From assembly GCF_003208055.1 (NCBI RefSeq), contig NZ_QJUE01000007.1, positions 1 to 64,000 on the forward strand: a DNA stretch of 64,000 nt. Reading direction: 5' to 3'. Positions 1 to 64,000 of this stretch are shown here, in pieces (the first letter of the stretch is position 1; every line of letters begins with the position of its first letter). Position numbers and translations under genes: made by a program. Under the pieces are notes generated by a model, which was given only the letters and a program-made list of their open reading frames with translations, was not told the origin of the DNA and made no database searches. The stretch is from Prochlorococcus marinus XMU1408 (GTDB lineage Bacteria; Cyanobacteriota; Cyanobacteriia; PCC-6307; Cyanobiaceae).

Positions 1-1020
1 GAAGGTAATGGAAATTTAAAAGAAGCAGAATTTTACACACGTAAAGCAATAGATATCGACCCTAGTTATCCAGATGCTCATTATAATTTGGCTCATATTC
101 TGCTCAAAGGAAAAGAATTTAGTGAGGGCTGGAACGAACATGAGTGGCGATGGAAAATGACAAATAAAACCATAAATTGCGGTAGTCAACTACAAACGAG
201 TAAGCCGAATTGGTCACCTGATCGTAGAGGTCGACTTTTGTTATGGCCAGAACAAGGTCTCGGTGATGAAATAATGTTTTTATCGCTTATTCCAGATTTA
301 GTTGATTATGTAGATCAACTAATTATTCAAACTGATCCAAGATTAATCCCTCTTTTACGCAGATCACTGGATCAAGAAAAAATTAAATATATTCCCAAAA
401 AAGAAATGATCGATGAAACAAAATATGATTTTCATATCGCTATGGGATCACTTCCTAAGTTCCTAAGAACTTCTTTGAATGATTTCAAAGTATCCAAGCA
501 ATTGATGCTTAAAGTTGATCAAGTCAGATCTAATCAATTACGCGAACAGTTAACTGATCATCGGTTTCAAAAAATTGTTGGTATTTCTTGGAAGTCAAAA
601 TCTATTAGTAAAAAAAATAAATCCTTATCTCTTGAACAATTTATACTTAGCATTTATTCACCAGATATTAGATTTGTTTGCCTTCAGTATGGCGAAGTAA
701 CAGAAGAAATTGAATATATCAAAAAGAAATATAATATTGAAATTTGTGAAGTAAAAGAAGTTGATAAATATAACGATATTGATGGTCTTTCCGCATTAAT
801 TAAGGCTTGTGACGAAGTTGTATCTATTCACAATGTCACGGTGCCCTTAGCCGGAGCTCTAGCTGTGAAAACAAAAGTATTGACTGTCTATAACAACGCT
901 TGGTGGTGGGGAATAGATGATAAGGATAGTTACTGGTACCCTTCGATAAAGCTCTATAGACAAAATCAAAATGGAGAGTGGGAACAAGCCTTAAAGCAAA
1001 TAAAAATTGAACTTCAATGA
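1..1020 (+). CDS. TPR-linked glycosyltransferase-like protein, 5' end missing
   Basis: The reading frame is open from base 1, so the start lies outside the window; about 339 residues are visible. The first 35 or so residues look like one TPR unit (AEFYTRKAIDIDPSYPDAH). After it comes a domain with WPEQGLGDEIMF near residue 80 and VSIHNVTVPLAGAL near residue 275, which resembles the TPR-plus-GT9-like (heptosyltransferase-fold) proteins common in cyanobacterial and phage gene sets. The role is probably surface glycan or protein glycosylation, but the donor and acceptor cannot be read from the sequence. It converges with the minus-strand operon at 1062-6185 and probably belongs to the same accessory island. 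Confidence 0.7.
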   Translation, partial: EGNGNLKEAEFYTRKAIDIDPSYPDAHYNLAHILLKGKEFSEGWNEHEWRWKMTNKTINCGSQLQTSKPNWSPDRRGRLLLWPEQGLGDEIMFLSLIPDLVDYVDQLIIQTDPRLIPLLRRSLDQEKIKYIPKKEMIDETKYDFHIAMGSLPKFLRTSLNDFKVSKQLMLKVDQVRSNQLREQLTDHRFQKIVGISWKSKSISKKNKSLSLEQFILSIYSPDIRFVCLQYGEVTEEIEYIKKKYNIEICEVKEVDKYNDIDGLSALIKACDEVVSIHNVTVPLAGALAVKTKVLTVYNNAWWWGIDDKDSYWYPSIKLYRQNQNGEWEQALKQIKIELQ

Positions 1021-1032
1021 TTTATTGAATAT

Positions 1033-1051
1033 AAAATAATAAAATTATTTT
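1033..1051. terminator. AT-only hairpin between convergent genes
   Basis: AAAATAAT, a three-base loop and ATTATTTT form a perfect 8-bp stem in the 41-base gap between two convergent genes. It could terminate both strands, but it contains no GC pairs and is therefore weak. Confidence 0.35.
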
Positions 1052-1061
1052 GTATAAACTA

Positions 1062-1907
1062 TTAACCGATCATGGATTGTTGTATATTTGCGATTGATTC
1101 ATCTACATTGGTTGCATATTTAAAAGCAATTGCAGCTTGCATAAGATTCATATCTATACCATTACAGTAATTAATTTTTTTATCTTTAGCCCATAAAAGT
1201 AACTTAGTTAATGAAGGAGTATGTATCACATCAAAGATACCAATTGGTTTATTATGAGTATCAACTAAATCAAGAGAAATTGGAGAAAAATCTAAATTTT
1301 GATAATCACCAAGACTAGTACAATTAATTAATAATGTTTGATTAGTAAGATATTTATGTCGATCATTCCATTTAATATAATTAACATTTTTAAATCTAGA
1401 AAAAAATAAATTATCTTTATTTCTCGATGTTGCACATAACTCTATACCGGGATAATCAGTCAATAAAAATTCAGACAAAAAAGCAATGACAGCTTTTCCA
1501 ACTCCACCAACCCCTAAAATTAAAATTTTTTGCGGTAATACTTCACGATTAAAAAATATGGAATTTACACTAGATACTGCTGCAAGACCATCTGTATTAG
1601 CACCACATAAGACACCAGATTTATTTCTATATAAACAATTAATAGCTCCTAATCTAGATGTGGCCTCATCTTTAAGAGAGTTTTGAAGTATTTCAGCGAC
1701 TTTTTCTTTATAGGGAAAAGTCACACTTCCTCCTTGGAAATTATTATCAAATTTAAGTTTTTCAATTAAAGTATTTAATTCACTTTCGTTAGAAATATCA
1801 CATGCTTTCATTTCACAATTAATTTTGTAATTTTTATATGCTTTATTCCATAAACTTGGAGATCTAGCTCCTTTACTTGGCGAAATACCAATTATTAGAG
1901 AAAACAT
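1062..1907 (-). CDS. AroE-family (shikimate dehydrogenase-like) oxidoreductase, divergent paralog
   Basis: This 281-residue protein has the AroE fold signals in order: VTFPYK with the catalytic Lys at 67, GAIN near 87-90, GANTDG with the catalytic Asp at 106, the nucleotide loop GVGGVGKA near 132-139, LINCTSLG, and a C-terminal GIDMNLMQAA. The catalytic Lys/Asp pair is kept. The N-terminal carboxylate pocket is changed: where AroE has HSxSPxxH, this protein has GARSPSLW, so Ser14 (E. coli numbering, which aligns without gaps here) is Ala, His13 is Gly and His20 is Trp. The Asn before VT is Ser. It probably reduces a keto-cyclitol or keto-sugar that is not shikimate. It is the last gene of the minus-strand operon, 14 bases after the DAHP-synthase-like gene. 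It may still act on shikimate or quinate. Confidence 0.75.
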   Translation of the reverse strand: MFSLIIGISPSKGARSPSLWNKAYKNYKINCEMKACDISNESELNTLIEKLKFDNNFQGGSVTFPYKEKVAEILQNSLKDEATSRLGAINCLYRNKSGVLCGANTDGLAAVSSVNSIFFNREVLPQKILILGVGGVGKAVIAFLSEFLLTDYPGIELCATSRNKDNLFFSRFKNVNYIKWNDRHKYLTNQTLLINCTSLGDYQNLDFSPISLDLVDTHNKPIGIFDVIHTPSLTKLLLWAKDKKINYCNGIDMNLMQAAIAFKYATNVDESIANIQQSMIG

Positions 1908-1921
1908 TAATTCAGCGTAAT

Positions 1922-2815
1922 TTATCTTCCACTTCCAACTGTAACCTCACAAGCATCTCCTAAACGTTTGAGTTGCATCATTAAATCATTAAATTCTAAA
2001 TAATCTATAGCCTGCAAAGGATCAACAGCCGCCTGACTAGGATCAGGGTGAACCTCAATCATTAATCCATTAGCACCAACAGCTACTGATGCTTTTGCCA
2101 ACTTTGGAACCCAAGGCCTCCAAAAACATGCATGAGATGGGTCAGTTACAACTGGAAGGTGAGTAACTTCTTGCGCTGCGGGTACTACCTGTAAATCCAA
2201 CAAAAATCTTGAGGTTGAGCGATGCGTATGTGGAGCAACTATTCCTCTTTCACAAAGTATCACTCTCTTATTACCCTCTACTAAAATATATTCTGCAGCT
2301 CCAAGCCAATCTCTCAAAGAACAACCAAAACCACGCTTAAGCATTATTGGTTTCCCGGATTTTGCACATGCAGTAAGTAATGGATAATTTTGCATATTTC
2401 TGGCTCCAATCTGAAGAATATCTGCTACTCCTCCGATCATAGAAAGATATTTTTCTTCCATAATCTCAGTAATTACAGGCATTCCAGTAATAGACTTTGC
2501 TTCAGCAAGCCATTCCAAGCCAGATTCTCTTGTTTCAGTATATTTTTCTGAACGATAAGGGAAAGTCAAAGGCTTAAAAGCTCCACCTCTAAGAAAAGAA
2601 GCTCCGCTTTTCTGAATATTTAAAGCTACATCTATAATCAACTCTTTAGACTCAACCATATTTGGTCCAGCAAAAACTGGACATTTACCTGGACCAAATT
2701 CAACATTTGCAATCTCAAAGTTCGAATAGTGTGAGCTATCTTTTTTTGCAACTAAGGGGAACTTAGATTGAATATCCTCCAATGAAATATCCTTTCCAGG
2801 GTTGCTATTTTCCAT
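1922..2815 (-). CDS. DAHP/KDO8P-synthase-family aldolase, divergent paralog
   Basis: About 297 residues, matching the class I-beta DAHP synthase layout: RGGAFKP near 76-82, DILQIGARNMQN near 132-143, MLKRG near 158-162, ILCERG near 186-191, VTDPSHA near 223-229 and IEVHPDP near 253-259. Residues expected to hold PEP (the Lys of MLKRG, the Arg of CERG) and three metal-type ligands (His228, Glu254, Asp265) remain. Two key sites differ. GPCS, which supplies the metal Cys, is GPNM (Asn52), and the KPRTS loop that grips erythrose-4-phosphate is KPLTF. The enzyme therefore probably condenses PEP with another aldose and may work without metal. The ATG at 2815 overlaps the upstream stop as TGATG, so translation is likely coupled; a TTG one codon earlier is possible. 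Ordinary DAHP synthase activity cannot be excluded. Confidence 0.78.
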   Translation of the reverse strand: MENSNPGKDISLEDIQSKFPLVAKKDSSHYSNFEIANVEFGPGKCPVFAGPNMVESKELIIDVALNIQKSGASFLRGGAFKPLTFPYRSEKYTETRESGLEWLAEAKSITGMPVITEIMEEKYLSMIGGVADILQIGARNMQNYPLLTACAKSGKPIMLKRGFGCSLRDWLGAAEYILVEGNKRVILCERGIVAPHTHRSTSRFLLDLQVVPAAQEVTHLPVVTDPSHACFWRPWVPKLAKASVAVGANGLMIEVHPDPSQAAVDPLQAIDYLEFNDLMMQLKRLGDACEVTVGSGR

Positions 2816-3867
2816 CAATTACCTAAATAATCTGAAACTGATTTGCTGTCTACATTAACCCAAGTTCGAGACTCAGAGCTTTTGTAAAGAGAATGAATAG
2901 CGCGAACTGTATTAATAGTTGAAGAAGCGGAAATTATTGGATTTTTATCGAATTTTATAGAATCGATAAAATCATAAATAACATCCTTATGAGACTCACC
3001 ATACCCTGAACTTACATTGACAGATGCCTTAAGCAAGCGATCTTTCAAATCTTTGTCGAGTGAAGGCAATTCATAATCAACTATCTTATTTAATGCAACA
3101 CCGCCAACTTTTACAAAACCCTTAGTTCCTGCAATAAAGATAGAAGCCTCTTTATCTTTAGGTCTTATGGCTGTTGAGGCTTCGATAGTACCAACAGATC
3201 CAGACTCAAACTGCACTAAACCTGTCATGGTATCTTCTGCTTCTAAAAGGTTAATTTGGTTTGAAGCAAAAGCTGCAACCTGCTTAAAAGGACCATTTAT
3301 CCATTGCATTGCATCTATATGATGAATGGCCTGCTGATTTATTACCCCACCATCTTGTCGCCACGTGCCATGCCAACCATCATTGTAATAGTTTTGATAA
3401 CGACACCAATGCAACTTAATTGAGCAAATTTTGATATCTCCCAAATATTTCTTTTCGACTAATTCCTTAGCAATCTTCATAGACTTGTTTAATCTATTTT
3501 GAAAGATGACACCATATTTCAATGAAAGACTATTAGATAAATTGATCAATTCACATAGTTCAATCTCTTTCATAGTTGCAGGCTTCTCAGTTAAAACATT
3601 TACTCCAGCTTCTAACAGTTGCTTAGAAATATGATAATGTGTTCCAGAAATCGTAGCTACAATTGCAAAATCAATACCAAAATTAATTAATTGGTCAAAT
3701 GAAATTGCAACTGATAAGTTGACATGCTGTGGATGTAATTTTCTATCACATTTTTTTTTATCAATATCATATAAATAAACAATATGACCATTTTCCAATA
3801 AAGAAGAAACAAAATTATTTTTATAATGCTCATACACTCTACCTAAACCAATAATAGCAATTTTCAT
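2815..3867 (-). CDS. Gfo/Idh/MocA-family NAD(P)-dependent oxidoreductase
   Basis: A 350-residue protein starting with the dinucleotide-binding segment IAIIGLGRVYEHY. TEKPATM near residue 93 matches the family's EKP motif, and DGGVINQQAIHHIDAMQW near 170-190 matches the GG...H..D substrate motif. Family members oxidise or reduce hydroxyls of sugars and cyclitols, often on nucleotide-sugar pathways for surface polysaccharides. The gene overlaps the next one by a single base (TGATG) and lies 24 bases after the glycosyltransferase fusion, so it sits in the middle of one operon. It probably supplies or consumes a keto-sugar for the neighbouring aldolase or AroE-like enzyme; this step is inferred from position only. 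Confidence 0.8.
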   Translation of the reverse strand: MKIAIIGLGRVYEHYKNNFVSSLLENGHIVYLYDIDKKKCDRKLHPQHVNLSVAISFDQLINFGIDFAIVATISGTHYHISKQLLEAGVNVLTEKPATMKEIELCELINLSNSLSLKYGVIFQNRLNKSMKIAKELVEKKYLGDIKICSIKLHWCRYQNYYNDGWHGTWRQDGGVINQQAIHHIDAMQWINGPFKQVAAFASNQINLLEAEDTMTGLVQFESGSVGTIEASTAIRPKDKEASIFIAGTKGFVKVGGVALNKIVDYELPSLDKDLKDRLLKASVNVSSGYGESHKDVIYDFIDSIKFDKNPIISASSTINTVRAIHSLYKSSESRTWVNVDSKSVSDYLGN

Positions 3868-3891
3868 AAACTCGTCTAGAGAAGATTGATA

Positions 3892-5238
3892 TTATAACTT
3901 TAACAATAAGTTAGATAATTCATCATACTCATTTTGGTTACGACACACAAATGATGAGTTTCTATTCTTTAATGAATGAGTTTTAATTTGACCTTGAAAT
4001 ATATTTTTATTGCGAACATTGACTGGTCTTATAATTGTAAAATATCCAATTAATGATGTTATTATCTGTCCATGCCTTTCTGTTGACGGAATTACCCAGG
4101 AAGTACCTCCAAGCATAGTCAGGTCTCCTTCTTCCCCAAACCAAGTCGCCCTAGCTTCTCTCCAACTTGCAAAGATAGTGTCCAATGGTTCATCTATCAT
4201 TGTTTGAATCATTGCATCAACGACTTCATTCTCTCTAAATGGATAAATGATTTCAGCTACAGAAATTGAATCACAATAATCACCTTTAGATTCGATAGAT
4301 GCCAAAGTGTATTGGAGAACATCTTCTAGAGAGGACTGAGGAGAAGACAAATGACTTGGGCGTATTACAGTTTCCAAGCCAAGCAAATCAGAAAGATCAA
4401 TTTGATTATTTATATCTGTAGATAAAATTATTTTATTTATCAACTTACATTTTCTTAAACAGTTGATAGTTTTTTTAATTAAAGGAAGGTTTTTATATGT
4501 GACATCAGTTCCTTTAATGGGAACAATACAATAAGAAGTATGCTTTAAATTTTTCAGATTATTATGAGTTCTAAGCCTAGGAATTGTATCTAAAATTCTT
4601 ACAATATTCTTTGCACGTTCAGGATTTAATTGATGATGAATTCCATGCCAATGAAAAACACTTGATTCTGCAACATATGCCAACTTAAAACCATTACTTA
4701 TTACTTCTTCGCCCCAAATCCTATCTTCAATATTTGTGGAGATATTGGAGAAAGGATATTTATTCCATATCTCCCTTCTAAAAGCACTATTCGCATTATG
4801 AAAGAAAGAGTCTTTTGATTGAATATAACTATCAAGGCCGAATACTAAAAGAAGATCTCTTTTATCTACATCACTACTATTGCTGGTAGGTTCCTGCCTA
4901 CCATAGCAGCCTGCTATGGATTTATCCTCTAGAGGCTTTATTAAATTTTCAAGCCATAAATTATTAGTAGGAATGCAATGTGCACTTAAACAGCATATCA
5001 AATCTCCTTTTGAAGCCTCTATACCTAAATTGATAGCTTTACCAGGAAAAAATTCATTAATAGTGACTATTTTTACATTAAATTTCTTACATCTTGCAAT
5101 CGTTGTATCAGTAGAGCAATTATCAACAATTATCACTTCAATATTTTTATATGTTTGCTCAAAAACAGCTTCTAAACATTTTGTTATCCATGCTTCCTCA
5201 TTTTTTGTTCTAATTATTATTGAACAAAGTTTATCCAT
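3892..5238 (-). CDS. Family 2 glycosyltransferase fused to a degenerate cytidylyltransferase-like domain
   Basis: About 448 residues in two parts. Residues 1-230 are a GT2 domain: CSIIIRTKNEE at the start, VIIVDNCSTD near 37-46, LSAHCIPTNNLW near 84-95 in the place of the metal/donor motif, and NANSAFRREIW, as in rhamnosyltransferase-like GT2 proteins. From about residue 236 the sequence follows the CMP-sugar synthetase (NeuA/KdsB) fold: CIVPIKGTDVTYKN aligns with the nucleotide loop IPARGGSxRxPxKN but has lost the RGGS core, followed by KIILSTD and an RPSHLSS segment. The fused domain is thus probably a CMP-sugar binding or inactive domain. ATG at 5238 is preferred to two GTG codons just before it. 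The gene lies 152 bases downstream of a complete cytidylyltransferase gene in the same operon. Confidence 0.75.
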   Translation of the reverse strand: MDKLCSIIIRTKNEEAWITKCLEAVFEQTYKNIEVIIVDNCSTDTTIARCKKFNVKIVTINEFFPGKAINLGIEASKGDLICCLSAHCIPTNNLWLENLIKPLEDKSIAGCYGRQEPTSNSSDVDKRDLLLVFGLDSYIQSKDSFFHNANSAFRREIWNKYPFSNISTNIEDRIWGEEVISNGFKLAYVAESSVFHWHGIHHQLNPERAKNIVRILDTIPRLRTHNNLKNLKHTSYCIVPIKGTDVTYKNLPLIKKTINCLRKCKLINKIILSTDINNQIDLSDLLGLETVIRPSHLSSPQSSLEDVLQYTLASIESKGDYCDSISVAEIIYPFRENEVVDAMIQTMIDEPLDTIFASWREARATWFGEEGDLTMLGGTSWVIPSTERHGQIITSLIGYFTIIRPVNVRNKNIFQGQIKTHSLKNRNSSFVCRNQNEYDELSNLLLKL

Positions 5239-5255
5239 CACCACTGTTACGATTA

Positions 5256-5277
5256 CTTTTCTACTATAGTAGAAAAG
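5256..5277. repeat. Perfect 22-bp palindrome upstream of the glycosyltransferase fusion
   Basis: CTTTTCTACTA is followed directly by its reverse complement TAGTAGAAAAG. It lies 17 bases upstream of the ATG at 5238, between two genes of the same operon. It may be an operator, an RNA hairpin near the ribosome site, or a processing site. No U-run follows on the minus strand, so it does not look like a terminator of the operon. Confidence 0.6.
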
Positions 5278-5396
5278 ATAGTTTTTGTACTTTCAGTGTA
5301 AATAAAAAGTATTTTATATATATTGACTAAAACCATACTAAGAATTAATCCTCAAATCTATTTCCAGTTAGATTTCAATAGAAATAAATAGCGAAT

Positions 5397-6185
5397 TCAA
5401 TCATAAATATGATTGAATATTTTTTTATCCAAAACCTTTTCATTTGATTGAATAATTAATTTTGCAATCGCAAGATCTTCTAAAGTATCAATATCATATG
5501 CTTCAAAATTATTAATTATATATCCAGAAGAATTTTTAAAATTAAATGTTGGTCCGGAGGAATTTTCTGCACTGATTTTTTTATTTATATATTTTTCTAT
5601 AAAATAATGAGTTTCAGTAATCTTACAAGCAGGCGAACTAGCAAAAGAGAGTGGTCTATCTTGGCTTCTTTCAATGTCATATAATTTACAACCATCAATA
5701 TCATATATTTGTGTTTCAATTCTTCTATCTTTCTCAGAGTAAGAAAGAAAGCTTAAAGCACTCACCCTAGGAATATGTATACTCATTATTGAATCAATAT
5801 CTCTATTTTCTTTCTTCAAATCAATCATCTTCCTTATAGATAGTGGTGTCAGGAACGGATTGGTAGGGGGCTTAAAAATAATAATTTCGGGTAAATCACA
5901 ATTATTTTTAATCAATTCATACAAAACATGAACAATCACACTGATTGAGGTACTTTTAGCCGAAGATAAATTAGATGGTCTTAAGAAAGGGACTTCAACA
6001 CCTAAAGATTCGCAATAATTTGCTATTTCAGTAGAATCAGTACTCACTATAATTCCAACATCATCTAATAACGATGCAGCCTTAATTGAATAATAGATAA
6101 GTGGCTTTCCATTTAATAATGAAAGATTTTTATTAGGTACTCTTGTCGATCCTCCTCGTGCAGGAATAATAATTAGTGACTTCAT
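5397..6185 (-). CDS. Acylneuraminate/KDO-type cytidylyltransferase (CMP-sugar synthetase)
   Basis: A 262-residue protein with the complete CTP loop IIIPARGGSTRVPNKN at residues 5-20, IVSTDS near 45-50, RPSNLSSAKST near 69-79 and a C-terminal AYDIDTLEDL, all typical of the NeuA-like family. It would activate a 2-keto-3-deoxy sugar acid or a related acidic sugar to its CMP form in the cytoplasm. It is the first gene of the minus-strand operon that continues to 1062, and the neighbouring aldolase of the PEP-condensing family is a plausible source of its substrate. Sialic, legionaminic or pseudaminic acid pathway genes are not visible in the window, so the sugar is unknown. Confidence 0.82.
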   Translation of the reverse strand: MKSLIIIPARGGSTRVPNKNLSLLNGKPLIYYSIKAASLLDDVGIIVSTDSTEIANYCESLGVEVPFLRPSNLSSAKSTSISVIVHVLYELIKNNCDLPEIIIFKPPTNPFLTPLSIRKMIDLKKENRDIDSIMSIHIPRVSALSFLSYSEKDRRIETQIYDIDGCKLYDIERSQDRPLSFASSPACKITETHYFIEKYINKKISAENSSGPTFNFKNSSGYIINNFEAYDIDTLEDLAIAKLIIQSNEKVLDKKIFNHIYD

Positions 6186-6372
6186 ATTTTTTTAATTAAC
6201 ATTTTCATGAATTTTCTAAATTATATACTCACCAAAGTTAACATAGAAATTAATATTTGATTAGTATACTAGTCGATCTAAATAAAGGAAGTTTGATTGA
6301 AAAATTATCTTAAATCAAAACCAGAAACTAATTATTAAATATTAAAGAATTCTCTTATTAAAGAGTTAACAA

Positions 6373-6389
6373 ACTTAATTATCTTAAGT
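6373..6389 (-). terminator. Hairpin after tRNA-Gly
   Basis: ACTTAA and TTAAGT form a 6-bp stem with a five-base loop, 17 bases past the tRNA 3' end. The minus-strand bases that follow are moderately T-rich. It may end the tRNA transcript. Confidence 0.35.
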
Positions 6390-6405
6390 CAAATTTATTC
6401 ATTTA

Positions 6406-6477
6406 AGCGGATGAAGAGATTCGAACTCTCGACATTCTCCTTGGCAAGGAGATGCTCTACCACTGAGCTACATCCGC
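6406..6477 (-). tRNA. tRNA-Gly (anticodon GCC)
   Basis: On the minus strand a full cloverleaf can be drawn: acceptor stem GCGGATG/CATCCGC, D arm GCTC...GAGC, anticodon stem TCTCC/GGAGA around the loop TTGCCAA (anticodon GCC), and T arm with TTCGAAT. It is 72 bases including a T discriminator. CCA is not encoded. Its 3' end points toward the accessory operon at 1062-6185, whereas core genes lie on its 5' side. Confidence 0.96.
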
Positions 6478-6561
6478 AAAAAGGCTTTTAGATCCTAGTG
6501 TATTAGCATGCCTCAAAAGAGGTGTTGTGGTCAAATTGTTTTTTTAATTAGACAAATTTAT

Positions 6562-7038
6562 TTAATTTATAGCTTTCATCAAAGAACCCATTTCTAATGC
6601 TTGCAATGCATAACTCCATCCAAGATTATTCTTAATCCCAGCCCTCTCTAAAGCTTGCTGCATGCTATCTGTTGTTAAAACCCCGAAAACAATTGGAACT
6701 CCAGTTTCTCTTGAGACGGTTGCTATACCTTTACTAGCCTCGGATACCACAACATCAAAATGAGGAGTGTCTCCCCGGATAACCGCTCCCAGGGTAATTA
6801 AGACCTCATAATTACCAGTTCGAGCAAGTGTTTGAGAAATAATTGGTAATTCAAACGATCCAGGAACCCAAGCTATATCAAGTTGTTTGCTGGTCTCTGA
6901 GACATCTATGCCATGTCGAGATAAACAATCAAGGCATCCGCTTAAGAGCTTATTAGTAATTAGATCGTTAAATCTAGCAATAACAATAGCTACTCTTAAA
7001 GAAGATGATTTTTCAAAGGTACCCTCTATTGTCGCCAT
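6562..7038 (-). CDS. ribH: 6,7-dimethyl-8-ribityllumazine synthase
   Basis: This 158-residue protein is the size of lumazine synthases and has the family's segments: [10 protein letters not shown] near 16-25, PGSFELP near 59-65, [12 protein letters not shown] near 84-95 with the catalytic His, and FGVLTTD near 118-124. It condenses the ribitylamino-uracil with dihydroxybutanone phosphate, the penultimate step of riboflavin synthesis, in the cytoplasm, normally as a 60-subunit or pentameric shell. It is a stand-alone minus-strand gene between tRNA-Gly and psbZ and marks the return to core genes after the island. Confidence 0.97.
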
Positions 7039-7141
7039 TTTTTCAAGGCTTTTAATACCTATTAACAGTAACCTCTAGTGAGTAAATTTAAAACATCAAT
7101 TAAAAATTAGTCTTTATAAGCAATTCAAATTAAATATTTTC

Positions 7142-7357
7142 CTACACACTCATTTGATGAGTGATGTATTCACCTACTAAAGCTTGGAGAAGTACAAGAT
7201 GGAACCAGACCCCTGCCAAAATTTCAATCTTTTTGATGTTTGGATTTCTATTGTCCTCAGGATTACTTTGGGTCATGTAGAAAACTGGAACACCAATTAC
7301 CAAGAGCAATGAAGAGAATAAAAGTGCGTTCGCAACGATTGAATTAATAGCCAGCAT
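7142..7357 (-). CDS. psbZ: Photosystem II protein PsbZ (Ycf9)
   Basis: A small two-helix membrane protein of about 71 residues. The first helix carries the PsbZ signature LLFSSLLLVIGVPVFY, the second is roughly ILAGVWFHLVLLQALVGEY, and the polar loop between them (QSNPEDNRNPN) contains the family's charged stretch. PsbZ sits at the edge of photosystem II and stabilises contacts with antenna proteins. ATG at 7357 is chosen; a TTG nine codons earlier would give 80 residues. The gene is divergent from mutS and shares its 150-base upstream region. Confidence 0.88.
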   Translation of the reverse strand: MLAINSIVANALLFSSLLLVIGVPVFYMTQSNPEDNRNPNIKKIEILAGVWFHLVLLQALVGEYITHQMSV

Positions 7358-7420
7358 GATTGAAGCTGCAGAAAAGTTTCTCAATGTTCAATAATTCTCC
7401 CATGTAAGTGTTTGTTTGAC

Positions 7421-7484
7421 GTATTACTCTTCATATTTGTAGTGAGGCTTCACATGCAAAAAAAATAAATTCTTCTAATATAAC
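7421..7484. promoter_or_regulatory. Candidate divergent promoters for psbZ and mutS
   Basis: Within the intergenic region, minus-strand TAATAC (7421-7426) is a -10-like box facing psbZ. TAATAT/TATAAC (7476-7484) is one facing mutS. No convincing -35 box pairs with either, so this is only a candidate assignment. Confidence 0.3.
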
Positions 7485-7507
7485 TTGATTAAAGAGCGAG
7501 TAATTAA

Positions 7508-10288
7508 ATGGCTGCCAGCCAAAACCCTATACAAGGCAGTCTTTTTGGAGGAAACGAGCAGAGCTGTATTAATGAATCTGAGCAAGCTAATACTTCAAAA
7601 ATAGACAACGAAAGTCTTTCACATCAACAATTAAAAGATGACGCATCGCGAAGACCTCGCTTAAAAAAGGCATCTACTGAGCCAAATAAGATCACTGATA
7701 TTGATGAATTTACAAATACTGAAATTGAAGAACCCAAATGGTCACACCACAATTTGCCAAATATTGATGATCTAACTCCTGCCTTGAGGCATTATGTAGA
7801 ACTTAAGATAGAAAATCCTGAAAGAGTACTGCTTTATAGGCTTGGAGATTTTTTCGAGTGTTTTTTTGAAGATGCAATAAAAATCTCTCAAATTCTGGAA
7901 ATAACACTCACAAGTAAAGAAGGAGGTAAAAAAATTGGAAAAGTCCCTATGGCGGGAATTCCTCACCATGCATCTGATCGTTATTGCACAGAGCTTATTA
8001 AAAAAGGTTTATCAATTGCTATTTGTGATCAACTTGAAGCTGCTCCAACAAAAGGCAATAAATTAATAAAGAGAGGAATTACTCGATTAATAACCCCTGG
8101 AACAATTTTAGAAGAAGGGATGCTAAGGGCTAAACACAATAATTGGCTAGCATCTGTTCTCATAAAATCTACTTCTAAGTCTGAGATAATTAGCTGGTCA
8201 TTAGCAAAGATAGATGTAAGCACCGGTGAATTTATTGTTCAAGAAGGTAAAGAAGTTAATAACTTACGTCAAGAATTGATCAAATTAAAAGCAGCTGAAG
8301 TTATTTCAGAAAAAAATTCTATTTCTAATAAAAGATGGTACGAAGGAATAACAGCCATAACAGAATTTAATCAAACCGCATTCTCTAATTTAGAAGCTGA
8401 AACGACTATTAAAAATCATTATTGTTTAAATAATATTGACGGGTTAGGTATAAATCAAAATTCACTATTAATCAGAACAGTTGGGGGGTTAATAGCATAT
8501 TTGAACAAAACTCATCCCAACCTTAGTGCTGAAACCGGAAATAAAATAAAAACAAATATATGCATTGACTACCCTCAAATAAAAAATAATCAAGTTGGTT
8601 TAATAATAGATAATCAAACAAGGAGAAATTTAGAAATAACTTCAACTCAAAAAAATGGACAATTTAACGGTTCATTACTCTGGGCAATTGATAAAACATT
8701 AACTGCAATGGGGGGTAGATGTATTAGGAGGTGGGTAGAAGAACCTTTAACAGATATTTACTCAATTGAAAATAGACAGAAAATCATTGGATTACTAGTC
8801 AAATCAACCACTTTAAGAAGAAATATCAGGAAAATACTAAGAGCTATGGGTGATTTAGAGCGTCTTTCAGGCAGGGCAGGAGCCCAACAATCTGGAGCAA
8901 GAGATTTAGTTGCTATCGCAGAAGGGATTAACCGTTTACCTGTAATTAAAAAATATCTTAATGATCCAATATTTGAAAATGCTAAGTATTTTGAACCAAT
9001 TATAAATTTAGATAAGAGATTAATAGAAATTGCATCAAAAATAAATGACCAAATCATAGATAATCCTCCCCTTAGCCTAACAGAGGGTGGTATATTTTAT
9101 GATGGTATAGATCCTATACTTGATGGACTTCGTAATCAACTTGATGATCATAATTCATGGCTAAAATCTCAGGAATTGCAAGAAAGAAAAAATAGTAATA
9201 TAAATAATCTAAAACTTCAATATCATAGGTCGTTTGGATACTTTTTAGCAGTAAGTAAGGCAAAATCAATAAATGTTCCTGAACACTGGATCAGAAGGCA
9301 GACCTTAACTAATGAAGAACGTTTTGTGACACCAGGTCTCAAAGAAAGAGAAGGTAAAATCTTTCAAGTTAGAGCACGAATATCACAACTTGAATATGAA
9401 ATTTTTTGTAATCTTAGAATACTTGTTGGTAAACAAGCAAATATTATCAGAAAAGCTGCAAAAGCAATTTCTTGCTTAGATGTTTTATCTGGACTAGCGG
9501 AATTAGCTGCTACAAATGATTATGTTCAGCCTAAAATAGTAGATAATCAAGATCAAAATAAATCGAGAAAGTTATCTATTATAGGTGGTCGTCATCCAGT
9601 CGTTGAGCAAATTCTAGTTGATACAGTTTTCGTACCTAATGACATAGAACTTGGCTGTAAGACTGATTTAATAATACTTTCAGGTCCAAATGCAAGTGGA
9701 AAAAGTTGTTACTTAAGACAAGTAGGTCTGTTGCAAATCATGGCTCAAATCGGTAGTTGGATACCAGCTAAATCTGGAACTTTGGGCATTGCTGATCAAC
9801 TTTTCACACGCGTTGGAGCAGTAGATGATTTAGCAGCAGGTCAATCAACATTTATGGTTGAAATGATTGAAACAGCATTTATTCTGAATAAAGCCACCGA
9901 AAAATCATTAGTTTTATTAGATGAAATTGGACGAGGAACATCAACTTTTGATGGCTTATCTATTGCCTGGTCAGTAAGCGAATTTTTAGCAACTAAAATA
10001 AAAAGTCGTTCAATATTTGCAACTCATTATCATGAGTTGAATCAGATTTCTGAATATATTGATAATGTAGAAAATTACCAAGTTTTAGTAAAACATAATA
10101 ATAATTCACTTTCTTTCCTTCACAAAGTTGAAAAAGGAGGAACAAATAAAAGCTATGGAATTGAAGCTGCTCGCCTTGCAGGAGTCCCAATAGAAGTCGT
10201 CAATAATGCAAAAAAGGTATTAAATAGTCTTGAAAAAAATAATACTAATACAATTCAAATCACCAATCCAATTAAAAGACAAATTTAG
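7508..10288 (+). CDS. mutS: DNA mismatch repair protein MutS
   Basis: A 926-residue MutS1. The mismatch-contact motif appears as GDFFECFFEDA near residue 116. The ATPase has Walker A GPNASGKS near 725, DEIGRGTST near 804 and a Walker-B/signature region after it, then the conserved ATHYHEL. An N-terminal extension of about 90 charged residues precedes the usual start of domain I. It begins with IQGSLFGG (residues 8-15), which fits the sliding-clamp binding consensus QxSLF. The C-terminus ends soon after the helix-turn-helix region and shows no such motif. It recognises mismatches and recruits the repair machinery. The gene stands alone, with cobH convergent downstream. Confidence 0.97.
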   Translation: MAASQNPIQGSLFGGNEQSCINESEQANTSKIDNESLSHQQLKDDASRRPRLKKASTEPNKITDIDEFTNTEIEEPKWSHHNLPNIDDLTPALRHYVELKIENPERVLLYRLGDFFECFFEDAIKISQILEITLTSKEGGKKIGKVPMAGIPHHASDRYCTELIKKGLSIAICDQLEAAPTKGNKLIKRGITRLITPGTILEEGMLRAKHNNWLASVLIKSTSKSEIISWSLAKIDVSTGEFIVQEGKEVNNLRQELIKLKAAEVISEKNSISNKRWYEGITAITEFNQTAFSNLEAETTIKNHYCLNNIDGLGINQNSLLIRTVGGLIAYLNKTHPNLSAETGNKIKTNICIDYPQIKNNQVGLIIDNQTRRNLEITSTQKNGQFNGSLLWAIDKTLTAMGGRCIRRWVEEPLTDIYSIENRQKIIGLLVKSTTLRRNIRKILRAMGDLERLSGRAGAQQSGARDLVAIAEGINRLPVIKKYLNDPIFENAKYFEPIINLDKRLIEIASKINDQIIDNPPLSLTEGGIFYDGIDPILDGLRNQLDDHNSWLKSQELQERKNSNINNLKLQYHRSFGYFLAVSKAKSINVPEHWIRRQTLTNEERFVTPGLKEREGKIFQVRARISQLEYEIFCNLRILVGKQANIIRKAAKAISCLDVLSGLAELAATNDYVQPKIVDNQDQNKSRKLSIIGGRHPVVEQILVDTVFVPNDIELGCKTDLIILSGPNASGKSCYLRQVGLLQIMAQIGSWIPAKSGTLGIADQLFTRVGAVDDLAAGQSTFMVEMIETAFILNKATEKSLVLLDEIGRGTSTFDGLSIAWSVSEFLATKIKSRSIFATHYHELNQISEYIDNVENYQVLVKHNNNSLSFLHKVEKGGTNKSYGIEAARLAGVPIEVVNNAKKVLNSLEKNNTNTIQITNPIKRQI

Positions 10289-10309
10289 AATAAACCTTAG
10301 ATTTTCTTT

Positions 10310-10942
10310 TTAATTATCAGCAACTCTTAATAATGAATTGATCGTTGCTGCTGCTAAAGAGGCTCCTCCTTTAGACCCCTCCAAGACAATATATGGACAT
10401 TCACTTTTCAATAATCGGTTTTTACTTTCAGACACACCAATAAATCCTACTGGCATACCAATAATTAAACTAGGCTTTTTATAACCTTTCTCAACAAGAT
10501 CTAATATAGAAATTAAAGCTGTTGGCGAACTCCCAATAACAACTATTGGAGAATGCAATAAGTGATCTTTCTCCTCAAAATCCAACCATATATTTCTCAT
10601 GCCAATTGCACTTCTAGTTGTCCACGTTGAAGCAATAGACTCTGGAGCCATTCCTAATATGCATTGAATATCTGAGTTTATAGTTCTTTTAGCCATAGGA
10701 GATATAGCCGCCTTAGCCATATAAGTATCAGTCAAAATCATTGCACCATTCTGCAATGCATTAATAGCGTCATCACAAGCACTGGGACTAAACCTCAAAC
10801 ATGACTGCAAGCTAAAGTCACCACTAGAGTGAATAATTCGTTCTAAGATTGATTGCTGAGCATGATCTAGTCCTGTCAACCATAGTTTTGATCTTATGTA
10901 TTTAACACTTTCTAGAAAAATCGGATGTTCTGGTGTTTTCAC
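10310..10942 (-). CDS. cobH: Precorrin-8X methylmutase
   Basis: At 210 residues it has the family's length and motifs: RIIHSSGDFSLQ near 35-46 with the catalytic His at 38, MILTDTYMAKAAI near 69, and a C-terminal GSKGGASLAAATIN. CobH/CbiC moves a methyl group on precorrin-8X to give hydrogenobyrinate (or the cobalt form), part of the corrin ring pathway used for cobalamin (pseudocobalamin in picocyanobacteria). The gene is convergent with mutS and divergent from holA; no other cobalamin gene lies in the window, in line with the scattered cob genes of these genomes. Confidence 0.93.
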   Translation of the reverse strand: MKTPEHPIFLESVKYIRSKLWLTGLDHAQQSILERIIHSSGDFSLQSCLRFSPSACDDAINALQNGAMILTDTYMAKAAISPMAKRTINSDIQCILGMAPESIASTWTTRSAIGMRNIWLDFEEKDHLLHSPIVVIGSSPTALISILDLVEKGYKKPSLIIGMPVGFIGVSESKNRLLKSECPYIVLEGSKGGASLAAATINSLLRVADN

Positions 10943-11000
10943 TGTTAAATTTCTTTGGCTAATTTAAGATCAAATCTTTTTAACAACATATATCTTCAAA

Positions 11001-12029
11001 ATGCCAATACATTTAATATGGGGAGATGATTATGAAGGCAGTAATAGGGAAATCGAAGGAATAATTCAAACATTAATTGATCCAGCATGGAAAAGTTTTA
11101 ACTATAGTCAAATCGATGGAAATGATCCAAAACAAAATTTCAGAGCACTTGAAGAAGTTCAAAGTGCTCCTCTAGGAAATGGAAACAGAATTGTACTTGT
11201 GAGAAGAAGTCCTTTTTGCAACGCTTGTTCTATCGAACTTGCAAATAAACTTGAACAAACTATTAAATTAATTCCAGATAATACATATCTAATTTTAAAT
11301 AATTCCAATAAACCTGATAAAAGACTTAAAACTACTAAATTAATACAAAAAAGTATTCAATCTAATCCCCTCTCTACCGAAAAAAGTTTTGTTCTACCAC
11401 TACCGTGGGATCTCAATGGACAAAGAAATTTAGTTAAAAATATTGCGCGCAACTTAAATTTAAAAATTAATCATGCAACAATTGATTTAATAGTAGAAAG
11501 TATAGGTAGTGACAGCTCTTTAATTAATACTGAACTTCAAAAACTTGCATTATTATCAGAAGCATCTAACGACAATTTGAATACAAATGGGGAACAAGAA
11601 ATCACAAAAAATCTAGTTGAAAAACTAATTCAAAATAATTCAACTAATGCACTTGATATTGCAAGTCTTTTACTTCAAGGAGAAATAATTATTGCTTTAA
11701 ATAAAATCAAATCATTGCTTGATAGTGGAGAGCCGTCTTTAAGGTTAATTACAACATTGACTGGTCAAGCAAGAGGATGGCTGTGGGTAAATTTATTAGA
11801 TTCTGAAGGAAATCAAGACGTCAAAGAAATTGCCAAACTTATTGGTATTGCTAATCCTAAACGTATTTTTGTAATCCGCAAACAAATTCAAGGTAAATCA
11901 TTCGAAAAACTCCTTGGATTAATGAAAAAACTGTTAATAATCGAAGCCTTAATAAAATCAGGGACAAATCCAATGGATGCTTTTAAAGATAATCTGCTAA
12001 CAGAAAGTAAAATTATGACTAATAGCTGA
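11001..12029 (+). CDS. holA: DNA polymerase III delta subunit
   Basis: A 342-residue protein matching the cyanobacterial HolA type: it starts MPIHLIWGDDYEGSNREIEG, has a degenerate AAA+ N-terminal domain without Walker A, a middle segment with LILNNSNKPDKRLKTTK near 95-111, and a C-terminal helical domain with ITTLTGQARGWLWVNLL near 250. Delta opens the beta clamp inside the clamp loader, working with the tau/gamma subunit encoded by dnaX at 25714. It is followed by lysC 27 bases downstream on the same strand. Confidence 0.85.
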   Translation: MPIHLIWGDDYEGSNREIEGIIQTLIDPAWKSFNYSQIDGNDPKQNFRALEEVQSAPLGNGNRIVLVRRSPFCNACSIELANKLEQTIKLIPDNTYLILNNSNKPDKRLKTTKLIQKSIQSNPLSTEKSFVLPLPWDLNGQRNLVKNIARNLNLKINHATIDLIVESIGSDSSLINTELQKLALLSEASNDNLNTNGEQEITKNLVEKLIQNNSTNALDIASLLLQGEIIIALNKIKSLLDSGEPSLRLITTLTGQARGWLWVNLLDSEGNQDVKEIAKLIGIANPKRIFVIRKQIQGKSFEKLLGLMKKLLIIEALIKSGTNPMDAFKDNLLTESKIMTNS

Positions 12030-12056
12030 AATAATTAATAAGTTAACTAGAGATCA

Positions 12057-13823
12057 ATGACATTGCTGGTTCAAAAATTTGGCGGCACCTCTCTGGGAAG
12101 CATTGAGCGAATTAAAGCTGTCGCGCAAAAAATCAAATCAAGTAAAGAAAAGGGAAATGATCTTGTAGTTGTTGTTTCTGCAATGGGACATACAACTGAT
12201 GAATTAACAAATTTAGCCTCGCAAATAACCATTCATCCACCTCATCGAGAAATGGATATGCTCCTGGCGACTGGAGAACAGGTTTCAATATCACTCTTAA
12301 CAATGGCCCTTAATGAATTAGGCACACCAGCAATCTCATTAACTGGAACTCAGGCAGGAATCATCACAGAATCTGCCCATGGAAGAGCAAGAATACTTGA
12401 GATAAGAACAGATAGAATAAAAAATCTTTTAGAGCAAAGCAAAACAATTGTTATTGCAGGTTTCCAAGGAACCAGTCTTGGCATAGGAGGAATAGCTGAA
12501 ATCACAACTTTAGGAAGAGGAGGTTCTGACACATCTGCAGTAGCTTTAGCAGCAGCTTTGGAAGCTGAAAAATGTGAAATTTATACTGATGTGCCTGGGG
12601 TATTAACAACTGATCCCAGAATTGTTAAAAATGCACAATTAATGAAAAGTATTAGTTGTGATGAAATGTTAGAACTAGCAAGCCTTGGAGCTGCTGTGTT
12701 ACACCCTCGAGCAGTTGAAATAGCAAGAAATTTTGGAGTCACTCTTGTAGTGAAATCTAGTTGGGACAACCTTGATGGAACTACGCTAACTAGTAAAAAA
12801 AATCATATTATTTCTAAAGGTGGAATAGAGCATCGTAGTCCTGTAGATGGTTTAGAGCTTTTAGAGCATCAAGCAGTTATTGCACTTTCAAATATTCCAG
12901 ATAGGCCAGGAATCGCAGCTGATCTATTTGAAACTCTTTCTGCAGGAGGAGTGAATGTAGATCTTATTATTCAAGCAACACACCAAATCAACTCAAATGA
13001 TATTACGTTTACTGTTGCAGAAAATGAATTAGATAATGCACATGCTCAATGTAAAAAACTAATTAATACAATTGGAGGTGAAATATCTTCCCAAAAGAAC
13101 CTTACTAAATTAAGTATTTATGGTGCAGGAATTATGGGAAGACCTGGAATAGCATCTTCTCTCTTCCAAACTCTTTCCGATTCAGGTATAAATATACGAC
13201 TTATAGCAACAAGTGAAGTGAAAGTAAGTTGTGTTATTGATGCAGAGTCAGGAAAAAAAGCATTACGTAGTGTCGGAGATTTTTTTAAACTTAATGACAA
13301 ACAAGTTACTCTTAATCCTATAAATGAAAATAACAAGGAGCCAGAAGTCAGAGGAATAGCTTTAGATAAAGATCAAATTCAAGTTAGTGTAAAGAATGTT
13401 CCAGATAAGCCGGGTACTGCGTCTTCAATATGTTCCACTTTAGCTGAGAAAAATATCAGCCTTGATACAATAGTTCAATCAGAAAGAAAGCATAAGGATA
13501 AGACTAAGGATATAAGTTTCACATTGAAGAAAAATGATAGAAGCGAGGCTAAATTTGCTCTAGAAGAACTAATATCTGATTGGAAAGGCTCAAAGATAGA
13601 GGAAGGAAATGCAATAGTTAGAATTAGTGCAGTAGGTTCTGGAATGCCTTTCACAAAAGGGACAGCAGGTAAAATATTTAGAGCTCTAGCAAATCAAAAC
13701 ATCAATATCGAAATGATTGCTACTAGCGAGATAAGAACAACTTGTATTATCTCAGAAAAATATGGTGAAATAGCTTTAAATGAAATACATTCATGTTTTC
13801 ATTTAGGAAAGAATGATATCTAA
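12057..13823 (+). CDS. lysC: Aspartate kinase with four ACT domains
   Basis: A 588-residue aspartokinase. The kinase part has KFGGTS at residues 7-12, ATGEQVS near 71, TLGRGGSDTSAVALAAAL near 152-169 and the aspartate-binding TDVPGVLTTDPR near 177-188. After about residue 265 come two tandem pairs of ACT domains, with SNIPDRPGIAADLF near 280 and VKNVPDKPGTASSIC near 440 as pair starts. The four-ACT layout is usual in cyanobacteria and is linked to feedback control by lysine and threonine. It makes aspartyl phosphate, the first step toward lysine, threonine and methionine; the next enzyme, Asd, is encoded at 20785. Confidence 0.96.
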   Translation: MTLLVQKFGGTSLGSIERIKAVAQKIKSSKEKGNDLVVVVSAMGHTTDELTNLASQITIHPPHREMDMLLATGEQVSISLLTMALNELGTPAISLTGTQAGIITESAHGRARILEIRTDRIKNLLEQSKTIVIAGFQGTSLGIGGIAEITTLGRGGSDTSAVALAAALEAEKCEIYTDVPGVLTTDPRIVKNAQLMKSISCDEMLELASLGAAVLHPRAVEIARNFGVTLVVKSSWDNLDGTTLTSKKNHIISKGGIEHRSPVDGLELLEHQAVIALSNIPDRPGIAADLFETLSAGGVNVDLIIQATHQINSNDITFTVAENELDNAHAQCKKLINTIGGEISSQKNLTKLSIYGAGIMGRPGIASSLFQTLSDSGINIRLIATSEVKVSCVIDAESGKKALRSVGDFFKLNDKQVTLNPINENNKEPEVRGIALDKDQIQVSVKNVPDKPGTASSICSTLAEKNISLDTIVQSERKHKDKTKDISFTLKKNDRSEAKFALEELISDWKGSKIEEGNAIVRISAVGSGMPFTKGTAGKIFRALANQNINIEMIATSEIRTTCIISEKYGEIALNEIHSCFHLGKNDI

Positions 13824-13825
13824 AA

Positions 13826-13850
13826 ATAGATTAATTACCTACTAATCTAT
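13826..13850. terminator. Hairpin between convergent lysC and uvrB
   Basis: ATAGATTA, a nine-base loop and TAATCTAT form a perfect 8-bp stem spanning the 7-base gap and the last codons of uvrB. It is a candidate two-way terminator; neither side has a long T-run. Confidence 0.35.
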
Positions 13851-15867
13851 GTCTTAATTTCTTAATACGATCTCTAAGAACTGCCGCCTTTTCAAAATCT
13901 AGATCTTTAGCAGTTGTTTTCATTTTAGATTCCAATTTTTCAATTAACTCAGGCAGAGCATCTAAAGATAAACCAGAATCCAAATCATTAGAACTATGAT
14001 CAATTAACTTATCTGCAATATCAACAAAGTCATCGGAGTTTCCATCTTGATTTAATCTTCTAGATAGCTCTAAAAATGAAAGAATTGAATTATTGGCTTT
14101 CTTACCAGCTGGTTTAGGAGTTATGCCATTCTTGATATTATAAATTTCTTGTATTTCACGTCGCCTTTCCGTTTCACTTATGGCTTTAGACATAGAGTCT
14201 GTCATTTTATCAGCATAAAGCAAAGCTAAACCTTCCACATGCCTTGCTGCCCTACCAATAGTTTGAATCAAAGATCTTTCTGCTCTTAAAAATCCCTCTT
14301 TATCAGCATCAAGTATTACTACAAGTGAAACTTCGGGTAAATCTAAGCCTTCTCTTAACAAATTAACTCCTACCAAAACATCGTATTCTCCAAGTCTTAA
14401 ATCTTGAATAATTTCAATTCTTTCTATTGAATGAATCTCTGAATGTAAATAGCGAACTCTTATTTTATTCTCAGACAAATAATCAGTGAGATCTTCCGCC
14501 ATTCTTTTTGTTAAAGTTGTAACAAGTATTCTTTGATTTTTGGATGCCCTTTTTCTAATCTCAAAAAGTAAATCTTCAACCTGCCCATTGGTTGGTCTTA
14601 CTTCAACTAGAGGATCTAAAACACCGGTTGGTCTGATCACTTGTTCAACTATATTTCCTGTACTTTGAGATAATTCCCAATCGCCAGGAGTAGCACTTAT
14701 GAAAACTGTTTGTTGTGCTTTTTGCCAGAATTCAACATCTTTCAGAGGACGATTATCAGCCGCACTTGGTAATCTAAATCCATGGTCTATTAATACTTTT
14801 TTTCTTGACTGATCACCATTATACATAGCTCTTAATTGAGGACAAGTAACATGACTTTCATCAATAAGTAACAACCAATTTTTAGGGAAATAATCAATAA
14901 GACACTCTGGCGCAGAGCCTGGATCTCTCCCAGATAAATGACGGGCATAGTTTTCAACTCCATTACAATAACCAACTTCTTTTAACATTTCTAAGTCATA
15001 TATTGTTCGTTGTTCTAACCTTTGTGCTTCAAGTAATTTACCTTCTTGATTAAGAAATTCTAATCTATCTTTTAATTCTTTTTTTATTTCTTTAATTGCA
15101 GATTCTAAGCGATCCTTTGGTGTTACAAAATGTTTTGCAGGATAAATATTAATCGACTCAAGTTTAGTCAGGATTTCTCCAGTAGTTGGATCAACATAAC
15201 TAATACTTTCCACTTCATCTCCAAATAATTCAAGTCTAACTAATCTGTCATCATATGCTGGTCCTATTTCTAAAACATCTCCTCTAACTCTAAATCTACC
15301 TCTACTTATTTCTACATCATTACGAGTATATTGATTAGAAACTAATGATCTAAGGCACAATCGTAAATTAATACTTTGACCAACTTTAAACTTTACAGAA
15401 GCCTTTAAATATTCGCTTGGAATTCCTAAGCCATAAATACAACTAATTGAAGCTACCACTATTACATCATCTCGTTCAAACAAAGATCTAGTTGCGGAGT
15501 GGCGTAACATATCAATTTCTTCATTAATTGAAGATGTCTTAGCTATGTATGTATCACTAACTGGAACATAGGCTTCAGGCTGATAATAATCATAATAAGA
15601 AATAAAGTATTCAACCGCATTATCAGGAAAAAATTCTCTTAACTCATTACATAATTGAGCTGCAAGTGTTTTATTATGAGCTAAAACTAATGAAGGCCTC
15701 CCAGTTTGAGCAATTAAATTAGCTATCGTAAAGGTCTTACCAGTACCAGTTGCGCCTAAAAGTGTTTGAAACTTTTCACCATCATTTATACCTCTAACAA
15801 GACCTTTAATAGCATCAGGTTGATCACCTTTTGGTACATATGGAGCTTGGAGTTTATATTCAGGCAT
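13831..15867 (-). CDS. uvrB: Excinuclease ABC subunit B
   Basis: A 678-residue UvrB, the normal length. Walker A is GATGTGKT at residues 38-45. The DNA-gripping beta-hairpin follows as [18 protein letters not shown] near 92-109. Helicase motifs include IDESH near 337 and SATPG near 395. QTIGRAARH near 535 is motif VI, and a UVR coiled-coil domain for UvrC contact closes the protein ([13 protein letters not shown]). It verifies lesions and loads UvrC for nucleotide excision repair. It converges with lysC and is transcribed alone. Confidence 0.97.
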
Positions 15868-15957
15868 ATTCTTAATAAATGATCAAAAAAGATAAATTTA
15901 TTGATTTCATATTCGCGAAATTTGCAATCAAAAAAGTTCTAACTCACGTTATAAAAT

Positions 15958-16737
15958 TCATTTATTAATCGTGGAAGCGAATTCAAAGGAATTTAAAGCC
16001 TGACGTAGACTTTTTACAGTAGCAATCATTGCTAATTGACTATTCAATTTATTAACAGCTGAGCCGATACCGACACCAGAAGCTCCTACTGATATAGCCA
16101 TTGGGACAGTAACTTCAGAGAGTCCAGACGCACAAATCACAGGCACATCACTATGATTACTGTTCAAAGCAGCTGTGATAGCAAAAGTGGCTGCCAACGT
16201 AGGTGATGCTTTTTCTATTAAACCTAAAGTTCCAGGACTGATTGGATGAGAACTCGTCCCTCCCTCTGTCTGAACCAAGTCGACCCCTTTATCAACTAAA
16301 TCTAACGCTAATTGAGCTTGACTATCTAAAGGCAAAACATGTGGAACAGTAACTGACAAAACAACTTCAGGTAAAAGTCGTCGAGATTCCACTGCTAAAG
16401 ACAACACCTCTTCAGCCGAGAAAAAACGCCCATCTGGATAAAAAGAATCAAAATTCCCAATCTCAATAATTGATGCTCCTGCTTTAACAGCTTCAGGAAA
16501 AAGTTTTGGTTCCACCGAACTTACACAAACAGGAAGATTAGAAGCTTCCACTGCTAACTCTACTAATTCTGGCTCACAAGCAATATCTAATAAATCCGCA
16601 CCTCCAAGACCTGCAGCTTTTGAAATTCGAAATACTGACTCTGGATTAAAATTACTCAAACCAGAAATTACTTTCAATAAAGATCTATGTTGAATACTCT
16701 TTTGAAGTGAAACGGGCAAAGTCTGCAAAAGTGTCAT
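15958..16737 (-). CDS. ycf23: Ycf23 (DUF561) family TIM-barrel protein
   Basis: A 259-residue protein of the family found in cyanobacteria and some plastids as Ycf23. It reads like a small (beta/alpha)8 barrel: KVISGLSNFNPE near 22-33, GGADLLDIACEPELV near 44-58, a VTVPHVL strand, the conserved VDLVQTEGGTSS near 150, and a C-terminal GASGVGIGSAVNKL that resembles a phosphate-binding barrel end. The biochemical function is not established; a link to tetrapyrrole or redox regulation has been discussed for the family but is not shown by the sequence. It is divergent from tilS. Confidence 0.85.
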   Translation of the reverse strand: MTLLQTLPVSLQKSIQHRSLLKVISGLSNFNPESVFRISKAAGLGGADLLDIACEPELVELAVEASNLPVCVSSVEPKLFPEAVKAGASIIEIGNFDSFYPDGRFFSAEEVLSLAVESRRLLPEVVLSVTVPHVLPLDSQAQLALDLVDKGVDLVQTEGGTSSHPISPGTLGLIEKASPTLAATFAITAALNSNHSDVPVICASGLSEVTVPMAISVGASGVGIGSAVNKLNSQLAMIATVKSLRQALNSFEFASTINK

Positions 16738-16822
16738 AAAAACATCAACTATTAATCTGATTGTGACACTGACTCAGCAAAAGAACTAACAAAATGCTAA
16801 TAGAGCTCTGAAACCAAAGCAA

Positions 16823-17848
16823 ATGTCACAATCTGACCCAAATCAAAGGTCTTGGAGCAAATGGCATATGCGTTTGCACAAAAGGCTCAAACAAAATAAA
16901 TCTCTGCTTCCAAGTAACTCAACTCTTCTTTTAGCTGTATCTGGGGGACAAGATTCAATGGCCCTTCTGAAATTAATTACTGATTTAAAAAAGCTATATA
17001 ACTGGCAAATCGAAATATGGCATGGCGATCACCAATGGCATAGAAAATCTGAAAAAATAGAAAACGAGCTAAAACTTTGGTGTCTTAATAAGCAAATATC
17101 ATTTCACTCTAATCAAGCAAATAAAGAAGAAGCAAGTAATGAAGAGAAAGCTAGAAACTGGAGATATCAAAACCTAATAATGAAAGCCAAATTATTATCA
17201 TCAGAAAATATAAATTTTCCTTGTCAAAGAATATTAACAGGGCATACCGCTACTGATCGTGCAGAAACAATCATTATGAATCTAGCTAGAGGAAGTGATC
17301 TGATTGGTCTAAGTACACTTAAAGAACAAAGAGTTTTAGATAAAAATCTCAATTTAGCTAGGCCTTTTCTAATATTTAACAGAAGAGAAACTCTCGAAAT
17401 TTGTAAGGAGTTTAATTTACCAATTTGGATTGATCCTTCAAACACAAATATAAATTTAACAAGAAATAGAATTAGAAATGAAATTTTACCAATTTTAAAT
17501 TCAATATATAAAGGCGCAGATTCAAGAATTGCATATGTAGCTAATAGACTTGAAAGTTATAGCGAAGACCAACAATCATTTGCAAAAATAGCAATAGAAT
17601 TTTGCAAGGGAGAGCATATAAATTCGCTATCACGAAAAAAACTAATAGATTTCACAAACTCAATTAGAAAAATAATCCTTTCTAATTGGTTGAAAATGTT
17701 AGGAGTTAAAAGAATAACAGCTCTACAAATCGAAGAAATAAATAACAAGATATCTCGAAACAAGCCACCTGGAACTATCCATCTTCATGGAGACTTCCTT
17801 GTAAGTTGGGACAAAGAAAATATTAATGTATCAAACAAGACTAATTAA
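16823..17848 (+). CDS. tilS: tRNA(Ile)-lysidine synthase
   Basis: The PP-loop SGGQDS is at residues 40-45, followed by the expected HGDHQWH and the [10 protein letters not shown] segment near 140-149 that marks TilS, then [11 protein letters not shown] near 173 and the [15 protein letters not shown] stretch. It is 341 residues, so it has the short C-terminal end typical of cyanobacterial forms. The enzyme changes the wobble C of tRNA-Ile(CAU) to lysidine so that it reads AUA, an essential step in this AT-rich, AUA-using genome. The gene converges with rnj with a 15-base gap. Confidence 0.95.
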
Positions 17849-17863
17849 TAATAATTGTGCCTA

Positions 17864-19813
17864 TTAGCTAATTGCTGATCTACGTCGTCTTGTTCTTCCA
17901 GATGGCATTTCTTCAGAATTAGATTCGCTATTGGATTTTTGTTCCGTTGGTGAACTTGTCTCTTTATTTGCTACCGATGCATTTGTTGACTTAGAAGCTG
18001 TATCAGCAATTTTCTTAACTGCTGATCGTGACTCTGACTGTTGATCAAGTTGTGGTTTATATGCACGAGTTCCGCCAGGAGCAGGTTGAACAAGGCAAAG
18101 TATTAATGGCTCAGCTTGAACCTCTCTTCTCAATCTTCGAGATAGTCCTGATTCAACTTCTCTTTGCAAACCAATCCAATCGACCTCAACTGACTTGCCT
18201 CCTGTCTTAAGAACAAGCTGTTTCCATCGATTTTCTAAAACCCAATTAATTTCTCTTTCAGTCCAATTAACCATTGTTTTAGCATCAACATTAGTTATGA
18301 CTCCACGAAGATTCACCCTTGGTGGTGCAACCATTACGCCATCAGTACTAATCGGAGTGAGAACCGTGATAACTCCATCATCAGCAAGTTGCTGCCGCTC
18401 TTTTAGTACACGAGTATCGACAACACCTGTTCTAGAAGAATCTAGTAATTCAACTCCTGATTTAACTGGCGAACCTTGAACGAGAGAATCAGGTCTTAAT
18501 TCAGCAACGTCCCCATTTTCCATGACTAATACGTTTTCCGGATGAACTCCCATCGATACAGCCGTTTTTCCATGAAGAACTTGCATTCTGTACTCACCAT
18601 GCACTGGAATAAAGAATTTAGGTCTAGTTAATCCAAGCATCCATTTTTGATCTTCTTGACAGCCATGACCTGAAACATGGATACCCTTATCTTTTCCATA
18701 GATAACTTTTGCACCCAGTTTTATTAATTTATCAATCGTATGCATTACAGAAATAGTATTTCCAGGAATAGGACTAGCGGAAAAAATGACTGTATCACTG
18801 GTTTTTAACTGAACATGTTGATGCTCACCTCTGGCGATACGACTCAATGCAGCCATTGATTCTCCCTGGCTGCCTGTCATCAATAAAAAAGTCTCTCTAT
18901 CGGGCAAATCTCTTATCTGTTTAATTGGAAAAAATAAATCATCAGGGAAGCGCATATATCCAAGTTCTCTTGCTTTACCAACCACATTCAACATTGAACG
19001 ACCTAGCAAGCCAACTTTTCTACCATTTTTCATGGCTAACTCTAAAAGCATTGCTACACGATGAGTAGAACTAGCAAAAGTAGTCACCATTACTCTTCCC
19101 TCAGCAGTAGCTATATATCTATCTAAATTTGGAAAAACAGAATATTCAGAAGGCGTGAATCCTGTAACTTCTGAGTTAGTTGAATCAGATAGAAGGCAAA
19201 GAACACCTTGATCACCATAGTGTGCCATCCTTGCTAGATCTGAAGGCTGACCATCAGGCGGCGTATGGTCAAACTTGAAATCTCCTGTAAAAAATACTAC
19301 CCCCACTGGAGTAGTTACGGCAAAGGAATAACTATCTGAAATTGAATGTGTATTTCGTACAAATTCAACTGAGAAATGTTGCCCAACTTTGATAACTTCT
19401 CTAGGTCCACATACTTGTATGGTTGTTCTATCAGCAACACCTGCTTCCTCCATTTTCCCTCTAAGCATAGACATTGCTAAGGGAGGACCATAAATAATAG
19501 GAATATTAAAGTTCTTTAAATGATGAGAAATACCTCCAATATGATCTTCATGCCCATGAGTTACTACCAAGCCTCTTATTCGGCTTTGATTTTCACGTAA
19601 ATAAGTAGTGTCAGGCATGACTACATTGACACCATGCATGCCATCAGTCGGGAAAGCCAGACCCGCATCAAGAATCATGATGTCGTCACCATATTCAAAA
19701 ACGCAAGTATTTTTGCCAATTTCTCCTAGGCCGCCTAAAGGAATAATCCTCAAACAAGGAGATTTTGATTGAGCATTTTTTGAACTTTGAGAATTCATTG
19801 AACTTGATGTCAT
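17864..19813 (-). CDS. rnj: Ribonuclease J
   Basis: A 649-residue beta-CASP metallo-beta-lactamase nuclease. The metal site HGHEDH is at residues 86-91, with further metal/CASP motifs TGDFKFD, LLSDSTNSE, SGHGCQED and FIPVHGEYR. Family members process rRNA and mRNA 5' ends and have both endo- and 5' exonuclease activity; cyanobacteria carry both RNase J and RNase E. The last 60 or so residues form a low-complexity Ser/Lys/Glu tail ending in RTRRRRS, a likely RNA- or partner-binding tail. It follows dapA with a 70-base gap in the asd-dapA-rnj order that is common in cyanobacteria. Confidence 0.95.
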   Translation of the reverse strand: MTSSSMNSQSSKNAQSKSPCLRIIPLGGLGEIGKNTCVFEYGDDIMILDAGLAFPTDGMHGVNVVMPDTTYLRENQSRIRGLVVTHGHEDHIGGISHHLKNFNIPIIYGPPLAMSMLRGKMEEAGVADRTTIQVCGPREVIKVGQHFSVEFVRNTHSISDSYSFAVTTPVGVVFFTGDFKFDHTPPDGQPSDLARMAHYGDQGVLCLLSDSTNSEVTGFTPSEYSVFPNLDRYIATAEGRVMVTTFASSTHRVAMLLELAMKNGRKVGLLGRSMLNVVGKARELGYMRFPDDLFFPIKQIRDLPDRETFLLMTGSQGESMAALSRIARGEHQHVQLKTSDTVIFSASPIPGNTISVMHTIDKLIKLGAKVIYGKDKGIHVSGHGCQEDQKWMLGLTRPKFFIPVHGEYRMQVLHGKTAVSMGVHPENVLVMENGDVAELRPDSLVQGSPVKSGVELLDSSRTGVVDTRVLKERQQLADDGVITVLTPISTDGVMVAPPRVNLRGVITNVDAKTMVNWTEREINWVLENRWKQLVLKTGGKSVEVDWIGLQREVESGLSRRLRREVQAEPLILCLVQPAPGGTRAYKPQLDQQSESRSAVKKIADTASKSTNASVANKETSSPTEQKSNSESNSEEMPSGRTRRRRSAIS

Positions 19814-19883
19814 GGAAATTTATGTAAAAAACTTGGTTGTTACTTAAATGAAAGTAAGGTGGTCTCGAATACAAGAGAATCGA

Positions 19884-20792
19884 TCAGATCAACCTCATAG
19901 AAGAAAGTATCTTCAAGAGTTCTTCTTTCATTTCGCTGTTTAAAGAGACTAGAGGACTTCGAGGAGGTCCAACAGACCAACCGATTAATTGAAGTGCCGT
20001 TTTAATAGGTATTGGATTAGTTGTTGCAAAAAGGGATTTGAAAAGAGGTTGTAATTTCTCGTGCAAATAAAGTGCCTCAGCGTATTTGCCCTCTAAAAAA
20101 CTCTCTATAATTTTTTTCAAACTAGGACCAACTAAATGACTTGCAACACTAACAACACCTACTGCTCCTACTGAAAGCATTGGCAAAAGCAAAGCATCAT
20201 CACCGCTATAAATAGCTAAACCTTCTCCACAATAGTTTCTTAATTGAGTCACTTCCTCTGTTGTTCCGCTTGCAGCTTTAAAACTGACTACATTACTGCA
20301 ATCCATAAGCTTACTTACAATACTAGGCGATATCGAACACCCTGTCCTCCCAGGAATGTTATAGAGCATCAAAGGTAACTTTGGAGCTGCATTTGCAATT
20401 GAGCGAAAATGAACTTCTAATCCTTCTTGAGGTGGTTTGTTGTAGTAAGGAACAACCACTAAAGCACCATCAGCGCCTGAATTAGCTGCTTCCTTTGTAG
20501 CTTCGATTGCCTCAGAAGTCGAATTACTTCCTGTCCCAGCCAAAACTTTAGCTCTTGAGCCTAAAGAATTTCGCACTGTTTCAAGCATCTTTTGTTGTTC
20601 TTGCCAAGTTAAAGTCGGAGACTCTCCGGTAGTTCCGCATACAACGATGCCATCTGAACCTTGATCTACTAAATAATTAGCCAAATCAGCAGCCAGACCG
20701 TAATCTACCCGCCCCGTTTCATCAAAGGGAGTAACCATTGCAGTTAATATCCTTCCAAAAGGTGCAGGAGACAATAAAGCTGACTTACTCAT
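19884..20792 (-). CDS. dapA: 4-hydroxy-tetrahydrodipicolinate synthase
   Basis: Starting at the ATG at 20792 gives 302 residues, the normal DapA length; a longer frame to 20885 would run into asd and lacks support. [11 protein letters not shown] near 51-61, LYNIPGRTG with the catalytic Tyr near 140, and VSFKAASG with the Schiff-base Lys near 168 are all present. It condenses pyruvate with aspartate semialdehyde on the way to lysine and peptidoglycan diaminopimelate. The start overlaps the stop of asd by 8 bases (ATGAGTAA), which suggests coupled translation with the enzyme supplying its substrate. Confidence 0.96.
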
Positions 20793-21822
20793 GGTTTTTT
20801 GGTAATAGAAGTTCAGCAATTTGAACTGCATTGAGCGCTGCGCCTTTGCGGATTTGATCTCCACACAACCATAGTTCCAAAGCATTTGGGTTACTTATAT
20901 CCTGCCTTATTCGACCTACAGATATAGGGTCCCTACCAGTTACATCTAGTGGCATAGGAAAACGATTGTTTTCAAAATCCTCAAGTATTTCAACTCCAGG
21001 TGCAGATTCCAAAATTTCATAAGCCTCTTTTATCGGAAAAGGCTGAGTAAATTCAATATTTACCGCTTCAGAATGGGCTCTAAAAACTGGAACTCTTACA
21101 CATGTTGCAGTCAATGAAAGCGAAGGATCACCAAGGATTTTTCGAGTTTCATTAACCATTTTCATTTCTTCCTCGCAATAATTATTTGATTGCAAAGGTG
21201 AATTATGCAAAAAAAGATTATATGCCAAAGAATATGGAAGAACTTTACTTTTTGGAGTTAATCCATCTAAAACTTCTTGACTTAATTTTTTTAATTCTTC
21301 CATTGCCATTGCACCAGCCCCACTTGCAGATTGATAAGTTGAGACAACAATCCGCTTAATAGGAATTCGCCTTGTCAATGGAGCAAGAACCAAAGCTAAT
21401 AAAATAGTTGTGCAATTAGGATTAGCAATTAACCCTTTATGCTTACTTAAATCGTCAGGGTTGACTTCAGGAACAATCAAAGGAACATCATTTTCCATTC
21501 GAAATGCACTTGAATTGTCAATCATCAAAGCTCCCGAGCTGAGAATTGCATCTTTCCACTTACGAGATATAGAACTGCCAGCTGAAGCTAAAATTAAATC
21601 TACATTCTTAAAACTCTCTTGAGTTGTTTCTTCAACTTTCAACTCAGTGCCACAAAAATTCTGAATCTCTCCTGCTGAACGATGCGATGCTAGTAAAGTT
21701 AATTTATCAATAGGAAAAGATCTCTCTTCAAGCAAAGCTAATAATTCTTTACCCACAGCTCCACTCGATCCAAGGATCGCAACTGTGAGAGGTCTCTCTG
21801 GTAGAAGAAATTGTGGGTCCAA
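20785..21822 (-). CDS. asd: Aspartate-semialdehyde dehydrogenase
   Basis: A 345-residue Asd with the NADP loop [11 protein letters not shown] at residues 18-28, the ANPNCTT segment holding the catalytic Cys at 137, the [10 protein letters not shown] loop, and [14 protein letters not shown] near 242. It reduces aspartyl phosphate, the product of LysC, to the semialdehyde used by DapA. The gene is first in the asd-dapA-rnj run and overlaps dapA by 8 bases. It is divergent from tig, and the 153-base region between them must carry both promoters, although no clear boxes stand out. Confidence 0.96.
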
Positions 21823-21975
21823 ACTTGATAAAGAAATTAAAAAGGGTTAACAAAAAAATTTTTCTTATTGGAAAAATCAACAAATAACAAATTTTTCGAT
21901 GCTTTTTAGGCCACAATAGCTTTGGAAGTGAACTAACGCTTTCTTACGCTAACCAAATTTGAGAATTCCGTTTCA

Positions 21976-23394
21976 ATGAGTGCTGCAAAATTAAAAGTAA
22001 AAACCAGTTCAAAACCTAATAGCAGAATTGCTGTAGAGGTAGAGGTTCCCGCAGATCGATGCCAAAATAGTTACAACGAAGCTTTAAGCAAACTCAGCAG
22101 ATCCATCTCAATCCCTGGGTTTCGAAAAGGTAAAGTCCCAAAAGCAGTGGTGATTCAACAACTGGGAGTCAAAAGAATACAAGCATCCGCATTAGAATCA
22201 CTTTTACAAACAATATGGACAGAAACATTAGATCAAGAGGGAATTGAACCTTTATGTGAACCAGAACTCGAAGAGGGTTTTGAAACTATGTTGGAAAACT
22301 TTAACCCAGAAAAAATTCTTACATTAAAACTTGAAACTGACATATCCCCTATTCCAACTTTAAAAAAATATTCAGGCCTAACTGCAGAAGTAGAGACATT
22401 AATATTTGACCCAAAGAAAGTTGATGAACTCATTGAGCAATCCCGCGCTCAACTAGCAACTAAGGTGCCAGTTAGTGATCGTGCCGCAAAAAAAGGAGAT
22501 ATTGCGCTAGTAAGCTTTAAAGGAAGATTCTCAGATGATGGAAGTGAAATTGAAGGTGGAAAAGCAAATTCAATTGAAATAGAACTTGAGGAAGGTCGCA
22601 TGATCCCTGGATTTATAGAGGGAGTGATTGGAATGAATATCAACGATGAAAAAGTTTTAAAGTGCGAATTTCCTAAGGATTACCATCAAGAAGATGCAAA
22701 AGGAAGAAAAGCTGAATTTAATGTCACTCTGGAAGATTTAAAAATCAAAGAGTTACCTGAAGTAAATGATGAATTTGCAAAGCAAGCAAGTGATAAAGAC
22801 AACTTGGCGGATCTTCGCTCAGATCTTGAAAAAAGGCTTAAAGAAGATAACGATAAAAAACAAGCACAAAATCGACAGGATTCACTTCTTAACGCTTTGG
22901 TAGAAGAGCTTGAAGTGGAATTACCAAAAAGTCTTATTGATCAAGAAGTGCGCATAATTGTTGAACAAACAGCTCAAACTTTTGCCCAACAGGGAATTGA
23001 TGTCAAATCAATGTTTACTCCAGAGCTTGTGAAATCGCTAATGGAGTCTTCAAAAGGCGAAGCAGAGAAAAAACTTCGTCAAAAACTTGCTTTAAATGCT
23101 TTGGCGAAATCAGAAAAAATTGAAGTATCAGAAAACGAAATCAATTCAAAGCTTAAAGAAGTAGAGGCTGATATCAAATTTTCAAAGGAACAAAATATCG
23201 ATGCGAATCGTATAAGAGAGGCTGTTGCTGATGATTTATTACAAGAAAAATTATTTATTTGGCTTGAGGACAATAATACTGTGTTAGAGAAAGCTCCAGA
23301 CAAAAGTAAATATCAAACCAAGGAGAAAAGTTCTAAAAAGAAAACAACAAAAACAAATAAAGAAAAGAAAAGTTCTAAAACACCCAAATCCTAG
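21976..23394 (+). CDS. tig: Trigger factor
   Basis: A 472-residue ribosome-associated chaperone and prolyl isomerase. The N-terminal ribosome-docking loop is PGFRKGKVPK near residues 46-55. The FKBP-type isomerase domain follows at about 160-250 (GDIALVSFKG, EGRMIPGFIEGV), then the long helical C-terminal domain. The last 30 residues form a Lys/Thr/Ser-rich tail that is not part of the conserved fold. It holds nascent chains at the tunnel exit. It leads the tig-clpP-clpX block, a gene order shared by many bacteria. Confidence 0.96.
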   Translation: MSAAKLKVKTSSKPNSRIAVEVEVPADRCQNSYNEALSKLSRSISIPGFRKGKVPKAVVIQQLGVKRIQASALESLLQTIWTETLDQEGIEPLCEPELEEGFETMLENFNPEKILTLKLETDISPIPTLKKYSGLTAEVETLIFDPKKVDELIEQSRAQLATKVPVSDRAAKKGDIALVSFKGRFSDDGSEIEGGKANSIEIELEEGRMIPGFIEGVIGMNINDEKVLKCEFPKDYHQEDAKGRKAEFNVTLEDLKIKELPEVNDEFAKQASDKDNLADLRSDLEKRLKEDNDKKQAQNRQDSLLNALVEELEVELPKSLIDQEVRIIVEQTAQTFAQQGIDVKSMFTPELVKSLMESSKGEAEKKLRQKLALNALAKSEKIEVSENEINSKLKEVEADIKFSKEQNIDANRIREAVADDLLQEKLFIWLEDNNTVLEKAPDKSKYQTKEKSSKKKTTKTNKEKKSSKTPKS

Positions 23395-23438
23395 ATTCTC
23401 CGCATAGATTAAAAGTGTTAGCTAACTAAACTTTTAAG

Positions 23439-24095
23439 TTGATTGAAGCCAAACGTAATCATCCCATTAATAGTTTTTGGAATAACTCCTGTTTGCTTTC
23501 TGGACCAGGAGTGCTACCAACAGTAATTGAACAATCAGGTCAAGGAGATCGTGCATTTGATATTTATTCTCGATTACTTCGTGAAAGAATCATCTTTCTA
23601 GGAACCGATGTAAACGATCAAGTAGCTGATGCATTGGTAGCCCAAATGCTTTTTTTAGAAGCTGATGACCCAGAAAAAGATATTCAGTTATATATTAATT
23701 CCCCTGGAGGATCAGTTACGGCTGGGCTAGCTATTTATGACACCATGCACCAAATCAGTCCTGATGTCATAACAATTTGTTATGGACTTGCAGCAAGCAT
23801 GGGCGCTTTTCTTCTTTCTGGAGGGACCAAAGGGAAAAGACTTGCATTGCCAAATTCCAGGATAATGATCCATCAACCTCTTGGTGGAGCTCAAGGTCAA
23901 GCTGTAGAAATTGAAATTCAAGCAAAAGAAATTCTATACTTAAAAGAGACTCTGAATTCGCTCTTGGCTGAGCATACTGGACAAAATATTGAAAAGATTT
24001 CAGAAGACACCGACCGAGACCACTTCCTTTCTCCCGCAGAAGCGGTTGAATATGGCCTGATCGACAAAGTAGTTTCCAATCTCAACTCCATATGA
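23439..24095 (+). CDS. clpP: ATP-dependent Clp protease proteolytic subunit
   Basis: A 218-residue ClpP. The catalytic Ser lies in GLAASMG (Ser120) and the His in MIHQPLGG (His145); an Asp follows in the DRDHFLS segment. [17 protein letters not shown] precedes the Ser motif. The start used is TTG at 23439, which keeps an N-terminal segment ([10 protein letters not shown]) that looks conserved in this ClpP type; no ATG lies upstream in frame. It forms the protease barrel and is placed directly before clpX, encoding its unfoldase partner. Cyanobacteria have several ClpP/ClpR paralogs, and this is the clpX-linked one. Confidence 0.94.
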
Positions 24096-24202
24096 ATCAT
24101 TAAGGAAAGCTGACAAGTCACTAATCCTCAATGATCCTATTAATTGAGACTGAATAATATTCATGATCGGTCTATCAAACCCCTACTTTTTTAAAGAGCT
24201 CG

Positions 24203-25561
24203 ATGGCAAAATTTGAGGCCCATCTTAAATGCTCCTTTTGTGGCAAAGCCCAAGACCAGGTGAGGAAACTCATCGCTGGTCCAGGAGTATACATATGCGA
24301 TGAATGTATCGACTTATGCAACGAAATTTTAGATGAAGAACTAATTGATAATCCAAATCATCAATCAGGAGGACAGTCACAAAGTCGTAAAGCTAAAGCT
24401 GCACCAACCAATACCCCTAAACCTGCCCCAACTTTGGCCTCAATACCAAAGCCTATTGAAATTAAAAAGTTTTTAGATGATCAAGTCGTTGGACAAGAAC
24501 CAGCAAAAAAAATCTTATCTGTCGCTGTCTATAATCACTATAAGAGACTTGCATGGAAAGGAGACGGGTCAGGCGAGACTGATATAACAGCAACAAAATT
24601 ACAAAAATCTAATATTTTATTAATTGGACCAACCGGATGTGGAAAGACTTTACTGGCGCAAACATTAGCTGAAATGCTTGATGTTCCATTTGCCGTCGCT
24701 GATGCAACAACTCTCACTGAAGCCGGATATGTTGGAGAAGATGTAGAAAACATTCTTTTACGTCTGCTTCAAAAAGCAGATATGGATGTGGATTTAGCAC
24801 AAAGAGGAATAATTTATATCGATGAAATTGACAAAATTGCTAGAAAAAGTGAAAACCCGTCCATCACACGAGATGTCTCAGGAGAAGGAGTCCAACAAGC
24901 ACTCTTAAAAATGCTCGAGGGTACTGTAGCTAACGTTCCACCCCAAGGAGGAAGAAAGCATCCATATCATGACTCTATTCAAATTGATACAAGCCAAATA
25001 CTCTTCATATGTGGTGGAGCATTTGTTGGTCTAGAAGATGTAGTTCAAAAAAGACTTGGAAAAAATTCAATAGGTTTCATACCAAATGAAAGTAGAGCTA
25101 GAACTAAATCCAATCGGGATCGTACAGGGGGAGACTTAATCAATGATTTAGAACCTGATGATCTTGTGAAATATGGTCTAATCCCAGAATTTATTGGAAG
25201 AATGCCTGTTAGTGCAATATTAGAACCATTAAATGCAAAAGCACTTGAATCTATTCTCACAGAGCCTCGAGATGCCCTAGTGAAACAATTTAGAACCTTA
25301 TTAAGTATGGATGATGTAGAACTTTCATTTGACGAAGACGCTGTTGAAGCAATTGCACTAGAAGCTTATAAAAGAAAAACTGGTGCAAGAGCTTTAAGAG
25401 GAATTGTTGAGGAAATTATGCTAGATCTTATGTATAGTCTTCCATCTCAAACCAAGATTAAAAGTTTCAACATAACAAAAACAATGGTCGATGAAATTAC
25501 AGGTGGAAAAGTTGTTCCTCTCTTATCAAATGAAAAAAGAATCGTTAAGGAATCTGCCTAA
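24203..25561 (+). CDS. clpX: ATP-dependent Clp protease ATP-binding subunit ClpX
   Basis: A 452-residue ClpX with the N-terminal zinc finger (Cys10, Cys13, Cys32, Cys35), a short linker rich in Ala, Pro and Thr, Walker A GPTGCGKT near residue 143, the pore loop [10 protein letters not shown], Walker [11 protein letters not shown], and sensor [13 protein letters not shown] near 393. It unfolds tagged substrates and feeds them to ClpP, encoded 107 bases upstream. The IGF-type ClpP-docking loop is visible as KNSIGFI. No intein interrupts the ATPase. Confidence 0.97.
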
Positions 25562-25713
25562 ATTAAATAAAATTTTTAATAATTTTTTGAATTTTAACTA
25601 AAAAAATATAAAATTTTCAAAAATAAAATTCGTCAAGATTCTAATCAATGACTGATAACTTACATTATGATCAAATAAATAAAGATTAAATCCTTATATA
25701 TGTTTCATTGCAA

Positions 25714-27417
25714 ATGATAAAAGCTTATGAACCTTTACACCATAAATATAGGCCTTCACGCTTTGACGAGCTTGTTGGCCAAGACCCAATTACTTCTACA
25801 TTAAAACAGGCTCTAACTAGTAATCGAATTGCCCCTGCTTATATATTTTCTGGACCTAGAGGCACAGGTAAAACCTCAAGTGCAAGAATTTTTGCAAAGT
25901 CTTTAAATTGCTTAAAAAGTGTAAAAGCCACAACAGTACCTTGCGGTGAATGTGAACTCTGTCAAGGCATTAACTCAGGCAATGCATTAGATATCATTGA
26001 AATTGATGCAGCTTCAAATACAGGTGTCGAAAATATTCGTGAATTAATAGAAAGAGCAAGATTTGCTCCTGTAAAAGCTAGGTGGAAAGTTTATGTGATA
26101 GATGAATGCCATATGCTTTCAACTGCAGCTTTTAATGCACTTCTTAAAACATTAGAAGAACCACCTCCACAAGTCGTATTTATTCTTGCCACAACTGATC
26201 CTCAACGCGTTCTACCTACAATTCTTAGTAGATGTATGCGTTTTGACTTTAGAAGAATAAGTCTAAATGATTTAAAAAATCATTTAAGCAAAATTGCTAC
26301 CAAAGAAGGTATTCTGATCAACGAAGAAGCAATATTATTGATCGCTAAGCACTCACAAGGGGGACTAAGAGATGCAGAGAGTTTGCTTGATCAAGTCAGC
26401 TTATTTCCCCCACCAATAACTCAAGCAAACATCATAAATCTTATAGGGGCTGTTCCTGAAGAAGAATTAATTCAATTAGCCAAATCACTTATAAATAAAG
26501 ATCCAAATTCTATTTTAGAAACTTGCAATAGCTTAATTAATAAAGGAAAAGAACCTAATGCTATCTTGCAAGGAATAGCATCTATATTAAGAGACCTAGT
26601 TATTAAAAAAGTTGCTAATAATAACAATGAATTATGCAATATATCTCAAGAAAATAGTGAAGGCTTAAAAGCCCTGGCTAATTCAACTGATCTTAATCAA
26701 ATACTTAATCTTCAAGCAAAGTTAAAAGGATCTGAAAATTTTATCAGAAGTAGTAATCAACCAAAATTATGGCTAGAAATACAGTTACTTGGAATGATGT
26801 CATATGAAACTTCAAAAGAAAAAAATACAATTAAGCAATCATTTCTTGAACAAAAGAAATCAAAAGATTCAGAAGTAGTCAATTCAAACAAAATATCTGA
26901 AGAAATTAATTCAAATAGAAATCAACAAATGACTCAAGAAATATTTACTAAAAAAGAATCACAACTAAACGATGAAAAAAATAATCTTGATGATATTTGG
27001 GAAAAAGTAATAGCAATGCTAGAACTACCTTCAACAAAAATGCTACTTTCTCAACAAGCAAAATTAATCAATTTAAACTCAGAGTCTGCTGAAATAGCTA
27101 TCTCTGGGAAATGGATAAATATGATTCAAAGTCGAAAAAATCTTATTGAAGATGCTTTTTTCAAAGCCAGAGGATCTTCAACAAAAATTATTTTAATACA
27201 GCAAAAAGATAAATCATCAACTACAAAAGTTGATAAAGATATTTCTAAAAAAATAGAAAAAAAAGATAGTTTAACAACTAATGCTGAAAGTAAAAAAATT
27301 GATTTGGACAAAAAAAGATCTATACAAGAAAAAGATACTTTAGATCAAGACTCTATCGATAAAAAAGCCAAACAATTTGCTGAATTTTTTAATGGGGAAA
27401 TTGTAAATCTTGAATAA
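25714..27417 (+). CDS. dnaX: DNA polymerase III subunits gamma and tau
   Basis: About 567 residues from the ATG at 25714 (a TTG two codons earlier is possible). YRPSRFDELVGQ near 10-21, Walker A GPRGTGKTSSARIF near 48, a zinc module with Cys at VPCGECELC, DECHMLS Walker B near 130 and the TTDPQRVLPTILSRC arginine-finger region identify the clamp-loader ATPase. The C-terminal third is highly charged and poorly conserved, then ends in AEFFNGEIVNLE, a cyanobacterial DnaX-type ending. No intein is present, in contrast to some other cyanobacteria. The preceding 152 bases are almost pure A/T with no clear ribosome site. Confidence 0.95.
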   Translation: MIKAYEPLHHKYRPSRFDELVGQDPITSTLKQALTSNRIAPAYIFSGPRGTGKTSSARIFAKSLNCLKSVKATTVPCGECELCQGINSGNALDIIEIDAASNTGVENIRELIERARFAPVKARWKVYVIDECHMLSTAAFNALLKTLEEPPPQVVFILATTDPQRVLPTILSRCMRFDFRRISLNDLKNHLSKIATKEGILINEEAILLIAKHSQGGLRDAESLLDQVSLFPPPITQANIINLIGAVPEEELIQLAKSLINKDPNSILETCNSLINKGKEPNAILQGIASILRDLVIKKVANNNNELCNISQENSEGLKALANSTDLNQILNLQAKLKGSENFIRSSNQPKLWLEIQLLGMMSYETSKEKNTIKQSFLEQKKSKDSEVVNSNKISEEINSNRNQQMTQEIFTKKESQLNDEKNNLDDIWEKVIAMLELPSTKMLLSQQAKLINLNSESAEIAISGKWINMIQSRKNLIEDAFFKARGSSTKIILIQQKDKSSTTKVDKDISKKIEKKDSLTTNAESKKIDLDKKRSIQEKDTLDQDSIDKKAKQFAEFFNGEIVNLE

Positions 27418-27430
27418 TACAATTAGTAAA

Positions 27431-28747
27431 TTAAGAGCCAGAATGATTGGTCTTCTCCCAAATTAAACTCTTAGGAAATAATGACATCTTAAAAACTATA
27501 AAAGGTATAACGATGAACCAATGCGAAAGATAAATTGTTGCTCCAAGTACATTTATAAAATTAGGTGATGGTAATTTCGGACCTTCACTTTTTGCAGAGC
27601 AACCTTTCCAATAGGCTAAACTAGAAATACCAAATGCGACTATAGATAAGGGCCAAAATAATGGCATTTCAAATAAAATAATAGAAAAAAGAAGGTCTAT
27701 AAATGATACAACTGGTAAGACATATTGTAATAAGAAAAAGCAAGTCAAGTCTAATTTCTTTAAATTGGTAAGGCGATTAGAAATTAATAATGGCCAATAA
27801 TCAAAAAATCTTTGAAGTCCTCCTTCAGCCCATCTTTTTCTCTGTCGAAAAAGAGCCGAAACTGAGTCAACTGCTTCCTCTTGAACAGGGGGATCCCACA
27901 TTATTACAATAGGAGATCTAGTTAATAAAAAACGGAAGCTTAAATCTAAATCATCAGTGATAGTTTGTTCATTAAAACCTCCACAACTATCTAGAACTTT
28001 CCGATTTATTAATTGACCATTACCTCTTAATTCAGCAACCCCTCCGGTAGCAAGTCTACCTCTCTGAATAACAGCGTCCATTGCCATCTCCATTGCTTGA
28101 TAAGAAGAAATTTGATTCAATTCACAATTGATAACTGCTTTTCTTAATTGAACGGCAGACCAACCACCATGCAAAGCAAGAGTTATAGCTCTAATTAATA
28201 CATTGCTCTGTAGTTGTGCATCAGCATCTAGTATAAATAACCACTCTCCTTTGGTTTTTTTTAATACAGAGTTAAGCGCTCCTGATTTTCCACCACCACT
28301 CATTCTTGTTCGACTGAATATATTTATATTAGAAAATTTTTCACTTAATTGTTTTAATAAATTAGGTGTATTATCTTGACTTCCATCATCAATTATCCAA
28401 AGAGATATTTTCTCTTCAGGATATTCAATTGATAAAAGTCTGGTAACTAATCTCTCTATTACATTTTCTTCATCACGTGCAGCAACCAATACATCAACGG
28501 TTGGGAGGGATTCATAAAATTTTTCATCCTTAATTATCTGTTCATTTTGTAATTGATAATTGTCTCTCCGATCTCTTAAAACGACTTGCAACCCATATCC
28601 CCCCAAGATAAAAGCCAGAGTTATTGATGGGAATAAATTCTTGGCAGGTTCAAGCAAATGGGGAAAGATACCTACAAAAGCACAGCAAATCAGAAACAAT
28701 ATTGACTTAGTGCGTCGGTTTTCTCCACTAATTTTGGCTAAAGCCAT
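27431..28747 (-). CDS. Membrane family 2 glycosyltransferase, probable monoglucosyldiacylglycerol synthase
   Basis: A 438-residue processive-type GT2 protein. Two N-terminal membrane helices (about 15-50) precede the catalytic domain with VDVLVAARDEE near 79, IIDDGSQDN near 119, FILDADAQ near 172 and RQRKRWAEGG near 303, which is the family's Q/RxxRW motif. Three or more C-terminal helices follow. This layout and the first helices resemble Synechocystis Sll1377 (MgdA), which glucosylates diacylglycerol as the first step of galactolipid synthesis in cyanobacteria. The assignment rests on remembered similarity; cellulose-like polymer synthesis is the main alternative. It converges with dnaX. 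Confidence 0.65.
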   Translation of the reverse strand: MALAKISGENRRTKSILFLICCAFVGIFPHLLEPAKNLFPSITLAFILGGYGLQVVLRDRRDNYQLQNEQIIKDEKFYESLPTVDVLVAARDEENVIERLVTRLLSIEYPEEKISLWIIDDGSQDNTPNLLKQLSEKFSNINIFSRTRMSGGGKSGALNSVLKKTKGEWLFILDADAQLQSNVLIRAITLALHGGWSAVQLRKAVINCELNQISSYQAMEMAMDAVIQRGRLATGGVAELRGNGQLINRKVLDSCGGFNEQTITDDLDLSFRFLLTRSPIVIMWDPPVQEEAVDSVSALFRQRKRWAEGGLQRFFDYWPLLISNRLTNLKKLDLTCFFLLQYVLPVVSFIDLLFSIILFEMPLFWPLSIVAFGISSLAYWKGCSAKSEGPKLPSPNFINVLGATIYLSHWFIVIPFIVFKMSLFPKSLIWEKTNHSGS

Positions 28748-28792
28748 GGAGTAATCCCTTTATCAACTAATAACTCTAAGTTGCTGTCATCA

Positions 28793-30346
28793 CTAAGGCA
28801 AAAATCCATATTTTGTTTTTGGGTAATAATGGGAGAGAATTTGTTTAGTAGTCCACCCATTTTTTGCTAACTCTATAGCCCCAGACTGCGACATTCCGGC
28901 TCCATGTCCAAAACCGCCTCCGGAAAAAAGCCATTTACCTTCTTTAATTTCTTTAACAACAAATAACGTGCTTGGCAATTGTCTAAGAACACGTCGAATC
29001 TCATCAAGATTGAGCAAAATTTCTGAGCCAGAATTTCCTTCAAGTTTCAAAGCAGTAACTCTTCCACTCTTTCCTCGTCTTATAGCCTTAATTTTTGTTG
29101 GGTAAAAAGAACTAGAAACTTTTTGAGCTTTATTTAATTGTTTGGATATCTGCAAGGAATCTAAAGTTCTATTCCATCTGAATAGTGGGTGGCTAGAACC
29201 AAAGGCCTCAGAGTCAGAGAATAAAAAAGATTTCAAATGTTTTTCATTTGATAAAGGTAAATTAACTGAACTAGACCAAGATTTTGGTCCATCCAAACGC
29301 ATTTTCAAATAAGGAACTGGATCAGTTGACCATGCTTCGTCAACAGATGCCATGACACCTCCATTTGTAGCATGATAAACAGTATTTATTGGCTGTTGAT
29401 CCCAAGTAAGAATTTTACCAGCAGTTTTTTTAATAGCTGTTTTAATTTTGTTATTGGCTTTAGAAGGGTCCTTATAAACCTGACATTGTGTATCACTACA
29501 GAGATTGTATCCATCAACTTTGAATCGATGACTATTAGCTATTGCCCATGTTCTTGCTAGCACTGCTTGAGCTGCCAGAGCTGCTTCAGGAGACTTAGAG
29601 CCAATCTCATAAGGAACAACCCCTTTGAGATATCTTTCTAAAGGAACATGCTCAACTAAAGTCCAACTTCCGTAAGAATCTAATTGGATCGAAAATGGAC
29701 CAGAGTATAGTCCATTTTCCCATAGCAAACCATCTGGGGCATACAAATAAATAGGCCCTTTGAGGGCAATCCTCCCATTGTTTCCATCTAAATAAGGAAC
29801 AACAGACTTAGAAACCTTTATTTTTTGATAAGTCGATTTGATGGATTGAGGAATCTTAATATCTCCTGATACCCAAACCTCCCAATCTGATGGATGCGCA
29901 ATAGTAGATTTAATACCTTTTTCTTTTAAATTATTTGCCACTCTCTCCGCAGATTCAAAACTTGCTAATGGACCAATTATTTGACGAATAAATATTTTTG
30001 GGTTTGTTAATAGTTTAACTTGCCAACCAATATTAATTTCTTGCGCCTTTCGAATAACTCCAGAAGAATCTTTCAAGATCAAGTTTCTTCCATTGCTTAC
30101 AAGCGCTAGAGATGGTGAATTTTTATTATTAATGATTTCTTTCCCTAAATAGGGTTTTAACCCAACAAGCAAAACATTTTTTTCTGTGCTTGCTAAAACC
30201 GTCTTGGGAGGTGGCTGATGAGTTGGAAAACGCTTTGCTTGAGATGAATTAGCTAAATAATCTTGATTTGCATGTTGCATCCCAACCAAGAGAAGGAAGC
30301 TACAAGAAATGAAAGGCTTTTGAGCATGAAAATAACTCTTAATCAC
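28793..30346 (-). CDS. SpoIID/LytB-domain protein, exported
   Basis: About 517 residues from a GTG at 30346, chosen because AAGGAG lies nine bases upstream; a TTG six codons earlier is possible. The N-terminus has a signal-like hydrophobic run (PFISCSFLLLVGMQHA). An SPOR-like segment near 125-165 (FESAERVANNLKEKG) is followed by the SpoIID domain with LERYLKGVVPYEIGS, ALAAQAVLARTWAI, the Cys pair CSDTQCQVYKD, YHATNGGVMASVDE and a C-terminal GFGHGAGMSQSGAIELA. SpoIID proteins cleave or bind denuded glycan strands; this one probably works in the periplasm on septal peptidoglycan. Confidence 0.82.
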   Translation of the reverse strand: MIKSYFHAQKPFISCSFLLLVGMQHANQDYLANSSQAKRFPTHQPPPKTVLASTEKNVLLVGLKPYLGKEIINNKNSPSLALVSNGRNLILKDSSGVIRKAQEINIGWQVKLLTNPKIFIRQIIGPLASFESAERVANNLKEKGIKSTIAHPSDWEVWVSGDIKIPQSIKSTYQKIKVSKSVVPYLDGNNGRIALKGPIYLYAPDGLLWENGLYSGPFSIQLDSYGSWTLVEHVPLERYLKGVVPYEIGSKSPEAALAAQAVLARTWAIANSHRFKVDGYNLCSDTQCQVYKDPSKANNKIKTAIKKTAGKILTWDQQPINTVYHATNGGVMASVDEAWSTDPVPYLKMRLDGPKSWSSSVNLPLSNEKHLKSFLFSDSEAFGSSHPLFRWNRTLDSLQISKQLNKAQKVSSSFYPTKIKAIRRGKSGRVTALKLEGNSGSEILLNLDEIRRVLRQLPSTLFVVKEIKEGKWLFSGGGFGHGAGMSQSGAIELAKNGWTTKQILSHYYPKTKYGFLP

Positions 30347-30439
30347 AACAAAAATCTCCTTCAAGGAAGAATTTAATAATTTTGGGTTGGCTTAAGTGAG
30401 CTTAAGGACGTATTCTTATAAACTAACTATGCTTCATCA

Positions 30440-30637
30440 ATGCCAAAGCTCAAGACCCGCAAAGCTGCTGCAAAGCGGTTCAAAGCAACTGGTACTGGCA
30501 AGTTCATGAGACGTCGTGCATTTCACAATCACTTACTCGACCATAAGAGCCCTAAATTAAAAAGGCACCTTAAAACAAAAGCAGTCGTAGACGAACGTGA
30601 TGCAGAAAATGTCAGTCTTATGCTGCCTTATGCATAA
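30440..30637 (+). CDS. rpmI: 50S ribosomal protein L35
   Basis: A 65-residue, very basic protein starting [14 protein letters not shown] and containing [16 protein letters not shown], the L35 signature. It belongs to the large subunit and is followed 55 bases later by rplT on the same strand, the usual rpmI-rplT pair. infC is not adjacent here. The 93-base leader upstream contains two copies of GCTTAAG three bases apart, but I cannot identify a known leader structure. Confidence 0.97.
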
Positions 30638-30692
30638 CTCTTCTGTAGAAAATTATTTAATTCAATTGATTCTTGATTTCTGATTATTAATT

Positions 30693-31040
30693 ATGGCACG
30701 CGTCAAAAGAGGCAATGTTGCTCGAAAACGTAGAAACAAAATCCTTCGTCTAGCTAAAGGCTTTAGAGGGGGCAATGGAACTCTGTTTAGAACTGCTAAT
30801 CAAAGAGTAATGAAGGCTCTTTGTAATGCTTATAGAGATAGAAGAAGAAGAAAGCGTGATTTTAGAAGACTTTGGATAGCAAGAATAAATGCAGCAGCTA
30901 GGTTAAATGGATTGAGCTACAGCAAACTGATTGGTGGCTTAAAAAAAGCTGACATTAGAATCAATAGAAAAATGTTGGCTCAGCTAGCAGTTACAGATCC
31001 AAAAACTTTCACAAATATTTCAATTAATGCAAAAGGTTAA
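30693..31040 (+). CDS. rplT: 50S ribosomal protein L20
   Basis: A 115-residue basic protein with the L20 features [13 protein letters not shown] at the start, LAKGFRGG near 20-27, [21 protein letters not shown] near 42, and [15 protein letters not shown] near 74. It binds 23S rRNA early in assembly and in many bacteria represses its own operon. A 14-bp palindrome TTGTTTATAAACAA lies at 31061-31074 shortly after its stop and may end the transcript. Confidence 0.97.
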
Positions 31041-31185
31041 ATATCCTTGAATCGTTTTATTTGTTTATAAACAATAAATGCATTGATTAAAATAACTAGT
31101 GTAAAAAGCTATTTCAAAATAAATAATATGATAAAAATAAATTTTTATCCTGCATCTAATCTTTTAATACCTGAGGATTAAATCA

Positions 31186-31743
31186 ATGGAGATCAATCTT
31201 CCTCAAACTTATTTAATTGGACTATGTTTACTTTTATTAGTCATTGCTATTTTAGTAGGAAGACAACTTTATAAAGTCAGAACAGACGAACTCAAGCTCA
31301 TAAAATTAGAGAAAGAAGATTCAAATACAAAAGAAGATTCAGCAAAAATGTATGAATTAGCATCTGTTCAATTGAAGAAAAGGCTATATCCCCAAGCAAC
31401 ATCAACTTTAAAACAAGCATTAAAAAAACTTAATGGTGAGCCAGAAGAAGCAAAAGCTCTAATAGAAAATGCATTAGGGTTCGCACTGGCTGCACAAAAT
31501 GACTTTAAATCCGCAGTAATTCATTACAAAAAAGCATTGGCAGCAAAGTCTGAATATCCTGTAGCACTAAATAATCTTGGATTCGCTTATCAACGCTTAC
31601 TGAACGAAAATGAAGCCTATAAAAATTATCAAAAGGTTTTAAAAATAGATCCTAAAAATAAAACTGCAATCTCACAAATTAAAAGGCTTGAACGTATAAT
31701 AGGAAAAGGCAAAGATCAATTATTAGAAAGAAAAGGCTTCTAG
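31186..31743 (+). CDS. ycf37: Ycf37-like TPR protein, probable photosystem I assembly factor
   Basis: A 185-residue protein with one N-terminal membrane helix (about residues 8-27, [17 protein letters not shown]) and three TPR units at about 52-85, 92-125 and 126-160 ([19 protein letters not shown]). This matches the length and layout of Ycf37/Pyg7, which is thylakoid-anchored and helps assemble photosystem I. The name rests on layout and recall of the family, as TPR proteins are hard to separate by sequence alone. It precedes thiG by 29 bases, so the two may share a transcript. Confidence 0.6.
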
Positions 31744-31772
31744 TCTTATCTAAACTAATCATATTTCAAACC

Positions 31773-32579
31773 ATGAAAAAAGACAGTGAATTACTAAAAA
31801 TAGGAAGCAAAGAATTCAAAAGTCGACTTCTCGTTGGGACTGGTAAATACTCATCAATAGAAGTCATGCAAAAAAGTCTAATCAATACAAAATGTGAAAT
31901 AGTTACTGTAGCAATTAGAAGAATTCAAGACCAAGAAAAAGGTCATAAAGGTTTACTTGAAACAATAGACTGGAAAAATATTTGGATGCTTCCAAATACT
32001 GCTGGTTGCACAAATGCAGAAGAAGCTATTCGAGTTGCAAGATTAGGAAGAGAGTTAGCCAAACTCGCTGGTCAAGAAAATAATAATTTTGTCAAATTAG
32101 AGGTTATTCCCGACAAAAAATATTTATTACCCGACCCTATTGGAACTTTAAAAGCAGCAGAGCAATTAATAAAAGAAGGTTTTACTGTTCTTCCTTACAT
32201 TAATTCCGATCCATTAATTGCAAAAAGACTTGAAGAAATTGGATGCGCAACTGTTATGCCACTTGGTTCTCCCATTGGATCTGCTCAAGGCATAAAAAAT
32301 TCTTCAAACATTGCCATGATTATCGAAGAAGCCAAAATCCCAATAATTGTTGACGCAGGTATCGGAGTTCCCAGTGAAGCAGCCCAAGCCTTGGAAATGG
32401 GTGCTGATGGGGTTCTAATAAATAGTGCTATTGCTTTAGCAAAAAATCCGGTCTTGATGGCTAGAGCCTTTTATAAAGCCACAGAGGCAGGAAGAGATGC
32501 TTATTCATCTGGAAGACTGCAAGAGAACACTCTTGCCAAAGCAAGTTCTCCGTCCGATGGAGTTATTTCAAATAATTAG
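31773..32579 (+). CDS. thiG: Thiazole synthase
   Basis: A 268-residue ThiG barrel. [12 protein letters not shown] near 17-28, VTVAIRRI near 44-51, [17 protein letters not shown] near 75-91, KLEVIPD with the imine-forming Lys at 108, [12 protein letters not shown] near 163-174 and a phosphate-binding [10 protein letters not shown] near 212 are all present. It builds the thiazole phosphate of thiamine from deoxyxylulose phosphate, the ThiS thiocarboxylate and dehydroglycine. No thiamine pyrophosphate riboswitch was found upstream. Confidence 0.96.
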
Positions 32580-32628
32580 ATCATTACGTTAAAAATTAGT
32601 AACGTTATACTCTAATAAACAAAAAACC

Positions 32629-32796
32629 ATGGCAGTCACTAAAGAAAGTCAAGGCAGGCTTAATGTTTTTGCTGATGAGCCAAAAATTGAAATACTTACA
32701 AAAGAAAGCAGTGGCAACAAAGGTTCTTGGCTTTTTACCCTTGCTGGAGTTATCCTTGTAATTGGGCTTATTGCATATTCATTAACAATCAAGTGA
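32629..32796 (+). CDS. psb34: Psb34-type (Ssl1498 family) single-helix photosystem protein
   Basis: A 55-residue open frame from ATG to TGA. The N-terminal half is polar (RLNVFADEPKIEI), followed by GSWLFTLAGVILVIGLIAYS, a single membrane helix. This is the layout of the Ssl1498 light-harvesting-like family, of which Psb34 is a member that binds the photosystem II core during the switch from assembly intermediate to attachment of antenna HLIP proteins. The assignment rests on motif recall. It lies between thiG and sqdB on the same strand. Confidence 0.72.
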   Translation: MAVTKESQGRLNVFADEPKIEILTKESSGNKGSWLFTLAGVILVIGLIAYSLTIK

Positions 32797-32852
32797 AACG
32801 CTTGTAGTAGCTTGAATAATATGAGCATTTGCTCTTTCTTTTGGAGTTTAGA

Positions 32853-34046
32853 GTGAAAGTTTTCGTTCTTGGTGGTGATGGCTTCTGCGGATGGCCTTGT
32901 GCAGTAAATCTTGCTGACAAGGGTCACGATGTTTTCATCGTTGATAATCTAAGTCGTCGAAAAATTGATATAGATCTTGAAGTTGAGTCCTTAACTCCAA
33001 TTTCAAGTATTGGCGAAAGGATTAAAGCTTGGTCTGAGATAGGTGGAAAACCTATTCAGTTTATTCATTTAGACCTTGCTTCAGAATATCAAAAGCTTTT
33101 GGATCTTTTATTAGAAGAAAAGCCAGATTCAATCGTGCATTTTGCTGAACAACGTGCCGCTCCATATTCTATGAAAAGCAGTGCAACGAAGAGATATACA
33201 GTTGATAACAATGTAAATGGTACTCATAACCTTCTTGCGGCAATAGTTGAATCACAATTAGATATTCACATTGTTCATTTAGGAACAATGGGTGTTTATG
33301 GCTATGGCTCCCACAGAGGAGCAACGATACCTGAAGGTTACTTAAAAGTAGAAGTACCTCAACCAGATGGGAGTCGTTTTGAAGAAGAGATTTTGCATCC
33401 GGCTAGTCCTGGCAGCGTTTATCACATGACAAAAACGCTTGATCAATTGCTTTTTCTTTACTACAACAAAAATGACCAAATTAGAATCACTGATCTTCAT
33501 CAAGGAATTGTTTGGGGAACAAATACAGAAGTTACAAGCCGTGACCCAAGACTAACTAATCGCTTTGACTATGACGGTGATTATGGAACGGTATTAAACA
33601 GATTTCTAATGCAAGCTGCTATTGGATATCCATTAACTGTTCATGGCACCGGTGGACAAACTAGAGCATTTATTCATATCCGAGACTCAGTCAAATGTGT
33701 ACAACTAGCGCTAGAAAACCCTCCTGATAAAGGTGAAAGAGTGAAAATTTTCAATCAAATGACAGAGAGTCATCAAGTTGGAGAATTAGCTAAGAAAGTA
33801 GCCTCTCTAACTGGAGCAAAAATTAATTATCTTCCAAACCCAAGGAACGAAGCTGTAGAAAATGATTTAATAGTCGATAATAGATGTTTTATTGAACTCG
33901 GATTAGATCCGACAACTCTAGATAATGGACTTTTAGCAGAGGTTGTAGATGTTGCCAAAAAATACTCTGGTAGATGTGATTTAAAACGAATACCCTGTGT
34001 ATCAGCTTGGACATCAACCCAAGCAAAAGCAATAAATAAAACTTAA
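32853..34046 (+). CDS. sqdB: UDP-sulfoquinovose synthase
   Basis: The GTG at 32853, with TTTGGAG-like bases upstream, starts the Rossmann motif directly (VKVFVLGGDGFCGW) and gives about 397 residues, as in SqdB proteins; a start at 32829 is less likely. The short-chain dehydrogenase features follow: HFAEQRAAPYSMKS near 99-112, TMGVYGYGSHRGA near 146, and YHMTK near 191. It uses UDP-glucose and sulfite to make UDP-sulfoquinovose for sulfolipid, which replaces phospholipid in phosphate-poor oceans. sqdX follows after 45 bases, so the pathway is complete here. Confidence 0.96.
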   Translation: MKVFVLGGDGFCGWPCAVNLADKGHDVFIVDNLSRRKIDIDLEVESLTPISSIGERIKAWSEIGGKPIQFIHLDLASEYQKLLDLLLEEKPDSIVHFAEQRAAPYSMKSSATKRYTVDNNVNGTHNLLAAIVESQLDIHIVHLGTMGVYGYGSHRGATIPEGYLKVEVPQPDGSRFEEEILHPASPGSVYHMTKTLDQLLFLYYNKNDQIRITDLHQGIVWGTNTEVTSRDPRLTNRFDYDGDYGTVLNRFLMQAAIGYPLTVHGTGGQTRAFIHIRDSVKCVQLALENPPDKGERVKIFNQMTESHQVGELAKKVASLTGAKINYLPNPRNEAVENDLIVDNRCFIELGLDPTTLDNGLLAEVVDVAKKYSGRCDLKRIPCVSAWTSTQAKAINKT

Positions 34047-34091
34047 ATCTTAAACCATAAACAAATTCACAATCTTGAAAAGAATCGCTCA

Positions 34092-35240
34092 GTGAAAATA
34101 GCTTTTTTTACAGAAACTTTCCTACCCAAAGTGGACGGAATAGTAACGCGTTTAACCAAAACAATTCAAAATCTAGTTCAATTAGGTGATGAAGTTACTG
34201 TTTTTTGTCCAGAAGGCTGTCCATCAAGCTACATGGGTGCAAAGGTTGTCGGTGTGCCAGCAATGCCCTTACCTTTATATCCAGAGTTAAAATTAGGACT
34301 TCCTGGCCCTGGTGTATCAGATGAATTAGAGAACTTTAAACCAGACCTAATTCATGTAGTTAATCCTGCAGTACTTGGGTTGGGTGGAATTTGGCTAGCA
34401 AAAACAAACAATATTCCACTAGTAGCGAGTTACCACACTCACTTACCTAAATATTTAGAACACTATGGAATGGGGATGTTAGAGCCACTTTTATGGGAAT
34501 TATTAAAAGCTGCTCATAATCAAGCAACTCTAAATCTCTGTACTTCAACTGCAATGGTGCAAGAACTCTCGGAGAAAGGCATTCAAAATACCGCTCTATG
34601 GCAAAGAGGAGTTGATACAGATATTTTCAAACCTGAATTAAGAGATGCACAAATGAGAAGTCGCCTATTAGGAAACTTTAGTGATGAAGGTTCTTTGTTG
34701 ATTTACGTAGGAAGACTTTCAGCTGAAAAACAAATAGAAAGAATAAAACCTGTTCTTGAAGCATTGCCTACCACTCGACTAGCACTTGTTGGAGATGGTC
34801 CATACAGACAACAATTAGAAAAGATTTTTCAAGGGACCTCTACTACCTTTGTGGGATATTTAAGTGGAAATGAGTTAGCAAGTGCTTATGCCTCTGGTGA
34901 TGCATTCTTGTTTCCATCAAGTACAGAGACATTGGGATTAGTACTTTTAGAAGCAATGGCTGCTGGATGTCCAGTTGTAGGAGCAAATAAAGGTGGAATA
35001 CCAGATATCATCTCTGATGGCGCAAATGGATGTCTTTATAATCCAGATGGAGAAAATGATGGAGCAATAAGTTTAATTGAGGCTACAAAAAAATTATTAG
35101 GTAATGAAGTAGAGCGAACAGTAATGAGAAAAGCAGCTCGCAAAGAAGCTGAAAGGTGGGGATGGGCAGGAGCTACAAAACAGTTAAGAACTTATTACCA
35201 AGACGTGCTTGAAAAAAACCAATCAAATATTGCTGCTTAA
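34092..35240 (+). CDS. sqdX: Sulfoquinovosyltransferase (sulfolipid synthase)
   Basis: A 382-residue GT4 glycosyltransferase with a GTG start. KIAFFTETFLPKVDGI opens the acceptor domain, YHTHLPKYLEHYG near 113-125 is in the acceptor lobe, and the donor domain has VGRLSAEKQIER near 208 and FPSSTETLGLVLLEAMAAG near 273-291 with the retaining Glu pair. It transfers sulfoquinovose from UDP to diacylglycerol at the membrane. Placement right after sqdB supports the sulfolipid role over other GT4 activities. Confidence 0.93.
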   Translation: MKIAFFTETFLPKVDGIVTRLTKTIQNLVQLGDEVTVFCPEGCPSSYMGAKVVGVPAMPLPLYPELKLGLPGPGVSDELENFKPDLIHVVNPAVLGLGGIWLAKTNNIPLVASYHTHLPKYLEHYGMGMLEPLLWELLKAAHNQATLNLCTSTAMVQELSEKGIQNTALWQRGVDTDIFKPELRDAQMRSRLLGNFSDEGSLLIYVGRLSAEKQIERIKPVLEALPTTRLALVGDGPYRQQLEKIFQGTSTTFVGYLSGNELASAYASGDAFLFPSSTETLGLVLLEAMAAGCPVVGANKGGIPDIISDGANGCLYNPDGENDGAISLIEATKKLLGNEVERTVMRKAARKEAERWGWAGATKQLRTYYQDVLEKNQSNIAA

Positions 35241-35253
35241 TTGTTAGGCAGCA
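35231..35253. terminator. Hairpin overlapping the convergent ends of sqdX and a small gene
   Basis: TGCTGC, an 11-base loop and GCAGCA form a 6-bp GC-rich stem that contains the sqdX stop codon and the last codons of the minus-strand gene. It could end both transcripts but lacks a T-run. Confidence 0.3.
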
Positions 35254-35504
35254 TGAGGAGGTGGAGTAGGAGAATCAAATGATTGCAAAGGTAATACTAA
35301 GGTCGCCCATCTAGAAGCTCTTGCTGGCCTTTGTTTCTTAGGCTGACGTACCCCAAAAGGAACTCGAACTACATTAGTTCCAGAAACTTGTAAAAGTTCG
35401 CCTTTGTTTAAAGCTGATTCAATGCAATTAGAAAAAGAAGGCAAGGACAAATCATCCTTTTTTTTTAATTGATCTGGAAAATCAAAAGATGTCTTTTTGT
35501 TCAT
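35244..35504 (-). CDS. Conserved small protein of unknown function
   Basis: Unrecognised protein of 86 residues. ATG at 35504 is chosen because GGGGA sits just upstream of it; a longer frame to 35558 has no support. The N-terminal half is charged (FPDQLKKKDDLS), the middle has LNKGELLQVSGTNVVRVPFG, and the C-terminus is basic then Pro-rich (PKKQRPARASRW, PTPPPHAA). There is no signal peptide or membrane helix. The compact layout and clear ribosome site suggest a real gene, possibly picocyanobacterium-specific. Confidence 0.6.
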   Translation of the reverse strand: MNKKTSFDFPDQLKKKDDLSLPSFSNCIESALNKGELLQVSGTNVVRVPFGVRQPKKQRPARASRWATLVLPLQSFDSPTPPPHAA

Positions 35505-35630
35505 ATGGTCCCCATGTGATTTAAAGCTGCAGGAAAGATTAATCTCAAAAACCTGCAAAACATATAAAAAAAAACCAAAAAATCGGTTTTCGCTTGAAAT
35601 TTAACTAATAAAACAAGTTTTAACCAGTCT

Positions 35631-38537
35631 TCACAGAGAATTAATTTCTTCTAAATCTTCAACTGAAGGGCAACTACATATCAAATTCCTGTCTCCATAA
35701 GCATTATTGATACGTGAAACTGATGGCCAAAATTTATATTTTTCCTGATTGGGTAAAGGATAAGCTGCATCTTTACGAGAATACGGTCTATCCCAATCAT
35801 CAGAAGTAATTGTTTTTAAAGTATGTGGCGATTGTTTTAAAGGATTATTAATTGGATCAATTTTTCCTGATTTTATTTGCTCAATTTCTTCTCTTATGCC
35901 AATCATCGCATTACAAAAACGATCTAATTCAGATAAACTCTCGCTCTCTGTAGGTTCAACCATCAAGGTTCCGGCGACAGGCCAACTGATTGTTGGAGCA
36001 TGAAATCCATAATCCATCAATCTCTTAGCAACATCTTCAACTTCAATGCCCAATTGAGTCTTTAAAGGGCGCAAATCCAATATGCATTCATGCGCAACTA
36101 GACCATTAGGATCTTTAAATAAAACTGGATAATAAGGATCAAGTCTTTTTGCCAAATAATTAGCAGAAAGAATTGCTATCGAACTAGCTTTGCGTAATCC
36201 ATCACTACCCATCATTCGAATATACATCCAACTAATTGGCAATATTCCAGCACTTCCAAATGGAGCTGCTGAAACAGCAGAAATAGCATTCTTACCACCA
36301 CAATTGACAATTGAATGACCAGGTAGATACGGAGTTAAATGAGAAGCAACAGCAATAGGACCAACTCCAGGTCCCCCTCCTCCGTGAGGAATTGAAAAAG
36401 TTTTGTGTAAATTTAAATGGCAAACATCAATACCGTAAGATCCAGGCCTGCAAATACCTACTTGTGCATTCAAATTTGCACCATCTAAATAAACCTGACC
36501 TCCCTCTTGATGGATTACTTGGCAAATTTCGCGAATATTTGGTTCAAAAACCCCATGAGTTGAAGGATATGTAACCATCAATGCAGCCAAATTAGTTGAA
36601 TGAGTTTTTGATTTATTCCTTAAATCATCTAAATCAACATTTCCATAATCATCACATTTAACAGAAACCACCTTAAATCCAGACATAACCGCACTGGCGG
36701 GGTTAGTACCATGAGCACTTGTAGGAATCAAACAAATATTTCTATGCCCTTCTCCACGTGACATATGCCATGAACGTATTACAAGTAAGCCAGCAAATTC
36801 ACCTTGAGAACCGGCATTTGGTTGAAGAGAAACTCCTTCAAAACCAGTTAAAGAAGATAGCCAACTCTCAAGATCATTAATAATTTCTTCAAATCCAGCT
36901 AATTGATTTTTAGGAGCAAAAGGATGAATAGAAGAAAACTCGTTCCACTCAATAGGTAAAAGTTCAGCTGCAGCATTCAATTTCATTGTGCAACTCCCAA
37001 GAGGAATCATCCCATGAACTAAAGAAAAATCTTTCGAGACTAAATGATGTATATATCTCATTAATTCAGTCTCACTTTGATATGTATTGAATACTGATTG
37101 CTGAAGCCAAGGCTTATCTCTAAGTGGAATTTGACTTAGTGATACATTGTGATCGAAAAAAGTAGAAATATCTTGAACTTTTTTTCCTTTAATCTCAGCC
37201 AAAATTTGATATAGTTTATATATTTCCTCATCACAAGTTAATTCATCAAAAGTCACCCCAAAACCTCTCGAATTTATAATATCTGATCCAATAGGTAATA
37301 CTCTTAAGTTATATCCTTCATCAGAAGCTAATTGAATAATGTGAGCAGCTTCCTTACAATAAATATCAATACTATCAAATCTTGAATATGAATCAATCGG
37401 ATATTCTAAATTACTTAAAATAGACTCAAAACATGCTCTATATTTAACAATCTTTTTTGCAATTGATGTAAGACCATCTGGGCCATGATGTACTGCATAA
37501 AAAGAAGAGAGAACGGCTAATAAAACTTGTGCAGTACAAATATTACTAGTTGCCTTATCTCTTCTAATATGTTGTTCTCTTGTTTGAAGAGCAAGTCTTA
37601 ATGCGGGATTACCTTCTACATCAACTGAGCGTCCTACTATTCTTCCTGGTATTTGCCTTTTGTATATTTCTTTAGTTGCAAAAAAAGCAGCATGTGGTCC
37701 ACCACAAGAGATAGGAACACCAAGTCTTTGGGCACTTCCAACTACAATATCAGCCCCAAATTCTCCCATAGGTTTAATTAAAACTTGAGCCAAAGGATCT
37801 ATTGCAACAGTTACAAGAGCATCAAAATTATGTGCTTGATTAATTATTGAAGTTGGATCCCAAATACGACCATTTTTTCCCGGTAATTGCAGAAAAATTC
37901 CAAAAACATTATTGTCAATTTGAAAATTATTGTTATTAAATATCTCAAGTTCAATTTCTAAAGGTTCACATCTGGTCTTTAATACATCAAATGTTTGAGG
38001 TAATGTTTCTTTATCTATTAAAAATTTTCTAGCATTTTTATTTTTTCTAACAGCAAAACTCAAACTTATTGCCTCGGCTGCTGCAGTGGCTTCATCAAGT
38101 AAAGATGCATTTGATATTTGTAATCCTGTTAATTCACTTATTAAAGTCTGAAAGTTAAATAAAGCTTCTAATCTACCTTGAGATATTTCTGCCTGATATG
38201 GAGTATACGCAGTATACCAATTAGGGTTTTCCAAGACATTTCTTTGCACAACAGGTGGAATAACTGTAGAGAAATAACCAAGTCCAATTAGCGAACGATA
38301 TTCAACATTTTTCTTTGAAATTGTATTTATTTCTTTTAAGGCATGATTTTGATCACACCCATCAGGAATTGAGAAGACTTGATGTTTTGAATCAAATATC
38401 TCATCTGGGATAACAGCAGATATAAATTCTTCTGAGTTTTTAAAACCAAGATATTGAAGCATAAATGCTTCATCTTCACTGCTTGGACCTATGTGGCGAG
38501 ATTTAAAAGTGAAATCTTTTAATTCTGCGTATGTCAT
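35631..38537 (-). CDS. gcvP: Glycine dehydrogenase (decarboxylating), P-protein
   Basis: ATG at 38537 gives 968 residues, the normal fused P-protein length; a TTG eight codons earlier is possible. The N-terminal half contains [10 protein letters not shown] and [11 protein letters not shown] near 80, and the C-terminal half has the pyridoxal phosphate Lys in [18 protein letters not shown] near 710. It decarboxylates glycine and passes the aminomethyl group to the lipoyl arm of GcvH, whose gene lies just upstream. In cyanobacteria this drains photorespiratory glycine. gcvT is at 58479, apart from this pair. Confidence 0.97.
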
Positions 38538-38637
38538 GAGCTTGTTCTCAAGCACAAGCAAATTAAGTTATTAGAGAGAAGGCAAGTGTAGAGAAAATTT
38601 TCCTAATTTGTTGCAAGAAAAATCATTCAGTAAACTT

Positions 38638-39024
38638 TTAAGCAGAGATTTTCTCTGAATAAGTTGCAGAATCCATAAGTTCTTGCAATTGTTCAAGATT
38701 ATCGGGACGAATTATTAATAACCATCCTTCGCCATGAGGATCATTTTGAAGCTCCTCTGGACTTGCCAGAACTGAATTATTTCTATGAACAATTTCTCCA
38801 CTAACTGGAGCATACATATCCTCAACAGCCTTTACGGATTCAACTGAACCAAAACTCTCTCCTTTAGCTATTGATGTTCCCTCTTCTGGAAGATCAACAA
38901 AAACAATATCTCCTAACTGATCTACGGCAAATGCACTGATGCCAATTCGAACTAAAGCATCATCAGCAAAAGCATATTCATGACTATCCGCAAAACGGAA
39001 ATGATCTGGGAAGGAAAAAGGCAT
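38638..39024 (-). CDS. gcvH: Glycine cleavage system H protein
   Basis: A 128-residue lipoyl carrier. SVESVKAVEDMYAPVSGE near 60-77 holds the lipoylated Lys at 65, and GISAFAVDQLGDIVFVDLPE near 28-47 matches the family core. It shuttles the methylamine group between P, T and L proteins. It lies 20 bases after the PLP lyase-like gene and about 100 bases before gcvP, on the same strand, so the three genes may be transcribed together. Confidence 0.97.
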   Translation of the reverse strand: MPFSFPDHFRFADSHEYAFADDALVRIGISAFAVDQLGDIVFVDLPEEGTSIAKGESFGSVESVKAVEDMYAPVSGEIVHRNNSVLASPEELQNDPHGEGWLLIIRPDNLEQLQELMDSATYSEKISA

Positions 39025-39044
39025 TGCGTCAAAACGAAAAACGC

Positions 39045-40307
39045 TTAACTATTCTGGGGTAATTTTATAAATCCTGCCTGAAATAAATTGGATAATGCAT
39101 GAATCAAAGCAATTTTGACATGAGCCCGATGTGATCCACCTTGAATAAAAAGATCAAATGGAGGTTTCATAGGAGCATCGGCTGAAAATTCACTTGTACT
39201 ACCATCTATGAACGTACCTCCAGCCATAACTAATGTATTTTCATACCCTGGCATTGGAGCAGGTATGGGATCAAGAAAAGATCCTATCGGTGATTTTTGC
39301 TGAAAAGATCTACAGATAATTTGCAAAATTTCCGGATCACCAATTCTTACTACTTGTATCAAATCAGCACGCGAAGAACCGGCAGATGGCAATACCTTAA
39401 AGCCCAAATCGCGAAAAGCAGTTGCAATAATGTCGGCACCTATTAGGGCCTCTGCAACCATTTGAGGAGCCAGAAAAAGTCCTTGTAAAATAGTCCTATT
39501 TAAATTAAAAGTAATCCCTGCTTCAGATCCAATACCTGGAGCAGTCAATCTGCAACATGCTTTATCAACTAAACTAGCTCTTCCAGCTATATACCCACCA
39601 GTTGGAGAAATCGTACCACCCAAATTTTTGATTAAAGAACCTGCAATTAAATCAGCCCCTACTGAAGTAGGTTCTTTATTCTCTACAAATTCTCCATAGC
39701 AATTATCAACAAAGCAAATACACTCAGGTTGGATTTTATGGCATAAATAACAAATCTTTTTAATAACTTCAATACTCAAAGATGGACGCCATGTATAACC
39801 ACAACTTCGTTGTATAAAAATTAATTTTCTAGGAATGATTAAAGCTTTTTCTAAAGCAGAAAAATCTATTGTTCCATCATTCTGTAAAGATATTTCTTCA
39901 TAAGAGATACCAAAATCAATTAATGAACCCTGACCATTACCCCTTAGGCCAATGACTTCTTCAAGTGATTCATAAGGTCTTCCAGTAATAGATAACAATT
40001 CATCTCCGGGCCTTAAAACACCAAACAAAGATGATGCAATAGCATGGGTTCCACTAACCAACTGAAGTCTAGCTACTGCTTTCTCAGCTTCTAAAACATT
40101 TGCAAAAATTTTGTCAATTGTATCTCTACCTAAATCTCCATGACCATATCCTGTCAAAGATGAAAAATGTTGTACTCCTAAATGAGCTTCAGAAAAAGCC
40201 TTTAAAACTTTTTCCAATTTAAAAGTTACACTATCGGTCTTTTCTTGAATAGATAAATATAATTTTTTTTCTATATTATCAACAAAATTTTTAGCTGCAT
40301 TGTTCAT
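39045..40307 (-). CDS. PLP-dependent protein of the methionine gamma-lyase/aluminum-resistance family
   Basis: A 420-residue fold-type I PLP enzyme. LVSGTHAIASSLFGVLRPGDE near 82-102 binds the cofactor, CFVDNCYGEFVE near 193 holds the PLP Asp, and LIKNLGGTISPTGGYIAG near 225 has the Schiff-base Lys at about 228. These proteins are often labelled aluminum resistance or methionine gamma-lyase family because of a plasmid gene, but no substrate is established for the cyanobacterial ones. It is probably a lyase acting on a sulfur or other amino acid; the gcvH-gcvP neighbours suggest a link to one-carbon or amino acid turnover, which is inference only. Confidence 0.8.
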   Translation of the reverse strand: MNNAAKNFVDNIEKKLYLSIQEKTDSVTFKLEKVLKAFSEAHLGVQHFSSLTGYGHGDLGRDTIDKIFANVLEAEKAVARLQLVSGTHAIASSLFGVLRPGDELLSITGRPYESLEEVIGLRGNGQGSLIDFGISYEEISLQNDGTIDFSALEKALIIPRKLIFIQRSCGYTWRPSLSIEVIKKICYLCHKIQPECICFVDNCYGEFVENKEPTSVGADLIAGSLIKNLGGTISPTGGYIAGRASLVDKACCRLTAPGIGSEAGITFNLNRTILQGLFLAPQMVAEALIGADIIATAFRDLGFKVLPSAGSSRADLIQVVRIGDPEILQIICRSFQQKSPIGSFLDPIPAPMPGYENTLVMAGGTFIDGSTSEFSADAPMKPPFDLFIQGGSHRAHVKIALIHALSNLFQAGFIKLPQNS

Positions 40308-40337
40308 AATATTAATTTTTCTATTTAGATTAATATG

Positions 40338-40361
40338 TTTTCTCAGATTAATCTGAGAAAA
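40338..40361. repeat. Perfect 24-bp palindrome at the end of the HTH gene
   Basis: TTTTCTCAGATT is followed directly by AATCTGAGAAAA. It covers the last codons and stop of the gene at 40348-41082 and lies 30 bases upstream of the next start (40307). The arms share the outer TTTTCT/AGAAAA pattern with the palindrome at 5256. It may form an RNA hairpin that separates or couples the two genes; no T-run follows on the minus strand. Confidence 0.6.
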
Positions 40362-41082
40362 TAATTTCTAATTTTTCCTGATCTTGAAGCAATAACCCTC
40401 TTTGACGCAGATTCTCCAAAAAATCATCCGCACCTTGCAAATTATTTGTGTTTAATAATTTATTAGTTGCATGTAAATCTAACAATTCACCATCAAGCTC
40501 TTCCGCTGTGTAGTCTTTTACACCAGCCATAACTGCTTCAAACCTTTCTCTTCGTTGTTTTTTAGTTACTGGATATGCAGCCATTACTTGTTCTCTACAC
40601 ATTCTCCAAGACCTCCCTTTACAAAGATAATCAGCTAAAGCAGCACTCAGAATTGCTGCCTCAGTTTCTTCAATAAACCAGTCAAAGGAGGAAGGTAAAG
40701 AAGCTAAACCAACAAAAATCTCAAAAAAATCTCCTGCAGAAAGTGGATTACCATTATTTGCTTCAACAGCGATAGCTGATTCTTGAAGAGATCTATAAAG
40801 CTCTGGATGAACACTCGATATTTGACATTCTATATTTTCCAACCCTCGCGAGAGGGCTTGATTTACTTTTCCTAAGGCAAAAAAAACTTCAGGGCTTGGA
40901 GATACAAGTTTTCCATTTCTTAAATTTGATATTTGAGAACTATGAACCCTTCCTAGATCCAAACATTCAGCCAAAGCAGGAAGCACTTTGTGAGACCATC
41001 CATTGCGCTCATGCCATACATGCACAAGATGAGCCATCGCTCTTCTACCTGCAGTTAGTTGGTCTCGAAAACTAGAGGTCAC
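40348..41082 (-). CDS. Putative HTH-domain protein, conserved in cyanobacteria
   Basis: Not recognised as a named gene. A 244-residue soluble protein; residues about 30-75 (AECLDLGRVHSSQISNLRNG, SPEVFFALGKVNQAL) read as an XRE-like helix-turn-helix, the rest is mostly helical with no catalytic motif I can name. It heads the minus-strand run of HTH gene, PLP enzyme, gcvH and gcvP, and is divergent from the desaturase gene, so it might regulate either side. It is 40 bases upstream of the PLP enzyme, with a perfect palindrome in that gap. Confidence 0.65.
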   Translation of the reverse strand: MTSSFRDQLTAGRRAMAHLVHVWHERNGWSHKVLPALAECLDLGRVHSSQISNLRNGKLVSPSPEVFFALGKVNQALSRGLENIECQISSVHPELYRSLQESAIAVEANNGNPLSAGDFFEIFVGLASLPSSFDWFIEETEAAILSAALADYLCKGRSWRMCREQVMAAYPVTKKQRRERFEAVMAGVKDYTAEELDGELLDLHATNKLLNTNNLQGADDFLENLRQRGLLLQDQEKLEIIFSD

Positions 41083-41129
41083 AAATCACATTCAAGATTG
41101 ATAAATAGACCTGATTAGGATCCTTATCA

Positions 41130-41140
41130 TATATTATATA
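41130..41140 (+). promoter_or_regulatory. Candidate -10 region upstream of the desaturase
   Basis: TATATTATATA (41130-41140) contains several overlapping -10-like hexamers 22-32 bases before the desaturase ATG, in the short gap to the divergent HTH gene. No clear -35 box is visible. Confidence 0.3.
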
Positions 41141-41161
41141 CGTTAAGTAGACGGATCACCA

Positions 41162-42091
41162 ATGGTTTCAAGTTTAATCGAGGCTTCGGCTCCATTAAAA
41201 AAACCAGTTGCTGCAGATAAAGCAATGGCTGCGTCGAAGAAACTTCAGGGACATGTACCAAGAAGGGTTCAACTCCAAAGAGCTAGAAAAAGATGGGGAA
41301 CAGTTATATTTATGTTCGCAATACATGCTTTAACAATATTTACCTTACAAGCTAAATTTTGGAGTTGGCTTGCATTTTCTGGATTTCTTTTCTTGTACTG
41401 GTTAACTGCATGCTTAGGTGTCACGACTGGATATCATCGCCTTCTTTCTCACCGTTCTTTTCAGGTTCCAAAATGGCTTGAAAGATTTTTTGCAACTTGT
41501 GGAGCTTTAAGTTGCCAACATGGGCCAATTGATTGGGTTGGTCTTCATAGGCATCATCATACTTTTTCTGATACCGAAGCTGATCATCATGACAGCAATA
41601 AAGGATTTTGGTGGAGCCACATGGGGTGGATGTTTGAAGATGTACCCGCTATGAAAGCAGTACCAAGACTGTCTGGAGATTTGATTAAAGATCCTTATTA
41701 TCGTTTTTTAAATAAAAATTTCTTACTTCTACAAATCCCATTAGGCGCAACACTATTTTTAATTGGTCAATACGCTGGTGTTGGAGGATGGGCTATGGTT
41801 CTATGGGGAATTCCTTTACGACTAGTTTTTGTTTATCACATCACTTGGCTCGTAAATTCAGCAACGCACTGTTGGGGTACTACCGCATATGAAAGTGGAG
41901 ACAATTCAAAAAATAACAAATGGGTAGCAGCACTAACATTTGGAGAGGGGTGGCACAATAATCATCATGCTTTCCCTAACTCAGCCAAGCATGGTCTTCA
42001 AAGAAACCAAATAGATATAACTTGGCAACACATACGTTTTTTAAAAGCAATTGGGTTAGCAAAAAAAATTAGACTCCCTATCGCATCGTAA
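41162..42091 (+). CDS. Acyl-lipid or acyl-CoA type delta-9 fatty acid desaturase
   Basis: A 309-residue membrane desaturase. The three His boxes are HRLLSH at 92-97, HRHHH at 129-133 and HNNHH near 266-270, which bind the di-iron centre. Hydrophobic stretches near 47-85 and 180-220 give the four helices. The HRxxxH, HxxHH, HxxHH spacing is that of DesC-type delta-9 enzymes, which introduce the first double bond into membrane lipid acyl chains. Specificity for acyl-lipid rather than CoA is assumed from the cyanobacterial family. It is divergent from the HTH-type gene at 40348. Confidence 0.88.
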   Translation: MVSSLIEASAPLKKPVAADKAMAASKKLQGHVPRRVQLQRARKRWGTVIFMFAIHALTIFTLQAKFWSWLAFSGFLFLYWLTACLGVTTGYHRLLSHRSFQVPKWLERFFATCGALSCQHGPIDWVGLHRHHHTFSDTEADHHDSNKGFWWSHMGWMFEDVPAMKAVPRLSGDLIKDPYYRFLNKNFLLLQIPLGATLFLIGQYAGVGGWAMVLWGIPLRLVFVYHITWLVNSATHCWGTTAYESGDNSKNNKWVAALTFGEGWHNNHHAFPNSAKHGLQRNQIDITWQHIRFLKAIGLAKKIRLPIAS

Positions 42092-42133
42092 TATTATTAA
42101 CAAGATTAAAAAGTATTAATTCATTTTCAATCC

Positions 42134-42592
42134 ATGGCTAAGAGAGTACAAGTTGTTCTTAATGAAGACATCAAAAGTCTTGGTAAAGATGGCGACCTTG
42201 TTGAGGTCGCTCCTGGTTTTGCAAGAAACTTTTTATTACCCAACAAAAAAGCATTACCTGTTACTCCAAATGTTTTAAAACAAGTTGAACATCGAAAAGC
42301 TAAACAAGCCGAGCAAGAGGCAGCTAAAAAACAAGAAGCAATTGATTTCCAAACAGCTCTCACAACTATTGGAAGATTTACTGTCAAAAAACAAGTAGGA
42401 GAAGATGGAGTCTTATTTGGAACAGTTACAAACGGGGACGTAGCAGAAGTTGTAAAAGAAGCTACGAAAAAAGAAATAGATCGGAGAGATATATCTGTCC
42501 CTGAGATACATGGAATTGGCAAATATAAAGTACAGATAAAGCTTCATAGCGAAGTCAATGCTGAAATAAATCTTGAAGTCACAAGTTACTAA
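42134..42592 (+). CDS. rplI: 50S ribosomal protein L9
   Basis: A 152-residue L9 with the N-terminal rRNA-binding domain [23 protein letters not shown] and [15 protein letters not shown] near 28-42, a long connecting helix rich in Lys, Glu and Gln, and the C-terminal domain ending IEVTS-like (INLEVTSY). It is followed by dnaB 57 bases downstream, a neighbour pair seen in many bacteria. Confidence 0.97.
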
Positions 42593-42649
42593 TAGTTGCA
42601 TCTTTTCCTGAACAAGCCAAAGTAGGTGTCCTTGTCAAAGAAGCAATAA

Positions 42650-44068
42650 ATGATTGGAACCCCCTCTTCAAATAACGGGGAATTTTCAAAACAAACAAGA
42701 GATTTTGGAGCATTTAATAATTCCAAGATTGATAAACCTCGTTTTGAAGCTCAACCTGACCAAATACCACCTCAAAATTTGGAAGCAGAAGAATCTGTTC
42801 TTGGTGGTATTTTATTAGACCCTGATGCAATCGGACGAATAGCTGATTTACTACAGCCAGAGGCTTTTTACATCTCTTCCCATAGAGAAATATATAGAAC
42901 TGCTTTAATGCTTCATAGCCAAGGCAAGCCAACAGATTTAACAGCGATGAGCGCTTGGCTTGCAGATACAAATTCTTTAGAAAAAGTTGGAGGTAATAAT
43001 AGATTAGTTGAATTAGTTGAGAGGGTTTCATCAACAGCTTCTATTGAGCAAGTTGCAAAATTAATTAGCGATAAATTTCTGCGCAGACAATTAATCAAAT
43101 CAGGAAATGATGTAATTAAATTAGGTTTTGATCAAACTCTCCCAATGGAAGAAGCTATTGATCAAGCGGAACAAAAGATCTTTGCCATTAGCCAAGAACA
43201 ACCATCAAAAGGTTTAACACCAACTGCAGAAATTCTTACTAGCACTTTTAATGAAATAGAAAGTAGATCACTTGGCACGTCAGTAGCAGGTATACCAGTA
43301 AATTTTTATGATCTGGATGCCATGACACAAGGACTCCAAAGAAGCGATTTAATTATTGTCGCAGGAAGACCTGCAATGGGAAAAACTTCTATCGTTTTAA
43401 ATCTTGCAAAAAATGTAGCTCAACTTCATGAACTTCCTGTTTGTGTTTTTAGCCTTGAAATGAGCAAAGAGCAACTTACTTACAGATTGCTTTCAAGCGA
43501 AGTAGGAATTGAAAGTAGCAGATTAAGAACTGGTAGATTGCAACAAGATGAATGGCCATTACTTGGTCAAGGTATTAATACACTCGGTCAGTTACCAATA
43601 TTCATTGACGACAAACCAAATTCAAGTGTTCTTGAAATGAGGTCTTTATGCCGACGCCTAATTGCGGAGCAAGGTAAAGAACTTGGTTTGATAGTGATTG
43701 ATTACCTGCAACTAATGGAAGGCACTTCACCTGATAATCGAGTCCAGGAAATTTCAAGAATTACTCGAGGTCTTAAAGGGATGGCAAGAGAACTAAAAGT
43801 ACCTGTTATTGCTTTATCTCAATTAAGTAGAGGAGTTGAATCAAGAACCAATAAAAGGCCAATGCTTAGCGATCTTCGAGAATCAGGCTCAATTGAGCAA
43901 GACGCGGACCTAGTGTTAATGATTTATCGAGATGAGTATTACAATCCAGAAACTACCGACAGGGGCATTACAGAAGTAATAGTGACAAAACACCGAAATG
44001 GTCCTGTTGGAACAGTTAAATTACTTTTTGAACCACAATTCACTAGATTTAGAAATCTTGCTGCTTAA
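42650..44068 (+). CDS. dnaB: Replicative DNA helicase DnaB
   Basis: A 472-residue hexameric helicase. The N-terminal domain has PPQNLEAEESVLGGILLDPD near 40, used for primase and loader contacts. The RecA-like domain has Walker A GRPAMGKTS near 240, CVFSLEMSKEQL near 266, VIDYLQLM near 352 and DLRESGSIEQDADLV near 418. No intein is inserted, in contrast to DnaB of several other cyanobacteria. It unwinds the fork on the lagging-strand template. mnmG follows 16 bases after its stop. Confidence 0.97.
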   Translation: MIGTPSSNNGEFSKQTRDFGAFNNSKIDKPRFEAQPDQIPPQNLEAEESVLGGILLDPDAIGRIADLLQPEAFYISSHREIYRTALMLHSQGKPTDLTAMSAWLADTNSLEKVGGNNRLVELVERVSSTASIEQVAKLISDKFLRRQLIKSGNDVIKLGFDQTLPMEEAIDQAEQKIFAISQEQPSKGLTPTAEILTSTFNEIESRSLGTSVAGIPVNFYDLDAMTQGLQRSDLIIVAGRPAMGKTSIVLNLAKNVAQLHELPVCVFSLEMSKEQLTYRLLSSEVGIESSRLRTGRLQQDEWPLLGQGINTLGQLPIFIDDKPNSSVLEMRSLCRRLIAEQGKELGLIVIDYLQLMEGTSPDNRVQEISRITRGLKGMARELKVPVIALSQLSRGVESRTNKRPMLSDLRESGSIEQDADLVLMIYRDEYYNPETTDRGITEVIVTKHRNGPVGTVKLLFEPQFTRFRNLAA

Positions 44069-44084
44069 TCTTTCAAATATTTAA

Positions 44085-46058
44085 TTGATGATTTTTAAAC
44101 AATCCTCAAATGAAAGTTTTGATGTAATCGTTGTAGGAGGAGGCCATGCAGGCTGTGAAGCTGCGCTGACTTCTGCAAGATTAGGTTTAAATACAGCTTT
44201 ATTTACACTTAATTTAGATCGTATCGCTTGGCAACCATGCAACCCCGCGGTTGGAGGACCAGCGAAAAGTCAACTAGTGCACGAAGTTGATGCACTAGGA
44301 GGAATAATAGGAAAATTAGCAGATTTAACTGCTCTTCAAAAAAGAGTTCTTAATGCAAGTAGAGGGCCTGCAGTGAGAGCATTAAGAGCACAAACAGATA
44401 AGCGCGTATATGCAAATGAAATGCTCAAAGTCCTACAAAATACCCCAAATCTCAAAATTAGAGAGGCCATGGTTACAGGCCTAGAAATTGAACATTTTTC
44501 AGAAAAACCTGCAAAAAACCGATCAGAAATTACAGAGCAAATAGGGTATGTAAAAGGAATTAAAACCTATTTTGGAAGCATTTTTCATGCGAAAGCAGTT
44601 GTCCTTACAACTGGAACTTTTTTAGGAGGAAGAATTTGGATTGGTAATCAATCTATGAGTGCAGGTCGTGCAGGTGAGCAAGCCTCTGAAGGATTAACTG
44701 AAGAATTACAAAAATTAGGCTTTACTACTGGTCGTTTAAAAACAGGAACCCCCGCAAGAGTCGATAGACGAAGTATTGATTTTACTTCTCTTGAAGAGCA
44801 ATTGAGCGATGCTGCAGACAAATTCTTTTCTTTTGATCCACTTTCATGGAAGAGTGGAGAACAAATAAGTTGTCACATAACTCGAACAACAAAAGAAACT
44901 CACCAACTTATTAAAAATAATCTTCATTTAACCCCTATTTATGGAGGGTTTATTGATAGTAAAGGTCCCAGATATTGCCCATCCATAGAAGATAAAATTG
45001 TACGTTTTGCTGACAAAGATTCCCACCAAATTTTCTTGGAACCAGAAGGGATAGATACCCCAGAAATTTATGTTCAAGGTTTCTCCACCGGACTTCCTGA
45101 AAACTTGCAATTAGAACTTTTAAGAACTCTTCCAGGCCTCGAAAAATGCGTTATGCTCAGACCTGCATATGCAGTCGAATATGACTACATTCCAGCTACA
45201 CAACTGGAAGCAACATTAGAAACAAAAAAAATAAGTGGTCTTTTTAGTGCAGGACAACTAAACGGAACCACCGGATATGAAGAAGCCGCTGCCCAAGGTT
45301 TAGTAGCAGGCTTAAATGCTGCAAGATTAATAAATAATAAAGAGAGAATTATTTTTGAAAGGGAAAATAGTTATATAGGAACTATGATTGACGACTTAGT
45401 TACCAAAGACTTAAAAGAACCTTATAGAGTATTAACTAGTAGGAGTGAATATCGTTTAGTTCTTAGGGGTGATAATGCTGATAGAAGATTGACTCGATTA
45501 GGTTATAAATTAGGTTTAATTGATGAAAGAAGATGGAAAATTTATAATACTAAGCAACAACTAATTGATCAAGAAAAATTAAGACTAGAGAATGAAAGAA
45601 TTAAAGAAAGTGATAAGTGTGCAAAAAAAATATATTCATCTACAGGAACACCAATCAAAGGTTCTATAACCTTGGCAAACTTTCTTAGAAGAACAAATGT
45701 TCATTTTAAAGACTTAATTGATTATGACTTAATCACTGAAAATATTCCTTTGGATGTGCAAGAAGGAGTTGAAATAGATATCAAATATAGTGGTTACTTA
45801 GAAAGACAAAAAGCTCAAATAAATCAATTAAAGCAACAAAGTAAAAAGTTGCTGCCAAAAAATTTAAACTATAATGATATAAAAACACTATCTAAAGAAG
45901 CTAGAGAAAAATTAAATATTTCTCAACCCAAAAGCCTTGGTCATGCTGCCCAAATACCAGGTGTGAGCAAAGCTGATCTCACGGCACTTCTTGTATGGTT
46001 AAAAATAGAGCAAATGAAGCAAACTGAATACACGGATTCAATTCAAATAAAAAGCTGA
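44085..46058 (+). CDS. mnmG: tRNA uridine-5-carboxymethylaminomethyl synthesis enzyme MnmG
   Basis: A 657-residue FAD protein. [19 protein letters not shown] near 15-33 binds [23 protein letters not shown] near 49-68 and [14 protein letters not shown] are MnmG-specific, and [19 protein letters not shown] near 391 closes the FAD site. With MnmE it adds the cmnm group at the wobble uridine of several tRNAs. ATGATG at the start leaves a one-codon choice. It is 5 bases upstream of the chorismate lyase gene. Confidence 0.97.
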
Positions 46059-46063
46059 TACTC

Positions 46064-46651
46064 GTGAATTCAAATCAATCTCAATTAGCATCTCCTGAAG
46101 TGATTTGGAAAGCATCAAAAGAAAATGTTATTTCAGGCAAAGGTAATAACAAACTCTCTGGACCATGGCAATTAATGCTCTTGGGCGATGGAAGTCCAAC
46201 AAGACATCTTAAGTTATTAACAGGTCACGAAGTAGCTATAAAAGTTATATCTATGGCTATGGACAGTAATACTAAAAATGGAGTCCCAGAAGAAGTCAAT
46301 GAACTAGAGCCACCTTTGTTAAGAAGACAAGTTTGGCTTACATGTGGAGGCATAACCTTGGCATGGGCTGAAAGTTGGTGGAATTATCAAGAAGCTGAAA
46401 AACATCTACAAAACAAGAGTCAGCCAATCTGGAAAAGTCTTACTCAAGGACGATCAGAGCTGTTTAGAGAGGTAGACGGATTGGCATTAGTAAATGCGAA
46501 TTGGCTTCAATTGGAATTTCAAGAAGAAGGACCTTTCTGGAGCAGGCATTATCGATTTTTTCGTCAACAAAAAGAACTTACTGTTATACGAGAAGTTTTC
46601 AGCCCACAGCTAGAAAAATGGTTAGGGCCAATACCAAGAAAGGCTTTTTGA
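46064..46651 (+). CDS. Chorismate pyruvate-lyase-like protein (DUF98)
   Basis: A 195-residue protein with a GTG start. GPWQLMLLGDGSPTRHLKLL near 34-53 and the VWLTCGGITLAWAESWW segment near 91 match the cyanobacterial chorismate lyase type, which releases pyruvate from chorismate to give 4-hydroxybenzoate, the ring precursor of plastoquinone. EPPLLRRQVWL includes the Arg expected to hold chorismate. The gene follows mnmG by 5 bases, so it is probably translated from the same transcript. A reverse-strand terminator starts right after its stop. Confidence 0.8.
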   Translation: MNSNQSQLASPEVIWKASKENVISGKGNNKLSGPWQLMLLGDGSPTRHLKLLTGHEVAIKVISMAMDSNTKNGVPEEVNELEPPLLRRQVWLTCGGITLAWAESWWNYQEAEKHLQNKSQPIWKSLTQGRSELFREVDGLALVNANWLQLEFQEEGPFWSRHYRFFRQQKELTVIREVFSPQLEKWLGPIPRKAF

Positions 46652-46675
46652 AAAACTAGTATTTTCTTCTACTAG
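46651..46675 (-). terminator. Rho-independent terminator for the gene at 46656-47186
   Basis: On the minus strand CTAGTA, an eight-base loop and TACTAG form a 6-bp stem followed by TTTTT. The stem includes the last codon and the TAG stop of the minus-strand gene. Confidence 0.6.
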
Positions 46676-47186
46676 ACCTTGGAATATTCCTCCTTCTTGA
46701 TGATCGTTCACTTTGAAATGACTGATTTGCATCCTGTTCATCTTGGTTCAGCACATTATCTTTTCTTTGCCACTTATTTAACCTAAAAGATTGATCATCA
46801 GGCCATTCATCAATTTCATATTGATTATTTCTTTTTTGATCAATATGAGGAGGCAAGGCTTTAGGCGCTCTTAGTGAAATAGCACCTAAAGGTCTTTTTG
46901 TATTAATTATACTTTCATTAGAAAGATCATCCTCTAAGTCTTCATTGTTCAACCATTCGTCATCATCCTCAAAAAACCAATCTATTTTTTCTTCCATCCA
47001 ACGTCCAACTTTTTTGAAATTTGGAGCAGTCGTTTTATCTTGCCACCTTCCCCTATTTTGACCAGGACGATTACCTGCAACTCCATCAACAACTTGTTTC
47101 CCAGTTTCTATCCATTTATCCATTCTGCGATCAAGTTGATCTCGAGATCGCTGACGAATTTGATTACGATTTTTATAAGAGCTCAT
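46656..47186 (-). CDS. Conserved highly charged protein of unknown function
   Basis: Not recognised. 176 residues, rich in Arg, Asp, Glu, Gln and Asn, with no membrane helix. The N-terminal part is basic (NRNQIRQRSRDQLDRRMDKW), the middle holds GRWMEEKIDWFFEDDDEW, then RPLGAISLRAPKALPP near 95-110, and the C-terminus is Arg/Ser-rich (SSRRRNIPRSSRRKY). The last feature suggests nucleic-acid contact. It ends at a good terminator and faces sprT-like and lyase genes; a role cannot be assigned. Confidence 0.7.
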   Translation of the reverse strand: MSSYKNRNQIRQRSRDQLDRRMDKWIETGKQVVDGVAGNRPGQNRGRWQDKTTAPNFKKVGRWMEEKIDWFFEDDDEWLNNEDLEDDLSNESIINTKRPLGAISLRAPKALPPHIDQKRNNQYEIDEWPDDQSFRLNKWQRKDNVLNQDEQDANQSFQSERSSRRRNIPRSSRRKY

Positions 47187-47281
47187 CTTTTAAATTTAAC
47201 GCTTTCAAACCAAATAATGAAAAACATTAATAAGGAAAATTCCAAAACTTTAAAAAAACTCTAATGAAGAAAAAAAATTAT

Positions 47282-47830
47282 TTATTTAACAACAGAAAAA
47301 GGTTGATATACCAGTAAGCATTTTGCATTCCATCGACCCCCAAACAAATTATTACAACAACTTCGACAAGCTGCTCCTTTCATCATGCGACGGTAACAAA
47401 AACTTTTTTTACATGAAGGACAAGTTGCTAGCCATTTAGGAGTTTTTTTGGATACTGGAAAAGAATGTCGAACTGTGACCTGGAAATCGGTTTGTGAGGA
47501 ATTGATCTCAGACATGCGCCTATGGAAATTAGGCCCATGTACCTCTTCAACTTTTAACACAAGATCTATCCAAGCATGAATCATTTCGTGGCACAGAGTA
47601 CTCATCAATGCCTTCTCGGGAAGATTCTCTAAGACTGGTTTAGATAAAATTATTTCACTATCTTTTACTCCAAAAAAATTAGTTTTACGTCGATAAATCC
47701 CTGCTGTTGTTCGCATCCGACCATCACTCCACCGAATAGAAACTCTAGGGACTCCTTCCTCAAAGAAAGAGTTCTGAAAATATTCTCTGTTTAATTTAAG
47801 AAATAATGGCAACAGAGGTATTAAAGACAT
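47282..47830 (-). CDS. SprT-like zinc metalloprotein
   Basis: About 182 residues from the ATG at 47830; a TTG further upstream (47896) would add 22. The zinc metallopeptidase motif HEMIHAW lies near residue 80, with the third ligand probably the His of GPNFHRRM. A C-terminal zinc ribbon is indicated by CPSCKKSFCYRR and CRSC. This is the SprT/Spartan-like layout. SprT-type proteins are thought to cut DNA-bound or other proteins; no substrate is known in cyanobacteria. It is divergent from the membrane protein gene at 47948. Confidence 0.82.
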   Translation of the reverse strand: MSLIPLLPLFLKLNREYFQNSFFEEGVPRVSIRWSDGRMRTTAGIYRRKTNFFGVKDSEIILSKPVLENLPEKALMSTLCHEMIHAWIDLVLKVEEVHGPNFHRRMSEINSSQTDFQVTVRHSFPVSKKTPKWLATCPSCKKSFCYRRMMKGAACRSCCNNLFGGRWNAKCLLVYQPFSVVK

Positions 47831-47947
47831 TGATGCAAAGAACTCATTAGCTTTATTATTCCGATAACATTCTGTCTGACTATCGAAAACAAACAAGCTA
47901 ATCTCATAGCTATAAGTCAGAATCTCTACTCAAAAGGAATTACAAAC

Positions 47948-48370
47948 ATGGATAGTGCTCTAATCAAAGCAATCGGATTAAAAGCTCTTTTGGTAGGGGT
48001 TGGTGCACTGCTCCTGTTTTGGACCTTTAATGCAATTAAACTTGTAATCAGTGCAAGAGGCATAAATCCTCTAGTAAAAAGATTTTTTGATCAAATTGCT
48101 GCCGGTCGCATTGATGGTGCATATAGACTTACCACTAAAGCTTATAAACAACATGTGAATAGACAAGATTTCATCAAATTTTTGGGTAGCTTACAGTTGA
48201 ATAGATATAGAAATTTAAAGTCAGGACGTCCAAGAATAGAAGATAATCAAATAATGCTAACTCTGAACTTGAAATCAGAAGACAAGAAAAACGAAATGCC
48301 ACTTGACTTTACTTTTATTAAAATTGAAGAAAATTGGCAAATCGATCGCATTGCTAAAGCCAATACTTAA
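47948..48370 (+). CDS. Membrane-anchored NTF2-like protein of unknown function
   Basis: 140 residues. One N-terminal membrane helix (about 8-32, AIGLKALLVGVGALLLFW) precedes a soluble domain with FFDQIAAGRIDGAYRLTTKAYKQ, which has the flow of an NTF2/DUF4864-like fold ending in DFTFIKIEENWQIDRI. It is likely exposed on one side of the membrane. GGA six bases upstream of ATG supports the start. ligA follows 16 bases after it. Confidence 0.7.
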   Translation: MDSALIKAIGLKALLVGVGALLLFWTFNAIKLVISARGINPLVKRFFDQIAAGRIDGAYRLTTKAYKQHVNRQDFIKFLGSLQLNRYRNLKSGRPRIEDNQIMLTLNLKSEDKKNEMPLDFTFIKIEENWQIDRIAKANT

Positions 48371-48386
48371 TGAAAAAATGTTATAA

Positions 48387-50465
<2,079 letters not shown>

Positions 50466-50478
50466 ATAGAATTTAAAA

Positions 50479-50637
50479 ATGGATAAGAATCCAATATTTT
50501 CTTTAATCAAAACAGAGTGTGGACGCGCAAAATATGAAATGCTTGCTTCTAAAAAAGGTATATTTAATCGCATAAGACTTTATTGGTTTGTCGTATTTGC
50601 AGCGATTGAAGATTGGAATTTAAAAGCTGATGAATAA
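50479..50637 (+). CDS. Small hypothetical protein (52 aa)
   Basis: A short frame from ATG to TAA right after ligA: MDKNPIFSLIKTECGR at the start, then a hydrophobic stretch FNRIRLYWFVVFAAIEDW and an acidic end. It could be a peripheral or single-helix protein. Its position in a gap otherwise too big for this compact genome, and the balanced codon use, favour a real gene, but homology was not checked. Confidence 0.5.
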   Translation: MDKNPIFSLIKTECGRAKYEMLASKKGIFNRIRLYWFVVFAAIEDWNLKADE

Positions 50638-50645
50638 TCTAGTGA

Positions 50646-51257
50646 TTAAGAATCCTGATTAAGTTTTCTTGTTGAACGTAAAACTAAAATAACAACTAAA
50701 ATAGTCGATAAGATACTAATCAAGCTCCAAATAAATGAACTAGTTTCAGACCTTCCTGAGAGTACTTCACCAAAATTTGAAACTTTGAGTGCTAAGGAAC
50801 CTAGGCTGCAATACAAAATTGTGCCAGGTAATATACCAATCATTCCAAGAGTAAAATCACGAACTTTTACCTCACTCAAGCCATATGTAAAATTAAGTAA
50901 GCCAAATGGAAAAAGAGGAGAAAGTCTTGTGAGAAGAATGACTTTGAGACCCTCACGTTTAACAGCTTTCTCCATTATTTGAACTTTTGGAGAATTGGAG
51001 ACCTTTTTTCGAGCCCATTCTTTTAAAAAAGTTCTCCCTAAATAAAAAGTTAGATGAGCTCCAATAAAAGCTCCCACAAAAACCACCGAACTTCCAAGCC
51101 AGGTGCCATAAAGAAAGCCAGACAACATGGAAAGCCATGAGCCTGGCAATAAACAAGACACCCAAAAAACATACACCAAAGCAAAAATCAAAATTCCAAA
51201 AGAGCTACTTAAAAAAGGAATGAAATTATTAACCAGAGTTTCTAAGTTGTTAGACAT
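50646..51257 (-). CDS. TVP38/TMEM64-family (DedA-like) membrane protein
   Basis: A 203-residue protein with about five hydrophobic segments. FLYGTWLGSSVVFVGAFIGAHLTFYLGR near 48-75 and LTRLSPLFPFGLLNFTYGLS near 103-122 are the re-entrant motif regions of the VTT/SNARE-associated family, with GR at the end of the first and the conserved P-F-G. Family members act as lipid scramblases or transporters in bacteria and eukaryotes. It is followed by valS 13 bases upstream on the map (same strand). Confidence 0.85.
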   Translation of the reverse strand: MSNNLETLVNNFIPFLSSSFGILIFALVYVFWVSCLLPGSWLSMLSGFLYGTWLGSSVVFVGAFIGAHLTFYLGRTFLKEWARKKVSNSPKVQIMEKAVKREGLKVILLTRLSPLFPFGLLNFTYGLSEVKVRDFTLGMIGILPGTILYCSLGSLALKVSNFGEVLSGRSETSSFIWSLISILSTILVVILVLRSTRKLNQDS

Positions 51258-51269
51258 AGTTTAGAGAGT

Positions 51270-54071
51270 TCAATCCAATCCCATTAGACGCTCTTTGACT
51301 AGACGGACTTGCGCTTCTGACTCCGTTAAGTTTGCTCTGCATTCCTCAACAACCTCTTTAGGAGCTTTATCAACAAAATTCTTATTTGCTAGACGTCCAG
51401 AGAGACTTTCTATTTCCTTTTGTGCTTTATTTAAATCTTTTTCAAGCCTTGATCGTAAAGAAGCTATATCTATCAATCCTTCAATAGGAAGAACCACTTC
51501 TAGCTCTCCACTTACACCGGCTAAAGCTTTCATAGAAGGTAATGATTTTGCTTCCTCTGGAGATAATATTTGGACTTCCTTAGCCTTAGTCAAAACAGCA
51601 ATATCATTGATTGATGTTTTTAGAGTATTTTGCAAGACTTCCTTGCCAGAGACCAACATGACAGGAACTTTTTGAGAGGGTTTCAACCCAGCAACTGCTC
51701 GTAGATTGCGAATCAATCTGATAGATGCAAATAAATCAGAGAAAGAACTCTCTAAATCAATATCCAAGTCTTGTTCATTTAATTTTGGCCAAGGCTGCAA
51801 AGCTAGAAATTGATCCTCAGCCAAACCAGTTAATCCATGCCAAAGCTCCTCTGTTAAATGAGGCATTAGAGGATGAAGCATAATCATAAGATCACTTAAA
51901 ACTTTGTACAAGATACTTTTCGCTATTTTTTGATCTAATAATTCATCAGGAGAAAAATTTTCTGAGGTATTCAATCGACGTTTGATTAGTTCTAAATACC
52001 AATCACACAAATCATTCCAAGCAAATTCATATAATCCCTTAGCTGCCTCTCCTAAAGCATAATTTTCATATCGATTAACAGTCTCACGATTGACTCGAGC
52101 AAGTCTTGATAAAATCCACTTATCTGATAATTGCAACTTCGATAAATCATATTTCTCCAAATTTTCAAAATCTTGACCCTCAAGATTGATAAGAGCAAAT
52201 CTAGTTGCGTTCCAAAGCTTATTAGCAAAATTTCTAGAGGCCTCAACCGTTGCTGAAGTTTGATTTTTACGATCAAAGTCAAGACGTATATCTTGTCCAG
52301 CGCCGGCAACTTCACGAACAAGAGCAAACCTCAAAGCATCTGTTCCATATCTTTCTATTAGTAATAAAGGATCAATACCATTTCCTGCACTCTTACTCAT
52401 CTTTCGATTCTGCTCATCTCTTACAAGTCCATGAATATAAACGTCAGAAAATGGCATCCTCTCCGTAAAGACTCCAGCCATCATTGTCATTCTTGCTACC
52501 CAAAAGAAAATAATGTCAAATCCAGTAACCAGTGTATTAGTGGGATACCAACGTTGAAAATCAGGATGAGTTTCATCAGGCCAACCTAATGTTGAGAAAG
52601 GCCATAATCCGCTAGAGAACCATGTATCTAAAACATCTTCATCTTGCTCAATTTTGACTGAATCTCCATATTGTTCACGTGCTAATTTCTTAGCTTCATC
52701 TTCTGTTCTAGCGACAATATACGGTGTTTCATTAACAACTTTATTATCTGTTTGACTAATCACAAACCAAGCCGGAATGCGATGTCCCCACCATAATTGT
52801 CTACTAATACACCAATCTCTGATATCAGTTAACCAATCTCGATAAACTTTTGACCATCTATTAGGAATAAATTTAGGTTGTCCTTTCTCAAAAAATTCAG
52901 AACAACTTTTTGCTAAAGGATCCATTTTGACAAACCACTGAGTTGACAACAATGGCTCTACTGGTACTTTCCCTCTGTCAGAGAAAGGGACACTATGTTT
53001 GTAAGCTTCTATTTTGGTTAAGAGACCAATCTCCTTTAGAGAATCAATAACAGCTTCACGAGCTTCAAAACGATCCAAGCCTTCAAATTGACCTGCATTG
53101 TGATTCATAGTTCCTTTTTTAGTCATGACTGTTATTTGAGGTAAGTCATGTCTCTGACCTATCTCAAAATCATTAGGATCATGAGCTGGCGTAACTTTGA
53201 CACATCCAGTTCCAAAATCTTTATCTACATGAGGGTCTCCGATAATGGGAATAGTTCTGCCAACCAGAGGCAAAGTCAGTTGCTCCCCTATGAGATCTTT
53301 ATACCTTACATCTGATGGATTCACAGCAACTGCGACATCACCAAGCATCGTCTCAGGGCGAGTAGTCGCTACTTCTAAGTAACTAATTTGTTTCTCACTT
53401 GATGCAGATGATGTGACTAACGGATATCGAAAATGCCATAGATGTCCATCTACTTCTTTCATTTCAACTTCTAAATCACTCACAGCCGAACCAGAGGCAG
53501 GGCACCAATTCACTAAATATTCTCCTCTATATATCAATCCTTTTTCATATAAACGAACAAATGCCTCGGAAACAGCTTTACTCAGGCCCTCATCCAATGT
53601 AAATCTCTCTCTACTCCAGTCTACGGAATATCCTAAACGCTTTAATTGATCAACAATTCTTCCACCACTTTTTTCTTTCCACTCCCAAGCTTTTTCCAAG
53701 AAGGAAGCTCTACCAAGATCACGACGATTTTTGCCTTCTTTCTTTAGTTGTCTCTCTAGAATAGTTTGAACTGCAATGGAAGCATGGTCTGTTCCTGGAA
53801 GACAAAGGACATTATTTCCTTTTAATCTCTTATACCTAACAACTGTATCGATTAAGGCAGTATTAAAAGCATGCCCCATATGCAGACTACCTGTGACATT
53901 TGGCGGAGGAATAACTACAGAGAATGGATCTCCAGGGGCTGATGGATCAGGTTTAAAAGCTCCTTTTTCTTCCCAAGCTTTCTGCCAGCGATTTTCAGTA
54001 CCAACTGGATCATATGTTTTAGGAAGCCCTGAGGCTTCAGATAAATTTGTAGTTTTTGCCCGCTCGATCAC
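51270..54071 (-). CDS. valS: Valyl-tRNA synthetase
   Basis: A 933-residue class I synthetase. The HIGH motif is HMGH in [14 protein letters not shown] near residue 58, KMSKS is in [10 protein letters not shown] near 560, and the editing (CP1) domain with [15 protein letters not shown] lies near 236. The C-terminal tRNA-binding coiled coil ends the protein ([18 protein letters not shown] near 870). The frame starts at GTG 54071. It charges tRNA-Val, whose UAC-reading species is encoded at 55314. Confidence 0.97.
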
Positions 54072-54144
54072 AGAAAAAAAATGTGTTTAATTTAATTTAC
54101 TCATTCCCGACAAAAGTTTTACATCATTCTTGCTTTTCATAAAT

Positions 54145-54609
54145 TCAAATGTCATTTTTCACGTTCCAAGGAATCGAAACTATTGAGTCATGCCTTTCCC
54201 ATGCAGCCGAAGATAAAAAAACCTTTTCACTTAAACCAATCGTTTGTAAGGCTTGAACTATATCGTTATCATCAATCTCCTTGTCTATAGTTATGGGCAT
54301 TATCAAAACTTGCGCTTCTGCAGGGTCAGCCATCACATGTAATGACAAGTCTTCTAGAGCTCTTTCAAAAAATATTTTTCTCATTCGACTTGTTAAGGGA
54401 GAACCCATAGCTTGCGCAAACAATTCCAGGCTTTCTTTGTCTCCAGAAAGCCCACAATTTAAACTTAACCAGATTAAAAATTTAACCCAGCTATCCACAC
54501 TCCACAGTGGATGAAAGCTATCTCGCTTACTATAAATTAATTCCATCAATGCAAATTCAAATGCTTTTGCTTGAATACAAGTGCGAGATATTTGTTCCAT
54601 AGAAGACAT
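54145..54609 (-). CDS. Conserved small soluble protein of unknown function
   Basis: Not recognised. About 154 residues from the ATG at 54609 with GGAG just upstream; ATG at 54600 or TTG at 54618 are alternatives. It is mostly helical: AKAFEFALMELIYSKRDS, then LWSVDSWVKFLIWLSLNCGLSG, and a C-terminal segment with AEAQVLIMPITIDKE. No membrane helix or catalytic motif is apparent. It faces the gene at 54664 divergently. Confidence 0.65.
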   Translation of the reverse strand: MSSMEQISRTCIQAKAFEFALMELIYSKRDSFHPLWSVDSWVKFLIWLSLNCGLSGDKESLELFAQAMGSPLTSRMRKIFFERALEDLSLHVMADPAEAQVLIMPITIDKEIDDNDIVQALQTIGLSEKVFLSSAAWERHDSIVSIPWNVKNDI

Positions 54610-54663
54610 TTTCTCCAACTACAGCCAAACTAGTGTTTATTGTTCATTATCTGTTTATTTGTC

Positions 54664-54915
54664 ATGGATCTGAACGACCCTGAACTTGAGTTCTCCGATC
54701 TTGTCTACGCATATCAAAGCTGGGTAATTGCTGTAATCAACGATGAAAAATTAAATAGTAAGGAAAAGTTACTTACAGAAGAAATATCGGATGATGCTTT
54801 AAATGCTATGAGATTCTTACCGGGCGAAGTAACTAGCGCAATTGAGACAAGTTTAGCTCGCGTCTATGAAGTTGATTCTGATGAACTCTCTTCCATCTTG
54901 TTTCCAGAAGAATAA
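54664..54915 (+). CDS. Conserved small acidic protein of unknown function
   Basis: 83 residues from the ATG at 54664 (a TTG-like earlier start adds a short hydrophobic stretch and is less likely). The sequence is acidic and helical: MDLNDPELEFSDLVYAYQSW, then AINDEKLNSKEKLL-like and SDDALNAMRFLPGEVTSAI. It has no cysteines and no membrane helix. Not assignable; the divergent partner at 54145 is also unknown. Confidence 0.65.
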   Translation: MDLNDPELEFSDLVYAYQSWVIAVINDEKLNSKEKLLTEEISDDALNAMRFLPGEVTSAIETSLARVYEVDSDELSSILFPEE

Positions 54916-54942
54916 ATTCAATTCTCTAATTGTTTTAAGAAG

Positions 54943-55293
54943 TTATTGAGCTTTTGAAAGTTTTCTAAAGCCTGATCCACATGGAGAAGCTTCTGCCCCT
55001 TTTGGCGTGCTAATTAGAAATCCACCTCCACTTAAATCACCAAAATAATTCAACTTTAGACCTTGAAAAAATAGAACTTGATCTTGGCGAGCATACAAAG
55101 TCATCCCATCAGCTCTAGCGAGGGGAACACCATCATTTTTTCCTGGCCTAATTCTTATAAATTTCCATCCTTCTCCACACTTATCATCCAGTAGATCAAT
55201 ATGCATAACTCCTGGTGTTCCAGTAAAAGCAGCTTGCCTATTTAACTCTGCTACTGCTGTTGCTGAAATTGTTAATCCAGGACCATTTTGCAT
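54943..55293 (-). CDS. Divergent IscA/HesB-family protein
   Basis: 116 residues. The overall fold matches the A-type iron-sulfur carrier family: LTISATAVAELNRQ at the start, LFFQGLKLNYFGDLSGGGF near 73-91 as the central family motif, and a C-terminal PCGSGFR. Canonical carriers have one Cys in a GCSG loop and two in CGCG. Here the first is shifted to DKCGEGWKF and the last pair is reduced to a single Cys, CGSG. It may be a scaffold with altered cluster binding or a regulator. It ends just before the tRNA-Val gene. Confidence 0.75.
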   Translation of the reverse strand: MQNGPGLTISATAVAELNRQAAFTGTPGVMHIDLLDDKCGEGWKFIRIRPGKNDGVPLARADGMTLYARQDQVLFFQGLKLNYFGDLSGGGFLISTPKGAEASPCGSGFRKLSKAQ

Positions 55294-55313
55294 AAATTAA
55301 AGAATAATCTAGA

Positions 55314-55385
<72 letters not shown>

Positions 55386-55526
55386 ATACAACTTTTAGTC
55401 CTTCGACTAATTCATGTACTTTATACCTCAGGCTGCTCTGTTGTTGAGAATTAATCATAATTAGATCAACGATTCAAAAAAAATCGGTTTATGAGCTTCG
55501 TTACAGCTCTATCAGGACAACTAAAA

Positions 55527-56339
55527 ATGACAAACACAAACCAAATAAATTTAGACAAAAAAATCAATAAACTCCTTGAAGTAGTTTCAGACCTACGAGA
55601 TCCAATCAAAGGTTGTCCTTGGGATCTCAAGCAAACTCATCTTTCGTTGATCCCATATGTTTTAGAGGAAGCCTATGAAGTTGCTCACGCAATACGAGAA
55701 GACAATCCTAACGAATTAAAAGAAGAGCTTGGAGATCTCTTATTACAAATAATTTTGCATGCTCAAATAGCAAAAGAAAAAAACTTATTTGATATGGGAG
55801 ATATCATTGAAATAATCACTGAAAAGCTAATTCGCAGGCATCCACATGTATTTCAAAAAAAAGCAACAGTAAGTATAAAAGAAGTGGAATACTCATGGGA
55901 AAAAATCAAGAATCAAGAGAGACCATTAAATAACTCAAAAACTCCAATTAGTGACCGATTAAAATTAAAGATACGACCTCAACCCTCAACGAAAGCAGCA
56001 CTAATTATCTCTAAAAAAGCTTCAAAGAACGGCTTCGAATGGGAAAAAAGTGATCAGATTTGGGAAAAATTGTATGAAGAATTAGAAGAATTAAAAGATG
56101 CATTAAAAGCGGATCAGTACTCCAAAGCAGAAGCTGAAATAGGAGATGTATTATTTACATTGATCAATATTGCAAGATGGCATAAAATATCGATAGAAGA
56201 AGGATTAGCAAAAACTAATAAAAGATTCCTAGAACGATTAAATTATATAGAAGAAAATATAGAGGGCGAATTACATTCCCAATCAAAAAAGAATTTAGAG
56301 AAATTCTGGGAATTAGCAAAGATTAATCTCAAGCATTAA
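55527..56339 (+). CDS. mazG: Nucleoside triphosphate pyrophosphohydrolase MazG
   Basis: ATG at 55527, with AGGA nine bases upstream, gives 270 residues; ATG at 55491 would add 12. [30 protein letters not shown] is the start of the first MazG module, with [15 protein letters not shown] as its metal-binding EExxD-type site; the second module has [11 protein letters not shown]-like and [15 protein letters not shown]. It hydrolyses NTPs, including damaged or signalling nucleotides. It precedes speE by 10 bases. Confidence 0.94.
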
Positions 56340-56349
56340 TATTATAATT

Positions 56350-57216
56350 ATGAATCAAAGACTAAGGACAAGGTCAGATTGGCTTGACGAGTATCATCAA
56401 GGAGTTAGATATGGACTGCTTGGAAACTTAATACTAGAAGAGACTAGTCCTTTTCAAAAAATTACCATCTTTGAAAGCAAGAGATATGGAAAAGCACTAT
56501 TACTTGATGATTGTTGGATGACGGCAGAAAAGTCTGAAAAATGTTATCACGAATGTCTTATTCATCCTGCCTTATCCTGTTCTACGCAAATAGATAATAT
56601 TTTAATTATTGGAGGAGGTGATGGGGGTAGTGCAAGAGAATGTTTAAAATATAAAGAGGTTAAGTCTATCGATCTAGTTGAAATCGATCTAAGAGTGATT
56701 GAATTAAGTAAAAAGTATTTACCTACTATCGGAGGAAATGCATGGTCTGACTCAAGATTGCATTTACAAATCAAGAATGGAATTGATTGGGTAAAAAATG
56801 CAAAAGAAAATTCATATGATGTAATTATTATTGATGGCGCAGATCCTATTGGACCCTCCAAAGAATTATTCAGCAATTCGTTTCTTACAGATTGCAAGCG
56901 AATATTGAAACGAGGAGGAGTTTTAGCAACTCAAAGTGAATCACCAGAATCTTTCCGGCAAATTCATATAAATATTGTCAAAGTTCTGCGTGAAATTTTT
57001 GACTACGCAGATCCAATGTATGGATCTGTATCCATTTACCCAAGTGGTTTATGGAGCTGGACATTTGCATCTATGGGGAAGCCCAAATACATGAATCCAA
57101 AAAAAAGTCGCGTGAATGAAATCTCTAAAAATTGTCAGATTTGGAGTGAGCGATGGCAACAAGGTGCATTTAATATTATTCCTGCATTCATAGAAAGAGA
57201 GCTAGCAAAAACATGA
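56350..57216 (+). CDS. speE: Spermidine synthase
   Basis: A 288-residue aminopropyltransferase. The N-terminal beta domain has [16 protein letters not shown] near 39-54. The methyltransferase-like domain has [17 protein letters not shown] near 87-103, [13 protein letters not shown] near 111, and the catalytic [14 protein letters not shown] near 156. It moves the aminopropyl group from decarboxylated SAM to putrescine. speB, encoding the putrescine-forming enzyme, overlaps its stop by 4 bases (ATGA). Confidence 0.95.
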
Positions 57217-58106
57217 GCAAATCCAACCTCAAGGATCTATCAATATTTAATAACGATGGTGCAATATTTATGGGAGGACAAAGAAGCATCGATCAATGCA
57301 AAGTATCGCTGTTAGGAGTTCCTTATGATGGAACTTGTTGCTTTAGACCTGGCGCGAGATTCGGTCCTTCTGCTGTTAGGGAAGATAGCTATGGAATTGA
57401 AACATATTGTCCGCAATTAAATTTAGATTTAGAAGATATAAAATTTGCTGATTTAGGTTCATTAGATATTCCCCTTGGAGATGCAAAATTAACAATTGAT
57501 TACGTAAAAGACGCGATCGATATTTTACTTAAAAACAATTTAAAGCCTCTTATTATTGGTGGAGAACATTCAATAACAACTGGAATTCTTAAATCAATAA
57601 TTACCAATTATCCTGAATTAATTATGATTCAATTAGATGCTCACGCAGACCTTAGAGATGAATGGTTAGGTAGTAAATTTAGTCATGCTTGTACTATGAA
57701 AAGATGTTTAGAAATACTACCTAGCAAAAATATCTTTCAAATAGGAATAAGAAGTGGGACAAAATCGGAATTTCTTGAAATGAATAATACTAAAAGATTA
57801 ATTAAACATACTTATGGAGATAATGCAAAATATTTAGATAAAGCTCTAAAAAATTTCAAAGGAAAACCAATCTATTTAACTTTTGATTTAGATTGGTTTG
57901 ATCCATCTATAATGCCAGGTACAGGAACTCCTGAACCTGGAGGTTATTTTTGGGGAGATTTTGCAGCAATCGTAGAAGTTCTTAAATCTCACAACTTAAT
58001 TGGTGCTGATGTAGTCGAACTATCTCCAAAATTAGATAATTCAGGTATAAGTACTATTCTTGCTGCAAAGGTGATACGTTCATTAATTATGTTACTAAAT
58101 AAATAA
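57213..58106 (+). CDS. speB: Agmatinase
   Basis: A 297-residue ureohydrolase. The manganese ligands are in GGEHSITT near 117-124, [12 protein letters not shown] near 140-151 and [20 protein letters not shown] near 225-244. It splits agmatine to putrescine and urea, feeding the spermidine synthase encoded just upstream; the ATGA overlap makes coupled translation likely. Arginine or guanidinobutyrate hydrolase activity is the alternative. Confidence 0.94.
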
Positions 58107-58117
58107 TTTTATCAAAT

Positions 58118-58348
58118 TCAATTTACATTCTCTTTTGATACTAATACCTTTCGAAAATCGAGTTGTTGATGAACAAATTTTTCAGAAATCTTTGGTAAGA
58201 TAGGTTCCTTTTTTATCCAGTGATAACAAGAAACAAGTGAAGAAATTTCAGAATGTATTTTTATTTTTCTAAGTTTGCACCATGAGAATTTATCAAAATG
58301 AGTAGAGTCACATTGATTACAGCTTCTACAACATCTTTTTGAAGTCAT
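58118..58348 (-). CDS. Small Cys-rich protein of unknown function
   Basis: About 76 residues from ATG at 58348 (a TTG five codons earlier is possible). The N-terminus has CCRSCNQCDST and a later Cys pair, a possible zinc or cluster site (CX2C-type pairs). The rest is basic with IKKEPILPKISEKF. Its end converges with speB with an 11-base gap. Short length and no known motif keep confidence moderate. Confidence 0.5.
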   Translation of the reverse strand: MTSKRCCRSCNQCDSTHFDKFSWCKLRKIKIHSEISSLVSCYHWIKKEPILPKISEKFVHQQLDFRKVLVSKENVN

Positions 58349-58478
58349 CTCTTCATCGACCAAGACTCATAGATTAGTAAAACTTTCCGGATCGAGCCAC
58401 AAAGCATTAAATTTAGTTTGAGTAATTCTTATAGATTCACCTTATTACTAGTGAATTTCTATATACCTTCAGCAAAAA

Positions 58479-59597
58479 ATGAAATTACTGCAAACTCCTC
58501 TTCATAAAGAACTCAAAGAATTAGGAGGGAAAATGATCCCTTTTGCAAACTGGGAAATGCCTGTAAGCTTTGCAGGGTTAATAGAAGAGCACAATGCAGT
58601 AAGACAAAACGTTGGGATGTTCGACATATCTCACATGGGCGTTGTGCAATTAAAAGGTAAAAATATCAAGAGCGCGATACAAAATTTGGTGCCTTCAGAC
58701 GTTTTTCGAATAGGGCCCGGTGAAGCATGTTATACAGTTTTTTTAAAAGACAATGGAGGTATTCAAGACGATCTAATCATTTATGATCAAGGAATTTTAG
58801 ACACAAATGAAGAGAGCATACTTCTAGTTATTAATGCCGCAAGAAAAGAATCAGACATTGAATGGTTAAATTTAAATCTTTCAAAACAAGAAATCACAAT
58901 ATCTGAATTCATGCCCGAAGGAGCATTGATTGCCATCCAAGGTCCAGAATCAATTCGTACATTTGAGAAAATTCTTCAAGAGCCTTTATCGAATTTGCCA
59001 CGTTTTGGTCACAAAACTATTACTTCTAATCCAAATATAATTAACTCACAAGAATCAATTTTTATTGCACGCACTGGTTATACAGGAGAGGAAGGTTTCG
59101 AATTTTTATCATCGCCAGAAACAGCCAAGTCAATCTGGAAAAGCCTAATTGCATCGGGAGTTACTCCATGCGGGCTTGGAGCAAGAGATACACTGCGATT
59201 AGAAGCTTCTATGCATTTATATGGCAACGATATCAACCTAGATACAACTCCCTTTGAAGCTGGCTTGGGTTGGTTAGTTCATTTAGAAATGCCTCATGAT
59301 TTTATAGGTAGGAAAGCTCTAGAAAAACAGGTTGAAGATGGAACCCGAAAAAAACTTGTTGGTATGAAGGTGCTTGATAAAGGAATTGCAAGAAAAGGAT
59401 ACCGAGTTTTACATAACAACGAAACTGTTGGGCAAGTAACTAGCGGAACTTGGTCTCCAACATTGAAAGAACCTATAGCTCTTGCTTATGTACCTAGCGA
59501 AATTGCAAAAATAAATACTCAATTAGAAGTAGAAATTAGAGGAAAAAAACATCCTGCAATCATCGTAAAAAGACCTTTCTACAGAAAAGGTTTTTGA
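58479..59597 (+). CDS. gcvT: Glycine cleavage system T protein (aminomethyltransferase)
   Basis: A 372-residue tetrahydrofolate-dependent aminomethyltransferase. FANWEMPVSFAGLIEEHNAVR near 22-42, FDISHMGVVQLKG near 48-60, IARTGYTGEEGFEF near 196-209 and LGARDTLRLEASMHLYGND near 232-250 are the T-protein motifs. It releases ammonia and makes methylene-THF from the GcvH-bound group. It is separated by about 19 kb from gcvH-gcvP. The 115-base upstream region has an ATTCAC/GTGAAT inverted repeat (58435-58456) but not a glycine riboswitch. Confidence 0.96.
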   Translation: MKLLQTPLHKELKELGGKMIPFANWEMPVSFAGLIEEHNAVRQNVGMFDISHMGVVQLKGKNIKSAIQNLVPSDVFRIGPGEACYTVFLKDNGGIQDDLIIYDQGILDTNEESILLVINAARKESDIEWLNLNLSKQEITISEFMPEGALIAIQGPESIRTFEKILQEPLSNLPRFGHKTITSNPNIINSQESIFIARTGYTGEEGFEFLSSPETAKSIWKSLIASGVTPCGLGARDTLRLEASMHLYGNDINLDTTPFEAGLGWLVHLEMPHDFIGRKALEKQVEDGTRKKLVGMKVLDKGIARKGYRVLHNNETVGQVTSGTWSPTLKEPIALAYVPSEIAKINTQLEVEIRGKKHPAIIVKRPFYRKGF

Positions 59598-59671
59598 GCA
59601 AGTAAAAACTCTGTTGTGCATAAAAGCCGGTCTTTGTGGGAAACTCATTACTCATGATGATTGAGAATTTC

Positions 59672-61492
59672 ATGCGCAATAAGACTTGTGGAGAACTGCG
59701 AGCTTCCGCAATTGGCGCAGATGTTCAACTATGTGGTTGGGTTGATCGCAGGAGGGATCATGGCGGAGTAATTTTTATTGATCTCAGAGATCGCTCTGGA
59801 ACAATTCAAATAACAGTTGATCCAGATCAAGGTCCGAATCTTTTTAGCATCGCTGAAAGTCTAAGAAATGAGACTGTTCTTCAAATCAATGGATTGATCA
59901 GAGCAAGACCTGAAGAAGCTATTAATACAAAAATCCCAACCGGTGAAATAGAAGTCTTAGCTAAAAATATCAAAATCCTCAATGCTGTTACTAGTTCACT
60001 CCCTTTCTCAGTTTCTATTCATGATGATGAGAGTGTTAAAGAAGAAATCAGGCTAAGACATAGATATTTGGATCTCAGAAGAGAAAGAATGAATAATAAT
60101 CTTCGCTTGAGACATAACACAGTCAAAGCAGCTAGAAGTTTTCTTGAAAAGGAAGGATTTATAGAAGTTGAAACACCTGTTCTGACTAGATCAACTCCTG
60201 AAGGAGCAAGAGATTATTTAGTACCCTCACGTGTATGTGGTGGCGAATTTTTTGCATTGCCGCAATCACCACAATTATTCAAACAATTATTGATGGTTGG
60301 TGGCGTTGAGCGTTACTACCAAGTTGCACGATGTTTTCGAGACGAAGATTTACGAGCAGACAGACAACCAGAATTTACTCAATTAGATATTGAAATGAGT
60401 TTTATGGAGGAAAAGGAAATAATTGAATTAAATGAGAAATTAATTGTCAACATATGGAAAAAAATTAAAGGGATTGATCTCCCAACTCCATTCCCAAGAA
60501 TGACTTGGCAAGAAGCTATGGATCGATTTGGGACTGACAGACCTGATACTCGATATGGGATGGAACTCGTTAACACAAGTGATTTATTTTCCAAAAGTGG
60601 ATTTAAAGTTTTTTCAAATGCTATTTCTTCTGGTGGATGCATAAAATGCATCACCATTGAGGATGGAAATAATTTAATTAGTAATGTCCGAATAAAACCT
60701 GGTGGAGATATTTTTAGCGAAGCCCAAAAGGCTGGTGCTGGCGGACTAGCGTTTATTAGAGTTCGAGATAATGAAGAAGTCGATACTATAGGAGCCATCA
60801 AAAATAATTTAACTACCTCACAAATAAAAGAACTACTATCAAAAACGAACGCGAAACCTGGTGATCTAATACTTTTTGGTGCAGGAACTACAAATATTGT
60901 TAATAGAACCTTAGATAGAGTGCGTCAATTTATTGCTCAAGATCTAAAAATCATCTCAGACAACAGACTAAAAGCACAATGGAATTTTCTTTGGGTCACT
61001 GATTTTCCTATGTTTGAATTAAATTCTGATGAAAATCGTCTTGAAGCAATTCATCATCCCTTCTGTGCTCCGAAGCCTGAAGATATTGGTGAATCAGAAA
61101 ACTTATGGAAAGACAAATTACCCAAGTCAAATGCTCAAGCGTATGATCTAGTGCTAAATGGCCTAGAAATTGGTGGAGGATCTTTAAGAATTCACAACTC
61201 AGAACTTCAAAAAACTGTATTTGAAGTCATTGGTCTATCTAAGAATGAGGCAGAAGAGCAATTCGGTTTTTTAATTGATGCACTTTCAATGGGTGCTCCT
61301 CCACATGGTGGGATTGCATTTGGACTTGACAGAATAGTTATGCTTTTAGCCAATGAAGATTCAATTAGAGATACTATTGCTTTTCCAAAAACACAACAAG
61401 CTCGTTGTTCCATGGCTAAAGCCCCTGCAAACGTAGAAAATAAACAATTAGAAGACCTCCATATAGCCTCGACTTGGATCGAGCCTGATTGA
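59672..61492 (+). CDS. aspS: Aspartyl-tRNA synthetase
   Basis: The ATG at 59672 gives about 606 residues and starts exactly at the family's usual opening ([15 protein letters not shown], then [20 protein letters not shown]); an upstream GTG at 59636 would add 12 and is less likely. The class II motifs are the HRYLDLRR segment, [18 protein letters not shown] near 219, and motif 3 [12 protein letters not shown] near 562. The large bacterial GAD insertion is present. The C-terminus ends [11 protein letters not shown] as in bacterial enzymes. Confidence 0.96.
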
Positions 61493-61595
61493 ATTGATAG
61501 AAATTAGCGACAAAAACACTATCCTAAAGAGAAAATATGTAAATTTCTTGGCGTTTAGCTGGATCAAGGTAGCTTAAAGAATGATTGAAAAGTAA

Positions 61596-63263
<1,668 letters not shown>

Positions 63264-63905
63264 ATGGAACCATCTCTACCAGTAGTGGAATGTTTTCATT
63301 CTCTACAAGGAGAAGGAGAACATGCTGGTAGAAGCGCTTACTTCATTAGATTAGCTAGTTGCAAAGTTGGATGTCCTTGGTGTGATACGAAAAATTCATG
63401 GAATTCCGAACTTCATCCACAACAAACTTTGATAGATTTATCAATTAGCACAGCCAAAGCGCAAACAGAAGGTGCAGCTTTTGTTGTAATCACTGGAGGT
63501 GAGCCATTACATCATAATTTAGATCATCTATGCAGAGAAATTAGAAAATCTACACTCAATCTAGAGAAAAAATCTATTCCAATTCATCTCGAAACAAGCG
63601 GTGTAGATGCACTAAGTGGCAACCCAGATTGGATAACATTATCTCCTAAACGGCATTCTCCTCCACGCCTTGATAATCTGTTATCTTGCCAAGAATTAAA
63701 AGTTGTCATACAGAACGCTGAAGATTTACTTTTTGCTAAAAAAATGGCTGATTTAATAAAAAACAATGGAAAGGTTAAACCTCAATTATTTTTACAAGCA
63801 GGATGGGAAAATGAAGAAGGACAAACACTCGCAATCAAGTATGTAAAAAACAATCCTGATTGGAGATTAAGTATGCAAACTCACAAATGGCTAGGTGTAC
63901 TCTAA
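63264..63905 (+). CDS. queE: 7-carboxy-7-deazaguanine synthase QueE
   Basis: A 213-residue radical SAM enzyme beginning one base after the pyrG stop. HSLQGEGEHAGRSAYFIRLA near 12-31 precedes CKVGCPWC (CX3CX2C, the cluster ligands) near 33-40, and ITGGEPL near 74 is the SAM-side motif. It closes the 7-deazaguanine ring for queuosine or related bases. queC begins 47 bases later, so the pair is probably one unit with pyrG. Confidence 0.93.
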   Translation: MEPSLPVVECFHSLQGEGEHAGRSAYFIRLASCKVGCPWCDTKNSWNSELHPQQTLIDLSISTAKAQTEGAAFVVITGGEPLHHNLDHLCREIRKSTLNLEKKSIPIHLETSGVDALSGNPDWITLSPKRHSPPRLDNLLSCQELKVVIQNAEDLLFAKKMADLIKNNGKVKPQLFLQAGWENEEGQTLAIKYVKNNPDWRLSMQTHKWLGVL

Positions 63906-63951
63906 CCATCTAGATAATTAAGATTTTGCTTCATTAGATTTAAAAAAAATA

Positions 63952-64000
63952 ATGATTGAACAGACAACAATTGCATTACTTTCCGGAGGAATTGATTCAG
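63952..64000 (+). CDS. queC: 7-cyano-7-deazaguanine synthase QueC, 3' end missing
   Basis: Only the first 16 codons are in the window: MIEQTTIALLSGGIDS. The SGGxDS PP-loop and the position straight after queE identify QueC, which turns carboxy-deazaguanine into the nitrile preQ0. Confidence 0.8.
   Translation, partial: MIEQTTIALLSGGIDS

Follow-up and report, generated by a model that had tools for sequence, protein, structure and literature searches.

A patchily distributed five-gene cassette of Prochlorococcus marinus XMU1408, inferred to make, activate and transfer a 2-ulosonic acid

Described systems nearest to the cassette

In the Kdo route, a PEP aldolase (KdsA), a CMP-synthetase (KdsB) and a Kdo transferase act in succession, and the same three kinds of protein are predicted from the cassette of Prochlorococcus marinus XMU1408 considered here, which encodes a cytidylyltransferase (CMP), a glycosyltransferase fusion (GT2), a Gfo/Idh/MocA dehydrogenase (GFO), an aldolase (ALD) and an AroE-like dehydrogenase (ARO). 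At its metal site, ALD shares an Asn with E. coli KdsA (GGMN). However, ALD resembles DAHP synthase (TIGR01361, 275.8 bits, over the cut-off of 267.75) more than KDO8P synthase (TIGR01362, 103.4 bits, under the cut-off of 314) and has no KAN motif, and the cassette adds two dehydrogenases. Against PRK08673, ALD scored 312.7, under the cut-off of 335.

The sialic, legionaminic and pseudaminic acid routes (NeuB, NeuA/PseF) resemble the cassette in that CMP is nearest to the CMP-pseudaminate and CMP-neuraminate synthetases (top PDB match 9ftb, E 8.7e-19), with a score of 108.9 bits against the PseF model (cut-off 205.7). In contrast to these routes, the cassette aldolase comes from a different family, and the XMU1408 genome gave no match to NeuB (PF03102). 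The shikimate enzymes, type I-beta DAHP synthase and AroE, share their folds and most catalytic residues with ALD and ARO, whereas the substrate Arg and metal Cys are replaced in ALD, ARO carries GARSP in place of HSxSP, and neither is a housekeeping gene.

The top PDB matches of GFO are 3q2i (E 2.8e-44) and 3q2k (E 4e-40), which we take to be WlbA, a likeness to the WlbA/WbpB sugar 3-dehydrogenases that amounts to sequence kinship only. Unlike in those systems, no aminotransferase is conserved beside GFO, since no sixth family is conserved with the five genes. WbpB oxidises C3 of UDP-GlcNAcA (PMC10622841, excerpt).

EpaA and EpaB of Acinetobacter prophages also combine a CTP_transf_3 domain with two oxidoreductase activities on an ulosonate, and are likewise inserted at a tRNA-Gly; EpaA is a CTP_transf_3 plus aldo-keto reductase and EpaB an SDR, according to the available part of PMC12053666. 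They differ from the cassette in their oxidoreductase families and in having neither an aldolase nor a transferase. Since EpaA and EpaB convert pseudaminic to 8-epipseudaminic acid (same excerpt), ALD might make a known ulosonate that GFO, ARO and the extra cytidylyltransferase-like domain then epimerise. The proximity of CMP to CMP-pseudaminate synthetase and the NeuB genes near the cassette in some loci suit this explanation, but the XMU1408 genome has neither NeuB nor KdsA, ALD lacks the substrate motifs of both KDO8P synthase (KAN) and DAHP synthase, and GFO and ARO belong to families other than those of EpaA and EpaB. We consider such remodelling unlikely.

Gene order, genomic setting and co-occurrence

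The window, i.e., the whole stretch of 64,000 nucleotides that was analysed, contains the cassette as five intact, uninterrupted open reading frames (Table 1), for each of which the Pfam matches exceed the curated cut-off. The original prediction had described five co-directional and partly overlapping genes; the shared direction stands, but the overlap holds for one junction only. In transcription order (CMP-GT2-GFO-ALD-ARO), the intergenic gaps are 152, 24, −4 and 14 bases, and the Gfo/Idh-aldolase overlap shrinks to 1 base if ALD begins at the ATG next to the listed TTG (end 2815 rather than 2818).

Table 1. Features of the XMU1408 cassette and the adjoining tRNA gene
Feature	Coordinates	Strand	Evidence
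CMP, cytidylyltransferase (CTP_transf_3), 262 aa	5397..6185	-	PF02348 82.8 bits
GT2 domain fused to CMP-synthetase-like C-domain, 450 aa	3892..5244	-	PF00535 99.8 bits + PF02348 25.1 bits
S-A-H-C where GT2 enzymes usually have DxD	4975..4986	-	family alignment
GFO, Gfo/Idh/MocA dehydrogenase, 350 aa	2815..3867	-	PF02894, PF22725, PF01408 over cut-off
ALD, DAHP-synthase-type-I-beta-like PEP aldolase, 298 aa (297 aa from ATG ending 2815)	1922..2818	-	PF00793 (DAHP_synth_1) 182.2 bits
Asn replacing DAHP-synthase metal-ligand Cys (AGPN, not AGPC)	2660..2662	-	motif counts
KPLTF replacing KPRTS, substrate-binding Arg gone	2561..2575	-	motif counts
ARO, AroE-like dehydrogenase, 281 aa, GARSP for HSxSP	1062..1907	-	PF08501 (Shikimate_dh_N) 47.9 bits
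tRNA-Gly (gcc) adjoining cassette	6406..6477	-	ARAGORN

The GC content of the cassette, 0.319, is lower than that of all 105 overlapping equal-sized stretches in the remaining window (0.327-0.383). Together with the tRNA-Gly and the patchy presence of ALD among relatives (7 of the 300 genomes of the window's family), this makes the genomic island of the original prediction plausible. No second copy of the tRNA-Gly 3′ end was found within the window, and the far edge of the putative island is not visible because the window begins at base 1 of contig C7.

ALD and ARO are not the housekeeping copies, nor, as might have undone the original prediction, the organism's sole DAHP synthase and shikimate dehydrogenase: contig C7 also encodes another DAHP_synth_1 protein (C7:79330-80217, 313.5 bits) and another AroE (C7:89883, 93.9 bits). 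No KdsA, and no CTP_transf_3 domain outside the cassette, was found in the genome.

The five genes do recur together elsewhere, as was also asked of them, with the exact order kept in 38 of 79 ALD loci. Among these loci, ARO is near ALD in 71, GFO in 68, GT2 in 67 and CMP in 63, and the cassette is shared between marine bacteria and several groups far removed from them. The full set of five is present in Prochlorococcus MIT 9302, Pelagibacter HTCC9565, Marinomonas ostreistagni USM7 and Denitromonas iodatirespirans IR-12, among others. The co-occurrence of ALD and ARO is two-way in two bacterial families: a cassette-type ARO is present in 6/7 ALD-bearing genomes of the window's family and in 0 of the other 293, and in 10/11 ALD-bearing SAR11 genomes and 0 of the other 236. 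GFO and ARO distances correlate (r 0.86), and in one locus (L075) a single open reading frame encodes both; CMP is the least coupled of the five (r 0.52-0.65). Within 8 kb of ALD, no sixth gene family exceeds 20 loci. The NeuB family is found there in 9 loci, in which another ulosonate could be the activated one.

The association is not without exceptions. At the 45-bit threshold, most partners are absent from four loci with at least 2.2 kb on both sides of ALD (L027, L051, L063, L066), and one or two are missing from five others (L017, L022, L069, L077, L081); genome G290 has no GT2, and the ARO of genome G378 has two internal stops. A 1,933-aa "ARO" in L038 was discarded because it extends into a gap in the assembly. 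Phage or plasmid carriage was also rejected: the matches, 16 phage and 113 plasmid records, all lie below 60% identity, no closer than ordinary DAHP synthases, and a pattern search of IMG/VR, a method that detects close relatives only, returned nothing.

Substituted active sites

The loci were retrieved with six peptide patterns, none of which spans KPL; DWLGAAEY occurs in 77/79 aldolase rows, and one locus (L014) was found solely via the Asn-containing pattern. The controls are the first nine of the 113 plasmid records, and the aldolase of L082, in which KPRTS and Cys are present, was rejected as a family member and left out of the motif counts. At the metal-ligand position, ALD has Asn in the window copy and in 72 of 78 members, and Cys in the other 6, among them that of L076, whereas the ordinary DAHP synthases have Cys in 9/9. 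All 78 carry KPL[TS]F, with Leu for the erythrose-4-phosphate-binding Arg, as opposed to KPR in 9/9 controls. The KAN(R) substrate motif of KDO8P synthase is likewise absent from ALD; KANR is present in E. coli KdsA, and KANRT in three SAR11/Roseibium homologues.

In the T. maritima DAHP synthase, the Arg of KPRT binds erythrose 4-phosphate (PMC6362186, excerpt), and in KDO8P synthases a Cys-to-Asn change acts as a metal/non-metal switch, which needs changes near Asp as well (portion of PMC3052366 available). Judged from these residues, ALD is a rebuilt DAHP synthase, borrowed from amino-acid biosynthesis and changed at both its substrate and metal sites. By analogy, it is perhaps metal-free and uses an unphosphorylated acceptor, the activity itself being inferred. 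Phosphate binding could still be possible, given the conserved FPYR and HTH and a usual R/K close by.

ARO falls under all 17 listed NCBIfam shikimate dehydrogenase cut-offs (best 115.2 vs 252), and the nearest folds to its AlphaFold2 model (pLDDT 95.6) are AroE-family structures. K67 and D106, presumably the catalytic Lys and Asp of AroE, are invariant in 30/30 aligned sequences. The Ser pair of the AroE motif HSxSP binds the shikimate carboxylate; all 30 have ARSP, with Ala for the first Ser.

It could be supposed that the shikimate pathway has spare isozymes in ALD and ARO, which by chance sit in a surface-glycan island, as ALD passes the DAHP synthase cut-off and ARO folds most like AroE. 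However, the two-way co-occurrence and kept gene order, the substitutions at both ALD sites and the failure of ARO at every shikimate dehydrogenase cut-off make this very improbable, and with housekeeping copies of both enzymes at hand we reject it.

Two shikimate-pathway folds kept together in one cassette, one of them retaining the putative catalytic Lys and Asp of AroE, might also point to a carbocyclic product: a heptulosonate from ALD would be cyclised by the housekeeping dehydroquinate synthase, reduced by ARO to a quinate- or shikimate-like acid and then attached. Dehydroquinate synthase needs the 7-phosphate, so this route requires a phosphorylated acceptor, but the erythrose-4-phosphate-binding Arg is lost throughout the ALD family. 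The conserved neighbourhood of the cassette offers no cyclase or dehydratase, and an anomeric ulosonate is, on general chemical grounds, a better match than a cyclitol for a cytidylyltransferase with CMP-using transfer. We regard this route as distinctly unlikely. The original prediction had named a 2-ulosonate or a carbocyclic acid; the former is favoured and the latter less so, because no sixth family, hence no cyclase or dehydratase, is conserved.

In the GT2 fusion, the glycosyltransferase domain lies far above its cut-off (23.3 bits), whereas the fused CTP_transf_3 domain exceeds its own (22.6) only narrowly. The top structure matches of the AlphaFold2 model (pLDDT 87.8, pTM 0.61) are two-domain glycosyltransferases (TM 0.27-0.40), and the likeness of the C-domain to CMP-Pse/CMP-Neu synthetases (TMt 0.71-0.77) appears among lower-ranked matches only. 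S[AG]HC without DxD was found in 62/62 full-length family members, 5 of the 67 members having been left out for length. DxD is the usual GT2 motif, and its loss fits a CMP donor.

Proposed pathway and significance

We propose, with a probability of roughly 0.6, that the cassette is a patchily distributed, self-contained module for the synthesis, activation and transfer of a 2-ulosonic (acidic) sugar. Gene content, co-occurrence, the lack of another ulosonate synthase or CTP_transf_3 domain in the genome and the active-site substitutions are direct observations; the reactions are inferred throughout, as are product and acceptor. ALD would join PEP to an aldehyde, perhaps unphosphorylated, to give a 3-deoxy-2-ulosonic acid, and GFO and ARO, paired for oxidation and reduction, would set a hydroxyl or keto function on either the acceptor sugar or the product. 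Activation of the acid with CTP would fall to the CMP protein, and the DxD-less GT2 domain would move the acid from CMP onto an acceptor already present in the cell; the fused CMP-synthetase-like domain may serve to bind the CMP-sugar or pass it on. Co-occurrence, non-housekeeping copies and a rebuilt ALD active site support the acidic-sugar operon originally predicted.

A more specific version is tentative and, in our estimate, short of an even chance: a third 2-ulosonate synthase branch beside KdsA and NeuB, in which a DAHP-synthase-derived, metal-independent aldolase acting on an unphosphorylated aldehyde feeds an unlisted CMP-activated ulosonic acid to the DxD-less GT2. The six Cys-keeping ALD members would then be a metal-dependent sister group. 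No published description of the five-gene cassette was found in the open-licence literature, and a keyword look-up in the SAR11 O-chain cluster paper (PMC11898729) gave no match.

If the proposal is true, ALD would be the first DAHP-synthase relative predicted to be metal-free, every reported DAHP synthase being a metalloenzyme (PMC6362186, in the part available), and the cassette would represent a new route to 2-ulosonic acids. What the reading predicts is clear and can be checked by analysing the alpha-keto-acid sugars of strains in culture. Some members of Prochlorococcus, SAR11, SAR86 and SAR116, groups among the sea's most numerous bacteria, would make an unidentified acidic sugar, which probably ends up on the surface of the cell, exposed to phages and grazers.

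The cassette and its host genome

In Prochlorococcus marinus XMU1408, the window begins at base 1 of contig C7 and carries all five cassette genes intact, i.e., CMP (a cytidylyltransferase), GT2 (a family 2 glycosyltransferase with a CMP-synthetase-like C-domain), GFO (a Gfo/Idh/MocA dehydrogenase), ALD (a DAHP-synthase-like PEP aldolase) and ARO (an AroE-like dehydrogenase), with intergenic gaps of 152, 24, −4 and 14 bases in transcription order. The GC content of this block (0.319) is lower than that of all 105 overlapping equal-sized stretches elsewhere in the window (0.327–0.383), and a tRNA-Gly gene lies nearby.

Features and their positions (all Pfam domains of the cassette genes are over the curated cut-offs)
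Feature	Position	Observation
Cassette	window 1062-6185, minus strand	five genes
CMP		CTP_transf_3
GT2		Glycos_transf_2 plus CTP_transf_3
GFO		Gfo/Idh
ALD		DAHP_synth_1
ARO		Shikimate_dh_N
TPR-containing protein	window 1-1020, plus strand	cut by contig end
tRNA-Gly	window 6406-6477
Second DAHP_synth_1 protein	C7:79330-80217	313.5 bits
Second AroE	C7:89883	93.9 bits
GFO–ARO single ORF	L075:7066-9258	730 aa, both Pfam domain sets
Long CMP	L010:2145-3893	methyltransferase and O-methyltransferase dimerisation domains
Carbamoyltransferase-like protein	L035:10885-12699; L078:10885-12699; L096:15420-17168	580-604 aa
Truncated ALD-like ORF	L096:7378-7896 (G086)	172 aa, 43% identity
NeuB-family gene	L071:11992-12993; L077:12000-12941; L073:11988-13607	L073 copy partly inside GT2 ORF

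The original prediction, that the cassette may make, activate and transfer an unknown acidic sugar or cyclitol, would have been refuted if ALD and ARO were the sole DAHP synthase and shikimate dehydrogenase of the organism. This is not the case, as the genome (1,795,147 bases searched, 99.74% complete) encodes a second DAHP_synth_1 protein, AroG-like by reading, and a second AroE; ALD and ARO are not the housekeeping copies in XMU1408. No NeuB was found in this genome, and only ALD and the AroG-like protein match PF00793 over the cut-off, so that KdsA is also absent. CTP_transf_3 is matched just twice, by CMP and by the C-domain of GT2. Without NeuB, KdsA or another CTP_transf_3 protein, ALD is therefore the only evident ulosonate source for the synthetase besides DAHP.

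Distribution and coupling of the five genes

A scan of one genome per species (84,980 species) identified 78 ALD loci, from Prochlorococcus, SAR11, SAR86, SAR116, SAR324, Marinomonas, Roseibium, Denitromonas and others. One of these, L082, was rejected as an ordinary enzyme and left out of the phylum and motif counts. By submitters' titles, the ALD rows span nine phyla, many of them being metagenome bins whose labels are possibly wrong. Among 79 loci including the window, partners scoring at least 45 bits within 10 kb of ALD were ARO (71), GFO (68), GT2 (67) and CMP (63), and 38 loci keep the exact order CMP-GT2-GFO-ALD-ARO. Many missing partners fall at contig ends; one or two are missing at L017, L022, L069, L077 and L081, and most are missing at L027, L051, L063 and L066 despite at least 2.2 kb on each side of ALD. 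No sixth family recurred in more than 20 loci when ORFs in the 8 kb around ALD were clustered, and the upstream neighbours of the five genes in the Marinomonas locus L034 are, by reading, not glycan genes. No description of the cassette was found in the open-licence papers searched.

In the reverse test, ALD occurs in 7 of 300 genomes of the window's family (four corresponding to loci of the species-level scan), and ARO exceeds 100 bits in six of these seven but in 0/293 of the remainder (best match 65 bits). In the seventh, G290, ARO reaches 57 bits, which does not exceed ordinary AroE; this match sits next to GFO at a distance of 1.4 kb from ALD, with CMP present and GT2 absent. In the SAR11 family, 11 of 247 genomes contain ALD, ten of which have ARO above 100 bits on the same contig less than 6 kb away, compared with 0/236 genomes without ALD (best 89.6 bits). 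In the eleventh, G531, the match at 5.5 kb from ALD reaches just 89 bits, which again does not exceed ordinary AroE; the ARO of G378 contains two internal stops. Given the conserved order and the tracking of ALD by ARO in two families, a lack of co-occurrence elsewhere, which would also have refuted the prediction, is not observed.

Inter-protein distances correlate in all ten pairs (r 0.52–0.93; 0/999 permutations reach the value), most strongly for GFO–GT2 (0.93), ARO–GFO (0.86) and ARO–GT2 (0.85) and least for pairs with CMP (0.52–0.65); correlations of this kind also arise from common descent alone. GFO and ARO form a single ORF in a Vicinamibacterales bin (L075). Behind GT2 in L071, L072 and L073 come two cytidylyltransferase-like genes, of which the second is a match to GT2's fused C-domain. 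CMP is 580–583 aa in L010, L016, L018 and L019; in L010, the only one scanned, Pfam domains for methylation follow the cytidylyltransferase, so the sugar may be methylated. A NeuB family occurs near the cassette in nine loci of other organisms, which weakens the argument for ALD as the ulosonate source at those loci, not in XMU1408.

Between ARO and GT2, three deep-branching loci carry a NeuB-family gene. A protein that is carbamoyltransferase-like by eye lies between or near ALD and ARO at three loci, and its family is present in five. The truncated ALD-like ORF of L096 adjoins an intact cassette. A tRNA stands beside the cassette in 5/7 Prochlorococcus loci of the species-level scan (tRNA-Gly in L006, as in the window; tRNA-Cys in L007, L008, L013 and L020; none at L009 and L080). 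L008, L013 and L020 carry divergent cassettes at the same tRNA-Cys locus (flanking ORF families 24, 32 and 33 in common), with ARO nearest the tRNA in L008 and CMP in the other two, as if independently inserted.

ALD and its partner proteins

ALD passes TIGR01361 (275.8 bits, cut-off 267.75), and its closest PDB relatives are DAHP synthases. Across the 78 family members, the KPRTS position reads KPL[TS]F in all, the metal-ligand Cys is replaced by Asn in 72, and the His, the acidic ligand (Glu or Asp) and the Asp are invariably kept; nine ordinary DAHP synthases (the first nine of 113 plasmid records) all have Cys and KPR. The six rows with Cys (L071, L072, L073, L075, L076 and L077) form a separate group in the tree (98/86; other 72 rows 99/95), with the bootstrap not settled. 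In T. maritima DAHP synthase, the Arg of KPR binds erythrose 4-phosphate, and reported DAHP synthases are all metalloenzymes (PMC6362186). For KDO8P synthases, another study states that metal independence requires Cys to Asn and that good metal-free activity needs further changes near the Asp (PMC3052366). By analogy, ALD should be metal-free and should not use erythrose 4-phosphate. The Arg loss is compatible with an unphosphorylated acceptor; alternatively, a phosphate might be held by conserved residues nearby (FPYR; HTH plus usually R or K).

GFO has WlbA structures as its best PDB matches (3q2i at 154.6 bits and E 2.8e-44, 3q2k at 141 bits), followed by a glucuronide-3-dehydrogenase (69.3 bits). 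WbpB, the counterpart of WlbA, oxidizes C3 of UDP-GlcNAcA (PMC10622841). ARO has the AroE fold (predicted structure, pLDDT 95.6), keeps the Lys and Asp of AroE, has ARSP at the SxSP place in 30/30 aligned sequences, and misses every one of the 17 NCBIfam cut-offs listed. A keto-sugar is a possible substrate for this fold, as 5-ketofructose reductase demonstrates. CMP is closest to CMP-pseudaminate synthetase (E 8.7e-19) and CMP-neuraminate synthetase. The predicted GT2 model has two domains (pLDDT 87.8, pTM 0.61), with two-domain glycosyltransferases as top structural matches and CMP-Pse and CMP-Neu synthetases as lower-ranked matches of the C-domain (TMt 0.71–0.77). In 62/62 full-length GT2 members, S[AG]HC replaces DxD. 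Since a CMP-sugar has only one phosphate and the enzymes that use it as donor often work without a metal, this loss fits a CMP donor, which is not proven.

Proposed pathway and its standing

Most likely, as inferred from the proteins, ALD would join PEP and an aldehyde, GFO and ARO would adjust the sugar, CMP would activate it, and GT2 would transfer it. The Kdo and sialic acid routes follow the same make-activate-transfer plan, and the nearest precedent for pairing a CTP_transf_3 domain with oxidoreductases that act on an ulosonate is EpaA/EpaB (PMC12053666). However, ALD fails tested features of both DAHP synthase and KDO8P synthase, and the NeuB of the sialic acid route is absent from XMU1408; thus, the cassette belongs to neither of these routes. 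A bolder reading, that ALD represents a third branch of ulosonate synthases, is not excluded.
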